50,179 nt of DNA, taken from contig PXUB01000012.1 of NCBI GenBank assembly GCA_003009755.1, forward strand, positions 6,770 through 56,948, read 5' to 3'. This DNA is from Thermoplasmatales archaeon SW_10_69_26. Its GTDB lineage: Archaea; Thermoplasmatota; SW-10-69-26. The position numbers and the translations under genes were made by a program. Each line of letters starts with the position of its first letter. Position 1 is the first letter of the stretch. A model generated the notes under the pieces. The model did no database searches and was not told where the DNA came from. It saw only the letters and a program-made list of their open reading frames with translations. This document shows positions 1 through 50,179 of this stretch, piece by piece.

Positions 1-883
1 CCACGCGGGGAGTTGCGGTGCTCGTTCCGCCGCCGCGTCTTGTTTCGTTGATCGAGTCGGTCTGGGCTACGGCTACACCGCTGGTCCCCAAAAGGTCGGC
101 GGGCACGTGGCAGGCTTGGCAAAACTGGCCGGTGGGGATCGGGTTCTCGTCGGCGTAGTGAAGGCCGACCGTCACCGACCACGGGGGACCTGTGTAGTCA
201 TGGGTGATCGTGGTCGGCCCGGCCCTCACGGGGTCGTTGCCGCCTCCTGCGAATAGGCTTCGACCGCTCTCGGTGAACTCGTGGGTCTGCATGGCGAACG
301 ATGGAAGACCGACCCCCGCTAGGGGCACCTTACTAAGGGACAGGATATCGATCCACGGTTGGTTGTTCACCCATGGAACTCCGTTCATGCCGGAGGTCAT
401 GACGATGGCGGAGTGGGGGGCGGTGCCGAGGGTGTTGCCGCTGCCGGCGCTGGCGACGAGTGTGCCATGCCCGTTGTGGTCGTAGTTGGGAGCCGGCGAT
501 TCCCGGAAGTCGATCTCTCCGTCGATCACGCCCACGATGCGGGTTCCGGGGATGTAGTAGAGTTGGTCGGTCTCCAAGCTGTTCCACACGTCCTGGTCGG
601 CCTGCCAGGCTTCGTCGAAGGTGTCGGCGTCGAGCGTGAGGTTGATGGGTTCGGCGCTTTGCGGGTAGCCGTCGATGTAGGTGGAGGGGTGGGCGGTCCA
701 GTTCGGCGCCCGGAACTCCTCGTGGTAGGGGTTGATGCCCATGTCATCGTAACCGATGACGAAGGGTTGGTTCGGGTTTTGCGCTTGATGGGTGTCCGCG
801 GTGCCGACGGTGGCAAGCAGAACGAGAGTGGTCGAGAGGACCAACAGGGCGAGCACCGTGGTTCGCAGACGGGATCCGGTCAT
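1..883 (-). CDS. Secreted subtilase (S8 family), 3' end cut by window edge
   Basis: An open frame runs from ATG at 883 to the window edge, giving 294 residues with no stop. It has an N-terminal signal segment (about residues 8-28) and closely parallels the next gene upstream. The three subtilisin catalytic motifs are present: Asp47 in a DMG motif, His in NGHGT, and Ser in GTSTATP, just before the edge. The catalytic Asp follows the signal almost directly, so there is no room for an I9 propeptide. The start lies only 23 bp beyond the stop of the paralogous subtilase, so the pair look like a tandem duplication in one operon. It is presumably exported and degrades or processes extracellular protein. 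Family assignment is firm; substrate unknown. Confidence 0.85.
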   Translation of the reverse strand, partial: MTGSRLRTTVLALLVLSTTLVLLATVGTADTHQAQNPNQPFVIGYDDMGINPYHEEFRAPNWTAHPSTYIDGYPQSAEPINLTLDADTFDEAWQADQDVWNSLETDQLYYIPGTRIVGVIDGEIDFRESPAPNYDHNGHGTLVASAGSGNTLGTAPHSAIVMTSGMNGVPWVNNQPWIDILSLSKVPLAGVGLPSFAMQTHEFTESGRSLFAGGGNDPVRAGPTTITHDYTGPPWSVTVGLHYADENPIPTGQFCQACHVPADLLGTSGVAVAQTDSINETRRGGGTSTATPRV

Positions 884-906
884 CGTCTTGGTTCGGTTAT
901 GGAGGG

Positions 907-2346
907 TTAGCGGGTCGCGCGATCGAGGCCCCCACTCACGAGGGCCTGGGTCGAGGCCGCGAGGTCGAGCGTTGGATCGGTCCAGCAGTTGCCATTATAC
1001 GATCCGCGGAACTCGTCGTCTTGGCAGAGTGTGGTGGCCCAGTACGCGCTGCGGGTGTCCTGCCAGAACCGGTGCCAGCGGTCGTCGACAGGACGATCCG
1101 GCCAAGGTTCGTGGCCGAGCAGGATGTCGTGAGCGTGTTGGTTGGCGGTGAAGTTGTGCAGGCCGTAGCCTTGCCAGGTGTAGCGAGCCTCGGCAGGTTG
1201 GGGCTGGTTGTTCGGGAACGTTGTGGGGGAGAGTCCGAAGGTGAGGGTTTCGAGGGTGTGGTCGGGCATCGCCCAGGGGAGGGGGATGGCGGGTTGGCGG
1301 AGCAGTGATTCGAGTTCGGTGCGGTTGAACGAGCCATCGGCGAGCGGGCCCTGGCCGGGTAGGATGGTTTCGGGGGGTGCCTTGGCGTAGGCGGTTGCCG
1401 GGTTCGTGGGTGGGTGGCTTACATCGTTTAGTCGTTGGCGTGCGGTGTCGATGAGCTGGGCGGCGTGGCCGGCGACGCGGGGTGTCGCGGTGCTCGTGCC
1501 GCCTCCGATCGTCGTCCCGTTCATCGAGTCGGTCTCTGCGACGGGGACGCGCATGGTGCCGAGGACCTGGATCGGACGGTCGTAGTTGGCTGGGACATGC
1601 GTGCCGGGGGTGCCTCCCTGGGCGGAGGGGCGAGCGGCTCCGACCTGCACGATCCACGGCGGCCCTCGCTGATCGCCGTGCAGGTTTGTACCTGGGCTCG
1701 TAGCAGGACCATTCCCACCGCCGTTGAAGATGCTTCGTCCCTCCTCTACGATCGCGTGAGAGGTTCGGGCAGAGCCGAATCCGGGAACGCTGACGATTTT
1801 AGCCGTGCTGATCGAGATGACGTCGATCCAGGGCTGGCCTTCCATCCACGAGTACTTGATCCCACCGGAGGTCATGACGATCGCCGAGTGGGGGGCGGTG
1901 CCCAGTGTGTTCCCGCTACCGGCGCTGGCCACCAGGGTGCCATGGCCATGATCGTCGTGGTCGTACCCGGGCGCCGGCTCCTGTTCGAACTGGATCCGAT
2001 CGTCGATCATGCCGACGATCCGCGTGCCGGGGACGTAGTAGAGCTGGTCGGTTTCGGCCTTGCTCCACACGTCCCGGTCGGCTTCCCAGGCTTCGTCGAA
2101 GGTGTCGGCGTCGAGCGTGAGGTTCAACGGTTTGGCTGACTTGGGGTAGCCGTCGATGTAGGTGGAGGGGTGGGCGGTCCAGTTCGGCGCCCGGAACTCC
2201 TCGTGGTAGGGGTTGATGCCGGAGTCCGAGTATCCGATGACGGGGGGAGCCTCTGGAGAGGACCCGAGGGCCGGGACGCTGAGGATGACGAGCAAGCAAC
2301 TGACACATGCAAGCGCCATCCCGAAGCGTCCCGGCGTCCCCTCCAT
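907..2346 (-). CDS. Secreted subtilase (S8 family serine peptidase)
   Basis: A 479-residue protein with an N-terminal hydrophobic signal (about residues 8-28). The catalytic triad is visible: Asp41 in DSGI, His135 in HGHGT, and Ser285 in GGGTSTATP. The mature enzyme seems to begin immediately before the catalytic Asp, so the usual propeptide is absent. The roughly 190 residues after the Ser motif are Pro- and Trp-rich and unassigned. It is closely similar to the partial gene downstream and lies 16 bp after the stop of a small secreted Gly-rich protein, so the three probably form one operon of exported proteins. ATG at 2319 is an alternative start that would shorten the signal region. The family is certain; the substrate is not. 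Confidence 0.9.
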   Translation of the reverse strand: MEGTPGRFGMALACVSCLLVILSVPALGSSPEAPPVIGYSDSGINPYHEEFRAPNWTAHPSTYIDGYPKSAKPLNLTLDADTFDEAWEADRDVWSKAETDQLYYVPGTRIVGMIDDRIQFEQEPAPGYDHDDHGHGTLVASAGSGNTLGTAPHSAIVMTSGGIKYSWMEGQPWIDVISISTAKIVSVPGFGSARTSHAIVEEGRSIFNGGGNGPATSPGTNLHGDQRGPPWIVQVGAARPSAQGGTPGTHVPANYDRPIQVLGTMRVPVAETDSMNGTTIGGGTSTATPRVAGHAAQLIDTARQRLNDVSHPPTNPATAYAKAPPETILPGQGPLADGSFNRTELESLLRQPAIPLPWAMPDHTLETLTFGLSPTTFPNNQPQPAEARYTWQGYGLHNFTANQHAHDILLGHEPWPDRPVDDRWHRFWQDTRSAYWATTLCQDDEFRGSYNGNCWTDPTLDLAASTQALVSGGLDRATR

Positions 2347-2362
2347 ACACGAACCATCCCGT

Positions 2363-2968
2363 TCAGGTCACCGTTGCGCAGGGGACCGGGTTCGAGAAGG
2401 TTACCGACCCGGTCGGTTGCTCGGCCGTCACCGTGGCATCGCAGGAGCCGAAGGTGACCCGAAGGAGCTCCTCGGCGGTTTTTGCGTCAGGGCGATCTAC
2501 GGATTGCTCGGAGATCGGCTGGATCGTTTCGCTGTCGGTCGCCGTCCCGAGAGGGATCGGACAGGAGGAGTCCACGTTCAACACGAGTTGATCGACATCT
2601 CCGTCACCTACGATCGTCGGGACCTGGCAGGTCACGAGGTAGACGGGTGGGACGCCCTCGATAACCAACTCATTGAATTCCGGAGTGACTTCGTCAACGG
2701 CGAGGAGCGTGTTCGTGCAGTCGCACTCGCCGATGTCGACATCCGCGTCCGCGGGCAGTCCTCCACCGCCTCCCCCGCCTCCCCCGCCTCCACCGCCGCA
2801 AATGCCGGACGAGGACGAAGTCGGCGGGGGGCCGATCACGTCGACGAGGCAGTCGATGGCGTCGAGCGGATCGCCGGTTTCGACGCTCGTGTCCGCGCTC
2901 GTGGTCGTCGCGGGCACGATCGCTGTCAACATCGCCAAGCCCAGGACAAGCGTGAGCCGTTTCCTCAT
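2363..2968 (-). CDS. Secreted Gly-rich protein of unknown function
   Basis: The chosen start is ATG at 2968, because it opens a textbook signal peptide (MRKRLTLVLG..., hydrophobic to an ATTTSA cleavage region) and has GAGGT eight bases upstream; the frame is open further upstream but that part does not look coding. The 201-residue product contains a run of 13 glycines near residue 60, encoded by a CCN-rich tract on the plus strand, followed by an acidic Cys-containing section and a Thr/Val-rich C-terminal half with beta-strand character. Several cysteines suggest disulfides outside the cell. It is the first gene of a probable operon with two subtilases, so a role as substrate, partner or inhibitor is possible but unproven. 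No family recognised. Confidence 0.7.
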   Translation of the reverse strand: MRKRLTLVLGLAMLTAIVPATTTSADTSVETGDPLDAIDCLVDVIGPPPTSSSSGICGGGGGGGGGGGGGLPADADVDIGECDCTNTLLAVDEVTPEFNELVIEGVPPVYLVTCQVPTIVGDGDVDQLVLNVDSSCPIPLGTATDSETIQPISEQSVDRPDAKTAEELLRVTFGSCDATVTAEQPTGSVTFSNPVPCATVT

Positions 2969-3173
2969 GAGGCAATACCTCAACTGGGAAAAGAGAACCC
3001 ACCGATAAGAGGTTTCTTGTGGAAGTTTGACGGCCGAGTGGTGGACTGGGGAACGAGTTGGGAGGGATCGACGCTCGACGGCGCCGGGCTGGCCGACGAG
3101 GCCCGCGCGCCCGATTCCAAACCGCCCTCCCGGGGCAAGCGCCTCAGCGTTCGGAGCCTGGCGTCGGCGCCAC

Positions 3174-3181
3174 GCTTTAAC
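3174..3181 (+). promoter_or_regulatory. TATA-like box for aldehyde dehydrogenase gene
   Basis: The box gctttaac sits about 26 bp before the ATG at 3204. This predicts a leaderless or near-leaderless transcript and supports that ATG over the upstream open frame. Confidence 0.5.
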
Positions 3182-3203
3182 AGATGGCGAGGGATGGGTA
3201 TCC

Positions 3204-4655
3204 ATGCTCTCCCTCGAGGACAAGACCTTCGACCTCTTCATCGGCGGCGAGTTCACGGAGGCCGCCGGCGGGCAGACCGCCGAGACCACGAACCCGGGCA
3301 CCGGCGAGGTGATCGGCCACGTCGCCCAAGCCCAGCCCGCGGACGTGGACGAGGCCGTCGCCAGCGCTCACGCCACGTTCGAGGACGAGTGGGGCTCGAT
3401 GGACCCCTACAAGCGCGGCCGGGCGCTCGAAGACTGGGCGGAGATCCTCTGGGATCGGCGCGACCGGATCGCGAAGGTCGAGACCACCGACCAGGGCAAG
3501 ACCCTGCGCGAGGCCCAGGCCGACGTCGCGTTCGCGATCAAGACGATCGAGTACTACGCCGGGCTCACCGACAAGGTGCAAGGCGAAGAGATCCCCGTAC
3601 CGGGGTCGCGCCTGAACTTCACGCGCAAGGAACCGCTCGGCGTCACCGGGCACGTCAGCCCGTGGAACTACCCGTTCCAGCTGGCCGTGCGTTCGCTGGC
3701 GCCAGCGCTCGCCGCCGGCAACACGGCCGTGCTCAAACCCGCATCCTGGACGCCGTTGTCCAGCCTCGCGCTCGCCGAAACCGCCAGCCAGGCCCTGCCC
3801 GACGGCGCGCTCAACGTCGTCCCCGGCCGCGGCTCTCTCGCCGGCGATCGCCTGGTCGAGCACCCGGACGTGCGTGCGCTATCCTTCACCGGCTCCACCG
3901 ACACCGGGATCCAGATCGGGAAGAAAGCGATGGAGAAGTGCGTGCCCGCCACCCTCGAACTCGGCGGGAAGTGTCCCAACGTCGTGTTCGAGGACGCGGA
4001 ACTCGACAAGGCGACCAAGGGCGCGATCTTCGCCGGGTACATGAACGCCGGCCAGATGTGCTGGGCTGGCTCGCGCCTGCTCGTCCAAGAGTCGATCGCC
4101 GACGACGTTGTCGACAACCTCGCCCACGCGCTCGAGAACACGCCCGTCGGCCCCGGCACCGACGAGGCCTCCCAGATGGGTCCGCTCGTCAGCGAGCAGC
4201 GCAAACAGGAGGTCAAGGAGTACATCGAGATCGCCGAGAGCGAGGGACTCGACCTGGTGACCGGTGGGGGCGAACCCGACGACGTGCCCGAGGACGGCCA
4301 CTACCTCGAGCAGACTCTCTTCAAGGACGTGCCCCGCGACTCGCAGCTCGCTCGCGAGGAGGTCTTCGGCCCGGTCGTGACCGTGCACACCTTCGAGGAC
4401 GAGGAGGAGGCCGTCGAGATCGCGAACGACACCGAGTACGGGCTCTACGCCTACGCCTACACCTCCGACATGGGACGCGCGATGCGGCTCAGCGAGGAGC
4501 TCGAGGCCGGCGTCGTCTCGATCAACGAGTCGCCGATCACCTTCCCCCAATCCCCGTTCGGCGGCCACAAGGAGTCCGGTATCGGCCACGAGCAGGGCAA
4601 GGAAGCGATCGAGCACTACACGAAGCAGAAGACGGTGTTCTTCAAGCAGCCCTAG
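3204..4655 (+). CDS. NAD(P)-dependent aldehyde dehydrogenase
   Basis: This 483-residue protein has normal family length and oxidises an aldehyde to an acid with NAD(P)+ in the cytosol. The catalytic set is complete: Asn155 in SPWNYPF, Glu252 in LELGGK, and the nucleophile Cys286 in NAGQMCW. The late motifs EEVFGPV and PFGGHKESG are also present. The sequence resembles the succinate-semialdehyde and betaine-aldehyde groups, but residues alone do not fix the substrate. The start is ATG 3204 because of the TATA-like box about 26 bp upstream; the frame stays open for 59 more codons upstream with non-coding character. It stands alone, with the next gene on the same strand about 165 bp on. The product is Asp/Glu-rich like its neighbours. 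Confidence 0.93.
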   Translation: MLSLEDKTFDLFIGGEFTEAAGGQTAETTNPGTGEVIGHVAQAQPADVDEAVASAHATFEDEWGSMDPYKRGRALEDWAEILWDRRDRIAKVETTDQGKTLREAQADVAFAIKTIEYYAGLTDKVQGEEIPVPGSRLNFTRKEPLGVTGHVSPWNYPFQLAVRSLAPALAAGNTAVLKPASWTPLSSLALAETASQALPDGALNVVPGRGSLAGDRLVEHPDVRALSFTGSTDTGIQIGKKAMEKCVPATLELGGKCPNVVFEDAELDKATKGAIFAGYMNAGQMCWAGSRLLVQESIADDVVDNLAHALENTPVGPGTDEASQMGPLVSEQRKQEVKEYIEIAESEGLDLVTGGGEPDDVPEDGHYLEQTLFKDVPRDSQLAREEVFGPVVTVHTFEDEEEAVEIANDTEYGLYAYAYTSDMGRAMRLSEELEAGVVSINESPITFPQSPFGGHKESGIGHEQGKEAIEHYTKQKTVFFKQP

Positions 4656-4821
4656 CTCGGTCCGCTCCCTCGTCGCCGACCTCTCCTCGCATCACCCCAT
4701 TGCCGTGAACCTCGCGGCTGGCAGGCCCCGTGGTCCAGGAGAGGGCCGCTCCCCAGCGAGGTCGACGATGCGGCCGAGCCTCCCCCGAGGGACCTCCGGT
4801 AAGCCGCCCGGAAAAAGAAAA

Positions 4822-5289
4822 ATGACAGGCGGCCATGCGCGGTCCGCCGTGAGCGAGGACGAGGGCACCCGTCGGCACCGCATCCGGTTCGACATGGGCC
4901 TGTACTCGGACAACAAGTCCGCGATCAAGGCCCCGATCAAGGACCAGGACCTCACCTGGCAGTTCCTCGGCCGGGAGGAGGGCAACACGAAGGGTCGCTA
5001 CAGCGGCGACGACCTCGAGGTGTTCGCCCTCTACACCGACGAGCACGCCGACTTCACGTTGCAAGGCACCGACGACGACGCGATCGAGGCGATCTTGACG
5101 GCCTGGGACGAGTTCCCCCACGAGAAGGTCGACGAAGACGAGGAGGACATCGCCAGCCCCGCCGACGAAGAGGAGGAGCTGGAGGTGGCCGTCTGGAAAT
5201 TCAAGAAGCCCACGCGTCGGCCGGGGGAGCCCGAGCACTTCTACGAGCGCCGACTCGAGGACTGGAAGGCCGAGGATCCGCGATCATAG
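4822..5289 (+). CDS. Small acidic protein of unknown function
   Basis: A 155-residue protein if translated from ATG 4822; GTG 4849 and ATG 4894 (MGLYSDNK) are alternatives, and the open frame extends to GTG 4705 with Arg/Pro-rich, non-coding-looking content. The middle (KAPIKDQDLTWQFLGREEG) and the Asp/Glu-rich second half look like a genuine soluble protein. A DEDEED stretch and an EEEEL stretch precede a basic KFKK segment, then the tail. No signal peptide or membrane segment is present. It sits between the aldehyde dehydrogenase and the convergent beta-helix gene, whose stop is 9 bp away. I do not recognise the family. Confidence 0.65.
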   Translation: MTGGHARSAVSEDEGTRRHRIRFDMGLYSDNKSAIKAPIKDQDLTWQFLGREEGNTKGRYSGDDLEVFALYTDEHADFTLQGTDDDAIEAILTAWDEFPHEKVDEDEEDIASPADEEEELEVAVWKFKKPTRRPGEPEHFYERRLEDWKAEDPRS

Positions 5290-5298
5290 CCCTGGCGG

Positions 5299-7542
5299 TC
5301 AGGGCCGGGCGTCCAGCCACGGGTCGAAGCAGACCTCGGCCCCATCCGTGGAGATCGCTTGCCCCTCGCCGTCGGCCACGGTGCCGGTGCAGGCGTCGGC
5401 GACGTCCCCGCTGGGACCGGACGCGTGGCCCCACCAGTTCTCGCGAGCGTCGACGGGCTCGGCCAGGTCCTGGGCGTGCAGCCCCTCCTCGGTGTTCCCA
5501 GCGATCGCGTTGGCCGCCAGCGTCAGGTCCGCCGGCTGGCCGAGGAGCCCACCCTGCGCCCAGACGCCGACCGCGTTCGCCGTGACCTGGCTGTCGTGGA
5601 CGGCCACGTCCTCGTTGGCCCGGTAGAGCCCGAGGCCGCGATCGTAGCCGGACACCGTCGCGTCGGCCACATGGGCGTCCTCGGTGTCCCAGATCGCCAG
5701 CCCGGTGACCGCCTCGTCCTGGACCGCGTCGAGAGGGTGCGAGCTCGGTCCGGCGATGGCGGCCTGACGGACCGTCGCGTTGCGGGCCTCGATGACGCGC
5801 AGCCCGCCGCCGGCGTTGGCCGCCAGCTGGGCCGTCTCGACGTCGGTCTCGGTGCCGCGGACGTCGATCCCGAACCCGTCGTTGCCCGTGGCGTGGCTGT
5901 CGCGGACCTCGGCGTCGAGCGAGGAGCCGACGACGAGGCCGTGCAGAGCGTTGCGGTGGGCCTCGATGTCGCGAAGCTGGGCGTCGAGGGAGCCCCCGTA
6001 GACGCCGATCCCGAACCCCTCGTTGTCGGAGGCCTCGTTGCCGATCAGGCGGGTCCCCTCGGAGCCGGTGGCCGCGAGGCCGGCGGCGGCGAAGAGGCCG
6101 GCGTCGAACCCGCTGCCGGTCACGGTCGCGTTCCGGATCGTGGTGGATCGGGCATCCGTGACCACGATCCCGGACGAGGGCGCGGCGTCGTGCACGGCGG
6201 TGTCGGTGACGCGAGCGGCCTTCGTCCCGTCGAGCACGATCCCCGAGCGGGTGGCCTCGACCGTCGCCTCGGTGACGTGCACGCTGGTGCTGTCGACGGC
6301 GTGGATCCCGTAGGCCGCGTCCTGCACGTGCACGTCGTCGATCCGGACGCCGGCGGTGTCGACGAGCACGGCCTGGCCCACCGGTTCCTCGATCTGGAGG
6401 CCGCGGTCGGCGTGGTGGTAGACGAGCGGTTGCCCGTTCACCTGGTTGGCTTCGACGTCGTGGACGTAGTGCTCTTGGGTGTCGCCGGTGAGGGCCAGCC
6501 CGCCGCCCGTCATGGCGTTGCCCTGGATGCGGAGATCGGAGGCTTCGTCGACGTGGATCGCGAGGTTGTCCTGCACGCCGTCGACGCGGTTGTCGCGGAT
6601 CAGCGCGTCCTGGGAGAGCTGGACGCGGATCGCCTCGTAGGTGGCCTCGGTCACCTCGTTGCCGACCACGCGGGTGGCCTCGTCGGCGTCCAGGACCCAC
6701 AGCCCACGGTAGGCTTGCCCGACGCGGTTGTCGACGACGGCCACGTCGTCGGTCCCGGACGTGATCACGCCGCTGGACACGGTGAGAGCGACGGCGTTGT
6801 CCCGCACGGTCACGTCGTGGCCGTCGAGGACGACGACGCCGCCCATCGTGGCCGCCGCGACGTTGCTCTCGACGGTCGCGTTGCCGACCGCGTCGAGCAC
6901 GACCCCGCTTGCGCCCGGCGCGGACGGGGCCGAGGAGGCGCCAGTGCCGGTCACGACGTTGTCGCGGACGACCACGTGGGCCTGGGTGCCTTCGATGCGG
7001 ATCGCCTGGTTCGGGGCAGCGACGAGATCGTTGGGCACCTCCCCGCACCACCGCTCGACGCCGGGAACGATGATGCAGGTGGGGATCCCCTGGGAGTTGC
7101 CGGTCGCCTCGATGCACCAGCCCTCGATCACGTAGGGGTTGGCCTCGGTGCCGTCCCCGGCGACGACACCGCTGCCCGGCCGGTAGGTCGGCTCACCCGT
7201 CAGCGGGTCCTCGCCCAGGATGAAGCCCTGCGGGCCGACCTCCTCGGTGATCTCGATCGGCGGGTGCGGGCTGCAGGCGTCGAGATCCTCGGCCGTGATG
7301 CCCGCCTCCGGCACCGGTTCGAGGCCATCGGTGGGCATCGTGGGCATCGATCGGACACTGTCCAGACCCTCGAGCGCGAGGGACCGATCGACGTCTGCGT
7401 CGGCCAGGCCCGTGGCGAGGTTCGCGCTGTCGGCGATCGGCTCGCGGACAGGCGCGCTCGGCGAGGGAGCGGCGAGGGCGAGGCTAGAGAGGCCGACGAG
7501 CGCGAGCGCGGCGGCGAGCCAGGCGTGCCGGGAGGCGACCAT
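5299..7542 (-). CDS. Secreted right-handed beta-helix (NosD/PbH1-type) protein
   Basis: A 747-residue exported protein starting at ATG 7542 with an Ala/Leu signal peptide; GTG 7551 is three codons upstream. After a linker and a Cys-containing segment it shows the sequence GDGTEANPYVIEGW, which commonly opens NosD-like beta-helices. Some twenty imperfect turns of about 22-25 residues follow, each centred on patterns such as VRDN, VVGN and VESN. The C-terminal cap NWWGHASGPSG is typical of these proteins. Such folds often bind or cleave surface polysaccharide, but no catalytic residues can be identified. It is the last gene of a possible minus-strand group after nadC. Two further beta-helix proteins occur in this window, at 29105 and 45816. 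Confidence 0.85.
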   Translation of the reverse strand: MVASRHAWLAAALALVGLSSLALAAPSPSAPVREPIADSANLATGLADADVDRSLALEGLDSVRSMPTMPTDGLEPVPEAGITAEDLDACSPHPPIEITEEVGPQGFILGEDPLTGEPTYRPGSGVVAGDGTEANPYVIEGWCIEATGNSQGIPTCIIVPGVERWCGEVPNDLVAAPNQAIRIEGTQAHVVVRDNVVTGTGASSAPSAPGASGVVLDAVGNATVESNVAAATMGGVVVLDGHDVTVRDNAVALTVSSGVITSGTDDVAVVDNRVGQAYRGLWVLDADEATRVVGNEVTEATYEAIRVQLSQDALIRDNRVDGVQDNLAIHVDEASDLRIQGNAMTGGGLALTGDTQEHYVHDVEANQVNGQPLVYHHADRGLQIEEPVGQAVLVDTAGVRIDDVHVQDAAYGIHAVDSTSVHVTEATVEATRSGIVLDGTKAARVTDTAVHDAAPSSGIVVTDARSTTIRNATVTGSGFDAGLFAAAGLAATGSEGTRLIGNEASDNEGFGIGVYGGSLDAQLRDIEAHRNALHGLVVGSSLDAEVRDSHATGNDGFGIDVRGTETDVETAQLAANAGGGLRVIEARNATVRQAAIAGPSSHPLDAVQDEAVTGLAIWDTEDAHVADATVSGYDRGLGLYRANEDVAVHDSQVTANAVGVWAQGGLLGQPADLTLAANAIAGNTEEGLHAQDLAEPVDARENWWGHASGPSGDVADACTGTVADGEGQAISTDGAEVCFDPWLDARP

Positions 7543-7609
7543 GGGCGCCACGCCGCCCAGCGCCCTCTTGGCTGTTCGGGTCCAGGCGCTAGGCGCTCGC
7601 GAACCGACG

Positions 7610-8446
7610 TCAAACGGGTTCGACGAGCATCGTCACGTCGGCGGCGGGCGCCGAGTGCGTCAACGAACCAAGCGAGACCCGGTCGACGTGGGGCGCGTGA
7701 TCCGCCACGGTGCCCAGCGTGATGCCGCCGCTGGCCTCGACGGTGAGGCTCGGTTCCAGGCGTTTCAGCAGCTCCACGAGGTCCCCCAGCCCCTCGGGGT
7801 CGACGTTGTCGAGCAGCACGCCGTCGGCGCTGGCGCGGGCGACGGCGCGGGCTTCGTCGGCGGTCTCGGCCTCGACGATCACCGTCTGGTCCCCCGCGTT
7901 CGATCGGGCGGCCTCGACGGCTTCGTCGACGGAGACGAACGCCAGGTGGTTCTCCTTGACGAGCACCGAGCCGGCGAGGTTGTCCCGGTGAGGCCGACCG
8001 CCGCCCAGGCGCACGGCCTCGTGCTCGCGCTCGCGCAGACCGGGCGTCGTCTTGCGGGTGGCCAGCACCTCGCACTCGGCATCGGTCTCGTCCACCCGGT
8101 CCACGATCTCGGCGGTGCGGGTCGCGATGCCGGACAGGTGGGCCAGCACGTTCAGCGCGGTGCGTTCCCGTGCCAACAACGGGTGGGCTGGACCGTGGGC
8201 CTCGGCCAGCAGCTCGCCGGCGTCGACCCGCTGGCCGTCCTCGACCTCGGGGTCGACGGTGACGCCGTCGGTCTCGAGCACCCGGCAGGCGGTGTCGAGC
8301 CCGGCGACGACGAGCGGTTGCTTTGTGCAGATCTCGGCCTCGGCCTCGGCGTCTTCGGGGATGAGGGACCGCGAGGTGACGTCCTCCTCGGCGCGGTCCT
8401 CGCTCAGCCACGGCCCGATCGGGTCCTCGCCCATCGAGGCGGGCAT
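7610..8446 (-). CDS. nadC: Nicotinate-nucleotide pyrophosphorylase (quinolinate phosphoribosyltransferase)
   Basis: A 278-residue protein of normal NadC length that converts quinolinate plus PRPP into nicotinate mononucleotide, CO2 and PPi in de novo NAD synthesis. Visible family motifs are ERTALNVLAHLSGIAT, TRKTTPGLR, the GGGRPHR loop followed by LVKENH (PRPP and quinolinate contacts), LLDNV, EASGGI, and the C-terminal VSLGSLTHS. The start is ATG 8446, with ATG 8434 possible. It lies 33 bp after the membrane protein gene on the same strand. The aspartate dehydrogenase that feeds the same pathway begins about 1.1 kb away on the opposite strand; quinolinate synthase NadA is not in the window. 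Very confident. Confidence 0.97.
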   Translation of the reverse strand: MPASMGEDPIGPWLSEDRAEEDVTSRSLIPEDAEAEAEICTKQPLVVAGLDTACRVLETDGVTVDPEVEDGQRVDAGELLAEAHGPAHPLLARERTALNVLAHLSGIATRTAEIVDRVDETDAECEVLATRKTTPGLREREHEAVRLGGGRPHRDNLAGSVLVKENHLAFVSVDEAVEAARSNAGDQTVIVEAETADEARAVARASADGVLLDNVDPEGLGDLVELLKRLEPSLTVEASGGITLGTVADHAPHVDRVSLGSLTHSAPAADVTMLVEPV

Positions 8447-8479
8447 GCGCCTGAGTGGGAAAACGGTTCGGTCCGGGCC

Positions 8480-8986
8480 TCAGCGGTGCTCGAGGGAGTA
8501 GCGTTCCTGGATCAACAGCCAGGCCATGCCGGTGACGGCGGCGATGGCGCCCGCGACGAGGGTCAGGTACCAGCCCCAGTCGGCGGCGGCCGAGAAGCTG
8601 GCCCCCGCAGCGGACGCCGACCCCCAGAAGGACAGATCCTCGGCCGGCCACGTGAGGACAGCCGTCAGGGGAGCCACCAGCAGGAACCCGCCGGAGGCCA
8701 TCCACAGCCAGCCCGCGGTGGACGCCATCTCGGTGTTCTCGCCCTGGAACCGGAGCACCAGCCCGCCGACGAGCCCCACGAAGGTGAGCACGCCGACGGC
8801 CACGACGGCGGCCCCGTTCACGACGGAATCGAGCGGTCCGGGATCGAAGGGCGAGACGCTGGCGGCGATCCCGCTCGACCCGGCGTCGGCCCTCAACGTC
8901 CACCAGGGGGCCACGAGCCCGATCGCGGCGACGATGAGGCTGAGGCCGGCCGCGAACGGCAGATGGCGGGGTGGGTCCCACCCCAT
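8480..8986 (-). CDS. Four-TM membrane protein of unknown function
   Basis: A 168-residue integral membrane protein with about four hydrophobic segments (near residues 9-31, 55-78, 86-110 and 136-160). Trp-rich loops include one with GSASAAGASFSAAADW. The start ATG 8986 (MGWDPPRHL) is preferred because sequence upstream of it is repeat DNA, although the frame is open further. It heads a possible minus-strand operon with nadC 33 bp downstream. No catalytic motif is seen and the family is not recognised, so any link to NAD metabolism is only positional. Confidence 0.72.
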   Translation of the reverse strand: MGWDPPRHLPFAAGLSLIVAAIGLVAPWWTLRADAGSSGIAASVSPFDPGPLDSVVNGAAVVAVGVLTFVGLVGGLVLRFQGENTEMASTAGWLWMASGGFLLVAPLTAVLTWPAEDLSFWGSASAAGASFSAAADWGWYLTLVAGAIAAVTGMAWLLIQERYSLEHR

Positions 8987-9067
8987 ACGGGATAGCACGG
9001 GACCGGACGCAAGAGGCTTTCGAGTTCCATCGAAAATTTCCGTATCTGCGTGTCCGCGTCGGGCGGT

Positions 9068-9430
9068 TGGCGAGGAAATTTTCATCAAAACGGGGGGCAG
9101 CGGTATGCACGACGCCCCCCAAATCACGAACATATCGACACAGGCCGATGACGCGTCGTGCAGCTGGCGAGGAAATTTTCATCAAAACGGGGGGCAGCGG
9201 TATCCGCGACGCCCCCCAACCACGAACACACCGACGTAGGCCGATGACGCGTCGTGCAGCTGGCGAGGAAATCTCCCTCGAACGGGCAACGGTATCCGCG
9301 ACGCCCCCAACCACGAACACACCGACGTAGGCCGATGACGCGTTGGGCGGCTGACGAGGAAATCTCCCTCGAACGGGCAACGGTATCCGCGACGCCCCCA
9401 ACCACGAACACACCGACGTAGGCCGATGAC
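9068..9430. repeat. Four tandem repeats of 91-97 bp with internal hairpin
   Basis: Units begin at 9068, 9165, 9261 and 9352, each opening with t(g)gcgagga or ctgacgagga and ending in ggccgatgac. Units 1-2 carry aggaaattttcatcaaaacg; units 3-4 carry aggaaatctccctcgaacg instead and are almost identical to each other. In unit 2 the core GGGGGGC/GCCCCCC (9189-9195 with 9211-9217) encloses GCGG-TAT-CCGC, a two-part hairpin. Units 3 and 4 shorten both arms but keep GGGC/GCCC and CGG-TAT-CCG. Degenerate flanking pieces occur just before and after. The array fills the gap between the divergent membrane-protein/nadC group and nadX. It encodes no convincing protein. Confidence 0.9.
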
Positions 9431-9562
9431 CTATCCTGCAAGCGACGGGGGACTCCATCGAGACGGGGTCAGCTGCGGGTGCGGCGGGCCCACCCGCGAG
9501 GCTCGTCGCCGGTCCGAGGCGCGCGGCAAACCTTCATGGCGAGGGGGTCCCTGCCCAGTGCG

Positions 9563-10315
9563 ATGCGTATCCGACTGATCGGGGCTGGCAACATCGGCTC
9601 CTCGCTGGCGAGGGAAGCCGAGGACCTCGGGCTGGCGATCGAGGTCGCCGACCGGGTCGACAAGCGCGCCGCGGCGTTGGCCGAGGAGGTCGACGGTCGC
9701 GTGGTAGCGGCCGAGGACCCCATCGACGACGTCGACCTCGCCGTCGAGGCCGCCAACCAGGACGTCGTGGCGGGGCCGATGTTGGCCGCGCTCGAGGCGG
9801 GCACCGACGCGCTCGTCATGACGACGGGCGCCTTCGCCGACCCCAACCTGCTGGACGCCGCCCGCGAGGCGATGGAGACGACCGGGGCCCGCTGCCACGT
9901 CCCCAGCGGAGGCATCTGCGGGCTCGACGGCGTGAAGGCGCTCGCGCTCGAACCGGGCGCCGACGTGACCCTGACGACGCGCAAGCCGCCCTCCAGCCTG
10001 GGCCCGGTGCCCGACGACGCCGAGGGCGAGGTCTTCCAGGGCACCGCCAAGCAGGCCGTCCAGGAGTTCCCGAAGAACGTGAACGTCGCCGCCAGCCTCG
10101 TGCTCGCCGGGCTCGTGCCCGAGGTGCGCATCGTGGCGGACCCCTCGTTGGACCGGAACACGCACGAGGTCCACGTCTCCAGTCCGAACGTCGAGATCCG
10201 GACCGAGGTCGCCTCCAAGCCCAGCCCGGACAACGCGGCCACGAGCCACATCGCGGTGCTGAGCGCGCAGGCTCGGCTGCGACGGATCGTCGAGCCGCTC
10301 GAGGTCGGGACATAG
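9563..10315 (+). CDS. nadX: L-aspartate dehydrogenase
   Basis: A 250-residue protein of normal family length that oxidises L-aspartate to iminoaspartate with NAD(P)+, the first step of de novo NAD synthesis where aspartate oxidase is absent. The N-terminal Rossmann motif is RLIGAGNIGSSLA. The family signature VPSGGICGLDG follows mid-protein, then TTRKPP, FPKNVNVAA and the C-terminal block KPSPDNAATSHIAVLSA. ATG 9563 places the Rossmann strand directly at the N-terminus, while an open upstream extension looks untranslated. With nadC on the other side of the repeat array, two NAD-pathway genes are clustered. Its TAG stop forms part of the left arm of an inverted repeat. Confidence 0.95.
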   Translation: MRIRLIGAGNIGSSLAREAEDLGLAIEVADRVDKRAAALAEEVDGRVVAAEDPIDDVDLAVEAANQDVVAGPMLAALEAGTDALVMTTGAFADPNLLDAAREAMETTGARCHVPSGGICGLDGVKALALEPGADVTLTTRKPPSSLGPVPDDAEGEVFQGTAKQAVQEFPKNVNVAASLVLAGLVPEVRIVADPSLDRNTHEVHVSSPNVEIRTEVASKPSPDNAATSHIAVLSAQARLRRIVEPLEVGT

Positions 10316-10413
10316 CCTGCCGGTCTTGGTTTGCTTGCGCTCTCGCGCCGGTCTGAGCGCTTTCACCGCCTGAGGCTGAGCGAGAGCTGAACCCAAGCAC
10401 AGCCGGCAGGCTA
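10313..10413. terminator. Long inverted repeat between convergent genes; dispersed element copy 1
   Basis: tagcctgccgg (10313-10323) pairs perfectly with ccggcaggcta (10403-10413), and inside it gctctcgc (10339-10346) pairs with gcgagagc (10380-10387). The hairpin lies between the 3' end of nadX, whose TAG it includes, and the 3' end of the convergent membrane/hotdog gene, so it could end transcription from both sides. Its left part (10317-10359) matches 50086-50128 at 39 of 43 positions, so it is also a dispersed repeat. Confidence 0.7.
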
Positions 10414-10420
10414 GGCGGCC

Positions 10421-11767
10421 TCAGTCGTCGGCGGTGACAGCCTGGAAGGAGGCGGCCACCAGCACTTGCCCGCTGGCGTCGCGGACCTCCACCTCGGCGA
10501 GCGTGGTCGTGCCGGCCTGCTCGGTGACCTCGGCTTCGGCGACGACGTGGCCCTCCTCGACGAAGCCCTCGATCTGGACCTCGGAGGCCACGGTCGAGTG
10601 CTCGGCCTCGGGCGCCTCCGTCTCCATCGCGACCGCGGCCGCCAGCTCGGCCAGCGAGATCAGCAAGCCGGATTGCACGGCGCCGGTCGCATCGTGCAGG
10701 CGCTCGCTGGCATCCAGGGTGCACACCGCTCGGCCGGGCGCGACGTGCGTCAGCGTCGTGTTCAACGCCTCGTGCACGGGCGGCAGATCCGGTTCGCGGT
10801 CGGTGAGGCCGCGCAGCGACCGGCGGGCGTGCTCGGTCATCGCCAGGCCCTCGTCCTCGTCGTCGGCCTCCTCGGAGGCGTCGGTCGAGGATCGGCCGGT
10901 GTCGGGCGTGGCGTAGCCGTCCTCGCGGCTGTCCTCGGCTTCCTCCTCGCTCTCGTCGGCGGAGGCGTCGGGCGGATCCGGCCAGGGCGACAGCTCGTCC
11001 TCGCCCGAGGAGGCCGCGGACGTCCCCTCGTTGGCCTCTTCGTCGGCGGGTTCGGGGTCCTCGTCGGGGTCGCTCGGCTGGGGATCCTCGCGGGCGGGCT
11101 CGACCGGGCGCTGGGGCTGGAGGGTCTCGACGTCCGCCGTCGCCTCCTCGGCAGCCGAGGGCCCCGAGGTGGAGCCGCTGGCGGGCGCCTTGTGGCGGCT
11201 GCCAGCCGGCGTGGGTTGGGCCGTGGTCGAGGCGCGCCGGGTCACGTTGGGGGCGGTCTGGTTCCAGGCCTTCCGCGTGACGCCCAGCGACAGGCCCCAG
11301 ATGCCGTGCGCGGCGCCCAGGAAGGTCGGATCGAGGCCCTGGACCATGACCGGGTTCGCGTAGGGGAGAAAGCCCCACCAGGCGACGGCGAAGGTGGCCA
11401 GGCCGAACCCGAGCCCGAGCACGCCGTAGGCGGGGGTCTCGGCGATGCCGTCGAGGCCGGTCGCCTCGCGCAGGCGGGGGGCGAGAGCGGCGAACAGGCC
11501 GCCGACGACGACGGCGACGACGAGGTGCAGGCCCATGCCGAGCGCGATCTCGTTCATCGAGAACGTCAGCGTGCCGCCGGCCTGCATCGATCGCAGCACG
11601 GTCGCGGCGACGTAGCCGGGGAACGCCCACAGCCCGGCGCCGGCGACCCAGGTCGCCGCCATCTCGACCAGAGCCATCACCAAGCCGGCGAGCACGCTGG
11701 CCAACAGCACCAGCTCGTTGCGTCGCAGGGCGGCGGACAGCTTGGCGAAGGCCACGTCCACCCTCAC
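10421..11767 (-). CDS. Membrane domain fused to hotdog thioesterase-like domain
   Basis: A 448-residue protein in three parts. Residues about 1-165 carry around four hydrophobic helices. Residues about 170-315 are a Pro/Glu/Asp/Ser-rich, surely disordered linker. Residues about 315-448 look like a PaaI-type hotdog fold (HEALNTTL, then GAVQSGLLISLAELAAAVA, then beta-strands ending in LVAASFQAVTA). In PaaI enzymes the helix usually begins with HGG and has Asp further on; here these are QSG and Glu, so catalysis is uncertain. The enzyme domain would be tethered to the membrane, perhaps acting on acyl-CoA or another thioester. The gene is convergent with nadX, separated by the inverted repeat. 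ORF integrity is clear; domain naming is moderately sure. Confidence 0.75.
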   Translation of the reverse strand: MRVDVAFAKLSAALRRNELVLLASVLAGLVMALVEMAATWVAGAGLWAFPGYVAATVLRSMQAGGTLTFSMNEIALGMGLHLVVAVVVGGLFAALAPRLREATGLDGIAETPAYGVLGLGFGLATFAVAWWGFLPYANPVMVQGLDPTFLGAAHGIWGLSLGVTRKAWNQTAPNVTRRASTTAQPTPAGSRHKAPASGSTSGPSAAEEATADVETLQPQRPVEPAREDPQPSDPDEDPEPADEEANEGTSAASSGEDELSPWPDPPDASADESEEEAEDSREDGYATPDTGRSSTDASEEADDEDEGLAMTEHARRSLRGLTDREPDLPPVHEALNTTLTHVAPGRAVCTLDASERLHDATGAVQSGLLISLAELAAAVAMETEAPEAEHSTVASEVQIEGFVEEGHVVAEAEVTEQAGTTTLAEVEVRDASGQVLVAASFQAVTADD

Positions 11768-11960
11768 CAGGCCGGTCCAAGGGGCTTAAATTCTGCCCGA
11801 AGGGGCCTGTCCCCGTCCGTCGCCCTGCCCCGGGCCACACGACCCGAGACAGGTCGTTTCGCGGGGATCGAGGCGGCCGCGGGGCAGCTATTTCTATCGA
11901 GTTGGTCTTATCCTTACAGGGACGACCGAAACGCCGACGTGGGGAACCCCCCTCGGGGAC

Positions 11961-12443
11961 GTGATCGCCGTGAGCCTCTTCGACGCCGTCCAGGTCCTCC
12001 ATGTCCTCTCCGCCGCGCTCGCCCTCGGCGGGCTGGCCGCGCTGCCGTTCGTCGCCGCCCGCGTCCACGGCGCCGGCGACTCACGGTTCGCCAGCTACGG
12101 CCTGTCGATCATGCGGACGATCGAGATGGGGCTCGTCTGGCCGGCGGCCGCCGGGATCGTGGGGCTGGGGTTGGCGATGGTCGAGGGCCCGATCGCTCGG
12201 TTCAGCTTCACCGCCGAGGGCAGCGGCTGGCTGCACGTCGGGACGACGCTGTGGACCGTGCTCGCCTTGGCGCTCTACGGGATGGCTCGCCTCCGCGGTG
12301 AGCTGGTCGCCGAAGCCGAGGACGGGGCCACGGGCGGCAATCCCGTCCGACGGCTGTGGCAAGGGTGGGCGGCGGCCTGGGCCCTCGCCATCCTGTGCGT
12401 GGCCGGCGGGGTCGCCGTGATGTCGCTGAGGCTAGGCGCCTAG
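11961..12443 (+). CDS. Four-TM membrane protein, DUF2269-like
   Basis: A 160-residue integral membrane protein with segments near residues 8-32, 54-76, 89-107 and 134-155. The opening VLHVLSAALALGG with a conserved-looking His resembles DUF2269/copper-resistance-D-like small membrane proteins (LLHVLGA...GG), whose function is not established. The start is GTG 11961, with GTG 11970 also possible. An AT-richer stretch at about 11889-11915 (ctatttctatcg, tcttatccttac) upstream probably holds the promoter. It is divergent from the membrane/hotdog gene. The family assignment is tentative. Confidence 0.68.
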   Translation: MIAVSLFDAVQVLHVLSAALALGGLAALPFVAARVHGAGDSRFASYGLSIMRTIEMGLVWPAAAGIVGLGLAMVEGPIARFSFTAEGSGWLHVGTTLWTVLALALYGMARLRGELVAEAEDGATGGNPVRRLWQGWAAAWALAILCVAGGVAVMSLRLGA

Positions 12444-12535
12444 CCGAGAAGACGATCGATGTCAGCGACGAGGCGAACCGTCGGAGCCTGTCGTTCGCAA
12501 CGCTTTTGCGGGCCATGTGTCCTCGGCCCGTGGTT

Positions 12536-12802
12536 ATGTTCGCCAAGAAGCCCATCACCGTCGCGCTCGCGGCGCTGTTCGTCGCAAGCTTCGCGTTCCC
12601 GACCGCCGCCGCCGAGCCCAAGGACCCCCGCGACATCGAGACCGGCAACGACACCGTCGACTGTATCATCCAGCACTTGTTCAGCGGCTGGTACGTCGGT
12701 AACTGCCTGGAGGCCCCCTCCAGCACGGGCGGCCCCGGTGAGACGCTCGACTGCGTCTACGAGCACCTCAAGGCCGGCTGGTTCGTCGGCAACTGCCTTT
12801 GA
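12536..12802 (+). CDS. Tiny secreted protein with two Cys-x13-Cys repeats
   Basis: An 88-residue protein from ATG 12536 with a clear signal peptide ending TAAAEP. The mature part contains the same motif twice: DC, thirteen residues, then CL, with the shared core GW(Y/F)VGNCL (DCIIQHLFSGWYVGNCL and DCVYEHLKAGWFVGNCL). Each repeat could form a disulfide-closed hairpin. A TATA-like cgcttttgcg lies about 33 bp upstream. The next gene encodes a related secreted protein. The open frame extends upstream to 12356 but only this start gives a signal peptide. No known family was recognised. Confidence 0.72.
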   Translation: MFAKKPITVALAALFVASFAFPTAAAEPKDPRDIETGNDTVDCIIQHLFSGWYVGNCLEAPSSTGGPGETLDCVYEHLKAGWFVGNCL

Positions 12803-12919
12803 TCCCCTGAGACCGCAGCTCGCTGGGCCGGAGGCCCTGCCTCCGGCGCTTTCCTTCTTCTCGACCACGACCTCGTCTCGTTCCGTGCAAGTTTTGCCAC
12901 CGTGGGTCGTTCCGCGACC

Positions 12920-13219
12920 ATGGATCGCACGATCCTCGGCATCGTCGTAGCGAGCCTGCTAGCAACCACCGCTGTCCTGCCCGCGACGGCGAGCGCGATC
13001 GAAGACCAACCCGAGAGCGTCGACACGGACGACGAAGAGGTGCTGCTCGAGTGCATCCTCTACTACCGCGTCGCCGTCACGGACTGCCCGGACTACTACG
13101 AGCCGCCCGAGGAGACCGCCGGGATCCTCGACGAAGACAACGACGACAGCTTCTACGAGTGCATGAAGAACGGCGGGTTCGTCGGCTACTGCCTCGAGAA
13201 GACCGGCGTCCTGCCCTGA
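12920..13219 (+). CDS. Tiny secreted acidic protein with Cys pairs
   Basis: A 99-residue protein from ATG 12920 with a signal peptide (MDRTILGIVVASLL... to TASA). The mature portion is strongly acidic and carries two Cys pairs: ECILYYRVAVTDC and ECMKNGGFVGYCLE. The second pair resembles the GWxVGNCL motif of the preceding gene, so the two are probably diverged paralogs in one short transcription unit, 117 bp apart. GTG 12902 upstream is an alternative start. The role is unknown; extracellular location and disulfides are inferred from the signal and paired cysteines. Confidence 0.7.
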   Translation: MDRTILGIVVASLLATTAVLPATASAIEDQPESVDTDDEEVLLECILYYRVAVTDCPDYYEPPEETAGILDEDNDDSFYECMKNGGFVGYCLEKTGVLP

Positions 13220-13379
13220 TCTCTGCGACGTCGATCCGAACCTGACGCCGGGACGACCCCGGCCGTCTTCTACTCTTCTCCGCCGGGACACCCAGACCAT
13301 CAAAGCCGCGAAGCCGGCGGTGGATGACGGCGTGGCGAGGGCCCCGCAGCCATCGAACCGGCGATGAAGGTACCTAGCA

Positions 13380-13702
13380 GCGAGATCGAGACCTCATCGA
13401 TGGAGGCGGTCGGTCTCTCCCCTCGCCGTCCGCCAGCGTCGAGCCCGAGCGATAGCCGCCGGGCAAGCGACGCTGGCGATTCGGACGGCCTCACCGGTAT
13501 CTGCCGTCGGCCGTCCTCGCCCGAGAGATCGGTTCTCCGCCACCGCTATGGACGCAATCGGTCCCGATCTCTCGGGAACCGGAGGGTCGGCCTGGCGGCA
13601 GCGACCCTCCGGATCCGTACGAACCGAGCGGTGACGCCGGTTCGTACTCTCCCACGAGACAGAGACCTCAGCTATGGCCTCAGTCGGTCTCTGTCTCGTG
13701 GG
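13380..13702. other. Array of six consecutive strong hairpins
   Basis: Six stems follow one another. H0: gcgag/ctcgc plus gagacc/ggtctc (13380-13426). H1: gccgtcc plus gccagcgtcg pairing with cgacgctggc and ggacggc (13425-13489). H2: cccgagagatcgg with ccgatctctcggg (13520-13532/13564-13576). H3: ccggagggtcg with cgaccctccgg (13579-13589/13602-13612). H4: gtacgaaccg with cggttcgtac (13617-13626/13638-13647). H5: a perfect 17-bp stem (13651-13667/13686-13702). H0 and H5 share stem ends and an atgg-containing loop, so they look homologous. The array occupies the convergent gap between the small secreted protein genes and aspS, and H5 overlaps the end of aspS. The gap 13220-13379 holds nothing else I recognise. 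Confidence 0.9.
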
Positions 13703-14994
13703 AACAGCACAGCTTCCCGGATGTTGTGCAGGTCGAGCATCTCCATCACGATGCGCTCGATGCCGAGGCCGAAGCCGCCGTGGGGCGGCATGCCGTACGT
13801 GAACGGCTTGAGGTAGTCCTCGAAGTCCTCGGTGTCGGCGCCCATCTCCTCGATCCGCTGGCGGAGCAGGTCGGGGTCGTGGACGCGTTGGGCCCCGCTG
13901 GTGACCTCCATGCCGGACTTGCCGAGGTCGAAGCTGCGCGACAGCTCCTCGCCCTCGGGCTGGGCGTAGAAGGGCTTGCACTCGTCGGGGTACTTCGTGA
14001 TGAAGTAGTACTCGTGGCCCTTCTCCTCCATGATGTCCCCGAGCGCGTACTCGGCCTCGGTCGACAGGTCCTCGCCCCAGGCGACCTCTTCCTCGACGTC
14101 GTCGGCCGTCCAGTCGAGCGCCTCGTCGTAGGTGACGCGCGGGAACGGCGTGTCGGGGACGGTGACCTCGTGATCGAGCAGCTCGAGCTCCTCGGTGCAG
14201 TTCTCGTCGACGAAGCTCGTGATGGCGTGCACGAGGTTCTCGAGCACCCACAGCACGTCGTCCTCGTCGTCGATGAAGGCGACCTCGCAGTCGAACGCGC
14301 TGGACTCGTTGAGGTGCCGGCGCGTGTTGTGGCTCTCGGCGCGGAAGTACTTCGCGATCTCGAAGACCTTGTCCAGCCCGGTCGCCATCATCATCTGCTT
14401 GTACAGCTGCGGGCTCTGGGACAGATAGGCGGTCTCCTCGAAGTACTGGACCTCGAAGATGTCGGTCCCGCCCTCGCTGGCGGCGCCGATGATGTTGGGC
14501 GAGGTGAACTCGGTGAAGCCCTCCTCTTGCAGCCACTGGCGGCCCCCCTCGACGGCGGCGGCGCGGACCGCGAAGATGGCCTGGACCTCGGGCTTGCGGA
14601 CGTCGAGGAACCGGTTCTCCAGGCGGGTGTCCACGTCCGTGTCGACGCGGTCGACGACGCCCATCGGGAGCGGCGTCTGGGCCTCGTTCAGCAGCTCGGC
14701 CTCGTCGGGCAGCACCTCGAAGCCGCCCGGCGCCTCGTCGGACTCCTGGACGGTGCCCGCGATGGCGGCCACGCTCTCGCGGTTGGCCTCGACGAGCGTG
14801 TCGACGGTGTCCTCGTCGACCTTGCCCTTCGGGAGCACGATCTGCCCGGTCTCGGTGCCCTGGCGCAGTTCGACGAACGCGATGCCGCCCAGATCCCGGA
14901 CCTCCTGGATCCAGCCCGCCACGACGACCTCGCGGCCGTCGTCGTCGGGACCCAGCTCGGGGATCGCGACGCGCTCGCTGAGGGGGATGCTCAT
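13672..14994 (-). CDS. aspS: Aspartyl-tRNA synthetase, archaeal type
   Basis: A 440-residue class II synthetase that charges tRNA-Asp with aspartate in the cytosol, and possibly tRNA-Asn as well in lineages without AsnRS. An N-terminal OB-fold anticodon-binding domain ([10 protein letters not shown]..., about residues 20-110) precedes the catalytic core. Motif 2 appears as [15 protein letters not shown] and motif 3 as [12 protein letters not shown]. The length fits the short archaeal/eukaryal type, without the bacterial insertion domain. ATG 14994 is chosen because a TATA-like ctttatga lies about 25 bp upstream on the plus-strand reading; the open frame continues upstream to 15144. The TAG stop lies inside the loop of a perfect 17-bp hairpin. 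Discriminating versus non-discriminating specificity cannot be settled here. Confidence 0.96.
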
Positions 14995-15015
14995 GGCCGA
15001 TGGAATGGGGACGTC

Positions 15016-15023
15016 CTTTATGA
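15016..15023 (-). promoter_or_regulatory. TATA-like box for aspS
   Basis: On the minus strand this reads tcataaag, centred about 25 bp before ATG 14994. It implies a leaderless aspS mRNA and argues against the 50-codon upstream extension. Confidence 0.55.
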
Positions 15024-15199
15024 ATGGGACGGGGCGGCCCGCGACCACGTCCGGGGCGGCGTCGAAGAGGTCCGGGGACAGGCTGGCGAACTCCAGCGTC
15101 GATCGATCGGAGTCCTCCTCCGCGCTCTCACCAGCCTCGCCCATCGCCCTCTCGTCCGGCCGGTCGGGGTTGCAGGCTTCGGACGAGTCTCCGGCGGCC

Positions 15200-16558
15200 T
15201 CACGCGAGGGCTTCGAGGCCCTGCTGGCTGACCTCGTCGAAGGCGGCCCACTGGTTGCTGGAGAGGTGCTCGCGCGGGTCGACGAGCTCGCCGTACAGGC
15301 ACGTGACGGCGGCGGTCACCGGGCTGACCAGGTAGGACTTGGATTCGACGTGGCCCATGCGGCCAGGGAAGTTCCGGTTGCTGGTGCTCACGCAGACCTC
15401 GCCCTCGTCGAGGACACCGCCCATGCCGCCGAAGCAGGCCCCGCAGCTGGACGGGTTGAACACGCCGCCGGCGTCGGTGACGACGTCGGCGATGCCCTCG
15501 GCCATCGCTTCGCGGTAGATGCGTTGGCTGGCCGGGTACACGAGAAGGCGCGTGCCGTCGGCCATCTCCTCGCCCTCGAGGATCTGGGCGACGACGCGCA
15601 GGTCCTCCAGGCGCGCGTTCGTGCACGAGCCGACGAACACCTGGTCGACCGGACCGGTATCGGTCTCGGCGACCGGGTAGACGTTGTCCGGCGACTGCGG
15701 GCGGGCGACGAGCGGCTCGAGCTGGTCGAGATCGACCTCGACGGTGCGCTCGAAGCTGGCGTCGGGATCGCTGGCCAAGTCCTCGTGCTCGCGGATCTCG
15801 TCGCGGCGGCCGTTCTTGATGTCGGGCAGACCCTCGAGGTACCCGATCGTCTCCCGATCGGGCTCGATCATGCCGGCCTTGGCGCCGAGCTCGGTCGTCA
15901 TGTTCGTGATCGTCAGGCGCTGGTACATCGGCATCGAGTCCAGGCCTGGGCCGCCGAACTCGATGCTCTTGTAGATGCCGCCGCGCGTGGTGAGCTCGCC
16001 GAGCAGGTGCAAGATCAGATCCTTGCTCATCACCGGGAACTCGTAGCCGCCGGTGAGCTCGACACGGATCGTCTCGGGCACCTTGAACCAGCACTCGCCG
16101 GTGGCGAACACGCTGGCCATCTCGGTGGGGCCGATCCCGCAGGCGAACGAGCCGACGGCGCCGGCCATGTTCGTGTGGCTGTCGGTGCCGACGACGATGT
16201 CGCCCGGCAGGCAGTGGCCCTCCTCGACGAGGATCTGGTGGCAGATCCCGTGGTTGCCGATGTCGTAGAAGTGTTGCAGGTCGTGGCGGTCGACGAAGTC
16301 CCGCACGATGCCGTGCAGGCGGGCCGAGGACTCGTCGGAGGCGGGGACCCAGTGGTCGATCGGGATCACGATCTTGTCGCGGTCCCAGACCTCGTCGGCC
16401 CCCATCTCGTTGAAGGGTTTGACGAGCTGGGCGCAGGCCTCGTGAGCCATCGCTACGTCGACGGGGACCTCGACGACCTCGCCAGGGGCCACCCGTGGAC
16501 GGTCGGCGTGGTCGGCGAGGATCTTCTCGGCCATCGTCTGGCCGCCGGAGGAGGGCAT
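15200..16558 (-). CDS. 3-isopropylmalate dehydratase / homoaconitase large subunit
   Basis: A 452-residue aconitase-superfamily large subunit holding a [4Fe-4S] cluster that performs reversible dehydration-rehydration. Family motifs include the N-terminal AEKILADHA, GNHGICHQI, GDIVVGTDSHT and the cluster cysteines in VGSCTNAR and CGACFGG. The closest role is leucine biosynthesis (LeuC) or the related homoaconitase/methylthioalkylmalate-type isomerases; the sequence does not decide. A separate small subunit is normally needed, and none is encoded nearby. The start ATG 16558 is supported by a TATA-like box about 28 bp upstream; ATG 16534 (MAEKILADHA) is the alternative and would match usual family N-termini. 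Confidence 0.9.
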   Translation of the reverse strand: MPSSGGQTMAEKILADHADRPRVAPGEVVEVPVDVAMAHEACAQLVKPFNEMGADEVWDRDKIVIPIDHWVPASDESSARLHGIVRDFVDRHDLQHFYDIGNHGICHQILVEEGHCLPGDIVVGTDSHTNMAGAVGSFACGIGPTEMASVFATGECWFKVPETIRVELTGGYEFPVMSKDLILHLLGELTTRGGIYKSIEFGGPGLDSMPMYQRLTITNMTTELGAKAGMIEPDRETIGYLEGLPDIKNGRRDEIREHEDLASDPDASFERTVEVDLDQLEPLVARPQSPDNVYPVAETDTGPVDQVFVGSCTNARLEDLRVVAQILEGEEMADGTRLLVYPASQRIYREAMAEGIADVVTDAGGVFNPSSCGACFGGMGGVLDEGEVCVSTSNRNFPGRMGHVESKSYLVSPVTAAVTCLYGELVDPREHLSSNQWAAFDEVSQQGLEALA

Positions 16559-16583
16559 CGTAGCGTGTTGAATGGTCTCCCAT

Positions 16584-16591
16584 GCTTAAGG
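16584..16591 (-). promoter_or_regulatory. TATA-like box for the isopropylmalate dehydratase gene
   Basis: On the minus strand it reads ccttaagc, about 28 bp before ATG 16558, consistent with transcription starting at or next to that codon. Confidence 0.5.
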
Positions 16592-16767
16592 GCTTGCTCG
16601 GGGGCTGGGACCCGGCTGTCTGGTTAAGCAGGGGCCGCGAAGGACACGAAGGATCGCCAAGGCCACGAAGGGCCTGTGACTCGCCGCCGGGCGGCGTTGT
16701 CACGGCAGCTGGACCGTCGGGACCGGGGGGCGACAGGTACTTGCCGGCGCGTTCGGTGGCGGACACG

Positions 16768-17253
16768 ATGCCCGAGGTCGAGCCCGTCGACGCTCCGATC
16801 CAGGACCTGCTCGAGCACGAGAACCCCTGCTTCGGTTGCGGCCCCCACAACCCCGAAGGCCTGCAGATCAAATCCTACCCCGACCCCGACGGCGACGGGC
16901 TCGTCGCCGAGTTCACCAGCTCGCCCCACCACGCCGGGTCCGGCGGCGTCCTCGGCGGAGGCGTGCAGGCCACGCTCGTCGACTGCCACGGCGTGTGGAC
17001 GGCCGTCTACCACGCCGCCGTGAACGGCGAGGACCCGGTCCCGCACTACGTGACGGCCGAGCTGGCGATGCAGTACAAGCGCCCGGCTCCGTTGGAGGCC
17101 CCCGTCGTGCTGGTCTCCACCGTGGACGAGGTCGACCCGCCACGCCTCTCCGTCGACGTCGAGGTGCGCAACGAGGAGGGCGAGGTCTGCAGCGAGGGCC
17201 GGGTCGTGTGTCACGCCCTCGACGAGGGCTGGGGCCCCAACCCGTACCTCTGA
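16768..17253 (+). CDS. PaaI-type hotdog-fold thioesterase family protein
   Basis: A 161-residue single-domain hotdog protein. The N-terminal CFGCGPHNPEGLQI followed by the glycine-rich GGVLGGGVQATLVDCHG helix and beta-strands (YVTAELAMQYKRPAPLEAPV) is the standard layout of PaaI/4HBT acyl-CoA thioesterases. An Asp (VDCHG) lies where the family often has its catalytic carboxylate, while the usual HGG is GGG. It probably hydrolyses a thioester in the cytosol; substrate unknown. ATG 16768 is used; the open frame upstream to 16582 is low quality. It diverges from the isopropylmalate dehydratase gene. A second, membrane-linked hotdog domain occurs at 10421. Confidence 0.85.
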   Translation: MPEVEPVDAPIQDLLEHENPCFGCGPHNPEGLQIKSYPDPDGDGLVAEFTSSPHHAGSGGVLGGGVQATLVDCHGVWTAVYHAAVNGEDPVPHYVTAELAMQYKRPAPLEAPVVLVSTVDEVDPPRLSVDVEVRNEEGEVCSEGRVVCHALDEGWGPNPYL

Positions 17254-17330
17254 GCGGTCAGATGGGCCGTGGAAGATCTCGAGATCCGGGGGAAAAAGGC
17301 ACGATCGCGCTGAGACGGCCGACAGTCCAT

Positions 17331-17602
17331 CGCGGCAAGCATCCTCGCCAGCGCCTCGAAGTGCCTGATCGGCACTCCGTCGGCTTGGCTCCTTGCTTTC
17401 GACCGCCTCAGCGCGCTGACCGCTCAGAGGGCGCGCGGACAGCGCGGCCACCGGCCGCTTTCTGCGCCGGTGGGCCACGCTCAGGCGGCTAACACCATGG
17501 TTGCCAAGCTGTGTCGCTGTCGGCTCGAAGTGGCCTCCGGCCACGTCGTCGCCTCGACTCCTTGCTTTCAGCCTCCTGAGCGCGGAGAGCGCTCACAGGA
17601 GA
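17331..17602. repeat. Paired structured element, two copies about 169 bp apart
   Basis: Copy 1 (about 17331-17431) and copy 2 (about 17500-17602) share ctcgaagtg, then ctccttgctttc, then a hairpin with agcg/cgct. The first small hairpin is gaagtgcc-tgatc-ggcact in copy 1 and gaagtggcc-tcc-ggccac in copy 2, so the pairing is kept though the bases differ. The second hairpin is cgcctcagcg/cgctcagagggcg versus ctcctgagcg/cgctcacaggag, again with changed bases on both arms and the same two-base bulge. This suggests a conserved RNA structure. The surrounding gap 17254-17937 otherwise contains only a doubtful small frame. Confidence 0.6.
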
Positions 17603-17619
17603 TGCAAGCCGAGCGTTCC

Positions 17620-17754
17620 TCACCCCGCCCATCGGCGGTGGAGGCCGACCGCCGCGAGCCCGGCGAGGAGCCCAAGCCTCCACAGCGTGCCTCGGTCGAG
17701 CAGCGGGTCGTCGGCGATCGGCTGGCGATCTGCGGGGCCTCGGCGCTCATTCAC
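17620..17754 (-). CDS. Possible 44-residue single-TM peptide
   Basis: Reading from GTG 17754 gives a short frame that starts acidic/basic (NERRGPADRQPIADDPLLDRG) and ends in a plausible membrane helix (LWRLGLLAGLAAVG) with basic residues after it. The layout of a charged N-terminus, one TM helix and HRRW resembles many small archaeal membrane peptides. There is no clear promoter or Shine-Dalgarno, and high-GC DNA produces such frames by chance. It lies in the gap before the NYN-domain gene. Kept as a weak candidate. Confidence 0.25.
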   Translation of the reverse strand: MNERRGPADRQPIADDPLLDRGTLWRLGLLAGLAAVGLHRRWAG

Positions 17755-17903
17755 GCGCGCACCTCGTCGTAGCCGGCCAACCGCGGCTCGAGGTCCTCGC
17801 CGGCGTATCCTCACCAGCACTCGGCCTCGCCGTGGTAGCCCCAGGCGTGTCCGTCGGGATCCGCCGAGACCGCCAAGGCCCGCGATGGTGGTCTAAGGGG
17901 ACA

Positions 17904-17911
17904 CGCTTAAC
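17904..17911 (+). promoter_or_regulatory. TATA-like box for the NYN-domain gene
   Basis: cgcttaac lies about 30 bp before ATG 17938, which fits a leaderless start there rather than at the later methionines. Confidence 0.45.
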
Positions 17912-17937
17912 CCTCAGGGGGCTATGAATAGGGATAG

Positions 17938-18762
17938 ATGCCTTTCCAACCCACCGGTGGCGAGGCCGCAGAGCTCGAGGGCACCCCCGCCCCGGCTCAA
18001 GCCGTCGGCACCGGTTCCAATGGAAGGGGGAGCCAGGCCATGCCAGAAGCGGATACCTTCTCTGAACGGATGACCTTCGCCGTCCTCATCGACGGGGACA
18101 ACGCCCAACCGGCCCTCATCAAGGAGATGCTGGAGGAGGTGGGTCGCCACGGCGTCCCCACGATCCGACGCGTTTACGGTGACTGGGGCAAGGACCACAT
18201 GGGAGGATGGAGCAAGGTCATTCACGAGTACGCTCTCCAGCCGATCCAGACGTCCAGCTTCGTCGCCGGCAAGAACAGCACCGACGCCTCGCTCATTATC
18301 GACGCGATGGACATCCTCTACAGCGGGAACGTGGAAGCCTTCTGCATCGTGTCGTCCGACAGCGACTACACGCATCTCGTGATGCGGCTGCGTGAAGCCG
18401 GGAAGTTCGTCATGGTCATCGGCAACAAGCAGCGCACCGCCAGCCCGCTGATCCGGTCGACGAACCTCTTCGTCGACCCCCGCAACCTGACCTCCGACGG
18501 CCAGGACGAGGCCACCGCCGAGGGGCTCGACAAGGCTCGCCAACTGCTCACCCGTGCCTACGAACTCACCGAAGGCGACGACGGATGGGCCGAGCTGGGT
18601 GCGCTCGGCGACATGCTGCGCCAGCTCGACTCCAGCTTCGATCTGCGCGAGTACGGGGCCGAGAAGCTGCTCGACCTGATCGAGGCCAACGACGATCTCT
18701 TCGAGATCCGCCGCGAGCGCGACTCCGGTCCCAGCCCGGTCTACATCCGCAAGCGCGACTGA
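17938..18762 (+). CDS. NYN-domain (LabA/DUF88-like) predicted RNase with C-terminal OST-HTH-like domain
   Basis: A 274-residue protein. After a low-complexity N-terminus (about 1-40) comes a NYN/PIN-like nuclease fold with its acidic active-site motifs: FAVLIDGDN, NSTDASLIIDAMD and VSSDSDYTHL. The last 75 residues (GWAELGALGDMLRQL, then REYGAEKLLDLIEAN) match the OST-HTH/LOTUS pattern of a small winged RNA-binding module often attached to NYN domains. The expected activity is metal-dependent cleavage of a structured or target RNA. Starts at ATG 18040 or 18070 would remove the low-complexity head. The gene precedes the RIO1/KH pair by about 125 bp with its own promoter. Target unknown; domain calls are confident. 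Confidence 0.88.
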   Translation: MPFQPTGGEAAELEGTPAPAQAVGTGSNGRGSQAMPEADTFSERMTFAVLIDGDNAQPALIKEMLEEVGRHGVPTIRRVYGDWGKDHMGGWSKVIHEYALQPIQTSSFVAGKNSTDASLIIDAMDILYSGNVEAFCIVSSDSDYTHLVMRLREAGKFVMVIGNKQRTASPLIRSTNLFVDPRNLTSDGQDEATAEGLDKARQLLTRAYELTEGDDGWAELGALGDMLRQLDSSFDLREYGAEKLLDLIEANDDLFEIRRERDSGPSPVYIRKRD

Positions 18763-18850
18763 TCGAAGGCGCCGACCGGCTCTCGGGCCGCCCACCGATC
18801 GGCGACGGTGGGCTCGCTGTCCCTCTTCTCATCTGCGAGGCTCTCCCAGC

Positions 18851-18860
18851 GCTTAAATAC
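18851..18860 (+). promoter_or_regulatory. TATA-like box for the RIO1/KH operon
   Basis: gcttaaatac, the best TATA match in the window, is about 33 bp before ATG 18889. It supports that start and a near-leaderless transcript. Confidence 0.6.
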
Positions 18861-18888
18861 GGGCGGCCGGTCAATCCCACCTCGCGCG

Positions 18889-19677
18889 ATGCCAGACACC
18901 GAGGATTGGGAACAGATGGTGGAGGACGCCATGAAGAGCGTCCGCTACGACCCGAACCTCGAGCTGGCGGACCTCCGCAAGACCGAGGCCGAGGTCTTCG
19001 ACTACCCGACGATGAAGACCCTGTCCCAGCTGATCAACGACGACGTGATCGAGACGCTGGACTTCTGCATCTCGACCGGCAAGGAGGCCAACGTCTTCCA
19101 CGGCACCGCGCCCGATGGCACCTCGCTGGCCGTCAAGATCTACCGCGTCAACACGACGACGTTCCGCCAACACCTCGAGTACCTGTGGGGCGACCGACGG
19201 TTCGACCCCGGCGGCAAGTCCGAACGCGACGTCATCTCGCTGTGGGCCAGCAAGGAGTTCCGCAACCTCCGACGGTTGCGCAACGGGAACCTGCGCGTCC
19301 CCGAACCGGTCGCCGTCGAGAACAACATCATCGTGATGGAGTACATCGGCGAGGACGAGCGGGTCGCCCCCCTGCTGAAGGACGTCGACCTCGCGGAGCC
19401 CCGGGACGGCTACGACGCCTTGGTCGACTTCATCGAGACCGCCTGGGAGGAGGCCGACCTCGTCCACGGCGACCTCTCCGCCTACAACGTGCTCGTGCAC
19501 CCACCGCACCTGATCGTGATCGACGTGGCTCAAGCGATCGTCAGCGACCACCCCCGCGCCCGCGAGCTGCTGAAGCGCGACGTCGAGAACGTCGCCAAGC
19601 ACTTCCGCTCGCGCGGTGTCGACCCCGATCCCGACGCCGTCGTCGACCGCCTGGTTCCCGCCGAGGAGGTGGCCTGA
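18889..19677 (+). CDS. rio1: RIO1-type serine/threonine protein kinase/ATPase
   Basis: A 262-residue archaeal RIO1. The flexible P-loop equivalent is STGKEANVFHG (about 62-72), the ATP-binding Lys is Lys83 in AVKIYR, the catalytic loop is HGDLSAYN with Asp195 and Asn200, and the metal-binding Asp212 is in IDVAQ. Known RIO1 proteins act in late small-ribosomal-subunit maturation, working more as ATPase switches than as signalling kinases. The start ATG 18889 follows a strong TATA-like box; an upstream open stretch to 18808 is rejected. Its TGA overlaps the ATG of the KH-domain gene by one base, so the two are translated together, as in many archaea. Confidence 0.96.
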   Translation: MPDTEDWEQMVEDAMKSVRYDPNLELADLRKTEAEVFDYPTMKTLSQLINDDVIETLDFCISTGKEANVFHGTAPDGTSLAVKIYRVNTTTFRQHLEYLWGDRRFDPGGKSERDVISLWASKEFRNLRRLRNGNLRVPEPVAVENNIIVMEYIGEDERVAPLLKDVDLAEPRDGYDALVDFIETAWEEADLVHGDLSAYNVLVHPPHLIVIDVAQAIVSDHPRARELLKRDVENVAKHFRSRGVDPDPDAVVDRLVPAEEVA

Positions 19678-20228
19678 TGGTCGAGCTCCCGATGATCCGC
19701 ATCCCGGAGGACCGCATCGGCGCCCTGATCGGGCCCGGCGGCGAGACGAAGGAGGAGATCGAGGAGCGCTCGGGCGTGCGGCTGGACATCGACAGCGGCA
19801 CCGGCGAGGTGCTCGTCGACGACGAGAACTGCTACGACCCGATCTTGGCCCTCCAGGTGCAGGACGTCGTCAAGGCCATCGGCCGCGGCTTCTCGCCCGA
19901 GAAGGCGTTCCGCCTGTGGCAGATGGACGCCTTCTTCGACATGCTCGATCTGCGCGAGTACGTCGGCGACAAGAGGAACCAGATCCAGCGCGTCAAGGGC
20001 CGCATCATCGGCGAGGGCGGCCGCACGCGCGAGCACATCGAGGCGATGACCGACGTCCACCTCACCGTGTACGGGACGACGGTCGCCTTCATCGGCGAAC
20101 CGATGGAGACCCGCGTCGCTCGCGAGGCGGTCGTCCGCCTCATCGAGGGGGCCGAGCACTCGGCCGTCTACAAGTTCCTCGAGGACAAGCGCCGCGAGCT
20201 GCGGATGAAGGACCTGGGCCTCGAGTAA
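19677..20228 (+). CDS. Two-KH-domain RNA-binding protein, Pno1/Dim2-like
   Basis: A 183-residue protein with two KH domains. The first carries RIGALIGPGGETKEEIE and the second RVKGRIIGEGGRTREHIE, each with the GxxG RNA-contact loop. This is the archaeal counterpart of Pno1/Dim2, which binds the 3' region of small-subunit rRNA precursors next to RIO1. The ATG overlaps the RIO1 stop (TGATG), showing translational coupling and a shared role in 30S maturation. A remnant lipoprotein gene begins about 60 bp downstream. The assignment is confident from motifs and context together. Confidence 0.94.
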   Translation: MVELPMIRIPEDRIGALIGPGGETKEEIEERSGVRLDIDSGTGEVLVDDENCYDPILALQVQDVVKAIGRGFSPEKAFRLWQMDAFFDMLDLREYVGDKRNQIQRVKGRIIGEGGRTREHIEAMTDVHLTVYGTTVAFIGEPMETRVAREAVVRLIEGAEHSAVYKFLEDKRRELRMKDLGLE

Positions 20229-20290
20229 GCCCCGCCAAGCACCATGCCTCCCTCGTCGATGCCCGGCACGAGCGGCTCGCCATCCTCGCC

Positions 20291-20864
20291 ATGATCCTGA
20301 TGACGCCCGTCCTCGCCGGGTGCGCCTCGCCCGCCGACGGCGACCCGCTCCAACGCGAGTTCCACGTCGAGACGACGGACGTCGACCCCGACCAGGAGCG
20401 CGGCGAGGACGAGTTCTGGATGATCTGGATCCGCGGCAACGAGACCGACGAACGCGCCAACCAAGCCGTCTGCTCGCGGCTGCCCCCGGACCCCCAGTCG
20501 ACCCCGTGAACCGATCGATCGTCTACGACATCAGGACCTACACCTTCGAGCCGGCCAACGTGACGACGATGCTGGCCTTCGACCACGCGGACACCAGCTC
20601 CTCCTGCCCGGAGGCCGAGCACCTCTTGCCGACCCCGACCCCGGCCACACCGACACCCTCGGCGGCTAGGGTCCCTTGAGCCTCACCGTGCGCGAGGAGG
20701 GGCTCCTCCTGCTCGACGACCGGGCCATCCCCCTCGGCGAGGCCGCCAACGTGACCTAGGAGGGCGTGCCCGAGGACCCCGACCAGCTGGGCGTCGACGG
20801 CTCCTTCCGCGCCGAGAACCTCGGCGCGTGGGATCAGGCCAACCTGACCGCCGGCGGACCGTGA
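20291..20864 (+). pseudogene. Decayed copy of the adjacent lipoprotein gene
   Basis: The sequence matches the next gene across its length when three reading frames are joined. The first frame gives a lipobox (VLAGC) and DEDEFW-like text (GEDEFWMIWIRGNE), then hits a stop after CSRLPPDPQSTP. Another frame continues with NRSIVYDIRTYTFEPANV and AFDHADTSSSCPEAEHL to a stop at 20677-20679. A further frame gives LLLLDDRAIPLGEA, broken by TAG at 20755-20757, and ends with VDGSFRAENLGAW. So at least two frameshifts and one nonsense change are present. It is a tandem-duplicate remnant sitting between the KH gene and the intact copy. Confidence 0.8.
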
Positions 20865-20882
20865 GGCGGCCGACCCCGCAGG

Positions 20883-20890
20883 CCTTTATG
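20883..20890 (+). promoter_or_regulatory. TATA-like box for the intact lipoprotein gene
   Basis: cctttatg lies about 28 bp before ATG 20915, selecting that start over upstream in-frame codons. Confidence 0.5.
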
Positions 20891-20914
20891 TGGCCAGCCT
20901 CCGTTCCTTCGCCC

Positions 20915-21511
20915 ATGCCGGGGCCGCGCCTGCTCGCCGCCCTCGTCCTCCTCTCCGTGCCTCTCACCGGCTGCATCGGACAAGCCGACGGCATCGAGCG
21001 CGAGCTCGAGGTCGTGGACGGCGATGTCGACCCCGACCAGGCCCGCGACGAGGACGAGTTCTGGATGGTCTGGATCCGCGGCAGCGAGCTCGACGTGCGC
21101 GACCCCCAGTTCGTGTGCTCCCGCATCCCGCCCGACTACCGCATCGATGCCGCCAACTGGACGCTCGTCTACGACAACCGCTCCTACAGCTTCACGCCCG
21201 GCGAGGTCGACGTGCTCCTCGCCTTCGACCACGAGGACCACAGCTCCGGCTGCGCCGCAGCCGAGCACCTCGTCGCCAACCCCGGGCTCGGCTACACCGA
21301 GACGACGGGCGCCTACGGCGAGCTGACCGTGACCGTCGAGGCCGACGGCACGCTCGTCGTCGACGGCCACCGGGTCCCGCTCGGCTCGATGCTCGAGGCC
21401 TCCTACGAGGGGGACCCGCCCGGCCCCCAGCGGGTGCGCGTGGACGGCAGCTTCCGCGTCGAGAACCTCGGCGCCTGGCCCCACCAACACCTGGAACGGG
21501 GGGATCCCTGA
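20915..21511 (+). CDS. Secreted lipoprotein of unknown function
   Basis: A 198-residue protein with a signal sequence ending in a lipobox (VPLTGC, Cys20), so the mature protein is probably lipid-anchored outside the membrane. The rest is acidic with the conserved segment DEDEFWMVWIRGSE, two further Cys (VCSRIPPDY and SSGCAAAEH), and a beta-rich C-terminal half (TVTVEADGTLVVDGHRV). The degraded upstream copy keeps the same EFWMxWIRGxE and AFDH blocks, marking them as conserved. A double winged-helix regulator follows 91 bp downstream. No known family was recognised. Confidence 0.8.
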   Translation: MPGPRLLAALVLLSVPLTGCIGQADGIERELEVVDGDVDPDQARDEDEFWMVWIRGSELDVRDPQFVCSRIPPDYRIDAANWTLVYDNRSYSFTPGEVDVLLAFDHEDHSSGCAAAEHLVANPGLGYTETTGAYGELTVTVEADGTLVVDGHRVPLGSMLEASYEGDPPGPQRVRVDGSFRVENLGAWPHQHLERGDP

Positions 21512-21591
21512 CCCGCGAGCGGGTCGGGGGAGAACCGAAAGGCAGACGTATCGACGGCCCAACGTGAAAGCAAGTGCCCCTGCCGGACGCA

Positions 21592-21600
21592 AGGAGGATC
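21592..21600 (+). promoter_or_regulatory. Strong Shine-Dalgarno before the winged-helix regulator
   Basis: aggaggatc matches the archaeal anti-SD well, and its GGAGG is five bases before ATG 21603. It fixes that codon as the start instead of GTG 21564. Confidence 0.7.
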
Positions 21601-21602
21601 CG

Positions 21603-22142
21603 ATGAAGCTGATCCGCCGGTTCCGCAAGTGGCTCTCCCGCCTCACCAGCGAGGGGTTGTACGCCCGCGTCAAGGGCCGCGAGCTGCTGGATCACGAGGC
21701 CCGCGAGGAGATCCTCTCCATGCTCAAGCGCGAGCCCGGCCTGTGCTTCCAGGAGATCCAGGACCGCATCGGGCTGGCCCCAGGCACCACGCGATGGCAT
21801 CTCGACAAGCTGGCGTCCTCGGACTTCGTCACCAGCGACGAGGACGGCCGCCACACCCGCTTCTTCCCGACCGGGCTCGACGCCGGCACGCGCAAGGCCG
21901 TCGTCGCGATGCGCGACGAGTCCCGCCTGGCGCTGGTCCGCATGATCGAACGCAACCCCGAGCTCAGCCAGTCCGACCTGGCCGAGGCCACCGGCCTGGC
22001 CCAGTCCACCGTCAGCCACCACCTGGGCCGCCTCGTCGAGGACGGCATCGTCGACAAGCACCGCGACGGACGCTCGGTGCGCTACGCGATCGAGGACGAG
22101 ATGACCAAACCCGTGCGCCAAGCCAAGCGCTACGTGCTGTGA
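21603..22142 (+). CDS. Double winged-helix DNA-binding regulator
   Basis: A 179-residue basic-to-acidic protein with two winged helix-turn-helix domains. The first (about 25-90) reads ILSMLKREPGLCFQEIQDRIGLAPGTTRWHLDKL, shown here in overlapping pieces: ILSMLKREPG, CFQEIQDRIG and GTTRWHLDKL. The second (about 100-165) has LVRMIERNPELSQSDLAEA, then AQSTVSHHLGRLVEDG and a basic wing. Both resemble MarR/ArsR-type domains, and tandem winged-helix proteins are common in Euryarchaeota. An N-terminal amphipathic basic segment (KLIRRFRKWLSRL) could touch membrane. The ligand and targets are unknown; the lipoprotein just upstream is the nearest candidate. Confidence 0.85.
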   Translation: MKLIRRFRKWLSRLTSEGLYARVKGRELLDHEAREEILSMLKREPGLCFQEIQDRIGLAPGTTRWHLDKLASSDFVTSDEDGRHTRFFPTGLDAGTRKAVVAMRDESRLALVRMIERNPELSQSDLAEATGLAQSTVSHHLGRLVEDGIVDKHRDGRSVRYAIEDEMTKPVRQAKRYVL

Positions 22143-22206
22143 ACGGCCGCGGGCCGGCCGATAGCCAAGGCTTCATGACGGACGAGCGGTTGTGAAGGCT
22201 ACACTC

Positions 22207-22413
22207 ATGGGTGCTTCCCTCGCGGACCATGGTCAGGCCGACCCCGAGCTGACGCGAACCTGCCACATCTGCGGCGACCCCGTCGACAGCGACGTCTGGT
22301 ACGCCCGGACCGAGGCCGACGAGCAGGGGCCCCGCCGCGTGTATTGCTGCCCCGACTGCTACTTCGATCTGTCCGGCGAGGCACGGGACACCTACTACCG
22401 GGAGCGCGTCTGA
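22207..22413 (+). CDS. Small zinc-ribbon-like protein
   Basis: A 68-residue protein with two cysteine knuckles, CHICG and CCPDC, about 27 residues apart, the pattern of a small zinc ribbon or treble clef. The tail is YFDLSGEARDTYYRERV. ATG 22207 is used; GTG 22192 is five codons upstream. There is no signal or TM segment, so it is cytosolic. It follows the winged-helix gene by 64 bp and may be cotranscribed. Function unknown; zinc binding is inferred from cysteine spacing. Confidence 0.72.
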   Translation: MGASLADHGQADPELTRTCHICGDPVDSDVWYARTEADEQGPRRVYCCPDCYFDLSGEARDTYYRERV

Positions 22414-22464
22414 CCCTCCCCGTTCGACCCATCCTTTGATCCGTGGCGGTCCGTATATTCTCCC

Positions 22465-23556
22465 GTGGACGGGAGGCTGACCGCTCGAGCTCCGCTTCTC
22501 GCTGTGACGGCTATCCTTCTCCTCGCGGGCACGCAGGCCCCTAGCCTCAGCGCAGGCGTCGTCTCGCCTGCTCCGACCGAAAAGATTCCGGCCGCCGCTC
22601 CCGACAGCCTCGACGATCCGATCGCCGCCGAGGACGACACGCTCGTCGTCCGCAACGGCGACACCACCGATGTTCACCGCGCGACCGGGCCCCACGCCTG
22701 GGACCGAGAAGCTGAGATCTCCCCGCCCAGCGAGGCCTCCGAGTGGTTCGGCTGGTCGATCGACGTCGACGGGGATCGCATCGCCGTCGGCGACCCGGTG
22801 ACAGATGGATCCCGGGGCGCCGTCTTCGTCTACGAGCGAAGCGTCGGCGAAGGCTGGGTCCACACGCAGACGCTTCACCCCGACGACACCGAATACGCGT
22901 GGTTCGGAGAGACCGTCGTGGCCGAGGACGATCACATCGCGGTCGCCGCCCCCGACGACGGGACGGGGCCGGCCGCCTACAGGGGAGTCGTCTACGTCTT
23001 CGATTCCAGCGGGGACCGGCTCTCGCTCGAGGCCAAGCTGTCCGCGGAGGACAGCACGGGCGAGGATCTCGGCATGGACGCTGGCAACGTTGTCTTCGAG
23101 GGTAGCCATGACCTCTACGCGGCCGAGGATCTGGGATCCCAGGGATGGAGCCAGCCCCAGACGATCCCCGCCCCGGACGGCTTCCACGTCTCCTCGATCA
23201 TCGTCGAAGAGCAGACGATGGTCGTCGACACCGTCTGCCAGGCGTGCGGCACTTTCCCCGGAGCCAGCGGAGAGATGGCCTTCTACCAGTCGACCGAAGA
23301 CGGCTGGCAGATCGACGAGCGCCGACAGCATGACTACCCGATGGCTCTTCACGGAGCCGAGGCTCTCGTCGGAGCTTTGTTCACCCCCGAGCTGCACGAG
23401 CGTGGCCTCGATGGCGACTGGGAGCGGCAGCAGCATCTGGCCCCCTTCGCCTGGGGACCGAGCGAGCTCACCGACAGCCACGCCCTCATCCTCGACGAGG
23501 CGGACAACGCCACGTACTCGTTCGCGCTCGACCCCGTGCCGCAGCCGTCCCCCTGA
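22465..23556 (+). CDS. Secreted FG-GAP/beta-propeller-like protein
   Basis: A 363-residue exported protein. A signal segment (LLAVTAILLLAG) leads into repeats of the FG-GAP type: EWFGWSIDVDGDRIAVGDP, then AWFGETVVAEDDHIAVAAP, then DLGMDAGNVVFEG. Phrases such as GAVFVYERS and GVVYVFDSS between them are typical of integrin-alpha-like beta-propellers that bind extracellular ligands or calcium. A Cys pair (CQAC) is present. GTG 22465 opens the frame; GTG 22504 would also keep the signal, and a TATA-like gtatatt at 22452-22458 fits the later start better. It probably acts in adhesion or surface structure; the ligand is unknown. Confidence 0.75.
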   Translation: MDGRLTARAPLLAVTAILLLAGTQAPSLSAGVVSPAPTEKIPAAAPDSLDDPIAAEDDTLVVRNGDTTDVHRATGPHAWDREAEISPPSEASEWFGWSIDVDGDRIAVGDPVTDGSRGAVFVYERSVGEGWVHTQTLHPDDTEYAWFGETVVAEDDHIAVAAPDDGTGPAAYRGVVYVFDSSGDRLSLEAKLSAEDSTGEDLGMDAGNVVFEGSHDLYAAEDLGSQGWSQPQTIPAPDGFHVSSIIVEEQTMVVDTVCQACGTFPGASGEMAFYQSTEDGWQIDERRQHDYPMALHGAEALVGALFTPELHERGLDGDWERQQHLAPFAWGPSELTDSHALILDEADNATYSFALDPVPQPSP

Positions 23557-23586
23557 TCTGTCCACGGGCTCGGACGCCCCAGAACT

Positions 23587-23595
23587 AACTTAAGC
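23587..23595 (+). promoter_or_regulatory. TATA-like box for leuS
   Basis: aacttaagc lies about 31 bp before ATG 23622, consistent with a leaderless leuS mRNA. Confidence 0.5.
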
Positions 23596-23621
23596 GTCGA
23601 CCGGATAGACTCGCGTCCTCC

Positions 23622-26552
23622 ATGGCCCCCGACAGCGACGCGGACCCCGAGCAGGGGGAAGATCTGGATCTCGCCGCCGTCGAGGAGCGCGCCGCCGCCG
23701 CCTGGGACGAGCAGGGCCTCCACGAGGCCGAGCCCGAGCCCGGCACGGAGTCGTTCTTCGCCACCTACCCCTACTCGTACATGAACGCCGTGCCCCACAT
23801 CGGGCACGCCTACACGATGGCGCGCACGGACTTCATGGTCCGCTTCCAGCGGATGCTCGGCAAGAACACGCTGTTCCCCTTCGCCTACCACGTGACCGGG
23901 ACCCCGATCGTGGCGGCCGCCGAGCGCATCCAGGAAGGCGATGAAGACCAGATCGACCAGCTCGTCGACCAGGGCATCCCGGAGGACGAGGTCGAGGACT
24001 TCGACGATCCCGAGCACTGGATCGAGTCCTTCCCCAAGCTGTGGCAGCGCGACGCCGACGATCTCGGCCTGATGATCGACTGGCGGCGGGACTTCCACAC
24101 CACCGACCTCAACCCCTTCTACGACGCGTTCGTCCGCTGGCAGTTCCGCCAGCTCGAAGACGAGGGCCTCGTCCGCCGCGGGGAGCACCCGGTCGTCTGG
24201 GATCCCGTGGAGGGCTCGGTGCTCTCCGACCACGACCGACGCGAGGGCGAGGGCGTCTCCCCCGAGGAGTACACGCTCATCAAGCTGCACGACCCCGAGG
24301 GCGACCGGCACCTGCTGGCGGCCACCCTGCGACCCGAGACGATGTTCGGGCAGACCAACGTCTGGATCGATCCCGAGGAGACCTACGTCGAGCTCGAGCA
24401 CGAGGGCGAGCGGTGGGTCGTCGCCGAGCCGGTCGTCGACGCGTTCGGCTACCAGTTCGACCCGATCGAGGAGACCGGCCAGACGTGGACCGGCCGCGAG
24501 CTCGTCGGCCTGCGCGTCGAGGCGCCGGCCACCGACCGCCGGATCCCGGTGCTGCCGGGTTCGTTCGTCTCTGCCGAGGTCGGCACCGGCATCGTCACAA
24601 GCGTCCCCAGCGACGCCCCCGACGACTACCGCGCCCTGCTCGACCTCCAACAGGACCCCGACCGCATGGAGGCGTTCGGGCTCGATCCCGAGGAGATCCA
24701 AGCCATCGAACCGATCGCGATCATCGACACGCCCGGCATGGGCGACCTCCCCGCCGTCGACGTCGTCGCGGAGCGATCGATCGAGAGCCAGGCCGACCGC
24801 CAAGCCCTCGAGGAGGCCAAGGAGGAGGTCTACAAGCGCGGCTTCTACGAGGGCACGATGAAGCCCGAGCTCGCTCGGGTCGGCGGCGACCCCGTCCAGG
24901 AAGCCAAGGACACCGTGCAGGACTGGCTCGTCGCCGAGGGCGAGGCCGAGGTCTTCTACGAGCTCGCCGACGAGGTCGTCTCCCGCGGTGGCGCCGAAGG
25001 CGTCGTCAAGATCGTCGACGACCAGTGGTTCATGGCCTACGGCGACGAGGACTGGAAACACGAGGTCCACCGCGCCTTCGAGGAGACGATCGACTGCTTC
25101 CCCGAGGACGTCGAGCAGCAGTTCGACCACGTCGTCGACTGGCTGGACGACTGGGCCTGCACCCGCGCCACCGGGCTCGGCACCAAGCTTCCCTGGGACG
25201 ACCAGTGGATCATCGAGTCGCTGTCCGACTCGACGATCTACATGGCCTACTACACGATCGCCCACCTGCTCGAGGACACCGACGTCGAGGCCGACGACGT
25301 CTACGACAACGACGAGCTGTTCAGCTACGTCTTCCTCGGCGAGGGCGAGGCCGCCGACGCCACCAAGGGCAGCCTGACCGAGGACCGCATCGAACGGATG
25401 CGCGAGGAGTTCCTCCACTGGTACCCGGTCGACTTCCGCAACTCCGGCAAGGACCTCATCCAGAACCATCTCACGTTCATGGTGTTCAACCACGTGGCCC
25501 TGTTCGACCAGGAGCACTGGCCGCGTGGTCTCAGCGTCAACGGCTGGGTCACGATCGACGGCGAGAAGATGAGCAAATCGAAGGGCAACTTCATCACGCT
25601 GCGGGAAGCCCTCGACGAGTTCGGCGCCACCGCGACCCGGCTGGGCCTCGCCAACGCCGGCGAAGGCCTCGACGACGCGAACTTCGACCGCGAGTTCGCC
25701 AGCAACGTCGACCGCCGGCTGCGCCGCTGGCACGAGCAGGTCACCCGGCCGCCCGAGCACACGCGCTCGGGCGAGCTGACCTCCGCCGACCGCTGGCTTT
25801 TGGCCCGCCTGGCCGAGCTCACCGGCCAGGCCCGCCAGGCCTACGAGGACGCGATGTTCCGCTCGGCGCTGCAGTCGGCCTTCTTCGACGTGATGAGCGC
25901 CTGGAACCGCTACCGGCGCCGCGCGCTGGGCGAGATCCACGAGGACGTCTGGGAGACCTTCGCCGATCGGGCCATCCGGCTTCTCACCCCGATCGTGCCC
26001 CACCTGACCCGCCACGCCTGGCGGGAGGGCGGCCACGAGGGCCACGCGATCGACCAGGCCTTCCCCGAGCCCGAGCCGCCCGAGGACGCCCAAGCCGCCC
26101 GCGCCGCCGAAGAGCTGATCCAGCAGGTCATCGACGACACGCGCGACATCGAGCAGGCCACCGGCGAGACCCCGGACGAGGTGCGCGTGTTCACCGCGCC
26201 CGACTGGAAGCACGCGATCGTCGAGACGGCCGTCCAGCTCGAGGACAAAGGCGAGCTGAACCCCGGCTCGCTGACGGGCCGCGTCATGCAAAACGATGCG
26301 ATCAAGCAGCACGGCTCGGACGCCGCCGACTTCGCCCAGTCGACCGCCGAGAAGCTGTCCCGCGGCCCCGCGCCGTCCTTGGACGTCGACGAGCCGGCCG
26401 TGCTGGAGGAGGCCCGCACGTTCCTCGAGCAGGAGCTGGACTGCACCGTGCGCGTGTTCCGCGCCGGCGAGGCCGAGGACGTCGAGGACGGCGGCAAGGC
26501 CGACCGCGCCGAGCCCGGCCGACCCGGCATCTACGTCGAGGCGAGCGCATGA
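23622..26552 (+). CDS. leuS: Leucyl-tRNA synthetase, archaeal type
   Basis: A 976-residue class I synthetase that attaches leucine to tRNA-Leu and edits mischarged products. The HIGH motif is PHIGH (58-62) in YSYMNAVPHIGHAYT, and KMSKS is at 649-653 in GEKMSKSKGNF. The CP1 editing insertion lies between (TLRPETMFGQTNVW is its Thr-rich signature). The length and the insertion arrangement fit the archaeal/eukaryal LeuRS group. The protein is extremely Asp/Glu-rich. Its TGA overlaps the ATG of the deaminase gene by four bases (ATGA), so the two are cotranscribed. A very long open frame on the other strand here is a composition artefact. Confidence 0.97.
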   Translation: MAPDSDADPEQGEDLDLAAVEERAAAAWDEQGLHEAEPEPGTESFFATYPYSYMNAVPHIGHAYTMARTDFMVRFQRMLGKNTLFPFAYHVTGTPIVAAAERIQEGDEDQIDQLVDQGIPEDEVEDFDDPEHWIESFPKLWQRDADDLGLMIDWRRDFHTTDLNPFYDAFVRWQFRQLEDEGLVRRGEHPVVWDPVEGSVLSDHDRREGEGVSPEEYTLIKLHDPEGDRHLLAATLRPETMFGQTNVWIDPEETYVELEHEGERWVVAEPVVDAFGYQFDPIEETGQTWTGRELVGLRVEAPATDRRIPVLPGSFVSAEVGTGIVTSVPSDAPDDYRALLDLQQDPDRMEAFGLDPEEIQAIEPIAIIDTPGMGDLPAVDVVAERSIESQADRQALEEAKEEVYKRGFYEGTMKPELARVGGDPVQEAKDTVQDWLVAEGEAEVFYELADEVVSRGGAEGVVKIVDDQWFMAYGDEDWKHEVHRAFEETIDCFPEDVEQQFDHVVDWLDDWACTRATGLGTKLPWDDQWIIESLSDSTIYMAYYTIAHLLEDTDVEADDVYDNDELFSYVFLGEGEAADATKGSLTEDRIERMREEFLHWYPVDFRNSGKDLIQNHLTFMVFNHVALFDQEHWPRGLSVNGWVTIDGEKMSKSKGNFITLREALDEFGATATRLGLANAGEGLDDANFDREFASNVDRRLRRWHEQVTRPPEHTRSGELTSADRWLLARLAELTGQARQAYEDAMFRSALQSAFFDVMSAWNRYRRRALGEIHEDVWETFADRAIRLLTPIVPHLTRHAWREGGHEGHAIDQAFPEPEPPEDAQAARAAEELIQQVIDDTRDIEQATGETPDEVRVFTAPDWKHAIVETAVQLEDKGELNPGSLTGRVMQNDAIKQHGSDAADFAQSTAEKLSRGPAPSLDVDEPAVLEEARTFLEQELDCTVRVFRAGEAEDVEDGGKADRAEPGRPGIYVEASA

Positions 26553-27088
26553 GCGTCCCCCGCCCCGACTGGATGCTGGACCTCGCCCGCGAAGCCGAGG
26601 GCGGCTCGCCCTCGCAGCTGCTCGACCAGGCGATCGCCATCGCAACCGAGAGCGCCCGCCGCGGGCACGGCCCCTTCGGAGCCATCGTCGCCGACGCCGG
26701 GGGCGCGATCGTCGCCGCCGGGCACAACCGCGTGATCGCCGACCGCGATTCGACGATGCACGCCGAGATCCACGCGATCCGCGCCGCCGAGCACGAGCTC
26801 GCCAGCCACGACCTCGGCGCGGGCGAGCCGTTGACGATGTACGCCAGCTGCGAGCCCTGCGTGATGTGCTTCGGTGCGATCTACTGGAGCGGCCTGCAGC
26901 GCATCGCGGCCGCCGCGCCCGCCGAAGCTGCCGAAGCCCTGGGCTTTGAAGAGGGTCCCGTCACCGCCGCCATGTGGGCCACCGCCCGCGAGGACAAGGG
27001 CCTCGTCCGGACGGAGGGCGTCGAACCCACGCGGGATCCCCACCAACCATTTGCCGTCTATCGAGAGGGCAACGGCGAGATCTATTAG
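26549..27088 (+). CDS. Guanine deaminase-like nucleobase deaminase
   Basis: A 179-residue zinc-dependent deaminase of the cytidine/deoxycytidylate superfamily. The zinc and proton-transfer motif is HAE (His71, Glu73) in MHAEIHAIRAA, and the second motif is SCEPCVMC with Cys104 and Cys107. The following FGAIYWSGL and the overall length resemble bacterial guanine deaminases (GuaD-type) more than tRNA adenosine deaminases. It likely turns guanine or a related base into its oxo form plus ammonia in purine salvage. The ATG overlaps the leuS stop. Superfamily certain; substrate probable only. Confidence 0.85.
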   Translation: MSVPRPDWMLDLAREAEGGSPSQLLDQAIAIATESARRGHGPFGAIVADAGGAIVAAGHNRVIADRDSTMHAEIHAIRAAEHELASHDLGAGEPLTMYASCEPCVMCFGAIYWSGLQRIAAAAPAEAAEALGFEEGPVTAAMWATAREDKGLVRTEGVEPTRDPHQPFAVYREGNGEIY

Positions 27089-27133
27089 CCGGGCCCCACG
27101 CCACTTTTCAACCACGATGGTGCTGGCCGCAGC

Positions 27134-28108
27134 GTGAAGGCCACCGCCCGCGCCCACCCGATCCAGGGCCTCATCAAGTACCACGGGCTCGCGGACTTCG
27201 AGACCCGTCAACCGCTGCACGACTCGATCAGCGTGTGCGTGGCCCCGTTGGCCACGACGACCACCGTCGAACCGGTCGACGGCGAGGACGAGATCGAGAT
27301 CGACGACGTGCAGGTCACGGGCCGCGCCAAGGAGCGCGCGGTCCAGGTGCTCGACGGCGTGCGGGCCCGCGCCGACACCGAGACCGGGTTCCGCGTCGTC
27401 TCCCGGTCGACCTTCCCCCAAGGTGTCGGGCTGGGCTCCTCGAGCAGCGGGTTCGCCGCGCTCGCGCACGCCGCCCAGGCCGCCCTCGGCCTCGATCTGC
27501 CCCGCACCGAGACGGCTCGCATCGCTCGCGTGGGCGCCGGCTCGGCCACGCGGGCCACCGCCGGCGGCGTCGCCGACTGGTTCATCGAGGACACCGACGA
27601 CGGCTACGACTCCACGGCCGAGATGATGGCCGGGCCCCAGGAGCTCGACTGGCCGGTCTTGATGGCCCTGGTGGACCACACCGAGGAGACCGAGAACGTC
27701 CACCGCGACGTGATGGCCTCCCCCTTGATCGAGGGTCGCCGCGACTACGTGGAAGGCGCCTTGGAGAACATGCGGGAGGCGGTGGACGCCGGCGACCGCG
27801 AGCGGATGTTCCGCCTGGCCGAGCGCGACACGCTGAGCCTGCACGCGGTCACGATGACCGGCGAACGCGGCCGGTTCACCTGGCAACCGGCGACCGTCGC
27901 CGTCGCGCGCGCCGTGTGGGAGCTGCGCGACGAGCACGACGTGCCCGCCTGGTTCTCGATCGACACCGGCGCCACGCCCTACATCAACACCCTGCCGGGC
28001 CACCAAGACGAGGTCGCCGAGAGCCTGGTCCAGATCGACGGCGTCGAGAAGGTGCTGCGCGGCTCGGTGGGCGGACCCGTGCGCCTCGTCGACGAGGACC
28101 TGTTGTGA
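27134..28108 (+). CDS. Phosphomevalonate decarboxylase (mevalonate pathway)
   Basis: A 324-residue GHMP-superfamily enzyme of the diphosphomevalonate/phosphomevalonate decarboxylase family. The N-terminal ARAHPIQGLIKYHGL, the phosphate loop GVGLGSSSSGFAALAHAA and the following ARVGAGSATRA block are diagnostic, as is PAWFSIDTGATPYINTLP near the end. In haloarchaea and relatives this protein makes isopentenyl phosphate, later phosphorylated to IPP for archaeal lipids; which phosphate form is used cannot be read here. The GTG 27134 start has a TATA-like cttttcaa about 28 bp upstream. It is 45 bp after the deaminase gene. The family call is very confident. Confidence 0.93.
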   Translation: MKATARAHPIQGLIKYHGLADFETRQPLHDSISVCVAPLATTTTVEPVDGEDEIEIDDVQVTGRAKERAVQVLDGVRARADTETGFRVVSRSTFPQGVGLGSSSSGFAALAHAAQAALGLDLPRTETARIARVGAGSATRATAGGVADWFIEDTDDGYDSTAEMMAGPQELDWPVLMALVDHTEETENVHRDVMASPLIEGRRDYVEGALENMREAVDAGDRERMFRLAERDTLSLHAVTMTGERGRFTWQPATVAVARAVWELRDEHDVPAWFSIDTGATPYINTLPGHQDEVAESLVQIDGVEKVLRGSVGGPVRLVDEDLL

Positions 28109-28181
28109 CCATCCCGAGCCGCTCCTCGCAAGCGAGGGCCCGACGGAACCGCCAAGCCAGGCCGCCCCGATCGGCCACCCC

Positions 28182-28478
28182 ATGGCCGCGCACCGGCTGC
28201 TCCCGCACTAGCGGGCCGAGGCCCACCAGCAGGCCCTCAACGACAACGAGGCCGACGCCGAGGCCGACTTGAACCGGGAGGGGCCGCTGGCCAGGGAGGT
28301 GCGCGCCACGCTGGCCAACGTGCCCCGGTGGCTGGACGAGATCTTCGCCCTGCAAGCCGCCGGCCGGCTGGAAGCCGCCTGGCTGACCAGTCACCGCAGG
28401 AGCCTGAGCCAGGCGCCGGAGGCCTACCGCGTCTTCGACGAGCACGAGACCCTCAAGGTCGTGTTCGACGAGATCTGA
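28182..28478 (+). pseudogene. Small helical gene broken by an in-frame TAG (or short CDS with later start)
   Basis: From ATG 28182 the frame reads MAAHRLLPH, then TAG at 28209, then continues in good GC-rich codon pattern for 89 codons to 28478 (RAEAHQQALNDNEADAEA..., VPRWLDEIFALQAAG, EAYRVFDEHETLKVVFDEI). The text after the stop looks like a real soluble helical protein. Either a single-base change killed the gene or translation begins later (TTG 28269, GTG 28302). TAG is a normal stop elsewhere in the window, so readthrough is unlikely. No family recognised. Confidence 0.45.
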
Positions 28479-28488
28479 ACAGCGCAGA

Positions 28489-28986
28489 TCAAAGCCCGTC
28501 GCGGATCGCTTCGAGCACCTCGACCTGTCGATCGAGCACGCCGGTCTGGCGATCCAGCTCGGCCTCGATCACGTCGAGCTTGTCGAGCTTCGCCGAGCTC
28601 TCTTGCTGAAGATCCGCCTGCCTCTCCAGGAGGTCGTGGTTCGCCTGGAGAAGCTGGTGGTTCGCAGCCGTCGTTTCGTCGACGCTGCCCACCGTTTCCT
28701 CCACCTCGCCCATCGTATCGTCGACGCTACCCAGCGTTTCTTGGACGGCGTGCATCTGTCCACGCCCAGCCGTCAGCGACAGCGTCGAGAACGTGGCGAT
28801 GATGCCGAGCAGCGAACCGACCGTCATGCCGATCTCGCCGACGAGGTTCCACCATCCGAGGTACTCGCCGACCCCGGACACGATGGCGATGAGGAACCCC
28901 AGCGCTGCCGAGATCCAGCCGATGCGGATCACGGTCTCCGGGCCGGGCTCGAAGGGCACGCCCAACCATCCCTCGCGCGAAGGCAT
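28489..28986 (-). CDS. Two-TM protein with long cytoplasmic coiled coil (family A, copy 1)
   Basis: A 165-residue protein starting at ATG 28986. Two membrane segments (about 22-42 and 50-70) flank the turn GVGEYLGWWNLVGEIG. From about residue 75 a heptad-patterned coil runs to the end (VQETLGSVDDTMGEVEETVG, then HDLLERQADLQQ) and closes with LDVIEAELDRQTGVLDRQ and IRDGL. The protein at 40852 has the same order, the same GELLGWW turn and the same closing block, so they are paralogs. The layout suggests a membrane-anchored oligomer or spacer; no enzyme motif. The family is not recognised. Confidence 0.78.
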   Translation of the reverse strand: MPSREGWLGVPFEPGPETVIRIGWISAALGFLIAIVSGVGEYLGWWNLVGEIGMTVGSLLGIIATFSTLSLTAGRGQMHAVQETLGSVDDTMGEVEETVGSVDETTAANHQLLQANHDLLERQADLQQESSAKLDKLDVIEAELDRQTGVLDRQVEVLEAIRDGL

Positions 28987-29104
28987 GTAGGTTGCGGTGG
29001 CGAGGGGGTGCCGGGTCAAGGTTCTCCGCGAGGCGCGTTCACCACGAGCGCGAAGGACCGAGGTTTGATGTAGCCTCGACCGGACCTGAGCCCGAGGCTT
29101 GGCT

Positions 29105-29863
29105 GTGCGGAGGCTGGCGATCGCCGCACTGACGGTGGCGATGCTCTCGGTTCTGGCAGTGAACGCCATCGCCAGCGAAGCGCCCACCGTCGATGCCCAC
29201 ACCGACGCTCATGTCGCCCTGCAGCCCCTGCCCAGCATCGTGATCGAGGGCGACGCGGCATTCGAGGGGCCGACGGTGATGAACGGTGTGCGCGGCGGCA
29301 ACGGCACCGCCGAGGATCCCTACCGCATCACGAACTGGACGATCGCATCCAATGGAGACGCTGGGATCCACCTGCAGGATACCAGCGCGCACGTGATCAT
29401 CGAAGACGTCTTCGTGCCCGGCACGCCGCCGGCCACGTACGGGATCCGGCTTACAGGGGCAGAGGTCCACGGAAACTCCTTCCCCGGCACGGCACCCAAG
29501 CCGACGGTCTTCGCTGAGGACGCGAACGCATCCCGGAACTGGTGGGGTGACGCCAGCGGCCCCTTGATCGAGGACGATCCCAGCTCCGGCGAAGGTCACC
29601 CTTTGAACATCGTATCGACGAACGTGACGTTCGCCCCGAACCTGACCAGCGAGCCCGAGACAGGCCCATCCGCGGTCAACTGTGGCGGGAACGAGGGCCC
29701 GATTGGCCTGCAAGCGAGGCCGGACCTGACGGCCGGCGCTCGCTTCGGGCTGGACGGTGGAGCCAGCCCCGGCGAGCCCGCCGGAACGGTCAGCCTGACC
29801 GCTCGGGCGCAAGCCGGGGCCGGGGTCCCCAAGCAGACACCGCCGCCGCTGAGCTGGGGCTGA
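29105..29863 (+). CDS. Small secreted beta-helix-type protein
   Basis: A 252-residue exported protein from GTG 29105 (TTG 29099 just upstream), with a signal peptide ending NAIASEAP. It contains the beta-helix opening GNGTAEDPYRITNWTI, a few PbH1-like turns (GIHLQDTSAHVIIEDV, then GIRLTGAEVHGNSF) and the NWWGDASGP cap seen in the larger beta-helix proteins of the window. Most of the repeat region is therefore missing: it is a short version of the 747-residue protein at 5299-7542. The C-terminal 80 residues are Gly/Ala/Pro-rich and end in QTPPPLSWG. Ligand unknown. Confidence 0.75.
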   Translation: MRRLAIAALTVAMLSVLAVNAIASEAPTVDAHTDAHVALQPLPSIVIEGDAAFEGPTVMNGVRGGNGTAEDPYRITNWTIASNGDAGIHLQDTSAHVIIEDVFVPGTPPATYGIRLTGAEVHGNSFPGTAPKPTVFAEDANASRNWWGDASGPLIEDDPSSGEGHPLNIVSTNVTFAPNLTSEPETGPSAVNCGGNEGPIGLQARPDLTAGARFGLDGGASPGEPAGTVSLTARAQAGAGVPKQTPPPLSWG

Positions 29864-29898
29864 GCCCGGACCCGCCGCTCTCTCTTCCCCGCCCTACC

Positions 29899-29906
29899 AT
29901 TAATAG
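29899..29906 (+). promoter_or_regulatory. TATA-like box for purC
   Basis: attaatag lies about 29 bp before ATG 29932, indicating a leaderless purC transcript. Confidence 0.5.
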
Positions 29907-29931
29907 CAACCGACCCGCTGGCTCCCCTTGC

Positions 29932-30840
29932 ATGAAGCTCCTCCGTGAGGGAAGCGTCAAGCGGGTCTACGAGACCGGCGAAGACGAGCTGGTCTTCGAC
30001 TTCAGCGACGGGATCAGCGTCTTCGATTGCATCCTCCCCAACGACGTGCCCCACAAGGGGGAGTCGCTTTGCCGCACCGGCGCCTACTGGTTCGAGCAGG
30101 TCGAGGAGGCCGGCATCTGCGACACGCACTACCTCGGCAGGCCCGAACCGACGCAGATGCGCGTCGAGCGCGTGCGCGTCATCGACGACTACGACCGGCT
30201 GGACGAGGACGTCACCGACGTCCTGATCCCGCTCGAGGTCGTCTGCCGCCACCACGCGGCCGGATCGTTCGTGGACCGCGTCGAGGCCGGCAAGATCGAG
30301 CCGACCGACGTCGGCTTCCCCGAAGGCTACGAGATCTCCGACGGCGAGAAGCTGCCCGAGCCCTACGTCGAGTTCACGACGAAGCTCGAGGAGGTCGACC
30401 GCAAGCTCACCGAGGACGAAGCCCAACGGATCGCCGGCCTCACCGACGCCGAGGTGCACGAGATCAAACAAGCCACGCTGGCGATCGACGAACTCATCGA
30501 GGACCAGGTCGAACCCAACGGGCTGCTGCACGCCGACGGCAAGAAGGAGTTCGCCTGGGACGAGGACCGCAACCTGATGGTCGTCGACTGCTTCGGCACC
30601 GGCGACGAGGATCGCTTCTGGGACAAACGGGCCTTCGAGGAGCGAGGCGAGCGCGTCGAGATGTGCAAGGAGTTCGTCCGCCAGCACTACCGCGAGACCG
30701 GGTTCCACGCCGACCTGATGGAGGCTCGCGAGGCCGGCGAGCCCGAACCCGAGATCCCGCCGATGCCGGACGACCTCGTGCAAGAGACCAGCCAGCGCTA
30801 CATCGACCTGTACGAACGCATCACCGGCGAAGCGTTCTGA
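29932..30840 (+). CDS. purC: SAICAR synthetase (phosphoribosylaminoimidazole-succinocarboxamide synthase)
   Basis: A 302-residue enzyme that joins aspartate to CAIR using ATP, in IMP biosynthesis. Family motifs include the N-terminal REGSVKRVYE and LVFDFSDGISVFD nucleotide region, then VVCRHHAAGSF, EFTTKLEEVDR and LLHADGKKEFAWD with VVDCFGTGDEDRFW near the C-terminus. Length and order fit the PurC family. It stands as a single transcription unit with its own TATA-like box. A second purine gene, purP, lies about 11 kb away. Confident. Confidence 0.96.
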   Translation: MKLLREGSVKRVYETGEDELVFDFSDGISVFDCILPNDVPHKGESLCRTGAYWFEQVEEAGICDTHYLGRPEPTQMRVERVRVIDDYDRLDEDVTDVLIPLEVVCRHHAAGSFVDRVEAGKIEPTDVGFPEGYEISDGEKLPEPYVEFTTKLEEVDRKLTEDEAQRIAGLTDAEVHEIKQATLAIDELIEDQVEPNGLLHADGKKEFAWDEDRNLMVVDCFGTGDEDRFWDKRAFEERGERVEMCKEFVRQHYRETGFHADLMEAREAGEPEPEIPPMPDDLVQETSQRYIDLYERITGEAF

Positions 30841-30879
30841 GGCGACCCAGCGCTTGCCGCCCTCGCTCGGGCGTGCCGG

Positions 30880-31959
30880 TCAGGGGATGGCCGGCGAGCT
30901 GAAGTCGATGCCGACGCCGAACCAGATGATGTAGACGAGCACGCCGAGCAAGATCGCCCACAGCGATACGGCGATCGCCGTCGCGAACCGAGCCTTCTCG
31001 GCCTCCCAGTGCTGGGTCGGTCGCACGCCCTGGACGACGAACGTGAGCACGCCGGCCAGGTTGATGCAGATCACGTTGGAGAACACCAGCAGCCCGGACC
31101 GCCAGGCGAGATCGACGAAACCTGCGCCGACGAACATGCCGGCGGCCACCGCCGGGGGCAGCAAGGCGACGGCGACCATGACGCCGACGAGCGCCGTCGA
31201 GACACCGACCGTCAAAGACAAGACGGCTGCAGCGCCGGCGGCCAGCGCCAGCCCGATGTCCAGCACGTTGATCACGGTCTGCCCGGCCAGCGTCGAGACG
31301 GTCGGATCCACGGGCAACCAGTAGCCCATCAGGGTCGAGGCGGCCAACGCCGCTGCTAGGCCGACCATGGTGGTGACGGCGGACTTGGCGGCCAGACGAT
31401 CGTCGGCCAGCGTGGTCGCCATCGCCAGGCCGACGTTGGGACCGATGAGAGGGGCGATCACCATGGCGCCGATGATCGCGATGATGCTGTCGTTCAGGAG
31501 ACCGAAGGCGGCGACGATCGTGGACAGGACGACCAGGCCCACGTAGGAGTTCGTGAGCTCGCTCATCGTGAGCACGTCCTGGTAGAGCTCGGGCGTGGTG
31601 ACGCGGGCCTGCTTGGTCGCCGCTTCGGCGCCTTCGGCTCGCTTGCGCTCCTCCTCGGCCTGGTGAGGCGGTTTGCGGTCGGCGGCCTCCTCGGCCTCCG
31701 CCAGCTCCTCGTCCGGGCGGGGGATGGTGGCCTCGACCGGCATCATGATCACGCGCGCCCCCGCGATGTCGTCGACCCGCTCCTGCAACGCCTCGACGCC
31801 GCTCCCGATGGCTTCGCCGCCGAACAGGTAGGTCAGCCGGACCATGTCCTCGTCGAGCTCGACCCGCCAGTGCGCCAGCGTCGGATGGTCCTCCAGGGCG
31901 GCTTCGATGGCGCCCTGGCTGGCGCGCGGCACGAACACTTCGATCAAGCGCAGCGCCAT
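30880..31959 (-). CDS. DUF389 family membrane protein
   Basis: A 359-residue protein with a soluble N-terminal domain (about 1-85, MALRLIEVFVPRASQ...), a Glu/Lys-rich linker (about 90-115) and a C-terminal membrane block of five to six helices. The core reads MSELTNSYVGLVVLSTIVAAFGLL, here in pieces: MSELTNSYVGLVVLST, NDSIIAIIGAMVIAPLIGP and SVGVSTALVG-like segments, which are hallmarks of DUF389 (TIGR00341) proteins. Their function is not established. ATG 31959 is chosen because AGGTGGT ends five bases upstream and reads as Shine-Dalgarno; GTG 31968 lies within that motif. It is convergent with purC. Confidence 0.88.
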   Translation of the reverse strand: MALRLIEVFVPRASQGAIEAALEDHPTLAHWRVELDEDMVRLTYLFGGEAIGSGVEALQERVDDIAGARVIMMPVEATIPRPDEELAEAEEAADRKPPHQAEEERKRAEGAEAATKQARVTTPELYQDVLTMSELTNSYVGLVVLSTIVAAFGLLNDSIIAIIGAMVIAPLIGPNVGLAMATTLADDRLAAKSAVTTMVGLAAALAASTLMGYWLPVDPTVSTLAGQTVINVLDIGLALAAGAAAVLSLTVGVSTALVGVMVAVALLPPAVAAGMFVGAGFVDLAWRSGLLVFSNVICINLAGVLTFVVQGVRPTQHWEAEKARFATAIAVSLWAILLGVLVYIIWFGVGIDFSSPAIP

Positions 31960-32294
31960 CGGGACCACCTATCCGGCTCGGGCGGCGTCCACGGGGGGGT
32001 CGAACAGCTGGGCCGCGGCGGGCCAGGCCAGGCCCTCGCGGGTGCCTCGTCGACGGTCCCGTCCTCGTCAGCGAGGACCGGACCGGAGACGTCGGGGTAG
32101 ACGTGATGGTCGTGGTCGAGGTGGACGTGAGCGTCGACCAGCACGCCAACTTCAGCGGCGCTTGGCCTCTTCAGTCCCCGGGGTCCGCCGACGGGAACCG
32201 AGAGCTTGGTGACCCCAGGCCTCGCCGTGGCAGCGAACGCTCGGCTTCACATCGTCTTTGTCGAAGTGGCACCGTTGGCCGCCAGGTGAGCTCC
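31960..32294. other. Intergenic region without a firm gene
   Basis: The 335 bp between the divergent DUF389 and superoxide dismutase genes hold no convincing promoter motif. A minus-strand frame from 32144 begins with the His/Asp-rich text LVDAHVHLDHDHHVYPD, which hints at a remnant of a metal-binding protein, but it loses coding character within 40 codons. Left unassigned. Confidence 0.4.
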
Positions 32295-32921
32295 ATGACG
32301 CACCAGCTGCCCGAACTCCCGTACGAGTACGACTCGCTGAAAGGCATCAGCGAAGAGGTCCTGCGGCTGCATCACGACAAGCACCACCAAGGCTACATCG
32401 ACGGTCGCAACTCGGCCGAGGACCGCCTGGAGGAGGCGCGCGAGAACGACGAGTGGTCCGACATCCGGCTGATCAAGGAGGACGAGTCCTTCAACCAGGC
32501 CGGCCAGGTCCTCCACAACATCTACTGGTCCAACATGGGCGGCCCCGGCGGCCGCCCCTCCGGCAAGGTGCTCGACAAGATCGAGGAGGACTTCGGGTCC
32601 TTCGAGACCTGGAAGGAGGAGATGGGCCAGATCTCTACGGCCTCGGGACGCAGCGGCTGGGCGCTCACCTTGTTCGACATGAGCGACGGCAAGCTCCACT
32701 CCGCGCTCGTCGACTTCCACAACCAGTTCGCCTGGTGGAACGTGGTCCCCGTCGTGGCGCTGGACTTCTGGGAGCACTCCTACTACAAGGACCAGGGCCC
32801 CGACCGCGGCACCTACGTGGACAACTTCTTCCAGAACCTCGACTGGGAGGATATCGAGGCCCGCCTCGAGGCTGCCGAGTCGGCCTACCAGAACCTCGAG
32901 GATCTCTACGGTCCCGAGTGA
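32295..32921 (+). CDS. sod: Iron/manganese superoxide dismutase
   Basis: A 208-residue Fe/Mn superoxide dismutase that converts superoxide to oxygen and peroxide. The start of the fold is clear: LPELPYEYDSLKG, then LRLHHDKHHQGY. The four metal ligands appear as His26, His74 (QVLHNIYWSN), Asp157 and His161 (ALDFWEHSYY). The segment before Asp157 (HNQFAWWNVVPV) departs from the common form, so metal preference cannot be predicted. ATG 32295 places the usual LP-x-LPY at the N-terminus; the open frame upstream is not coding-like. Its presence points to an oxygen-exposed organism. Confidence 0.95.
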   Translation: MTHQLPELPYEYDSLKGISEEVLRLHHDKHHQGYIDGRNSAEDRLEEARENDEWSDIRLIKEDESFNQAGQVLHNIYWSNMGGPGGRPSGKVLDKIEEDFGSFETWKEEMGQISTASGRSGWALTLFDMSDGKLHSALVDFHNQFAWWNVVPVVALDFWEHSYYKDQGPDRGTYVDNFFQNLDWEDIEARLEAAESAYQNLEDLYGPE

Positions 32922-33016
32922 GGCCGGCCTCCCCCCGTTTTTCCTTTTCTTCTCGCCTCCGCCGCAGCCGCTCGAAGCGACGAGAGGGAGGCAACAGTCA
33001 AACCCCCGACCGCGCG

Positions 33017-33600
33017 ATGACCCTGATCGGCACGTCGACGAACGTGCTGGCCTCCGGCATCGGCCAGGCGTTCGCGGGGATCGAGGCCTTCGACATGTTT
33101 TTCTTCACGAAGGTCGGCATCGTGGTGTTGCCGGTCGGTGAGCTGCACGCGTCCATCCGGTGGGACATCGTGTTCCTGCTGGCCGGCGTCATCCCCCCAC
33201 CGGCTTGGCCTTGGACCACACGGGAGCGGCTCAGGGCATCGCGACCTGGATCATCACGCAGACGATGGGCCGACCCCCACGGGCGATGCTGGGCATCTTC
33301 GACGCGCTGACGGTCGTGATGACCCAGATCCCCTCGAAGAACGCCAGCCTCGCCCTCGTGCTCCCGATCGTCGTCGACGGCCCAGCAGCTGTCCCTGAAC
33401 CCGTTCACGTTCGTGCTCGGCGTCACCTTCGCCGCCTCGATGGGGGTCCTCACCCCGATCGGCTACCAGTCGAACCTCATGGTGTACGGCCCGGCGAGCA
33501 CCGGTTCACCGACGTCTTCAAGGTCGGCCTGCCGCTGCTCGCCATCCTGGGCGTCGTCAACGCGTTCCTGCTGGACTGGTACTGGCCGCTGACCGGCTGA
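33017..33600 (+). pseudogene. Truncated, frameshifted SLC13-type anion transporter
   Basis: Joining frames restores the C-terminal part of an SLC13/DASS permease. The first frame gives TLIGTSTNVLASG and RWDIVFLLAGVIP. A second continues LALDHTGAAQGIATWI, then MTQIPSKNASLALVLPIV. A third gives LNPFTFVLGVTFAASMGVLTP, shown here as LNPFTFVLGVTFAAS and TPIGYQSNLMVYGP. The second frame then ends with RFTDVFKVGLPLLAILG and WYWPLTG. At least three frame changes are needed, and the N-terminal half of the family is missing. It lies just after superoxide dismutase. Either a true relic or poorly assembled sequence. Confidence 0.8.
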
Positions 33601-33663
33601 GCCGATCACTGGCGCTTCGATAGCGCTCGACTGCGAGATGTTCGGCAGATCGAATCCGGCAGT

Positions 33664-36177
33664 CTAGTGGGTCTCGAGGCCCGAGGCACTCGCATCCAGG
33701 AGCTCGATCGTGAATCGCGTGCCCTCGCCGACCTCGGTGTCCAGCTCGATCTTGGTCCCATGCCGTTCGGCGACCGTCGCGCAGATCGCCAACCCCAGGC
33801 CGGCGTGCTCTGAGTCCTCGGTGCCTCCCTCCAGCATCGCGGAGATCTGCTCACGCGTCTCGTCGGGGATGCCCGGACCGTCGTCGGCCACGCTGAACCG
33901 CCAGGTCGTCCCCGAGCGGTTCGCGGTGACCTGAACGTGAACCGGCTGGTCGGGATCCTTGTGCTCGATCGCGTTGACGACGAGGTTCTGCACGTACTGG
34001 CTGAGCATGGTGCGGTCCCCGTGCACGGTCGGCAGCTGCTCGCGACTCACCTCGACGTCCTCGTGCTGCAAGAGCAGTTCGACGTTCGACAGACCGTCCT
34101 CGACGACGCTGTCGAGGTCGACGGGTTCGAGCTCGGTATCGGCGTGGACCGCGCGGGTATAGTTACGGAGCGCATCGAGACGATCGGTCAGCCGGTCGGC
34201 TCCCGTCTTGACGATGTCGAAGAACTCCCGGGCATCGCCGTCCAGCTGGTCGCCTGCCTCCCGTTCCGTGAGATCGATGAAGGAACGGATCATCCGGATC
34301 GGTTCCTTCAGGTCGTGGCCGAGGACCGAGCCGAGGAAGGCGAGCCGACGGTGGAGGTCCTCGACCTTCCGCGGCTGTGTCCGATCCTCGACGGTGACCA
34401 GATGAACGCCCTCGTCGTGGGCCCCCGCGCTCAGGGTCCGCATCTGGCCCCACCTCAGCAACCCCTCCGGGGTTCGGAACTGGAGCATGGCATCGTCCTC
34501 GACCGCGGGCAGGCCCAGATCCTCGTCCACGAGCTGGCCGGGATCGCGGCCGAAGAACCGACGGGCCGCGGGGTTCGCCGCCAGGACCGTGCCCTCGTCG
34601 TCGAGGGCCAGGATCGGTGTGGGGACGCGCTGGACGAGATCGTCGATCCAGGCGTGACGGGCCTCGAGCTCGGGGTAGCGGGTGATCAGCTCCTCGATGA
34701 CGGTTCCCGTCTTCACGGCTCGTCCTCCCTCGAGGCTTCCTTGCAAGATCCCCCGGCCTTTCACCCGCGAGCCGAGGGCAAGCCCCTCGTCGCCGATCTC
34801 GATCTCGCGGACGGAGGGATCGTGGTCGCTGCCCCGCATCTTGAGGACGGTGAAGATGCGCTTGATCTCCTCCCCTGTCTCCAGGTACCGCAGGAGGAGG
34901 ATCGTGTCGGAGAGGGCGGACATGTGTCCCTTGTAGACGGAGACCGGAGGCTCGAAGACGGGTTCCATCATCCCGTACCAGGTGAGCAGCTCCTTGTCCT
35001 TGGTCAAGGCGTTGAGACCGATGAGGAACTCGCGGAAGCTGCGCTCTCCGGCGGTGTAGGCGAGCGAGGAGACGGTGTCGAGCACCAGGCGCTCGGGCTC
35101 GAAGGCCTCCACCTCGTCCTTGATGTCGAGAAGGTGTCCCCCCAGGCTCCGAGATTCGGGATACGTGGAGATCAGCCGAAGGAGCTCCCCCGTGTGGGGC
35201 GTCAGGTCGTGGCCGATCCCCGCCGCGTTCTCGAGCACTTGCTCGCGGCTCTCCTCGAACGTCAGGTACAGCGTCCGCTCGTTCTCCTCGACCCCTTCGT
35301 GGGCGAATTGGGTCATCATCAGCGTCATGCCGACGCCGGTCGCTCCCGAGATCAGGGTCGTGGATCCGCGGAACGGACCGCCCCCCAGCATCTCGTCCAG
35401 CCCCTCGGTTCCCGTGGATCCGCGAGAACTGAACCCGGCGTGGGTGAGCTTCGTGGCCGACAAGGGCAAAAGGATCGGGCCCTTCCCGGGTCGGATCGAG
35501 AGGGGGACCTCCCCCGCCTCGTGATCGCTGCCCCGGATCTTGAGCACCTCCAGGGTTCGGCGCCGGTTCTCCCCGTCGCTGCGGTTCCGCAGGACGATGA
35601 GCGCGTCGGCGACGAACTTCTCGACGCCCGGCCCGTGCAGCGAGCCTGGATCGGATTGCGTGGAGGCGTTGCTGGCGAGCATGGTGACGTTCTCCTCTCG
35701 AGCCACTTGGCTGAGAGACGCCATCGCGCGGCGCACCGCTTGGGGATCCCCGTAGCGCTCGAAGAGCACGTTCACGGCGTCGAGGAAGACCCTGTCGGCG
35801 TCCACCTGCTCGACGGCGTGCTTCGTGCGGGAGACCAGGCCCGCCAACTCGTAGTCGCCGATCGTCTGAGTCTTCGAGATCGTCTCCGGCCGGGCGTCGA
35901 CCAAGCAGAGATCGCCGCGGGCTCTAGCGCCGGGGAGATCCCAACCGAAGCCCGACAGGTGGCTCAGGAACGCCTCGGGGTCCTCCTCGAAGACGACGGC
36001 CACGCCCGGTTCACCGTCCTCGCACCCGGCGGCGAGGAACTGCCCGCCGAGCACCGTTTTCCCCGTGCCTGTCCCCCCGTGGACGAGCGTGATGCTTCGA
36101 GCCGGGATACCGCCCCGGGTCACCGTCTCGAGGCCTGCGATGCCGGTGGGGAGCCCCTCGGTCGGACCGTTGTTCAC
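33664..36177 (-). CDS. Double KaiC domain - PAS - histidine kinase fusion
   Basis: An 837-residue cytosolic protein. KaiC domain 1 (about 8-240) has Walker A GGTGTGKT (34-41), FEEDPE (63-68) and RVFLDAVN as Walker B. KaiC domain 2 (about 250-480) has FEESRE (307-312) and RLVLDTVS, but its Walker A reads GATGVGMT (278-285), with Met replacing the usual Lys. A PAS domain follows (about 508-600), then HisKA with the phospho-acceptor His621 in GHDLKEP, and an HATPase domain with NLVVNAIEH, DDGPGIP and GLGLAI. The start is GTG 36177, overlapping the kaiB-like stop in GTGA, so the two are coupled. No receiver-domain gene is nearby. It may be a one-protein clock or sensor output, which is inference. 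Confidence 0.9.
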   Translation of the reverse strand: MNNGPTEGLPTGIAGLETVTRGGIPARSITLVHGGTGTGKTVLGGQFLAAGCEDGEPGVAVVFEEDPEAFLSHLSGFGWDLPGARARGDLCLVDARPETISKTQTIGDYELAGLVSRTKHAVEQVDADRVFLDAVNVLFERYGDPQAVRRAMASLSQVAREENVTMLASNASTQSDPGSLHGPGVEKFVADALIVLRNRSDGENRRRTLEVLKIRGSDHEAGEVPLSIRPGKGPILLPLSATKLTHAGFSSRGSTGTEGLDEMLGGGPFRGSTTLISGATGVGMTLMMTQFAHEGVEENERTLYLTFEESREQVLENAAGIGHDLTPHTGELLRLISTYPESRSLGGHLLDIKDEVEAFEPERLVLDTVSSLAYTAGERSFREFLIGLNALTKDKELLTWYGMMEPVFEPPVSVYKGHMSALSDTILLLRYLETGEEIKRIFTVLKMRGSDHDPSVREIEIGDEGLALGSRVKGRGILQGSLEGGRAVKTGTVIEELITRYPELEARHAWIDDLVQRVPTPILALDDEGTVLAANPAARRFFGRDPGQLVDEDLGLPAVEDDAMLQFRTPEGLLRWGQMRTLSAGAHDEGVHLVTVEDRTQPRKVEDLHRRLAFLGSVLGHDLKEPIRMIRSFIDLTEREAGDQLDGDAREFFDIVKTGADRLTDRLDALRNYTRAVHADTELEPVDLDSVVEDGLSNVELLLQHEDVEVSREQLPTVHGDRTMLSQYVQNLVVNAIEHKDPDQPVHVQVTANRSGTTWRFSVADDGPGIPDETREQISAMLEGGTEDSEHAGLGLAICATVAERHGTKIELDTEVGEGTRFTIELLDASASGLETH

Positions 36178-36473
36178 GACGAGGCCCCCCTCGTCTCGCG
36201 GTCGAGAGGCGGCAGACCCAGCGCGCGGCGCACGACGCTCTCGTCGGTCAAGTCCCCGATCACCCGCACGGACGGGGAAGGCTCCTCCCGGATCAGGGCC
36301 GGGACGGCCAGGATCCGCGCCTCCTCTGCTCGTTCTGGCATTTCCAGGATGTCGATCACCTCGAGTGTTCCCTCGACCCCATCCGAGTCGAGCAGCGATC
36401 GCAGGGCCCTGATCGCCCTCGGACCCGGAGGATGGGCATCCGCCACGTAGAGGCTCAGACGAAGGGGTTCCAA
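36174..36473 (-). CDS. KaiB-like protein
   Basis: A 99-residue thioredoxin-like protein of KaiB length. The signature runs LSLYVADAHPPGPRAIRAL, then LEVIDILEMPERAEEARILA, here split as LEVIDILEMPE and AEEARILAVPALIRE, then PSVRVIGDLTDESVVRRAL. This matches the KaiB order of YVAG-like strand, VIDV, AEE-xx-ILAxPxL and VIGDL. KaiB binds KaiC and is one half of the cyanobacterial clock oscillator; archaeal versions are of unknown role. Translation starts at TTG 36473, supported by GAGAGGTGG four bases upstream. A TATA-like cgttaagc lies near 36515. Its stop overlaps the GTG of the KaiC-kinase gene. Confidence 0.88.
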   Translation of the reverse strand: MEPLRLSLYVADAHPPGPRAIRALRSLLDSDGVEGTLEVIDILEMPERAEEARILAVPALIREEPSPSVRVIGDLTDESVVRRALGLPPLDRETRGASS

Positions 36474-36477
36474 ACAG

Positions 36478-36486
36478 CCACCTCTC
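36478..36486 (-). promoter_or_regulatory. Shine-Dalgarno supporting the TTG start of the kaiB-like gene
   Basis: On the minus strand it reads gagaggtgg, four bases before TTG 36473. It is one of the few strong SD matches here and argues for a leadered mRNA of the kaiB/kaiC-kinase operon. The rest of 36487-36771 shows nothing else. Confidence 0.6.
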
Positions 36487-36771
36487 AGCTTCGAGAGCCA
36501 TGGCCGCCCGACGCTTAACGAAGGCCAAGAGGTCCCCCCCTCGCCTCAACGAGCGCTTGGCGGGGACCCGGTCGGACGAGCCGAGGAGGGGCCCTCGGCG
36601 GAGCCTGCGGCGTCCCGAGCGCGGTCGGCTGAGGCTCGAACGCATGGTCCGTCGCTGTCGGGGGGGAGATGGGGGGGCCAGCCTACGGTCAGCGCCCTTC
36701 CGATGCAGCGGGACGCCGTCAGGGCCTCGTCCAGACGGCCAGGCGAGGGAGAGCGTGAGGAGCCGAGGCCG

Positions 36772-38118
36772 TCATCCAACCACTTGCTCCCACTTGTTCA
36801 GCTCCAGCACCTCGCTCAACGACGAGCCCTCCTGGATCTCGGTGCGCAGGCGGTCCTCCTTCTCGCGGATCTCGACGGCGCGGTTGGCGATCTCGACGAG
36901 CTCCTCTTGGGGCACGACGACGACGCCGCAGTCGTCGGCGAGCACCCAGTCGCCGGTCCTGACGGGTTGGTCGCCGGCGGTGATCTCGACGCCGATCTCG
37001 CCGAAGCCCTTCGGGTCGCCGGCGTTGGGGACCTCGTGCCGGGCCCAGGCGGGGAACCCCATCTCGCGGATGTCGTCGACGTCGCGGATGGCGCCGTCGA
37101 CGACGACGGCGGGCACGTCGTTCTGCTCGCAGCTGTGGGAAGCCAGCTCGCCCCAGACCGCCTGATCGCCGCCTTGGGCGTCGACGACGAGGATGTGGCC
37201 GTCGTCGGCTTGCTCGATCGCCTCGACCGGCTTGGCCCAGTCGCCGTTTTTGGTGGAGACGGTGAGCACGGGGCCGGCGACCTTGTGGTCTTCGCCGACG
37301 GGGTCGAGGCCTTGGAGGACGCCGCCGCGGTGCCGGGCGTCGGAGAGGTTGGGGGTCGACACGGACAGCAGGGCCTCGCGGATCTCGGCCTCGTCGTAGC
37401 GTTTCGTGCCGTGGGACGCGACGGATTCGCCGGTCGCGATGGCTTGCTGGATGTCGCGGACGGCTTGGGGGATGTCGGGGGCTTTCGTGATGGCGCCGCC
37501 GACGACGACGATGTCGGTGCCGTGCGAGACGACCTCGGGCGCGGTCTCGCTCGTGATGCCGCCGGCGCACAGGATCGGGGTGTCGACGGCCTCGGCGACC
37601 TCGCGCACGAACGCGTAGTCGGGTTGGCCGCGCATCTGCTCGTCGATGCCGACGTGCAGGCTGACGTAGCTGGCCCCCATCTGTTCGGCTTCGCGCGCTC
37701 GCTGGACGACGTCCTCGACCCCGATCATGTCGACGACGACCTCGGCGCCGTACTTGCGTCCGGCGCGCACGGCCTCGGTGATCGTCTCGTCGCTGGCCGA
37801 GCCGAGGATCCCGACCATGCTGGCGCCGGCCTTGGCGGCGATCTCGCACTCGAGCTGGCCGGTGTCGGCGGTCTTCATGTCGGCGAAGATCGCCTGCTCG
37901 GGGAACCGCTGGCGCAGCTGGCGCACCGCTTCCAGGCCCTCGGACTTGATCAACGGCGTGCCGGCCTCGAGGATGTCGACGCCGCCCTCGACGGCCTGCT
38001 CGGCCATCTCGAGGGCGCGGTCGAGGTTCATCAGGTCCAAGGCGACCATCAGCTCGGCCGGTGCGGCCTGGGGTTGGGCGTCGTCGGTGTCCCCCTCGGG
38101 AGCGGTCGTCGGGGCCAT
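36772..38118 (-). CDS. Fused 3-hexulose-6-phosphate synthase / RraA-like protein
   Basis: A 448-residue two-domain protein. The N-terminal half (about 22-235) is a hexulose-phosphate synthase of the orotidine-decarboxylase superfamily, with ELMVALDLMN, IFADMKTADTG (the DxKxxD active-site motif) and ILCAGGIT, PILC and VVVGGAIT phosphate-binding text. The C-terminal half (about 245-430) is RraA-like, with TPNLSDARHRGG, VDGAIRDVDDI and DDCGVVVVPQEEL. Such fusions occur in archaea, where the synthase interconverts hexulose-6-phosphate and ribulose-5-phosphate plus formaldehyde and supplies pentoses. The RraA half may act as an aldolase or as a regulator. ATG 38118 has a TATA-like cgcttttcc about 27 bp upstream. 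Divergent from a sugar kinase. Confidence 0.92.
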   Translation of the reverse strand: MAPTTAPEGDTDDAQPQAAPAELMVALDLMNLDRALEMAEQAVEGGVDILEAGTPLIKSEGLEAVRQLRQRFPEQAIFADMKTADTGQLECEIAAKAGASMVGILGSASDETITEAVRAGRKYGAEVVVDMIGVEDVVQRAREAEQMGASYVSLHVGIDEQMRGQPDYAFVREVAEAVDTPILCAGGITSETAPEVVSHGTDIVVVGGAITKAPDIPQAVRDIQQAIATGESVASHGTKRYDEAEIREALLSVSTPNLSDARHRGGVLQGLDPVGEDHKVAGPVLTVSTKNGDWAKPVEAIEQADDGHILVVDAQGGDQAVWGELASHSCEQNDVPAVVVDGAIRDVDDIREMGFPAWARHEVPNAGDPKGFGEIGVEITAGDQPVRTGDWVLADDCGVVVVPQEELVEIANRAVEIREKEDRLRTEIQEGSSLSEVLELNKWEQVVG

Positions 38119-38197
38119 CGCCGCGAGCAGGCGCGAGCCCGGGGAAAAGCGTTCGGGCTCCCCCACGTCCAAACGGGAGCACGCCGTGGGGCCTTGC

Positions 38198-39214
38198 ATG
38201 TCCTTGCCCGTGGATCGGTTGCCGGCCGAGGACCTCGCCGTCGTGTGCCTGCCCGATCTGTTCCTCGACCACGTGATCGAGCTGCCGGAGATCGACGAGG
38301 CCGAGGAGACGATCGGCCGCATCCACAGCCAGGGCGGCGGCAAGGTGCTCGACGTCCCCCAGCAGGTCGTCCCCGGCGGCAACGCGGCCAACGCCGCGCA
38401 CGCGCTGGCTCGCCTGGGCCTGGAGGTCGACCTGGCGGGGCGGACGAGCCAGCGAGGCAAGGCGTTCTTCCAGTGCACGATCGCCCGCGACGGCGTCGGT
38501 CTGTCGCTGGTGCGCGAGGACGGCGAGCTGGCCGCCACCTCGGTGCTGGCCTACGGGCCCGAGGGCACCAACGTGATGCTCAACGATCCCGGCTCGGTCG
38601 AGGGCTACGGACCCGAGGATCTGCGCGAGGCCGACGAGCAGGCGATCCGGGCGGCGGACGCGGTGCTCGTCGGGAACTGGGCGAGCATGACCGAGCACGG
38701 GACCGAGCTGGTCCGCCACGTCGTCGACGTCGCCGATCGGGCCGACACGTGGACCTACCTGGATGCGGCCGATCCCTCCCGGCGCGAGGACGGCGAGCAG
38801 CTCGTGGCCGCGCTCGCGGACGTTCCGCTGGACGTGTGGGCGATGAACGACGCCGAGGTGGAGCTGTTCAGCGGTGAGGCGGGTCTCGAGGCCGGTGCCC
38901 GGGCGTTGGCCGAGCGGACGGGGGCTCGCGTGGACGTGCACAGCGGCGAGACGGCGGTCTCGGCCCGCTCGGGCGTGGTCGCCGAGGCCGAGACCTTCGA
39001 CGTCGAACCTCGCCACCTGACGGGGGCAGGGGACGCGTTCAACGCCGGCAACCTCGTCGGTGACCTGCTCGGCCTCGACCCGGGCGAGAGGCTGCGGCTT
39101 GCGCACGCGGTCGCGGCGGCCACGATCTCGCACCCGGACGCCCGCCCGCCGGATGCCGAGGCCTTGGCAGCGTTGGAGACCCAGGCCCAGGACCCGACGG
39201 CCCGACCGACGTGA
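38198..39214 (+). CDS. PfkB/ribokinase-family sugar kinase
   Basis: A 338-residue kinase. The substrate motif is GGNAANAAHALARLG near residue 60, and the catalytic DTGAGD-like motif reads TGAGDAFNAG with base Asp279. A mid-protein MNDAEVELFSG matches the family's NxxE metal-binding region. PfkB members phosphorylate sugars or nucleosides with ATP; the exact substrate is not evident. It diverges from the hexulose-phosphate synthase fusion with 79 bp between starts, so shared regulation and a pentose-phosphate role are plausible. ATG 38198 is used. Confident on family, not on substrate. Confidence 0.88.
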   Translation: MSLPVDRLPAEDLAVVCLPDLFLDHVIELPEIDEAEETIGRIHSQGGGKVLDVPQQVVPGGNAANAAHALARLGLEVDLAGRTSQRGKAFFQCTIARDGVGLSLVREDGELAATSVLAYGPEGTNVMLNDPGSVEGYGPEDLREADEQAIRAADAVLVGNWASMTEHGTELVRHVVDVADRADTWTYLDAADPSRREDGEQLVAALADVPLDVWAMNDAEVELFSGEAGLEAGARALAERTGARVDVHSGETAVSARSGVVAEAETFDVEPRHLTGAGDAFNAGNLVGDLLGLDPGERLRLAHAVAAATISHPDARPPDAEALAALETQAQDPTARPT

Positions 39215-39421
39215 GGCTCACCCGTCGGTCTCGTCGGTGACGGCTTGGGTAGGCGGTGTCCGTGACCGTCCAGGAGGCCGGGGCTCCGAGCAAGCCGACG
39301 GGGAAGCGTCTGGATGAGGACCACCGGGTCGTCGAGCCAGCGGGCGTGCTCGTCGACGGGTGAGGGCAGCCGGGCGCTGGCGTCTCGAGCCATCGGTGGT
39401 GAGGCCAGCGGGCTGGCGGCT

Positions 39422-40747
39422 TCAATCCCCGTCTGGTTCGTCGTAGCGGCCCTGCTTGGCGTACTCGCCGCGCTGTGCCATGATGGTGGGCGTGCGGCAG
39501 ACGCCGTCGGCGCCGGCGATCTGCGGGATCGTGCAGTTGTTGCAGCTCTCGCACAGGACCCGGGCGCCTGCCTCGTGCAGGATCCGGTGCGCGATGCGGG
39601 GCTCGGCGTAGAAGGGGCGAGCCATGCCGACGGCGTCGCAGGCGCCCTCGGCCAGCAGCTGATCCATCTGCGAGCGCTCGCGGATCCCGCCCTCGCACAG
39701 GACGGGGACGTCGACGGCCTCGCGCACGCGCTTGCAGAGGTCGGCGTTCCACGCGGGCTCGGGCTCGATCGCTTTCGCGGCCAGACGGTTGAGGCCGCGG
39801 ATCAGGCGTTTGCGCCAGGAGGAGCCGAACACGTCGTCGTAGTCGGACTGGAAGCGGTCGTCGTTCCAGGCGATGTCGGGGAACCGGCCGCGAGCGACGC
39901 TTTGATCGCGCGTGGCGCCGACGCGGACGGGCACCACGGCGTCGATGCCGGCCGCCTGGCAGGCCTTCGCGATCTGCACGGTGTCTTGCTCGTCCAACGC
40001 TTGGCGGGCAACCCCAGGCGCCTCGGATTCGCAGGGGATCTTGGTCGTGACCGGGAAGCCGGGTTCGGTGTGGTCCCGGATCGCGGTGACGACCTCGCGC
40101 AGGAACCGCGAGCGTTCGTCGATCGAGTCGCCCCCGTAGGCGTCGGATCGACCGTTGAAGACCGGGCTCCACAGCTGTTGGAAGATCGAGGCGTTGGCGC
40201 CGGCCAGGTGGATGCCATCGTAGCCGGCCTCGTACAGGCGGCCGGCGGCCTCGCCGAAGCGCTCGGCCAGGGTGGCGAGCCGGTGCTCGCTCATCACCTC
40301 GAGGTCGGGCCGGTGCAGGATCGGGGTGTGCCAGAGGGCTCGCAGCCACCACGGCGGATCGTCGATGGCGTACGTCGTCAGGTCGGGGTGGGCCTCACGG
40401 TAGCCGGTGTGCCACAGCTCCATCGACTGCAGCGCGCCGTGACCGATCTGGCAGAACAGCTGGGCCCCGTGGTCCTGGATCGCCTCGACGGCGGGTTCGA
40501 GCCCGGCGACGAAGCTGTCGTCGTGGACGCGGGTGAGCCCGGGCGCGGTGCGGCCGCCCTCGGCGGTGACCAGGCATGCGCCCTGGAAGATCAGGCCGGT
40601 GCCGGTGGCCGCGGCGGGTTCCAGATGCCGTTGGAGGATGTCGGCCGCGTCGGGGTCGTTGGCCGCGCACTCGAGCAACGGGGCTCGGTACAGCCGGTTG
40701 TCGAGGGCGACGGGACCGATCGAGATGGGGTCCTCGAGGGAGACCAC
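39422..40747 (-). CDS. Old Yellow Enzyme-family NADH:flavin oxidoreductase
   Basis: A 441-residue FMN-binding TIM-barrel protein beginning SLEDPISIGPVALDNRLYRAP, the usual start of OYE and 2,4-dienoyl-CoA reductase-like enzymes. Further motifs are QLFCQIGHGALQ, YDGIHLAGANASIFQQLWSP with NGRSDAYGGD, and VGMARPFYAEP. A C-terminal cysteine group, CESCNNC and later VCRTP, suggests a [4Fe-4S] cluster as in dienoyl-CoA reductase, but the second FAD/NAD domain of that enzyme is missing. It reduces an activated double bond; substrate unknown. GTG 40747 aligns with family N-termini; TTG 40819 is possible. The 207 bp after its stop contain only gene-like debris. Confidence 0.88.
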   Translation of the reverse strand: MVSLEDPISIGPVALDNRLYRAPLLECAANDPDAADILQRHLEPAAATGTGLIFQGACLVTAEGGRTAPGLTRVHDDSFVAGLEPAVEAIQDHGAQLFCQIGHGALQSMELWHTGYREAHPDLTTYAIDDPPWWLRALWHTPILHRPDLEVMSEHRLATLAERFGEAAGRLYEAGYDGIHLAGANASIFQQLWSPVFNGRSDAYGGDSIDERSRFLREVVTAIRDHTEPGFPVTTKIPCESEAPGVARQALDEQDTVQIAKACQAAGIDAVVPVRVGATRDQSVARGRFPDIAWNDDRFQSDYDDVFGSSWRKRLIRGLNRLAAKAIEPEPAWNADLCKRVREAVDVPVLCEGGIRERSQMDQLLAEGACDAVGMARPFYAEPRIAHRILHEAGARVLCESCNNCTIPQIAGADGVCRTPTIMAQRGEYAKQGRYDEPDGD

Positions 40748-40820
40748 GTGCTGGGACCTGGGTCGAGGGGCTTGAAGGTGCGGGGGATCGGCGCCGGAGG
40801 CCGCGCTTCGGCCGGACAAG

Positions 40821-40830
40821 TTTCATAAGT
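40821..40830. promoter_or_regulatory. Shared TATA-like box between divergent genes
   Basis: tttcataagt reads as a TATA box both ways (cttatgaaa on the minus strand). It is about 27 bp before GTG 40852 on the plus strand and would start a leadered transcript of the flavoprotein gene on the minus strand. Confidence 0.45.
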
Positions 40831-40851
40831 GCTTGCGTGCAAGGGCGACTC

Positions 40852-41265
40852 GTGAAGACCGAGAACGCCCTGCTGGTCTCGAAGACGCTCATGGTGGTCG
40901 GGATCCTCATGGTCGTCCTCGGCCTCGTCGGCGAGCTGTTGGGCTGGTGGAACGACGTGGGCGAGCTGTTGGTCCAGGTCGGCACCGGCGTCGGTGCGCT
41001 CGGCGGTCTCGCGACGGTGGTCGTGGGCTCGAGCAGCGAGGAGGTGCAGGCCGTCCACGAAGCCGTGGAGGACAACGGCGAGACGCTGGACAACGTGGAC
41101 AGCAAGTTGGACGGCGTCGACGCGAAGCTGGAGAGCATGGACACCAAGATGGACAACCTCGACAAGCTAGACGAGCTCGACGTGATCCAGGCCGAGCTCG
41201 ACGAGCAGACCGGTGCGCTGGATCGCCAGCTCCGCGTGCTCGGCGAGATCCGCGACCGGCTGTGA
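40852..41265 (+). CDS. Two-TM protein with long cytoplasmic coiled coil (family A, copy 2)
   Basis: A 137-residue protein from GTG 40852, chosen by the TATA-like box 27 bp upstream; GTG 40837 is in frame. Two membrane helices (about 9-28 and 38-58) flank VGELLGWWNDVGELL. A heptad coil follows (VQAVHEAVEDNGETLDNVD, then LDGVDAKLESMDTKMDNLD), ending in LDVIQAELDEQTGALDRQ and IRDRL. Copy 1 at 28489-28986 has the same architecture and closing block. The coil should form a parallel bundle projecting from the membrane. No known family recognised; convergent with the next gene with a 4-bp gap. Confidence 0.78.
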   Translation: MKTENALLVSKTLMVVGILMVVLGLVGELLGWWNDVGELLVQVGTGVGALGGLATVVVGSSSEEVQAVHEAVEDNGETLDNVDSKLDGVDAKLESMDTKMDNLDKLDELDVIQAELDEQTGALDRQLRVLGEIRDRL

Positions 41266-41269
41266 GCCC

Positions 41270-41545
41270 TCACGGGCTCTGGCGTTGATCGCCGCCGGCG
41301 GGCTCCTCGGGCCGGTCGGGCGCGTACAGGCCGGCGATCGCCAAGACCAGGCCGACCGCCATGACGACGAGCCCGACCCACAGCAAGCCGCCGAACCCGA
41401 CGGACACGCTGCCCTCCGCGGTCCCGGAACCGCCGCTGGCGGAGCCGCCGACCTCGACGTCGGGGATGAAGGCGCCGCTGAGCGCGGCCAGGGCTCCGAT
41501 CACGACGAGCACGACGCCGACCGTGCGGACCGTGTCGGCTTGCAT
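41270..41545 (-). CDS. Small two-TM membrane protein
   Basis: A 91-residue protein from ATG 41545 (GTG 41554 in frame) with two hydrophobic helices (about 9-28 and 50-74). They are separated by a Gly/Ser-rich loop (GGSASGGSGTAEG), and a short charged tail ends DRPEEPAGGDQRQSP. The order is that of many uncharacterised archaeal small membrane proteins. No motif and no family recognised. Confidence 0.65.
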   Translation of the reverse strand: MQADTVRTVGVVLVVIGALAALSGAFIPDVEVGGSASGGSGTAEGSVSVGFGGLLWVGLVVMAVGLVLAIAGLYAPDRPEEPAGGDQRQSP

Positions 41546-41642
41546 CGTTTCCACGAGGGCCCGATGGAGGTAAAAGCGTTCCGTTCGATCTCGGGCCTCG
41601 CCGGCCTGGAGGGCTTAGGCTCGCCCGGACCGACCGGAAGCC

Positions 41643-41960
41643 GTGGTCTCGTCGACGCTCGGGCACCGCCTGGCCGGGGTCCTCACCGTCGACGTGCCCG
41701 AGAGGCCAGGCCGGTTCCGGCTCGTGGGCCAGCTGTTGACGCTGCTCGCGGTGGGAGCCCTGCTCTTGTGCCTCGCCGCGGCCGCGGCGTTCATCCTGGG
41801 GTTCGTGATCGTCCCCGGCATCGGGATCCTCGGGGCCTGGGCCTGGAACCCGTTCACGCCCCGGAGCGTCTACGTCCCTTTCCAAGAGTGGACGACGTTG
41901 GCGACGCGGCAGGCCTTCGAGACGCGGACCGATCGGACCTTCGAGCCCGTCGAGCCGTGA
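41643..41960 (+). CDS. Small membrane protein of unknown function
   Basis: A 105-residue protein from GTG 41643. After a polar start, one long or two short membrane helices occupy about residues 28-68 (LVGQLLTLLAVGALLLCLAA, then FILGFVIVPGIGILG). A soluble acidic tail follows (TPRSVYVPFQEWTTLATRQA). A TATA-like gcttaggc is about 29 bp upstream. The stop abuts the purP stop on the other strand. No family recognised. Confidence 0.65.
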   Translation: MVSSTLGHRLAGVLTVDVPERPGRFRLVGQLLTLLAVGALLLCLAAAAAFILGFVIVPGIGILGAWAWNPFTPRSVYVPFQEWTTLATRQAFETRTDRTFEPVEP

Positions 41961-43034
41961 TCAGGTCAGGACCGTCTCGAGCTGGTTCTGCTTCTCGGCG
42001 AGCTTGAGCTCCTGGGCGATGCGTTGCCCGGTCGAGAGGCCCGGTTCGACGAAGTCGCCGTAGGGGCTGGAGGTGATGAACGGGTTCGTGCCGGCGACGA
42101 TGCGGGCACTGATCTCGAAGACGGTGAACTCGAGGTCGTCGGTGACGACGGTCTCGAGGCAGAAGGGCCCCCACAGGCCGCCGAAGTTCTCGTACGCGTA
42201 TTTCACGGTCTCGGCCCCCATCTCGAGCACCTTGGGCAGAAGCGACTCGCGCAGCGTCATCGGGACGTTGCCGGTGACGACGAAGCTGGGCCGGATGCCC
42301 ATGTTCTCGAGCTCCTTGATCGAGCCCAGGCGGTGGGCTTCGTCGATCGTGGTCTCGTCGCGCCGGTCGACGCTGAGCATCTGGAGGTTCCCGTCGCCGA
42401 CCTGGTAGCCGTCGTCGGTCAGCGGCGAGTAGAAGTAGTGCATGTAGTAGCGGGTGCCGAGCGTGAACTCCTGGATGTGGGTGTCGTCGAGGTCGACGTC
42501 GTCTTCGATCTTCTGCAGGAACTCGGGGTAGCTGTTCGCGATGAAGAACCCGTCGCCGCCCTTGGCGCCGTGGTACTTCACCATGACCGGCTTCACGATG
42601 TCGCGGGGATCGTCGAGCACCGGCGGCGTGTCGAGGCCGGCTTCCTCGAGCCACTGGCGCTCCTTGTTGCGGTCGGACTCCCAGTCGAGGACGTGCCGGT
42701 TCCCGTACATCGGCACCTCCATCTCGGCGTAGTTCTCGGCGCCCATGTACTCGACGAAGGAGCCGTGGGGGACGATGACGGCGTTGCGTTCGCGCAGCTG
42801 GCCCGCCAGGTCCGCGAGCTCGGGCCACGTGTCCGCGACGAGGAACTCGTCGGGCTTGGCGCGCGGGAAGGCGTCGTAGTGCTTGGGCTCCTCCCCGACC
42901 GCGAGGCCGATCGTGTTCAGGCCCTCGCGGTGTGCCCCCTCGAAGATCTGCAGCGAGGTGTGGGAGCAAGCCGTGGCGACCGTCAAATCGCCTTGGTCGT
43001 AGTCGTCGAGGATGGCGGCAAGGTCGTGCGACAC
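41961..43034 (-). CDS. purP: FAICAR synthetase, archaeal (formate-dependent)
   Basis: A 357-residue ATP-grasp enzyme that makes FAICAR from AICAR, formate and ATP, the archaeal replacement for the transformylase half of PurH. Motifs include ATACSHTSLQIFEGA at the N-terminus, VIVPHGSFVEYMG, VKYHGAKGGDGFF (ATP-grasp loop) and the C-terminal FCLETVVTDDLEFTVFEIS, here split as FCLETVVTDD and FTVFEISARI. GTG 43034 is preferred: it follows AAGGTGG with proper spacing and a TATA-like caaatag at about 43070. The frame is open to 43130 without coding character. It complements purC elsewhere in the window. Very confident. Confidence 0.95.
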   Translation of the reverse strand: MSHDLAAILDDYDQGDLTVATACSHTSLQIFEGAHREGLNTIGLAVGEEPKHYDAFPRAKPDEFLVADTWPELADLAGQLRERNAVIVPHGSFVEYMGAENYAEMEVPMYGNRHVLDWESDRNKERQWLEEAGLDTPPVLDDPRDIVKPVMVKYHGAKGGDGFFIANSYPEFLQKIEDDVDLDDTHIQEFTLGTRYYMHYFYSPLTDDGYQVGDGNLQMLSVDRRDETTIDEAHRLGSIKELENMGIRPSFVVTGNVPMTLRESLLPKVLEMGAETVKYAYENFGGLWGPFCLETVVTDDLEFTVFEISARIVAGTNPFITSSPYGDFVEPGLSTGQRIAQELKLAEKQNQLETVLT

Positions 43035-43264
43035 CGGGTCCACCTTGCCGTCGGCCAATCGACGGTCGCTATTTGAGTGTAGGGGTCCGGCGCCCGTGAA
43101 CGTCTCCCACGGGACACCACCATCTGGCACGAGCGTCGACTCCCTCCTTCTGCTCGCGCACCTCGCCGCCGGTGGGCCGTCGACCGTCGCGCGGAGGCGT
43201 CGAGCACTTCCACCGTCCCTCCGGCGGCTCCCTTACAACCACGCCGCCAGGATGGAGACCAACC

Positions 43265-43622
43265 ATGACCCCGCCAGCAGCACCCACCGCTCCCCCGTCG
43301 GACCCCGAGCCCGTCGACCGGCTGGGCCCCCGACCGATCGCCCGCGCCCGCTCGGGGCCAGAGCGCTCCCCCACGTCGGCGCTTTCGCTGCGGTTGCGGT
43401 TCGCCGACGACCGCGAGGCCGAGCCCGGGATGGAGCTGCCCGAGGGCCAGCTGACGCCGGTCGAGGGCACCCGCGGTACCGAGGCCGCCCGCCACCGGCT
43501 CGTGCTCGACGCGGCGACGCGAGGCGGTGCTGTTGTCGATGCTGCTCGAGCAGGAGAAGCGGATCGTCGGGCTGGAGCAAGCCTGCGCCACCGACGAGGA
43601 GCAGGGGTCCCGGTCGGGATGA
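43265..43622 (+). pseudogene. Frameshifted small gene of unknown function
   Basis: From ATG 43265 the frame has strong GC-rich third positions and reads through PEPVDRLGPRPIARARSG and LRLRFADDREAEPGMELPEG to RHRLVLDAATR near 43520. There the sensible text switches frame to REAVLLSMLLEQEKRIVGL and ends ATDEEQGSRSG at TGA 43620-43622. Joined, it gives about 119 residues with a helical C-terminus. A TATA-like ccttacaa lies about 30 bp upstream of the ATG, and GGAG is near it. The shift is either a real mutation or an assembly error. The histidine kinase gene follows directly. Confidence 0.5.
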
Positions 43623-43638
43623 CGTCCACTCTCCCACG

Positions 43639-43646
43639 CTTTATCA
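43639..43646 (+). promoter_or_regulatory. TATA-like box for the membrane histidine kinase
   Basis: ctttatca directly abuts ATG 43647, so transcription should start near 43667. That makes TTG 43683 a better start than the ATG. Confidence 0.45.
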
Positions 43647-43682
43647 ATGGGGTACAGGCGAACGTCACCCTCGGGTGACCGA

Positions 43683-45539
43683 TTGGCTCTGCTGCCCACG
43701 CTCGGATTGGCTGCGGTCGAGGGCGCCATCGTGGCGCTCGTCGGCCTGTTGCTGTTCCACGCCCACCGACGCGTAGGCATCATCCCCTTCATCGGGTTCT
43801 TCGCGCTGGTCGCGTTGCTCCTCCCGCTGACGGTCACCGACGCGAGCCTGGACCTGGCGGCACTGGGCACGGTCCCGCACGCGCAAGCCGCGCTGGTCCC
43901 CGTGCTCGTGTCCTTCGTCGTGCTCGTGCACCTCACGCGCGGCTGGCGGAACGCCCAGCTGGCGGCGCTCACGATCCTCGGCGCCGGCGGGTTCATCGGC
44001 CTGGCCTCCGTGCTCGAGACCTACCTGCCGATCATATTGGGCTCCTCGGCGGCGCCCTCGGAGGTGCTGGTGCCCGTCGCGGCCGGTGCCGCCGTGTGGG
44101 CGGCCGCCGGGCTGGCCTCGATCACGCTGGCCGGTATCGCCGAGTTCACGCGCAAGGTCCCGGCCCTGACCGGCCTGTTCCTCGTGACGTTCCTCGGCGT
44201 CGCCTTGGCCGGCACGATCCACCTGGCGTTCATGCGCGCCGGCTTCCCGTTGGGGAACGCGACCGGGTGGGCGCCCTTCGCGGGCCCGCTTTTGGCGGGC
44301 ATCCCGTCCGTCGTGATCTTGATCGGGTACGGCGCCAACCGCCTGTCCGGCATGTGGGAGGAGACCCGCCGGGCGCTGTTGTCCCGCGAGCCGCTGGGTA
44401 GCGACTCCCAGATCGAGAGGGCCCACGCCCTGCAGGGCGCCAAGCAGCAAGCCGAGGAGCAGACCCGCCGCGAGGTCGACGCCTACCGCCAGCTGATCGA
44501 GACCGACGACCGCGGCGCCTACGTCTGCAACCCCGAGGGGCGGATCACGTACGCCAACCAGGGCCTCAACCGCGTGCTCGAGCGCCCCGACGAGGAGCTG
44601 TCCGGCGAGAACATCCGTCACCTGATGGGCGACACCGACGAGCGCGGCCGCCCGCAGTTCGTCGACTACCCCGTCAAGCCCGGTCGCCATCGGGCGCGCG
44701 TGCGGCTACCGAACGGGCACCAGCGCTCGATCGAGGTCACCGTGCGCCCCACCGAGGACGGGAACCTCTACGGCCGCGTGCGCGACCGCACCGAGGACGT
44801 GCTGCGGCGCGAGCTGGAGGAGCAGAAGGAGCTGGCCGAGTTCTACGTCGACCTGTTGCGCCACGACATCGGCAACGACGTGACGACGCCGCTGAACTAC
44901 CTGGCCATGCTCGAGCACTCCGACAACCTCTCCGAGAAGGAGGAGCGCTACGTGCAGTCCAGCCGGGTGGCCGTCGAGAACATCGCCGATCTGCTGGACC
45001 GGGTGAACGTGCTGACCGGGCTGCAGGACGTGGATCCGGAACCGACTGACGCCGGCCGCATCATGGAGGACGTCGTCGAGCAGTTCCGCGAGAAGCACCC
45101 CGAGCAAGTGTCGATCGCGTGGGATCTGCCCGACGAACCCGTGTACGTCGCCGGGCTCCCGCTGCTCGAGACGGCGTTCATCAACCTCGTCGGCAACGCG
45201 ATCCGACACGCCGGCTCCGATGCCGAGGTCGCGTTGGGCGCCCGCCGCAAGGAGAACACCTGGGAGGTGGTCGTCGAGGACAACGGGCCCGGCATCCCCG
45301 ACGAGGACAAGGACGCGATCTTCGAGCGCGGCGACCGCGACGAAGCCAAGGGCGGCCAGGGCCTGGGCCTGTACATCGTGAAGACGATCGTGAGCGCGCT
45401 CGGCGGCAAGGTCTGGGTCGAGGATCGCATCGAGGGCAAGCCCGAGGCCGGCGCCAGCTTCCGCGTGCGCCTGCCGGCCACGAGCTCGCAGGCCGACCAG
45501 CTGGGCAGCCAGTCCAGCGTGCCGGTCCAGGACGAGTGA
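43683..45539 (+). CDS. Membrane-bound PAS histidine kinase
   Basis: A 618-residue sensor kinase from TTG 43683 (ATG 43647 lies 12 codons upstream but overlaps the TATA-like box). About seven membrane helices occupy residues 5-230. A coiled linker (AKQQAEEQTRREVDAY) leads to a PAS domain (ETDDRGAYVCNPEGRITYAN). The HisKA motif is LLRHDIGNDVTTP with His394, of the HDIGND type common in haloarchaea. HATPase motifs are NLVGNAIRHA, EDNGPGIPDED and GQGLGLYIVK. It would phosphorylate a partner regulator in response to a membrane or PAS signal; none is encoded in the window. Cytoplasmic kinase, signal unknown. Confidence 0.92.
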   Translation: MALLPTLGLAAVEGAIVALVGLLLFHAHRRVGIIPFIGFFALVALLLPLTVTDASLDLAALGTVPHAQAALVPVLVSFVVLVHLTRGWRNAQLAALTILGAGGFIGLASVLETYLPIILGSSAAPSEVLVPVAAGAAVWAAAGLASITLAGIAEFTRKVPALTGLFLVTFLGVALAGTIHLAFMRAGFPLGNATGWAPFAGPLLAGIPSVVILIGYGANRLSGMWEETRRALLSREPLGSDSQIERAHALQGAKQQAEEQTRREVDAYRQLIETDDRGAYVCNPEGRITYANQGLNRVLERPDEELSGENIRHLMGDTDERGRPQFVDYPVKPGRHRARVRLPNGHQRSIEVTVRPTEDGNLYGRVRDRTEDVLRRELEEQKELAEFYVDLLRHDIGNDVTTPLNYLAMLEHSDNLSEKEERYVQSSRVAVENIADLLDRVNVLTGLQDVDPEPTDAGRIMEDVVEQFREKHPEQVSIAWDLPDEPVYVAGLPLLETAFINLVGNAIRHAGSDAEVALGARRKENTWEVVVEDNGPGIPDEDKDAIFERGDRDEAKGGQGLGLYIVKTIVSALGGKVWVEDRIEGKPEAGASFRVRLPATSSQADQLGSQSSVPVQDE

Positions 45540-45775
45540 GGGAGGACACCTCGCCCGGCGGAGGCCGCGGGAAAACCATGGCGTCGTGAAGGCCGGGTCG
45601 AGAGAGATTCGGCCGGAGGGAGGGACGACCGAGACCCGCGGAAGTTCCACTCCTCTCCTGCCTGTGGGTTTGACCCTCCCGACGAGCAACGGGTGCTGGT
45701 ACGCGGGTCCGGGTTTCGACCTTGCCAACCCGCCATTCGAGATCCCCAGTTACCGAGGCGCGAGGAACCCAAAAT

Positions 45776-45785
45776 TCTATTTATC
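45776..45785 (+). promoter_or_regulatory. TATA-like box and SD for the large beta-helix gene
   Basis: tctatttatc is about 35 bp before ATG 45816, and GGAGG (45806-45810) is five bases before that ATG. So this gene has a short leader with a ribosome-binding site. The gap 45540-45775 shows no gene. Confidence 0.55.
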
Positions 45786-45815
45786 CGTGCCAGGACCGTA
45801 CCCCCGGAGGCACCG

Positions 45816-48800
45816 ATGGAGGCACCCACGAACCCACTGGCCCGTTCGTTGGCCCTGGCGGTTGTGGCCGGCGTTTGCTGTGCGCTCGCCGTCGCCGCGC
45901 CGGCTCATGCGGGCGAGACGCTCGTCGTGGACGACGACAGGAAAGACTGCCCCGACGCAGAGACCACCTCGATCCAGGCGGCGGTCGACAACGCTAGCGA
46001 AGGCGACCGCGTCGAGGTCTGCCCCGGGAACTACCCCGAGTCGATCACCGTGGACACCGACGCCGTCGAACTCGTCGGCGACCAGGCGACCGTGGTCGAC
46101 CCCGGGGGTAGTGAGGTCGGCGTGGGCGTGCGCGCGGAGAACGTCACCGTCTCTGGCCTCGCTGTCGAGGGACACGACACGGGGCTGCTCGTGGTCGGGA
46201 ACGAGTCCCGCATCGTGGAGAACGAGATCCGGGCCAGCGACCACGGCCTGCTGTTGGCAACCGTCTACGATCCGACCGACAACGTCCAGGTGTCGTCCTC
46301 GCTGCGCACCACGGTCGCCGACAACATGTTCCGTCACCCGGGCCACCCTGACGAGCGGGGTCAGATGGGGATCGGGGACTTCGACATCGGGATCTCGACG
46401 ACGGCCGACGAGTTGCTCGTCGACCTCGTCGAGTCGCTCGAGTCGGGTGAGATCGAGAACGCGACCAATCCCGAGGACGCCGTGCGACCGCTGCAGAATC
46501 GGATCGAGAATAACACCGTCGAGGGGTATCATCGGGCGCTGGCTCTCTTTGGAGCCCGCGAAGACCGAATCGAGAACAACACCCTGCGGCCCGCGGGCGA
46601 AGCCGCGTTCCCCGTCTTCGGGGATCCCCCGACGGGCCTCTTCGCCGAGCGATCCTCGGGCAACCGGCTCGTGGCGAACGAGATCGTGGGTCCCAACGGG
46701 ACTGGAATCCACTTGGACCACTCTACCGGATTCCGGCTCGAAGACAACGAGATCCACGACCGCCCGACGGGTCTACGAATCGACGGCGACAAGGACGCGG
46801 TCAATCACTACGACCACCAGATCACCCCCACGAACACCGTCGCAGGGGACCCGGTCGTCTTCTTCAACGGAGCGGAGAACCGGCGGGTAGAGGTCGGCGA
46901 CGTGGCCTTCGTGGGACTCGTAAACACGGCGAACGTGACCGTTGCCGACGCCGACGTGCACAGCCAGATCCTGATGGCCGCGGCCGAGGACAGCACGGTG
47001 CAAAACGCTACCGTCAGCGGCGAACAGCCGGCCGTGATTCGAGCCGGTAGCCACGGGAGCTCGATCGAAGGACTCTGGGCGGGAGCCGAGCTCCGCGAAG
47101 CCTTGGAGGTGGCCTACAGCGACGACGTGACAGTTCAAAACGCCACCCTTCGGGCCGTGGACGATTACAACGGCATCGATTCCCTCAACCTGTGGAGCCC
47201 CACCAACCTCACGGTCCGCGACAGTCGGCTGGGTGAAACCAACCTCCGCGGCGACTACGACGGCATCGCGTTCGTGAACAACACCGTCGACGGCGTCCTC
47301 ACCCCCGGCCGTGACACCCTTTCGATCTACCGCTGCGAGTACGCCGGGAACCCACTCTGCTCGGAACCCGGAGATCCGGTCCTCCTTCGAGACAACCGGT
47401 TCGTGTCCGACCCGTGGCGTGTCACCGACCAAGGGATCCCCGGAGAGCCGTTCTCTCCGGCGGTTTGGTCCCGGAACACCCCAATCGTAGTGGAAGACAA
47501 CACCGTCGAGGGCGCGAAGACCGCCTTCGACCTCGAGGGGGGCGACGAGGACCCGGAAGACGTCTACGAGATCGAGGCCCGCAACAACTCGTTCCAGTTC
47601 GTGCGAACCGCCCTCGACGTGAACCTCGCACAGGGCGCCATCGTGACAGGTAACGAGGTCCGGAACTCGGACGTCGGAATCCGGCTGCGTCCCGTGCTGG
47701 AGGACCCGCGGGTCGCCGACAACCGGTTTCGGAACGTTGCCAAGGTAGCGTTGCTCGTGTCGGCCGAGAACGCCACGCTGGTCGACAACGAGGTGCGAGA
47801 TTCCGGTGGAGCCATCGGGATCTCGACCTCGCAAGCCGAGGACGCCCGGATCTGGAACACCACGATCCAAGACACGGACACCTCGCTGAGCCTCGGAGCC
47901 TTCGTGGGAAATCTCGAGTCCTACGAGCACGAGATCCCGCGGAACAACACCGTCGACGGGAAGCCCATCATCTACGAGGTGGGCGCCCGAGACCGCGTCG
48001 TCGAGCCCCCCGAGGACCCCGGCTACGTAGGCTTCGTGCGGTCCAACAACGTGACCGTCCGTAACGTATCGCTCTCGAACGCCGGGGAGGGAGTGCTGCT
48101 CGTCGACAGCACCGACGTCCACGTCAAGGACGTTCGGGCCCGCGACAACGGCAACGGGATCGAGGTCGTTCAAAGCGACGACGTCGTGGTCGAGGACACC
48201 ACAGTTACCGACAGCGACGGCTTCGGTGTCGTCGTCCACTCGGCAGAGGACGAGGCGCGCTCCAACGATGTCGAGATCCGGGACAACCGGGTCGACCACA
48301 GCAGCCGCGCCGGGATCCGCGTCGACGAGGCCCGAGACGTGACCGTCGCCGACAATCGACTCTCGCGGAACTTCGACGACGAGGATTTCCGCAGGAACGA
48401 GCCCGGGATCCGTGTCCGGGACGTGGAGGACGTGAGACTGCAGGCCAACCGCCTGTACGACAGTCGGCAGGGGATCCGGGTCGGCAACCTCCCCGACGAT
48501 CCCTCGGGACCCGTCCGCGTCACCGACAACCTCGTCGAGGACAGCCTCAAGGCCGGCCTGACCGTGGAGAGCGGCGCCGACCCCGACCACGTCGTCGTCC
48601 GCGACAACGCGTTCGTGGACAACGAGATCGGCGTGGAACTCGACGCCGCCGGAATCCTCGACGCTCGCAACAACTCGTGGGGTGCCGCCGACGGTCCCAG
48701 CGGGCGCGCGGAGGACCCCAAGACGGGGGCTGTAGCGGACGGGAGCGGGGACAAGGTGGACGAGAACGTTCGCTTTGACCCCTGGAGAGAAGACCTGCCA

Positions 48801-50021
48801 CCGCGCATCGACCTCCCCGACCCCAACCCCGTGCGCGAGGGGGAGACGCTCGTCGTCGACGTGACCGCGTGGGATCCCGAGGGCGACGCGATCGACCTCT
48901 CGGTCCCCACCACGCCCGACGGGGCCACGTTCACCGACCGCGGCGACGGAACCGCCAGGCTCACGTGGACGCCTGGGCACGGGGACCGGGGCAGCCACGA
49001 CTTCGTGGTCCGAGCCGAGGCCGACGGCCTGTCGGCCCAGGCGGCGGCCACGATCGAGGTCCGGCCGGGGCTGGATGCGCCCGACGTGACGGTTCTCGAT
49101 CCCGTCATCGAGGCCGACCACCCCGTGACCGCGCTTTTGCCCGGCCAGGATCTCGTTCTGAGAGCCGACGCCGACGACGCCGACGGTGAGGTCGAACAGG
49201 TCACCCTTGGAACGGGCGAGGATCCCTCCACGCTGCGCGACGCCGAGCGCCGATCGGGGACGTGGGTGACCGGCCCCGTCTCCTTCGAGACCCCGGGCAC
49301 ATACGAGATCCACGCGAAAGCCGTGGACGACGACGGGCTCACCGGCGAGGCGCAGGCCACGATCGAGATCCGCGCCAACCGGCCCCCCGAGATCCGGCTG
49401 CGCTCGGAGCCGCTGGCGGTCGACGAGGTCCAACCCGAGGTCCGGATCGACGCCTCCCCCAGCCGGGATCCCGACGGCCACCACGTTCGGTCCCTCCTCG
49501 AGTTGCCCGACGGTCGCGAGGTCGAGTCCTCGTCCCCGATGGCCAGCCCCGAGCCCGTCAACTGGACGCCGCCGGGGGCCGGGGTCTACGAGGCCACCGT
49601 CACGCTCGAGGACCCTCGCGATGCGAGAACGACGTCGGCCGCGACAATCGAGGTGGACGACGCGATTACGGTTCCCGACTTGCGGGTCGTTCCCCGGGGT
49701 CCCAACCAACGCACCCACGTCGTCGGCCTCGTATTGAACGAGTCCGGCTCGGGGGTCGCGAACGCCGGCGTTGAGCTGACCGTGGACGTGCCGGGCAGTC
49801 CTCGTCCCACGACGGTGACGACGGTCGCCAACGACCAGGGCCTGTTCAGTCAGGCCCTACCCTTCGACGTGGGGGTCGGCGTCACGGGCCTGAACCTGGT
49901 CGGCGAGCACGGGCTGACCGTGCGGGCGGAGGCCGCAAACCAGTACGCGCTCGCCGGGGACGACGGGCAGGGCCCCGAGGTGGCGACGGTTCAGACGACC
50001 TATCACGTCGAGGCGACGTGA
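45816..50021 (+). CDS. Large secreted beta-helix and Ig-like-domain protein
   Basis: A 1401-residue exported protein with a signal peptide ending APAHAGE. Residues about 32-320 begin as a NosD-type beta-helix (SIQAAVDNASEGDRVEVCPG) and successive PbH1 stretches fill residues to about 970, many with ENNTV, VRDN and VADNR turns. The helix closes with NNSWGAADGPSG. The last 400 residues are three or four Ig-like/PKD-like domains (DVTAWDPEGDAIDL, VLRADADDADGEV, RIDASPSRDPDGH) and a final carboxypeptidase-regulatory-like domain (VVGLVLNESGSGVANAGVELT). This looks like a surface adhesin or polysaccharide-binding protein. No sortase or PGF-type anchor is seen at the C-terminus. Ligand unknown. Confidence 0.88.
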   Translation: MEAPTNPLARSLALAVVAGVCCALAVAAPAHAGETLVVDDDRKDCPDAETTSIQAAVDNASEGDRVEVCPGNYPESITVDTDAVELVGDQATVVDPGGSEVGVGVRAENVTVSGLAVEGHDTGLLVVGNESRIVENEIRASDHGLLLATVYDPTDNVQVSSSLRTTVADNMFRHPGHPDERGQMGIGDFDIGISTTADELLVDLVESLESGEIENATNPEDAVRPLQNRIENNTVEGYHRALALFGAREDRIENNTLRPAGEAAFPVFGDPPTGLFAERSSGNRLVANEIVGPNGTGIHLDHSTGFRLEDNEIHDRPTGLRIDGDKDAVNHYDHQITPTNTVAGDPVVFFNGAENRRVEVGDVAFVGLVNTANVTVADADVHSQILMAAAEDSTVQNATVSGEQPAVIRAGSHGSSIEGLWAGAELREALEVAYSDDVTVQNATLRAVDDYNGIDSLNLWSPTNLTVRDSRLGETNLRGDYDGIAFVNNTVDGVLTPGRDTLSIYRCEYAGNPLCSEPGDPVLLRDNRFVSDPWRVTDQGIPGEPFSPAVWSRNTPIVVEDNTVEGAKTAFDLEGGDEDPEDVYEIEARNNSFQFVRTALDVNLAQGAIVTGNEVRNSDVGIRLRPVLEDPRVADNRFRNVAKVALLVSAENATLVDNEVRDSGGAIGISTSQAEDARIWNTTIQDTDTSLSLGAFVGNLESYEHEIPRNNTVDGKPIIYEVGARDRVVEPPEDPGYVGFVRSNNVTVRNVSLSNAGEGVLLVDSTDVHVKDVRARDNGNGIEVVQSDDVVVEDTTVTDSDGFGVVVHSAEDEARSNDVEIRDNRVDHSSRAGIRVDEARDVTVADNRLSRNFDDEDFRRNEPGIRVRDVEDVRLQANRLYDSRQGIRVGNLPDDPSGPVRVTDNLVEDSLKAGLTVESGADPDHVVVRDNAFVDNEIGVELDAAGILDARNNSWGAADGPSGRAEDPKTGAVADGSGDKVDENVRFDPWREDLPPRIDLPDPNPVREGETLVVDVTAWDPEGDAIDLSVPTTPDGATFTDRGDGTARLTWTPGHGDRGSHDFVVRAEADGLSAQAAATIEVRPGLDAPDVTVLDPVIEADHPVTALLPGQDLVLRADADDADGEVEQVTLGTGEDPSTLRDAERRSGTWVTGPVSFETPGTYEIHAKAVDDDGLTGEAQATIEIRANRPPEIRLRSEPLAVDEVQPEVRIDASPSRDPDGHHVRSLLELPDGREVESSSPMASPEPVNWTPPGAGVYEATVTLEDPRDARTTSAATIEVDDAITVPDLRVVPRGPNQRTHVVGLVLNESGSGVANAGVELTVDVPGSPRPTTVTTVANDQGLFSQALPFDVGVGVTGLNLVGEHGLTVRAEAANQYALAGDDGQGPEVATVQTTYHVEAT

Positions 50022-50085
50022 GGACGGGCGGTCGACCACCACGTCCGGGATTCGGCTCGCGCGCCGAAGCGCGGCGGGGACTAGA

Positions 50086-50128
50086 CTGCCGGACGTGTTT
50101 TGCTTACGCTCTCGCGCCGGTCTGAGCG
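50086..50128. repeat. Dispersed intergenic repeat, copy 2
   Basis: This 43-bp stretch matches 10317-10359 without gaps at 39 of 43 positions and keeps the block gctctcgcgccggtctgagc. The right half of the inverted repeat at 10.3 kb is not recognisable here before the window ends. Just beyond, ccccgaaaatttccg resembles atcgaaaatttccg at about 9028-9042. Confidence 0.7.
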
Positions 50129-50179
50129 AGGCAAGGTCGCGGAGCCCGAGGAAGGAAACCCCGAAAATTTCCGACCCTC

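Follow-up and report, generated by a model that had tools for sequence, protein, structure and literature searches.

A KaiB gene overlapping the gene for a KaiC-PAS-histidine kinase chain in a Thermoplasmatales archaeon

The window analyzed here, a stretch of 50,179 nucleotides from Thermoplasmatales archaeon SW_10_69_26, encodes a 99-residue KaiB directly followed by an 837-residue protein in which two KaiC domains (CI and CII), a PAS domain and a histidine kinase are joined on one chain (Table 1). The pair is real as first noted, with chance being no serious alternative, and the positions, the GTGA overlap and the domain order of a preliminary description, including HisKA with His621 and the HATPase domain, were all borne out. 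That description overlooked two losses in CII, namely the P-loop lysine and one phosphosite. We consider it probable that the locus encodes a timer of nucleotide state, or an energy sensor, of the KaiBC type, with the output kinase placed inside the KaiC chain. A more specific version, to which we give somewhat less than even credence, is that Ser/Thr autophosphorylation of the CII ring was given up and replaced by the fused histidine kinase, and that KaiB on CI gates His phosphorylation of the same chain; this would be an archaeal one-protein timer plus output, assembled from a bacterial-like KaiBC and an archaeal-type kinase.

Table 1. Features of the kai locus, in coordinates of the window and residues of the encoded proteins.
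Feature	Position	Strand	Evidence or remark
KaiB gene, 99 aa, TTG start	36174..36473	-	PF07689, PDB KaiB matches, AF2 model
Shine-Dalgarno-like GAGAGGTGG ahead of KaiB TTG	36478..36486	-	sequence
GTGA overlap, KaiB stop / KaiC-HK start	36174..36177	-	sequence
KaiC-KaiC-PAS-HisKA-HATPase fusion, 837 aa, GTG start	33664..36177	-	Pfam and NCBIfam domains
KaiC CI domain, residues about 7-240	35458..36159	-	Walker A GGTGTGKT (34-41), EE 64/65 intact
CI KaiB-binding loop segment TIGDYELAGLVSRTKHA, residues 105-121	35815..35865	-	alignment
KaiC CII domain, residues about 246-471	34765..35442	-	Pfam, alignment; catalytic EE 308/309 kept
CII Walker A GATGVGMT (278-285)	35323..35346	-	Met284 codon ATG 35326-35328, Lys position
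CII phosphosite pair	34915..34920	-	Ser420 kept (S431-type), Ala421 replaces Thr/Ser432
KaiC C-terminal tail GILQGS..TVIEELITRY, A-loop-like, between CII and PAS	34678..34758	-	compared with unfused KaiC tails
PAS core, residues 514-562	34492..34638	-	PF00989, 24.5 bits
HisKA / DHp, residues 618-676	34150..34326	-	PF00512, 26.0 bits, just under cut-off 26.9; phospho-acceptor His621
HATPase_c, residues 720-826	33700..34020	-	PF02518, 79.1 bits; N, G1, G2 boxes

In the ORF list, KaiB runs from a TTG at 36473 to a stop at 36174, and the GTG start of the fusion (36175-36177) shares bases with the KaiB stop TGA (36174-36176). A Shine-Dalgarno-like motif, GAGGGGGG, also precedes this GTG. As judged from the DNA, the gene overlap shows KaiB to be translationally coupled to the fusion. 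Stop/start overlaps of a few bases between KaiB and KaiC are also seen in bacterial kai operons, and are frequent in the non-cyanobacterial ones. The ORF caller proposed a 993-aa version of the fusion from an ATG at 36645; this was rejected, as such a start would put the KaiB region out of frame. The genome has one copy of KaiB and one double KaiC, besides which three weak KaiC-like matches were found.

Homology searches did not place the 99-residue protein outside KaiB, the family first proposed for it. Residues 8-85 of 99 matched PF07689 at 3.1e-18 (65.7 bits, cut-off 27), and a PDB sequence search returned KaiB chains with E values of about 1e-12. The protein fell below the NCBIfam cyanobacterial KaiB equivalog (52.0 versus 145.3) and is thus not an equivalog of that kind. 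Its AF2 model (pLDDT 87.5) shows the thioredoxin-like order and, of the KaiB states, only the thioredoxin-like one; it resembles both the fold-switched KaiB bound to CI (5jwr, 5jwo) and the KaiB of R. sphaeroides KaiBC (8fwj). Since AF2 frequently yields the thioredoxin-like KaiB state by default, the model shows predicted compatibility with the KaiC-bound fold only.

The fusion has two matches to PF06745 (KaiC; 282.5 bits), the best over residues 10-233 and the other over about 250-470, and the NCBIfam KaiC model NF006799 covered residues 8-483 with 439.2 bits, above its cut-off of 408. Its score against the cyanobacterial circ_KaiC equivalog stayed far below the cut-off (339.4 versus 546.25). 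Among solved structures, the best matches were KaiC chains over residues 7-474 and histidine kinases over residues 611-830. The fusion keeps the KaiB-contact loop of CI (GDYELAGL segment), which was present in sampled KaiB-associated KaiCs and gapped in the displayed KaiB-less KaiCs. In CI, too, the fusion departs from its relatives, at eight positions that at least 93% of them conserve.

A lysine at the CII Walker A position was present in 119 of 120 aligned double KaiCs, the fusion alone having Met, and was invariant in all 95 other KaiB-associated KaiCs. The phosphosite pair reads Ser-Ala, versus the usual Ser-Thr or Ser-Ser, and Ala at this site occurred also in 2 of those 95 proteins. CII autokinase activity is, on sequence grounds, doubtful in the fusion, and the signaling role of CII was probably taken over by the fused kinase; because the CII lysine is lost, the attached kinase is a plausible phosphorylation output. 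The loss of CII Trp331, considered as an extra sign of change, was dropped as Ile is common at that position. Unfused KaiC tails finish GIL.G.P...(R)...LF, and the native tail is thus retained before the PAS domain of the fusion.

In the kinase part, His621 is the histidine of an HDLKEP motif, at the phospho-acceptor position, and the kinase boxes are complete (N, NAIEH 735; G1, DDGPGIP 765; G2, GLGLAI 793). The AF2 model of the fusion was confident over KaiC and weak over PAS-HK, with a mean pLDDT of 68.8. The kinase bears KaiC and PAS and has no SasA-type N-terminal KaiB-like domain, KaiB being a gene of its own. No response regulator was found among the genes flanking the kai pair. A second histidine kinase (PAS, HATPase_c), positionally unrelated to the kai genes, is encoded on the forward strand at 43647-45539.

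The proposed mechanism begins with the KaiC halves, which would form a hexamer and so hold several PAS-HK tails near one another. Hydrolysis of ATP by CI, or its ADP state, would decide the binding of fold-switched KaiB, and CII would be chiefly a ring with a structural or regulatory role. Tail geometry would differ according to whether KaiB is bound, and would thereby set His621 autophosphorylation, the phosphate being passed to a putative response regulator. The fused kinase would in this manner replace both CII Ser/Thr autophosphorylation and a separate SasA-like kinase. As long as the oligomeric state is not established, dimeric kinases are difficult to reconcile with a KaiC ring of six-fold symmetry. 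Also against a timer are the HisKA score, slightly short of its Pfam threshold, and the fact that the fusion is known from one draft metagenome-assembled genome, so that selection on the fused protein has no support from conservation. Of the compact timing or energy-state switch originally suggested, the compact switch fits the CI residues, the KaiB loop and the KaiB model, and the timing stays conjectural.

Comparison with the cyanobacterial KaiABC-SasA-RpaA clock discloses a shared principle, in that a histidine kinase would read the state of KaiC. In that clock, KaiB and SasA compete for CI. The clock differs from the fusion in that it includes KaiA, that its CII has two phosphosites, and that SasA stands alone as a protein and bears a KaiB-like domain itself. 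Because KaiA, reported only from cyanobacteria (PMC5520375), is presumed absent and one phosphosite is left, an externally driven switch, of the hourglass or ATP/ADP type, is likelier here than a self-sustained oscillator; a self-sustained clock is unsupported. The KaiBC of R. sphaeroides, which works without KaiA, is an ATP/ADP-driven hourglass in which the state of KaiC travels over a long distance along a C-terminal extension (PMC10076222). Its extension is a dodecamer-making coiled coil and its CII an active kinase, whereas in the fusion the extension is PAS-HK and CII seems impaired.

The preliminary description compared the locus with SasA only, and missed published adjacent KaiC, KaiB and histidine kinase genes outside cyanobacteria (PMC3164672). 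In non-cyanobacterial kaiB-kaiC-PAS-HK operons (R. sphaeroides, Bradyrhizobium BRADO1478-1481, L037, L048, L257, L260), KaiB adjoins a double KaiC and PAS-HK belongs to the same operon, as here; however, KaiC and kinase are separate, CII has its Lys and two phosphosites, and the kinases fall in clades other than that of the fused one. Archaeal KaiC-KaiB-KaiB-PAS-HK clusters (L165 and L168-L184 of Halobacteriota, L133 of the archaeon's own phylum) likewise hold the three functions side by side, but KaiC comes first, KaiB is usually present twice, and the kinase has its own gene. The KaiCs of these clusters belong mostly to the SS-phosphosite group and have a long charged tail, unlike the fusion.

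Conservation of the pair in relatives, which the preliminary description had named as a test, proved to be partial: the searches turned up this fusion nowhere else and the class has no other such pair, whereas unfused KaiB, KaiC and PAS-HK keep their neighborhood in several bacterial phyla and in Halobacteriota. None of six classmates has KaiB, leaving the KaiB/fusion pair without a counterpart in the class, nor do these six share a conserved gene order around the kai locus. Across the phylum, KaiB scored above the cut-off in 2 of 341 genomes, the window's own and one (G297) whose locus L133 is unfused. Strong KaiBs were found in about 20 of 345 Halobacteriota genomes, nearly all within KaiC-KaiB(-KaiB)-HK clusters. 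With a strict cut-off (E<=1e-60) and two or three candidates scored per genome, KaiC was counted in 16 of 397 sampled genomes of Actinomycetota, 13 of 294 of Planctomycetota and 30 of 399 of Pseudomonadota. Many of the bacterial regions read contain KaiB-KaiC and a separate PAS-HK, with SpoIIE-KaiB instead in actinomycetes. Adjacent same-strand KaiB, KaiC and PAS-HK genes recur in Pseudomonadota, Planctomycetota and Halobacteriota, which makes joint action of the three probable in other organisms.

When every ORF of the collected loci was scanned with HMMs and direct searches were added, no second KaiC-HK fusion emerged; the searches covered samples, with Cyanobacteriota and Chloroflexota not sampled as phyla, and rare fusions may occur elsewhere. 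Two operons of bacteria, L257:4261-6846 and L249:1887-5309, have the PAS-HK downstream of KaiC in its frame, with one stop between them in the first and two in the second, an arrangement which shows that fusion is only a short step away. Several candidates were rejected. L208, at first seemingly a 1141-aa single frame, has KaiC and PAS-HK in one frame but parted by stops, and haloarchaeal plasmid matches spanning the full query were either separate adjacent genes or had KaiC regions absent from the PLSDB gene table. The 875-896-aa KaiCs of three loci (L050-L052) carry a solute-binding extra domain and no kinase.

The KaiC tree puts the fusion on a long branch in the clade of KaiB-associated KaiCs; it is not part of the archaeal KaiC-KaiB-KaiB group and adjoins the bacterial KaiB-KaiC group, with its exact place not resolved by the tree. 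The KaiBs most similar to that of the window are bacterial, with identities of about 41-49% for the best matches, and the protein also sits on a long branch, in a tree with too few columns for resolution. Having KaiB ahead of KaiC follows the bacterial gene order. The kinase, in contrast, was nearest in trees to kinases from its own class and from Halobacteriota, and an AU test rejected its grouping with either bacterial kai-operon kinase clade (p 0.0046 and 4e-7), these clades having been picked after the tree had been seen. By its sequence relationships, the kinase is archaeal-type and outside the bacterial kai-operon kinase clades. A purely native origin, hinted at by the first tree, was given up, its placement being open once halobacterial kinases were added. 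We infer an origin in which the archaeon gained a kaiBC pair of bacterial-like type that became joined to an archaeal-type PAS kinase.

The window is part of contig C15, in a genome of 2.8 Mb and 95% completeness; RIO1, class-II tRNA synthetase and mevalonate-decarboxylase-like genes lie on this contig. Five of six classmates carry a version of the next gene, HPS-RraA, with 57-59% identity, and so the contig truly belongs to the archaeon. The genes flanking the kai pair are metabolic (SOD, DUF389, HPS-RraA, PfkB, FMN oxidoreductase). As the neighbors are GC3-rich (about 0.9) and encode acidic products, a salt-adapted proteome is suggested; the fusion is similarly acidic (16.6% D+E, 9.8% K+R). 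Its GC3 is nearly at the high values of the genome, with no composition step at the junction (0.88 for the KaiC part versus 0.87 for the PAS-HK part). At 33138-33600 on the forward strand, translations of short overlapping ORFs resemble pieces of a broken SLC13/DASS-type transporter.

It seems unlikely, given these data, that CII is still an active autokinase in an otherwise identical module, with Met284 an assembly error or tolerated, Ser420 phosphorylated, and the locus a plain KaiB-KaiC-HK system on one chain. This alternative draws on the single-base nature of the Lys-to-Met change (AAG to ATG) in a draft assembly, on the retention of EE 308/309, K446, R448 and Ser420 in the alignment, and on a CII family match as good as that of CI, but the Thr432-type site is independently altered and every other sampled CII P-loop has the lysine. 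KaiB could also be co-transcribed yet not bind the fusion, which would then be a KaiC-regulated histidine kinase free of KaiB control. The best fold match of the KaiB model is 4kun, the thioredoxin-like KaiB of Legionella (Lpp1115), which is not known to engage KaiC, and KaiC beside a histidine kinase without KaiB is common in haloarchaea and Methanoperedens. We regard this as improbable, however, in view of the overlapping genes and of a CI KaiB-binding loop that is kept here and absent from the KaiB-less KaiCs displayed.

General decay is possible for KaiC and KaiB because both have long branches and the eight conserved CI positions are changed. The stronger proposal, a horizontally acquired and decaying kai module that became fused when a stop was lost by chance and that does little, is very improbable: all 837 codons are open, the kinase boxes and CI site are intact, and the protein matches its genome in GC3 and its neighbors in acidity, even if KaiB is missing in six of six classmates, the module is known from one genome, and the long branches are accompanied by the P-loop and phosphosite losses. 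Least credible is an assembly chimera or contamination joining a bacterial kai fragment to an archaeal kinase. The bacterial affinity of KaiB and KaiC next to an archaeal-type kinase would agree with it, and the single unbroken frame, the natural KaiC tail, the even GC3 and the conserved HPS-RraA neighbor all oppose it.

KaiC beside histidine kinases, and kaiB-kaiC-HK contexts, have been published (PMC3164672; also PMC3899966), and archaeal KaiBs are rare (PMC5520375). Archaeal KaiC-REC fusions and inactivated iKaiC domains are described in PMC5847659, citing Makarova 2017; like the fusion, they join KaiC-type ATPase domains, some inactive, to two-component parts. The main text of that archaeal KaiC-family census has no mention of a KaiC-HK fusion or of KaiB, and a search over the main texts of a limited set of papers found no published KaiC-HK fusion with KaiB. 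What is known, then, is the adjacency of KaiB, KaiC and PAS-HK; what appears to be new is the one-chain KaiC-PAS-HK beside KaiB, the CII losses and the archaeal-type kinase. Outside cyanobacteria, kinases adjoin kaiC but have no known docking domain (PMC5520375, PMC3164672), and by fusion logic the KaiC-PAS-HK chain argues that such neighboring kinases act directly on KaiC. It also offers one protein for the joint readout of ATPase state, KaiB binding and His phosphorylation, and, through its lost CII lysine, a natural experiment on whether CI rings and KaiB can make up a switch without a CII kinase.

Other KaiC neighborhoods and architectures appeared among the loci. On three haloarchaeal plasmids (L297, L298, L299), a gvpD-like double KaiC lies beside PAS histidine kinase genes without KaiB, and in L297 and L298 HalX also adjoins these genes, forming a recurrent KaiC/two-component neighborhood. 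In Armatimonadota (L050:5989-8637, L051:5989-8613, L052:1729-4416), the double KaiC is fused to an extracellular solute-binding family domain (PF01547/PF13416), a surprising companion for an ATPase of the cytosol. Directly upstream of KaiC, Actinomycetes (L042:4823-5992, L047:4939-5973, L040:312-1337) encode a SpoIIE-type phosphatase that carries KaiB as its C-terminal domain, a Ser/Thr phosphatase apparently linked to KaiC via KaiB. One Halobacteriota genome (G545) encodes a 676-aa KaiB-PAS-PAS-HK protein (L173:6574-8601), a SasA-like architecture in an archaeon that contrasts with the report of SasA homologues outside cyanobacteria without a KaiB-like domain (PMC5520375).
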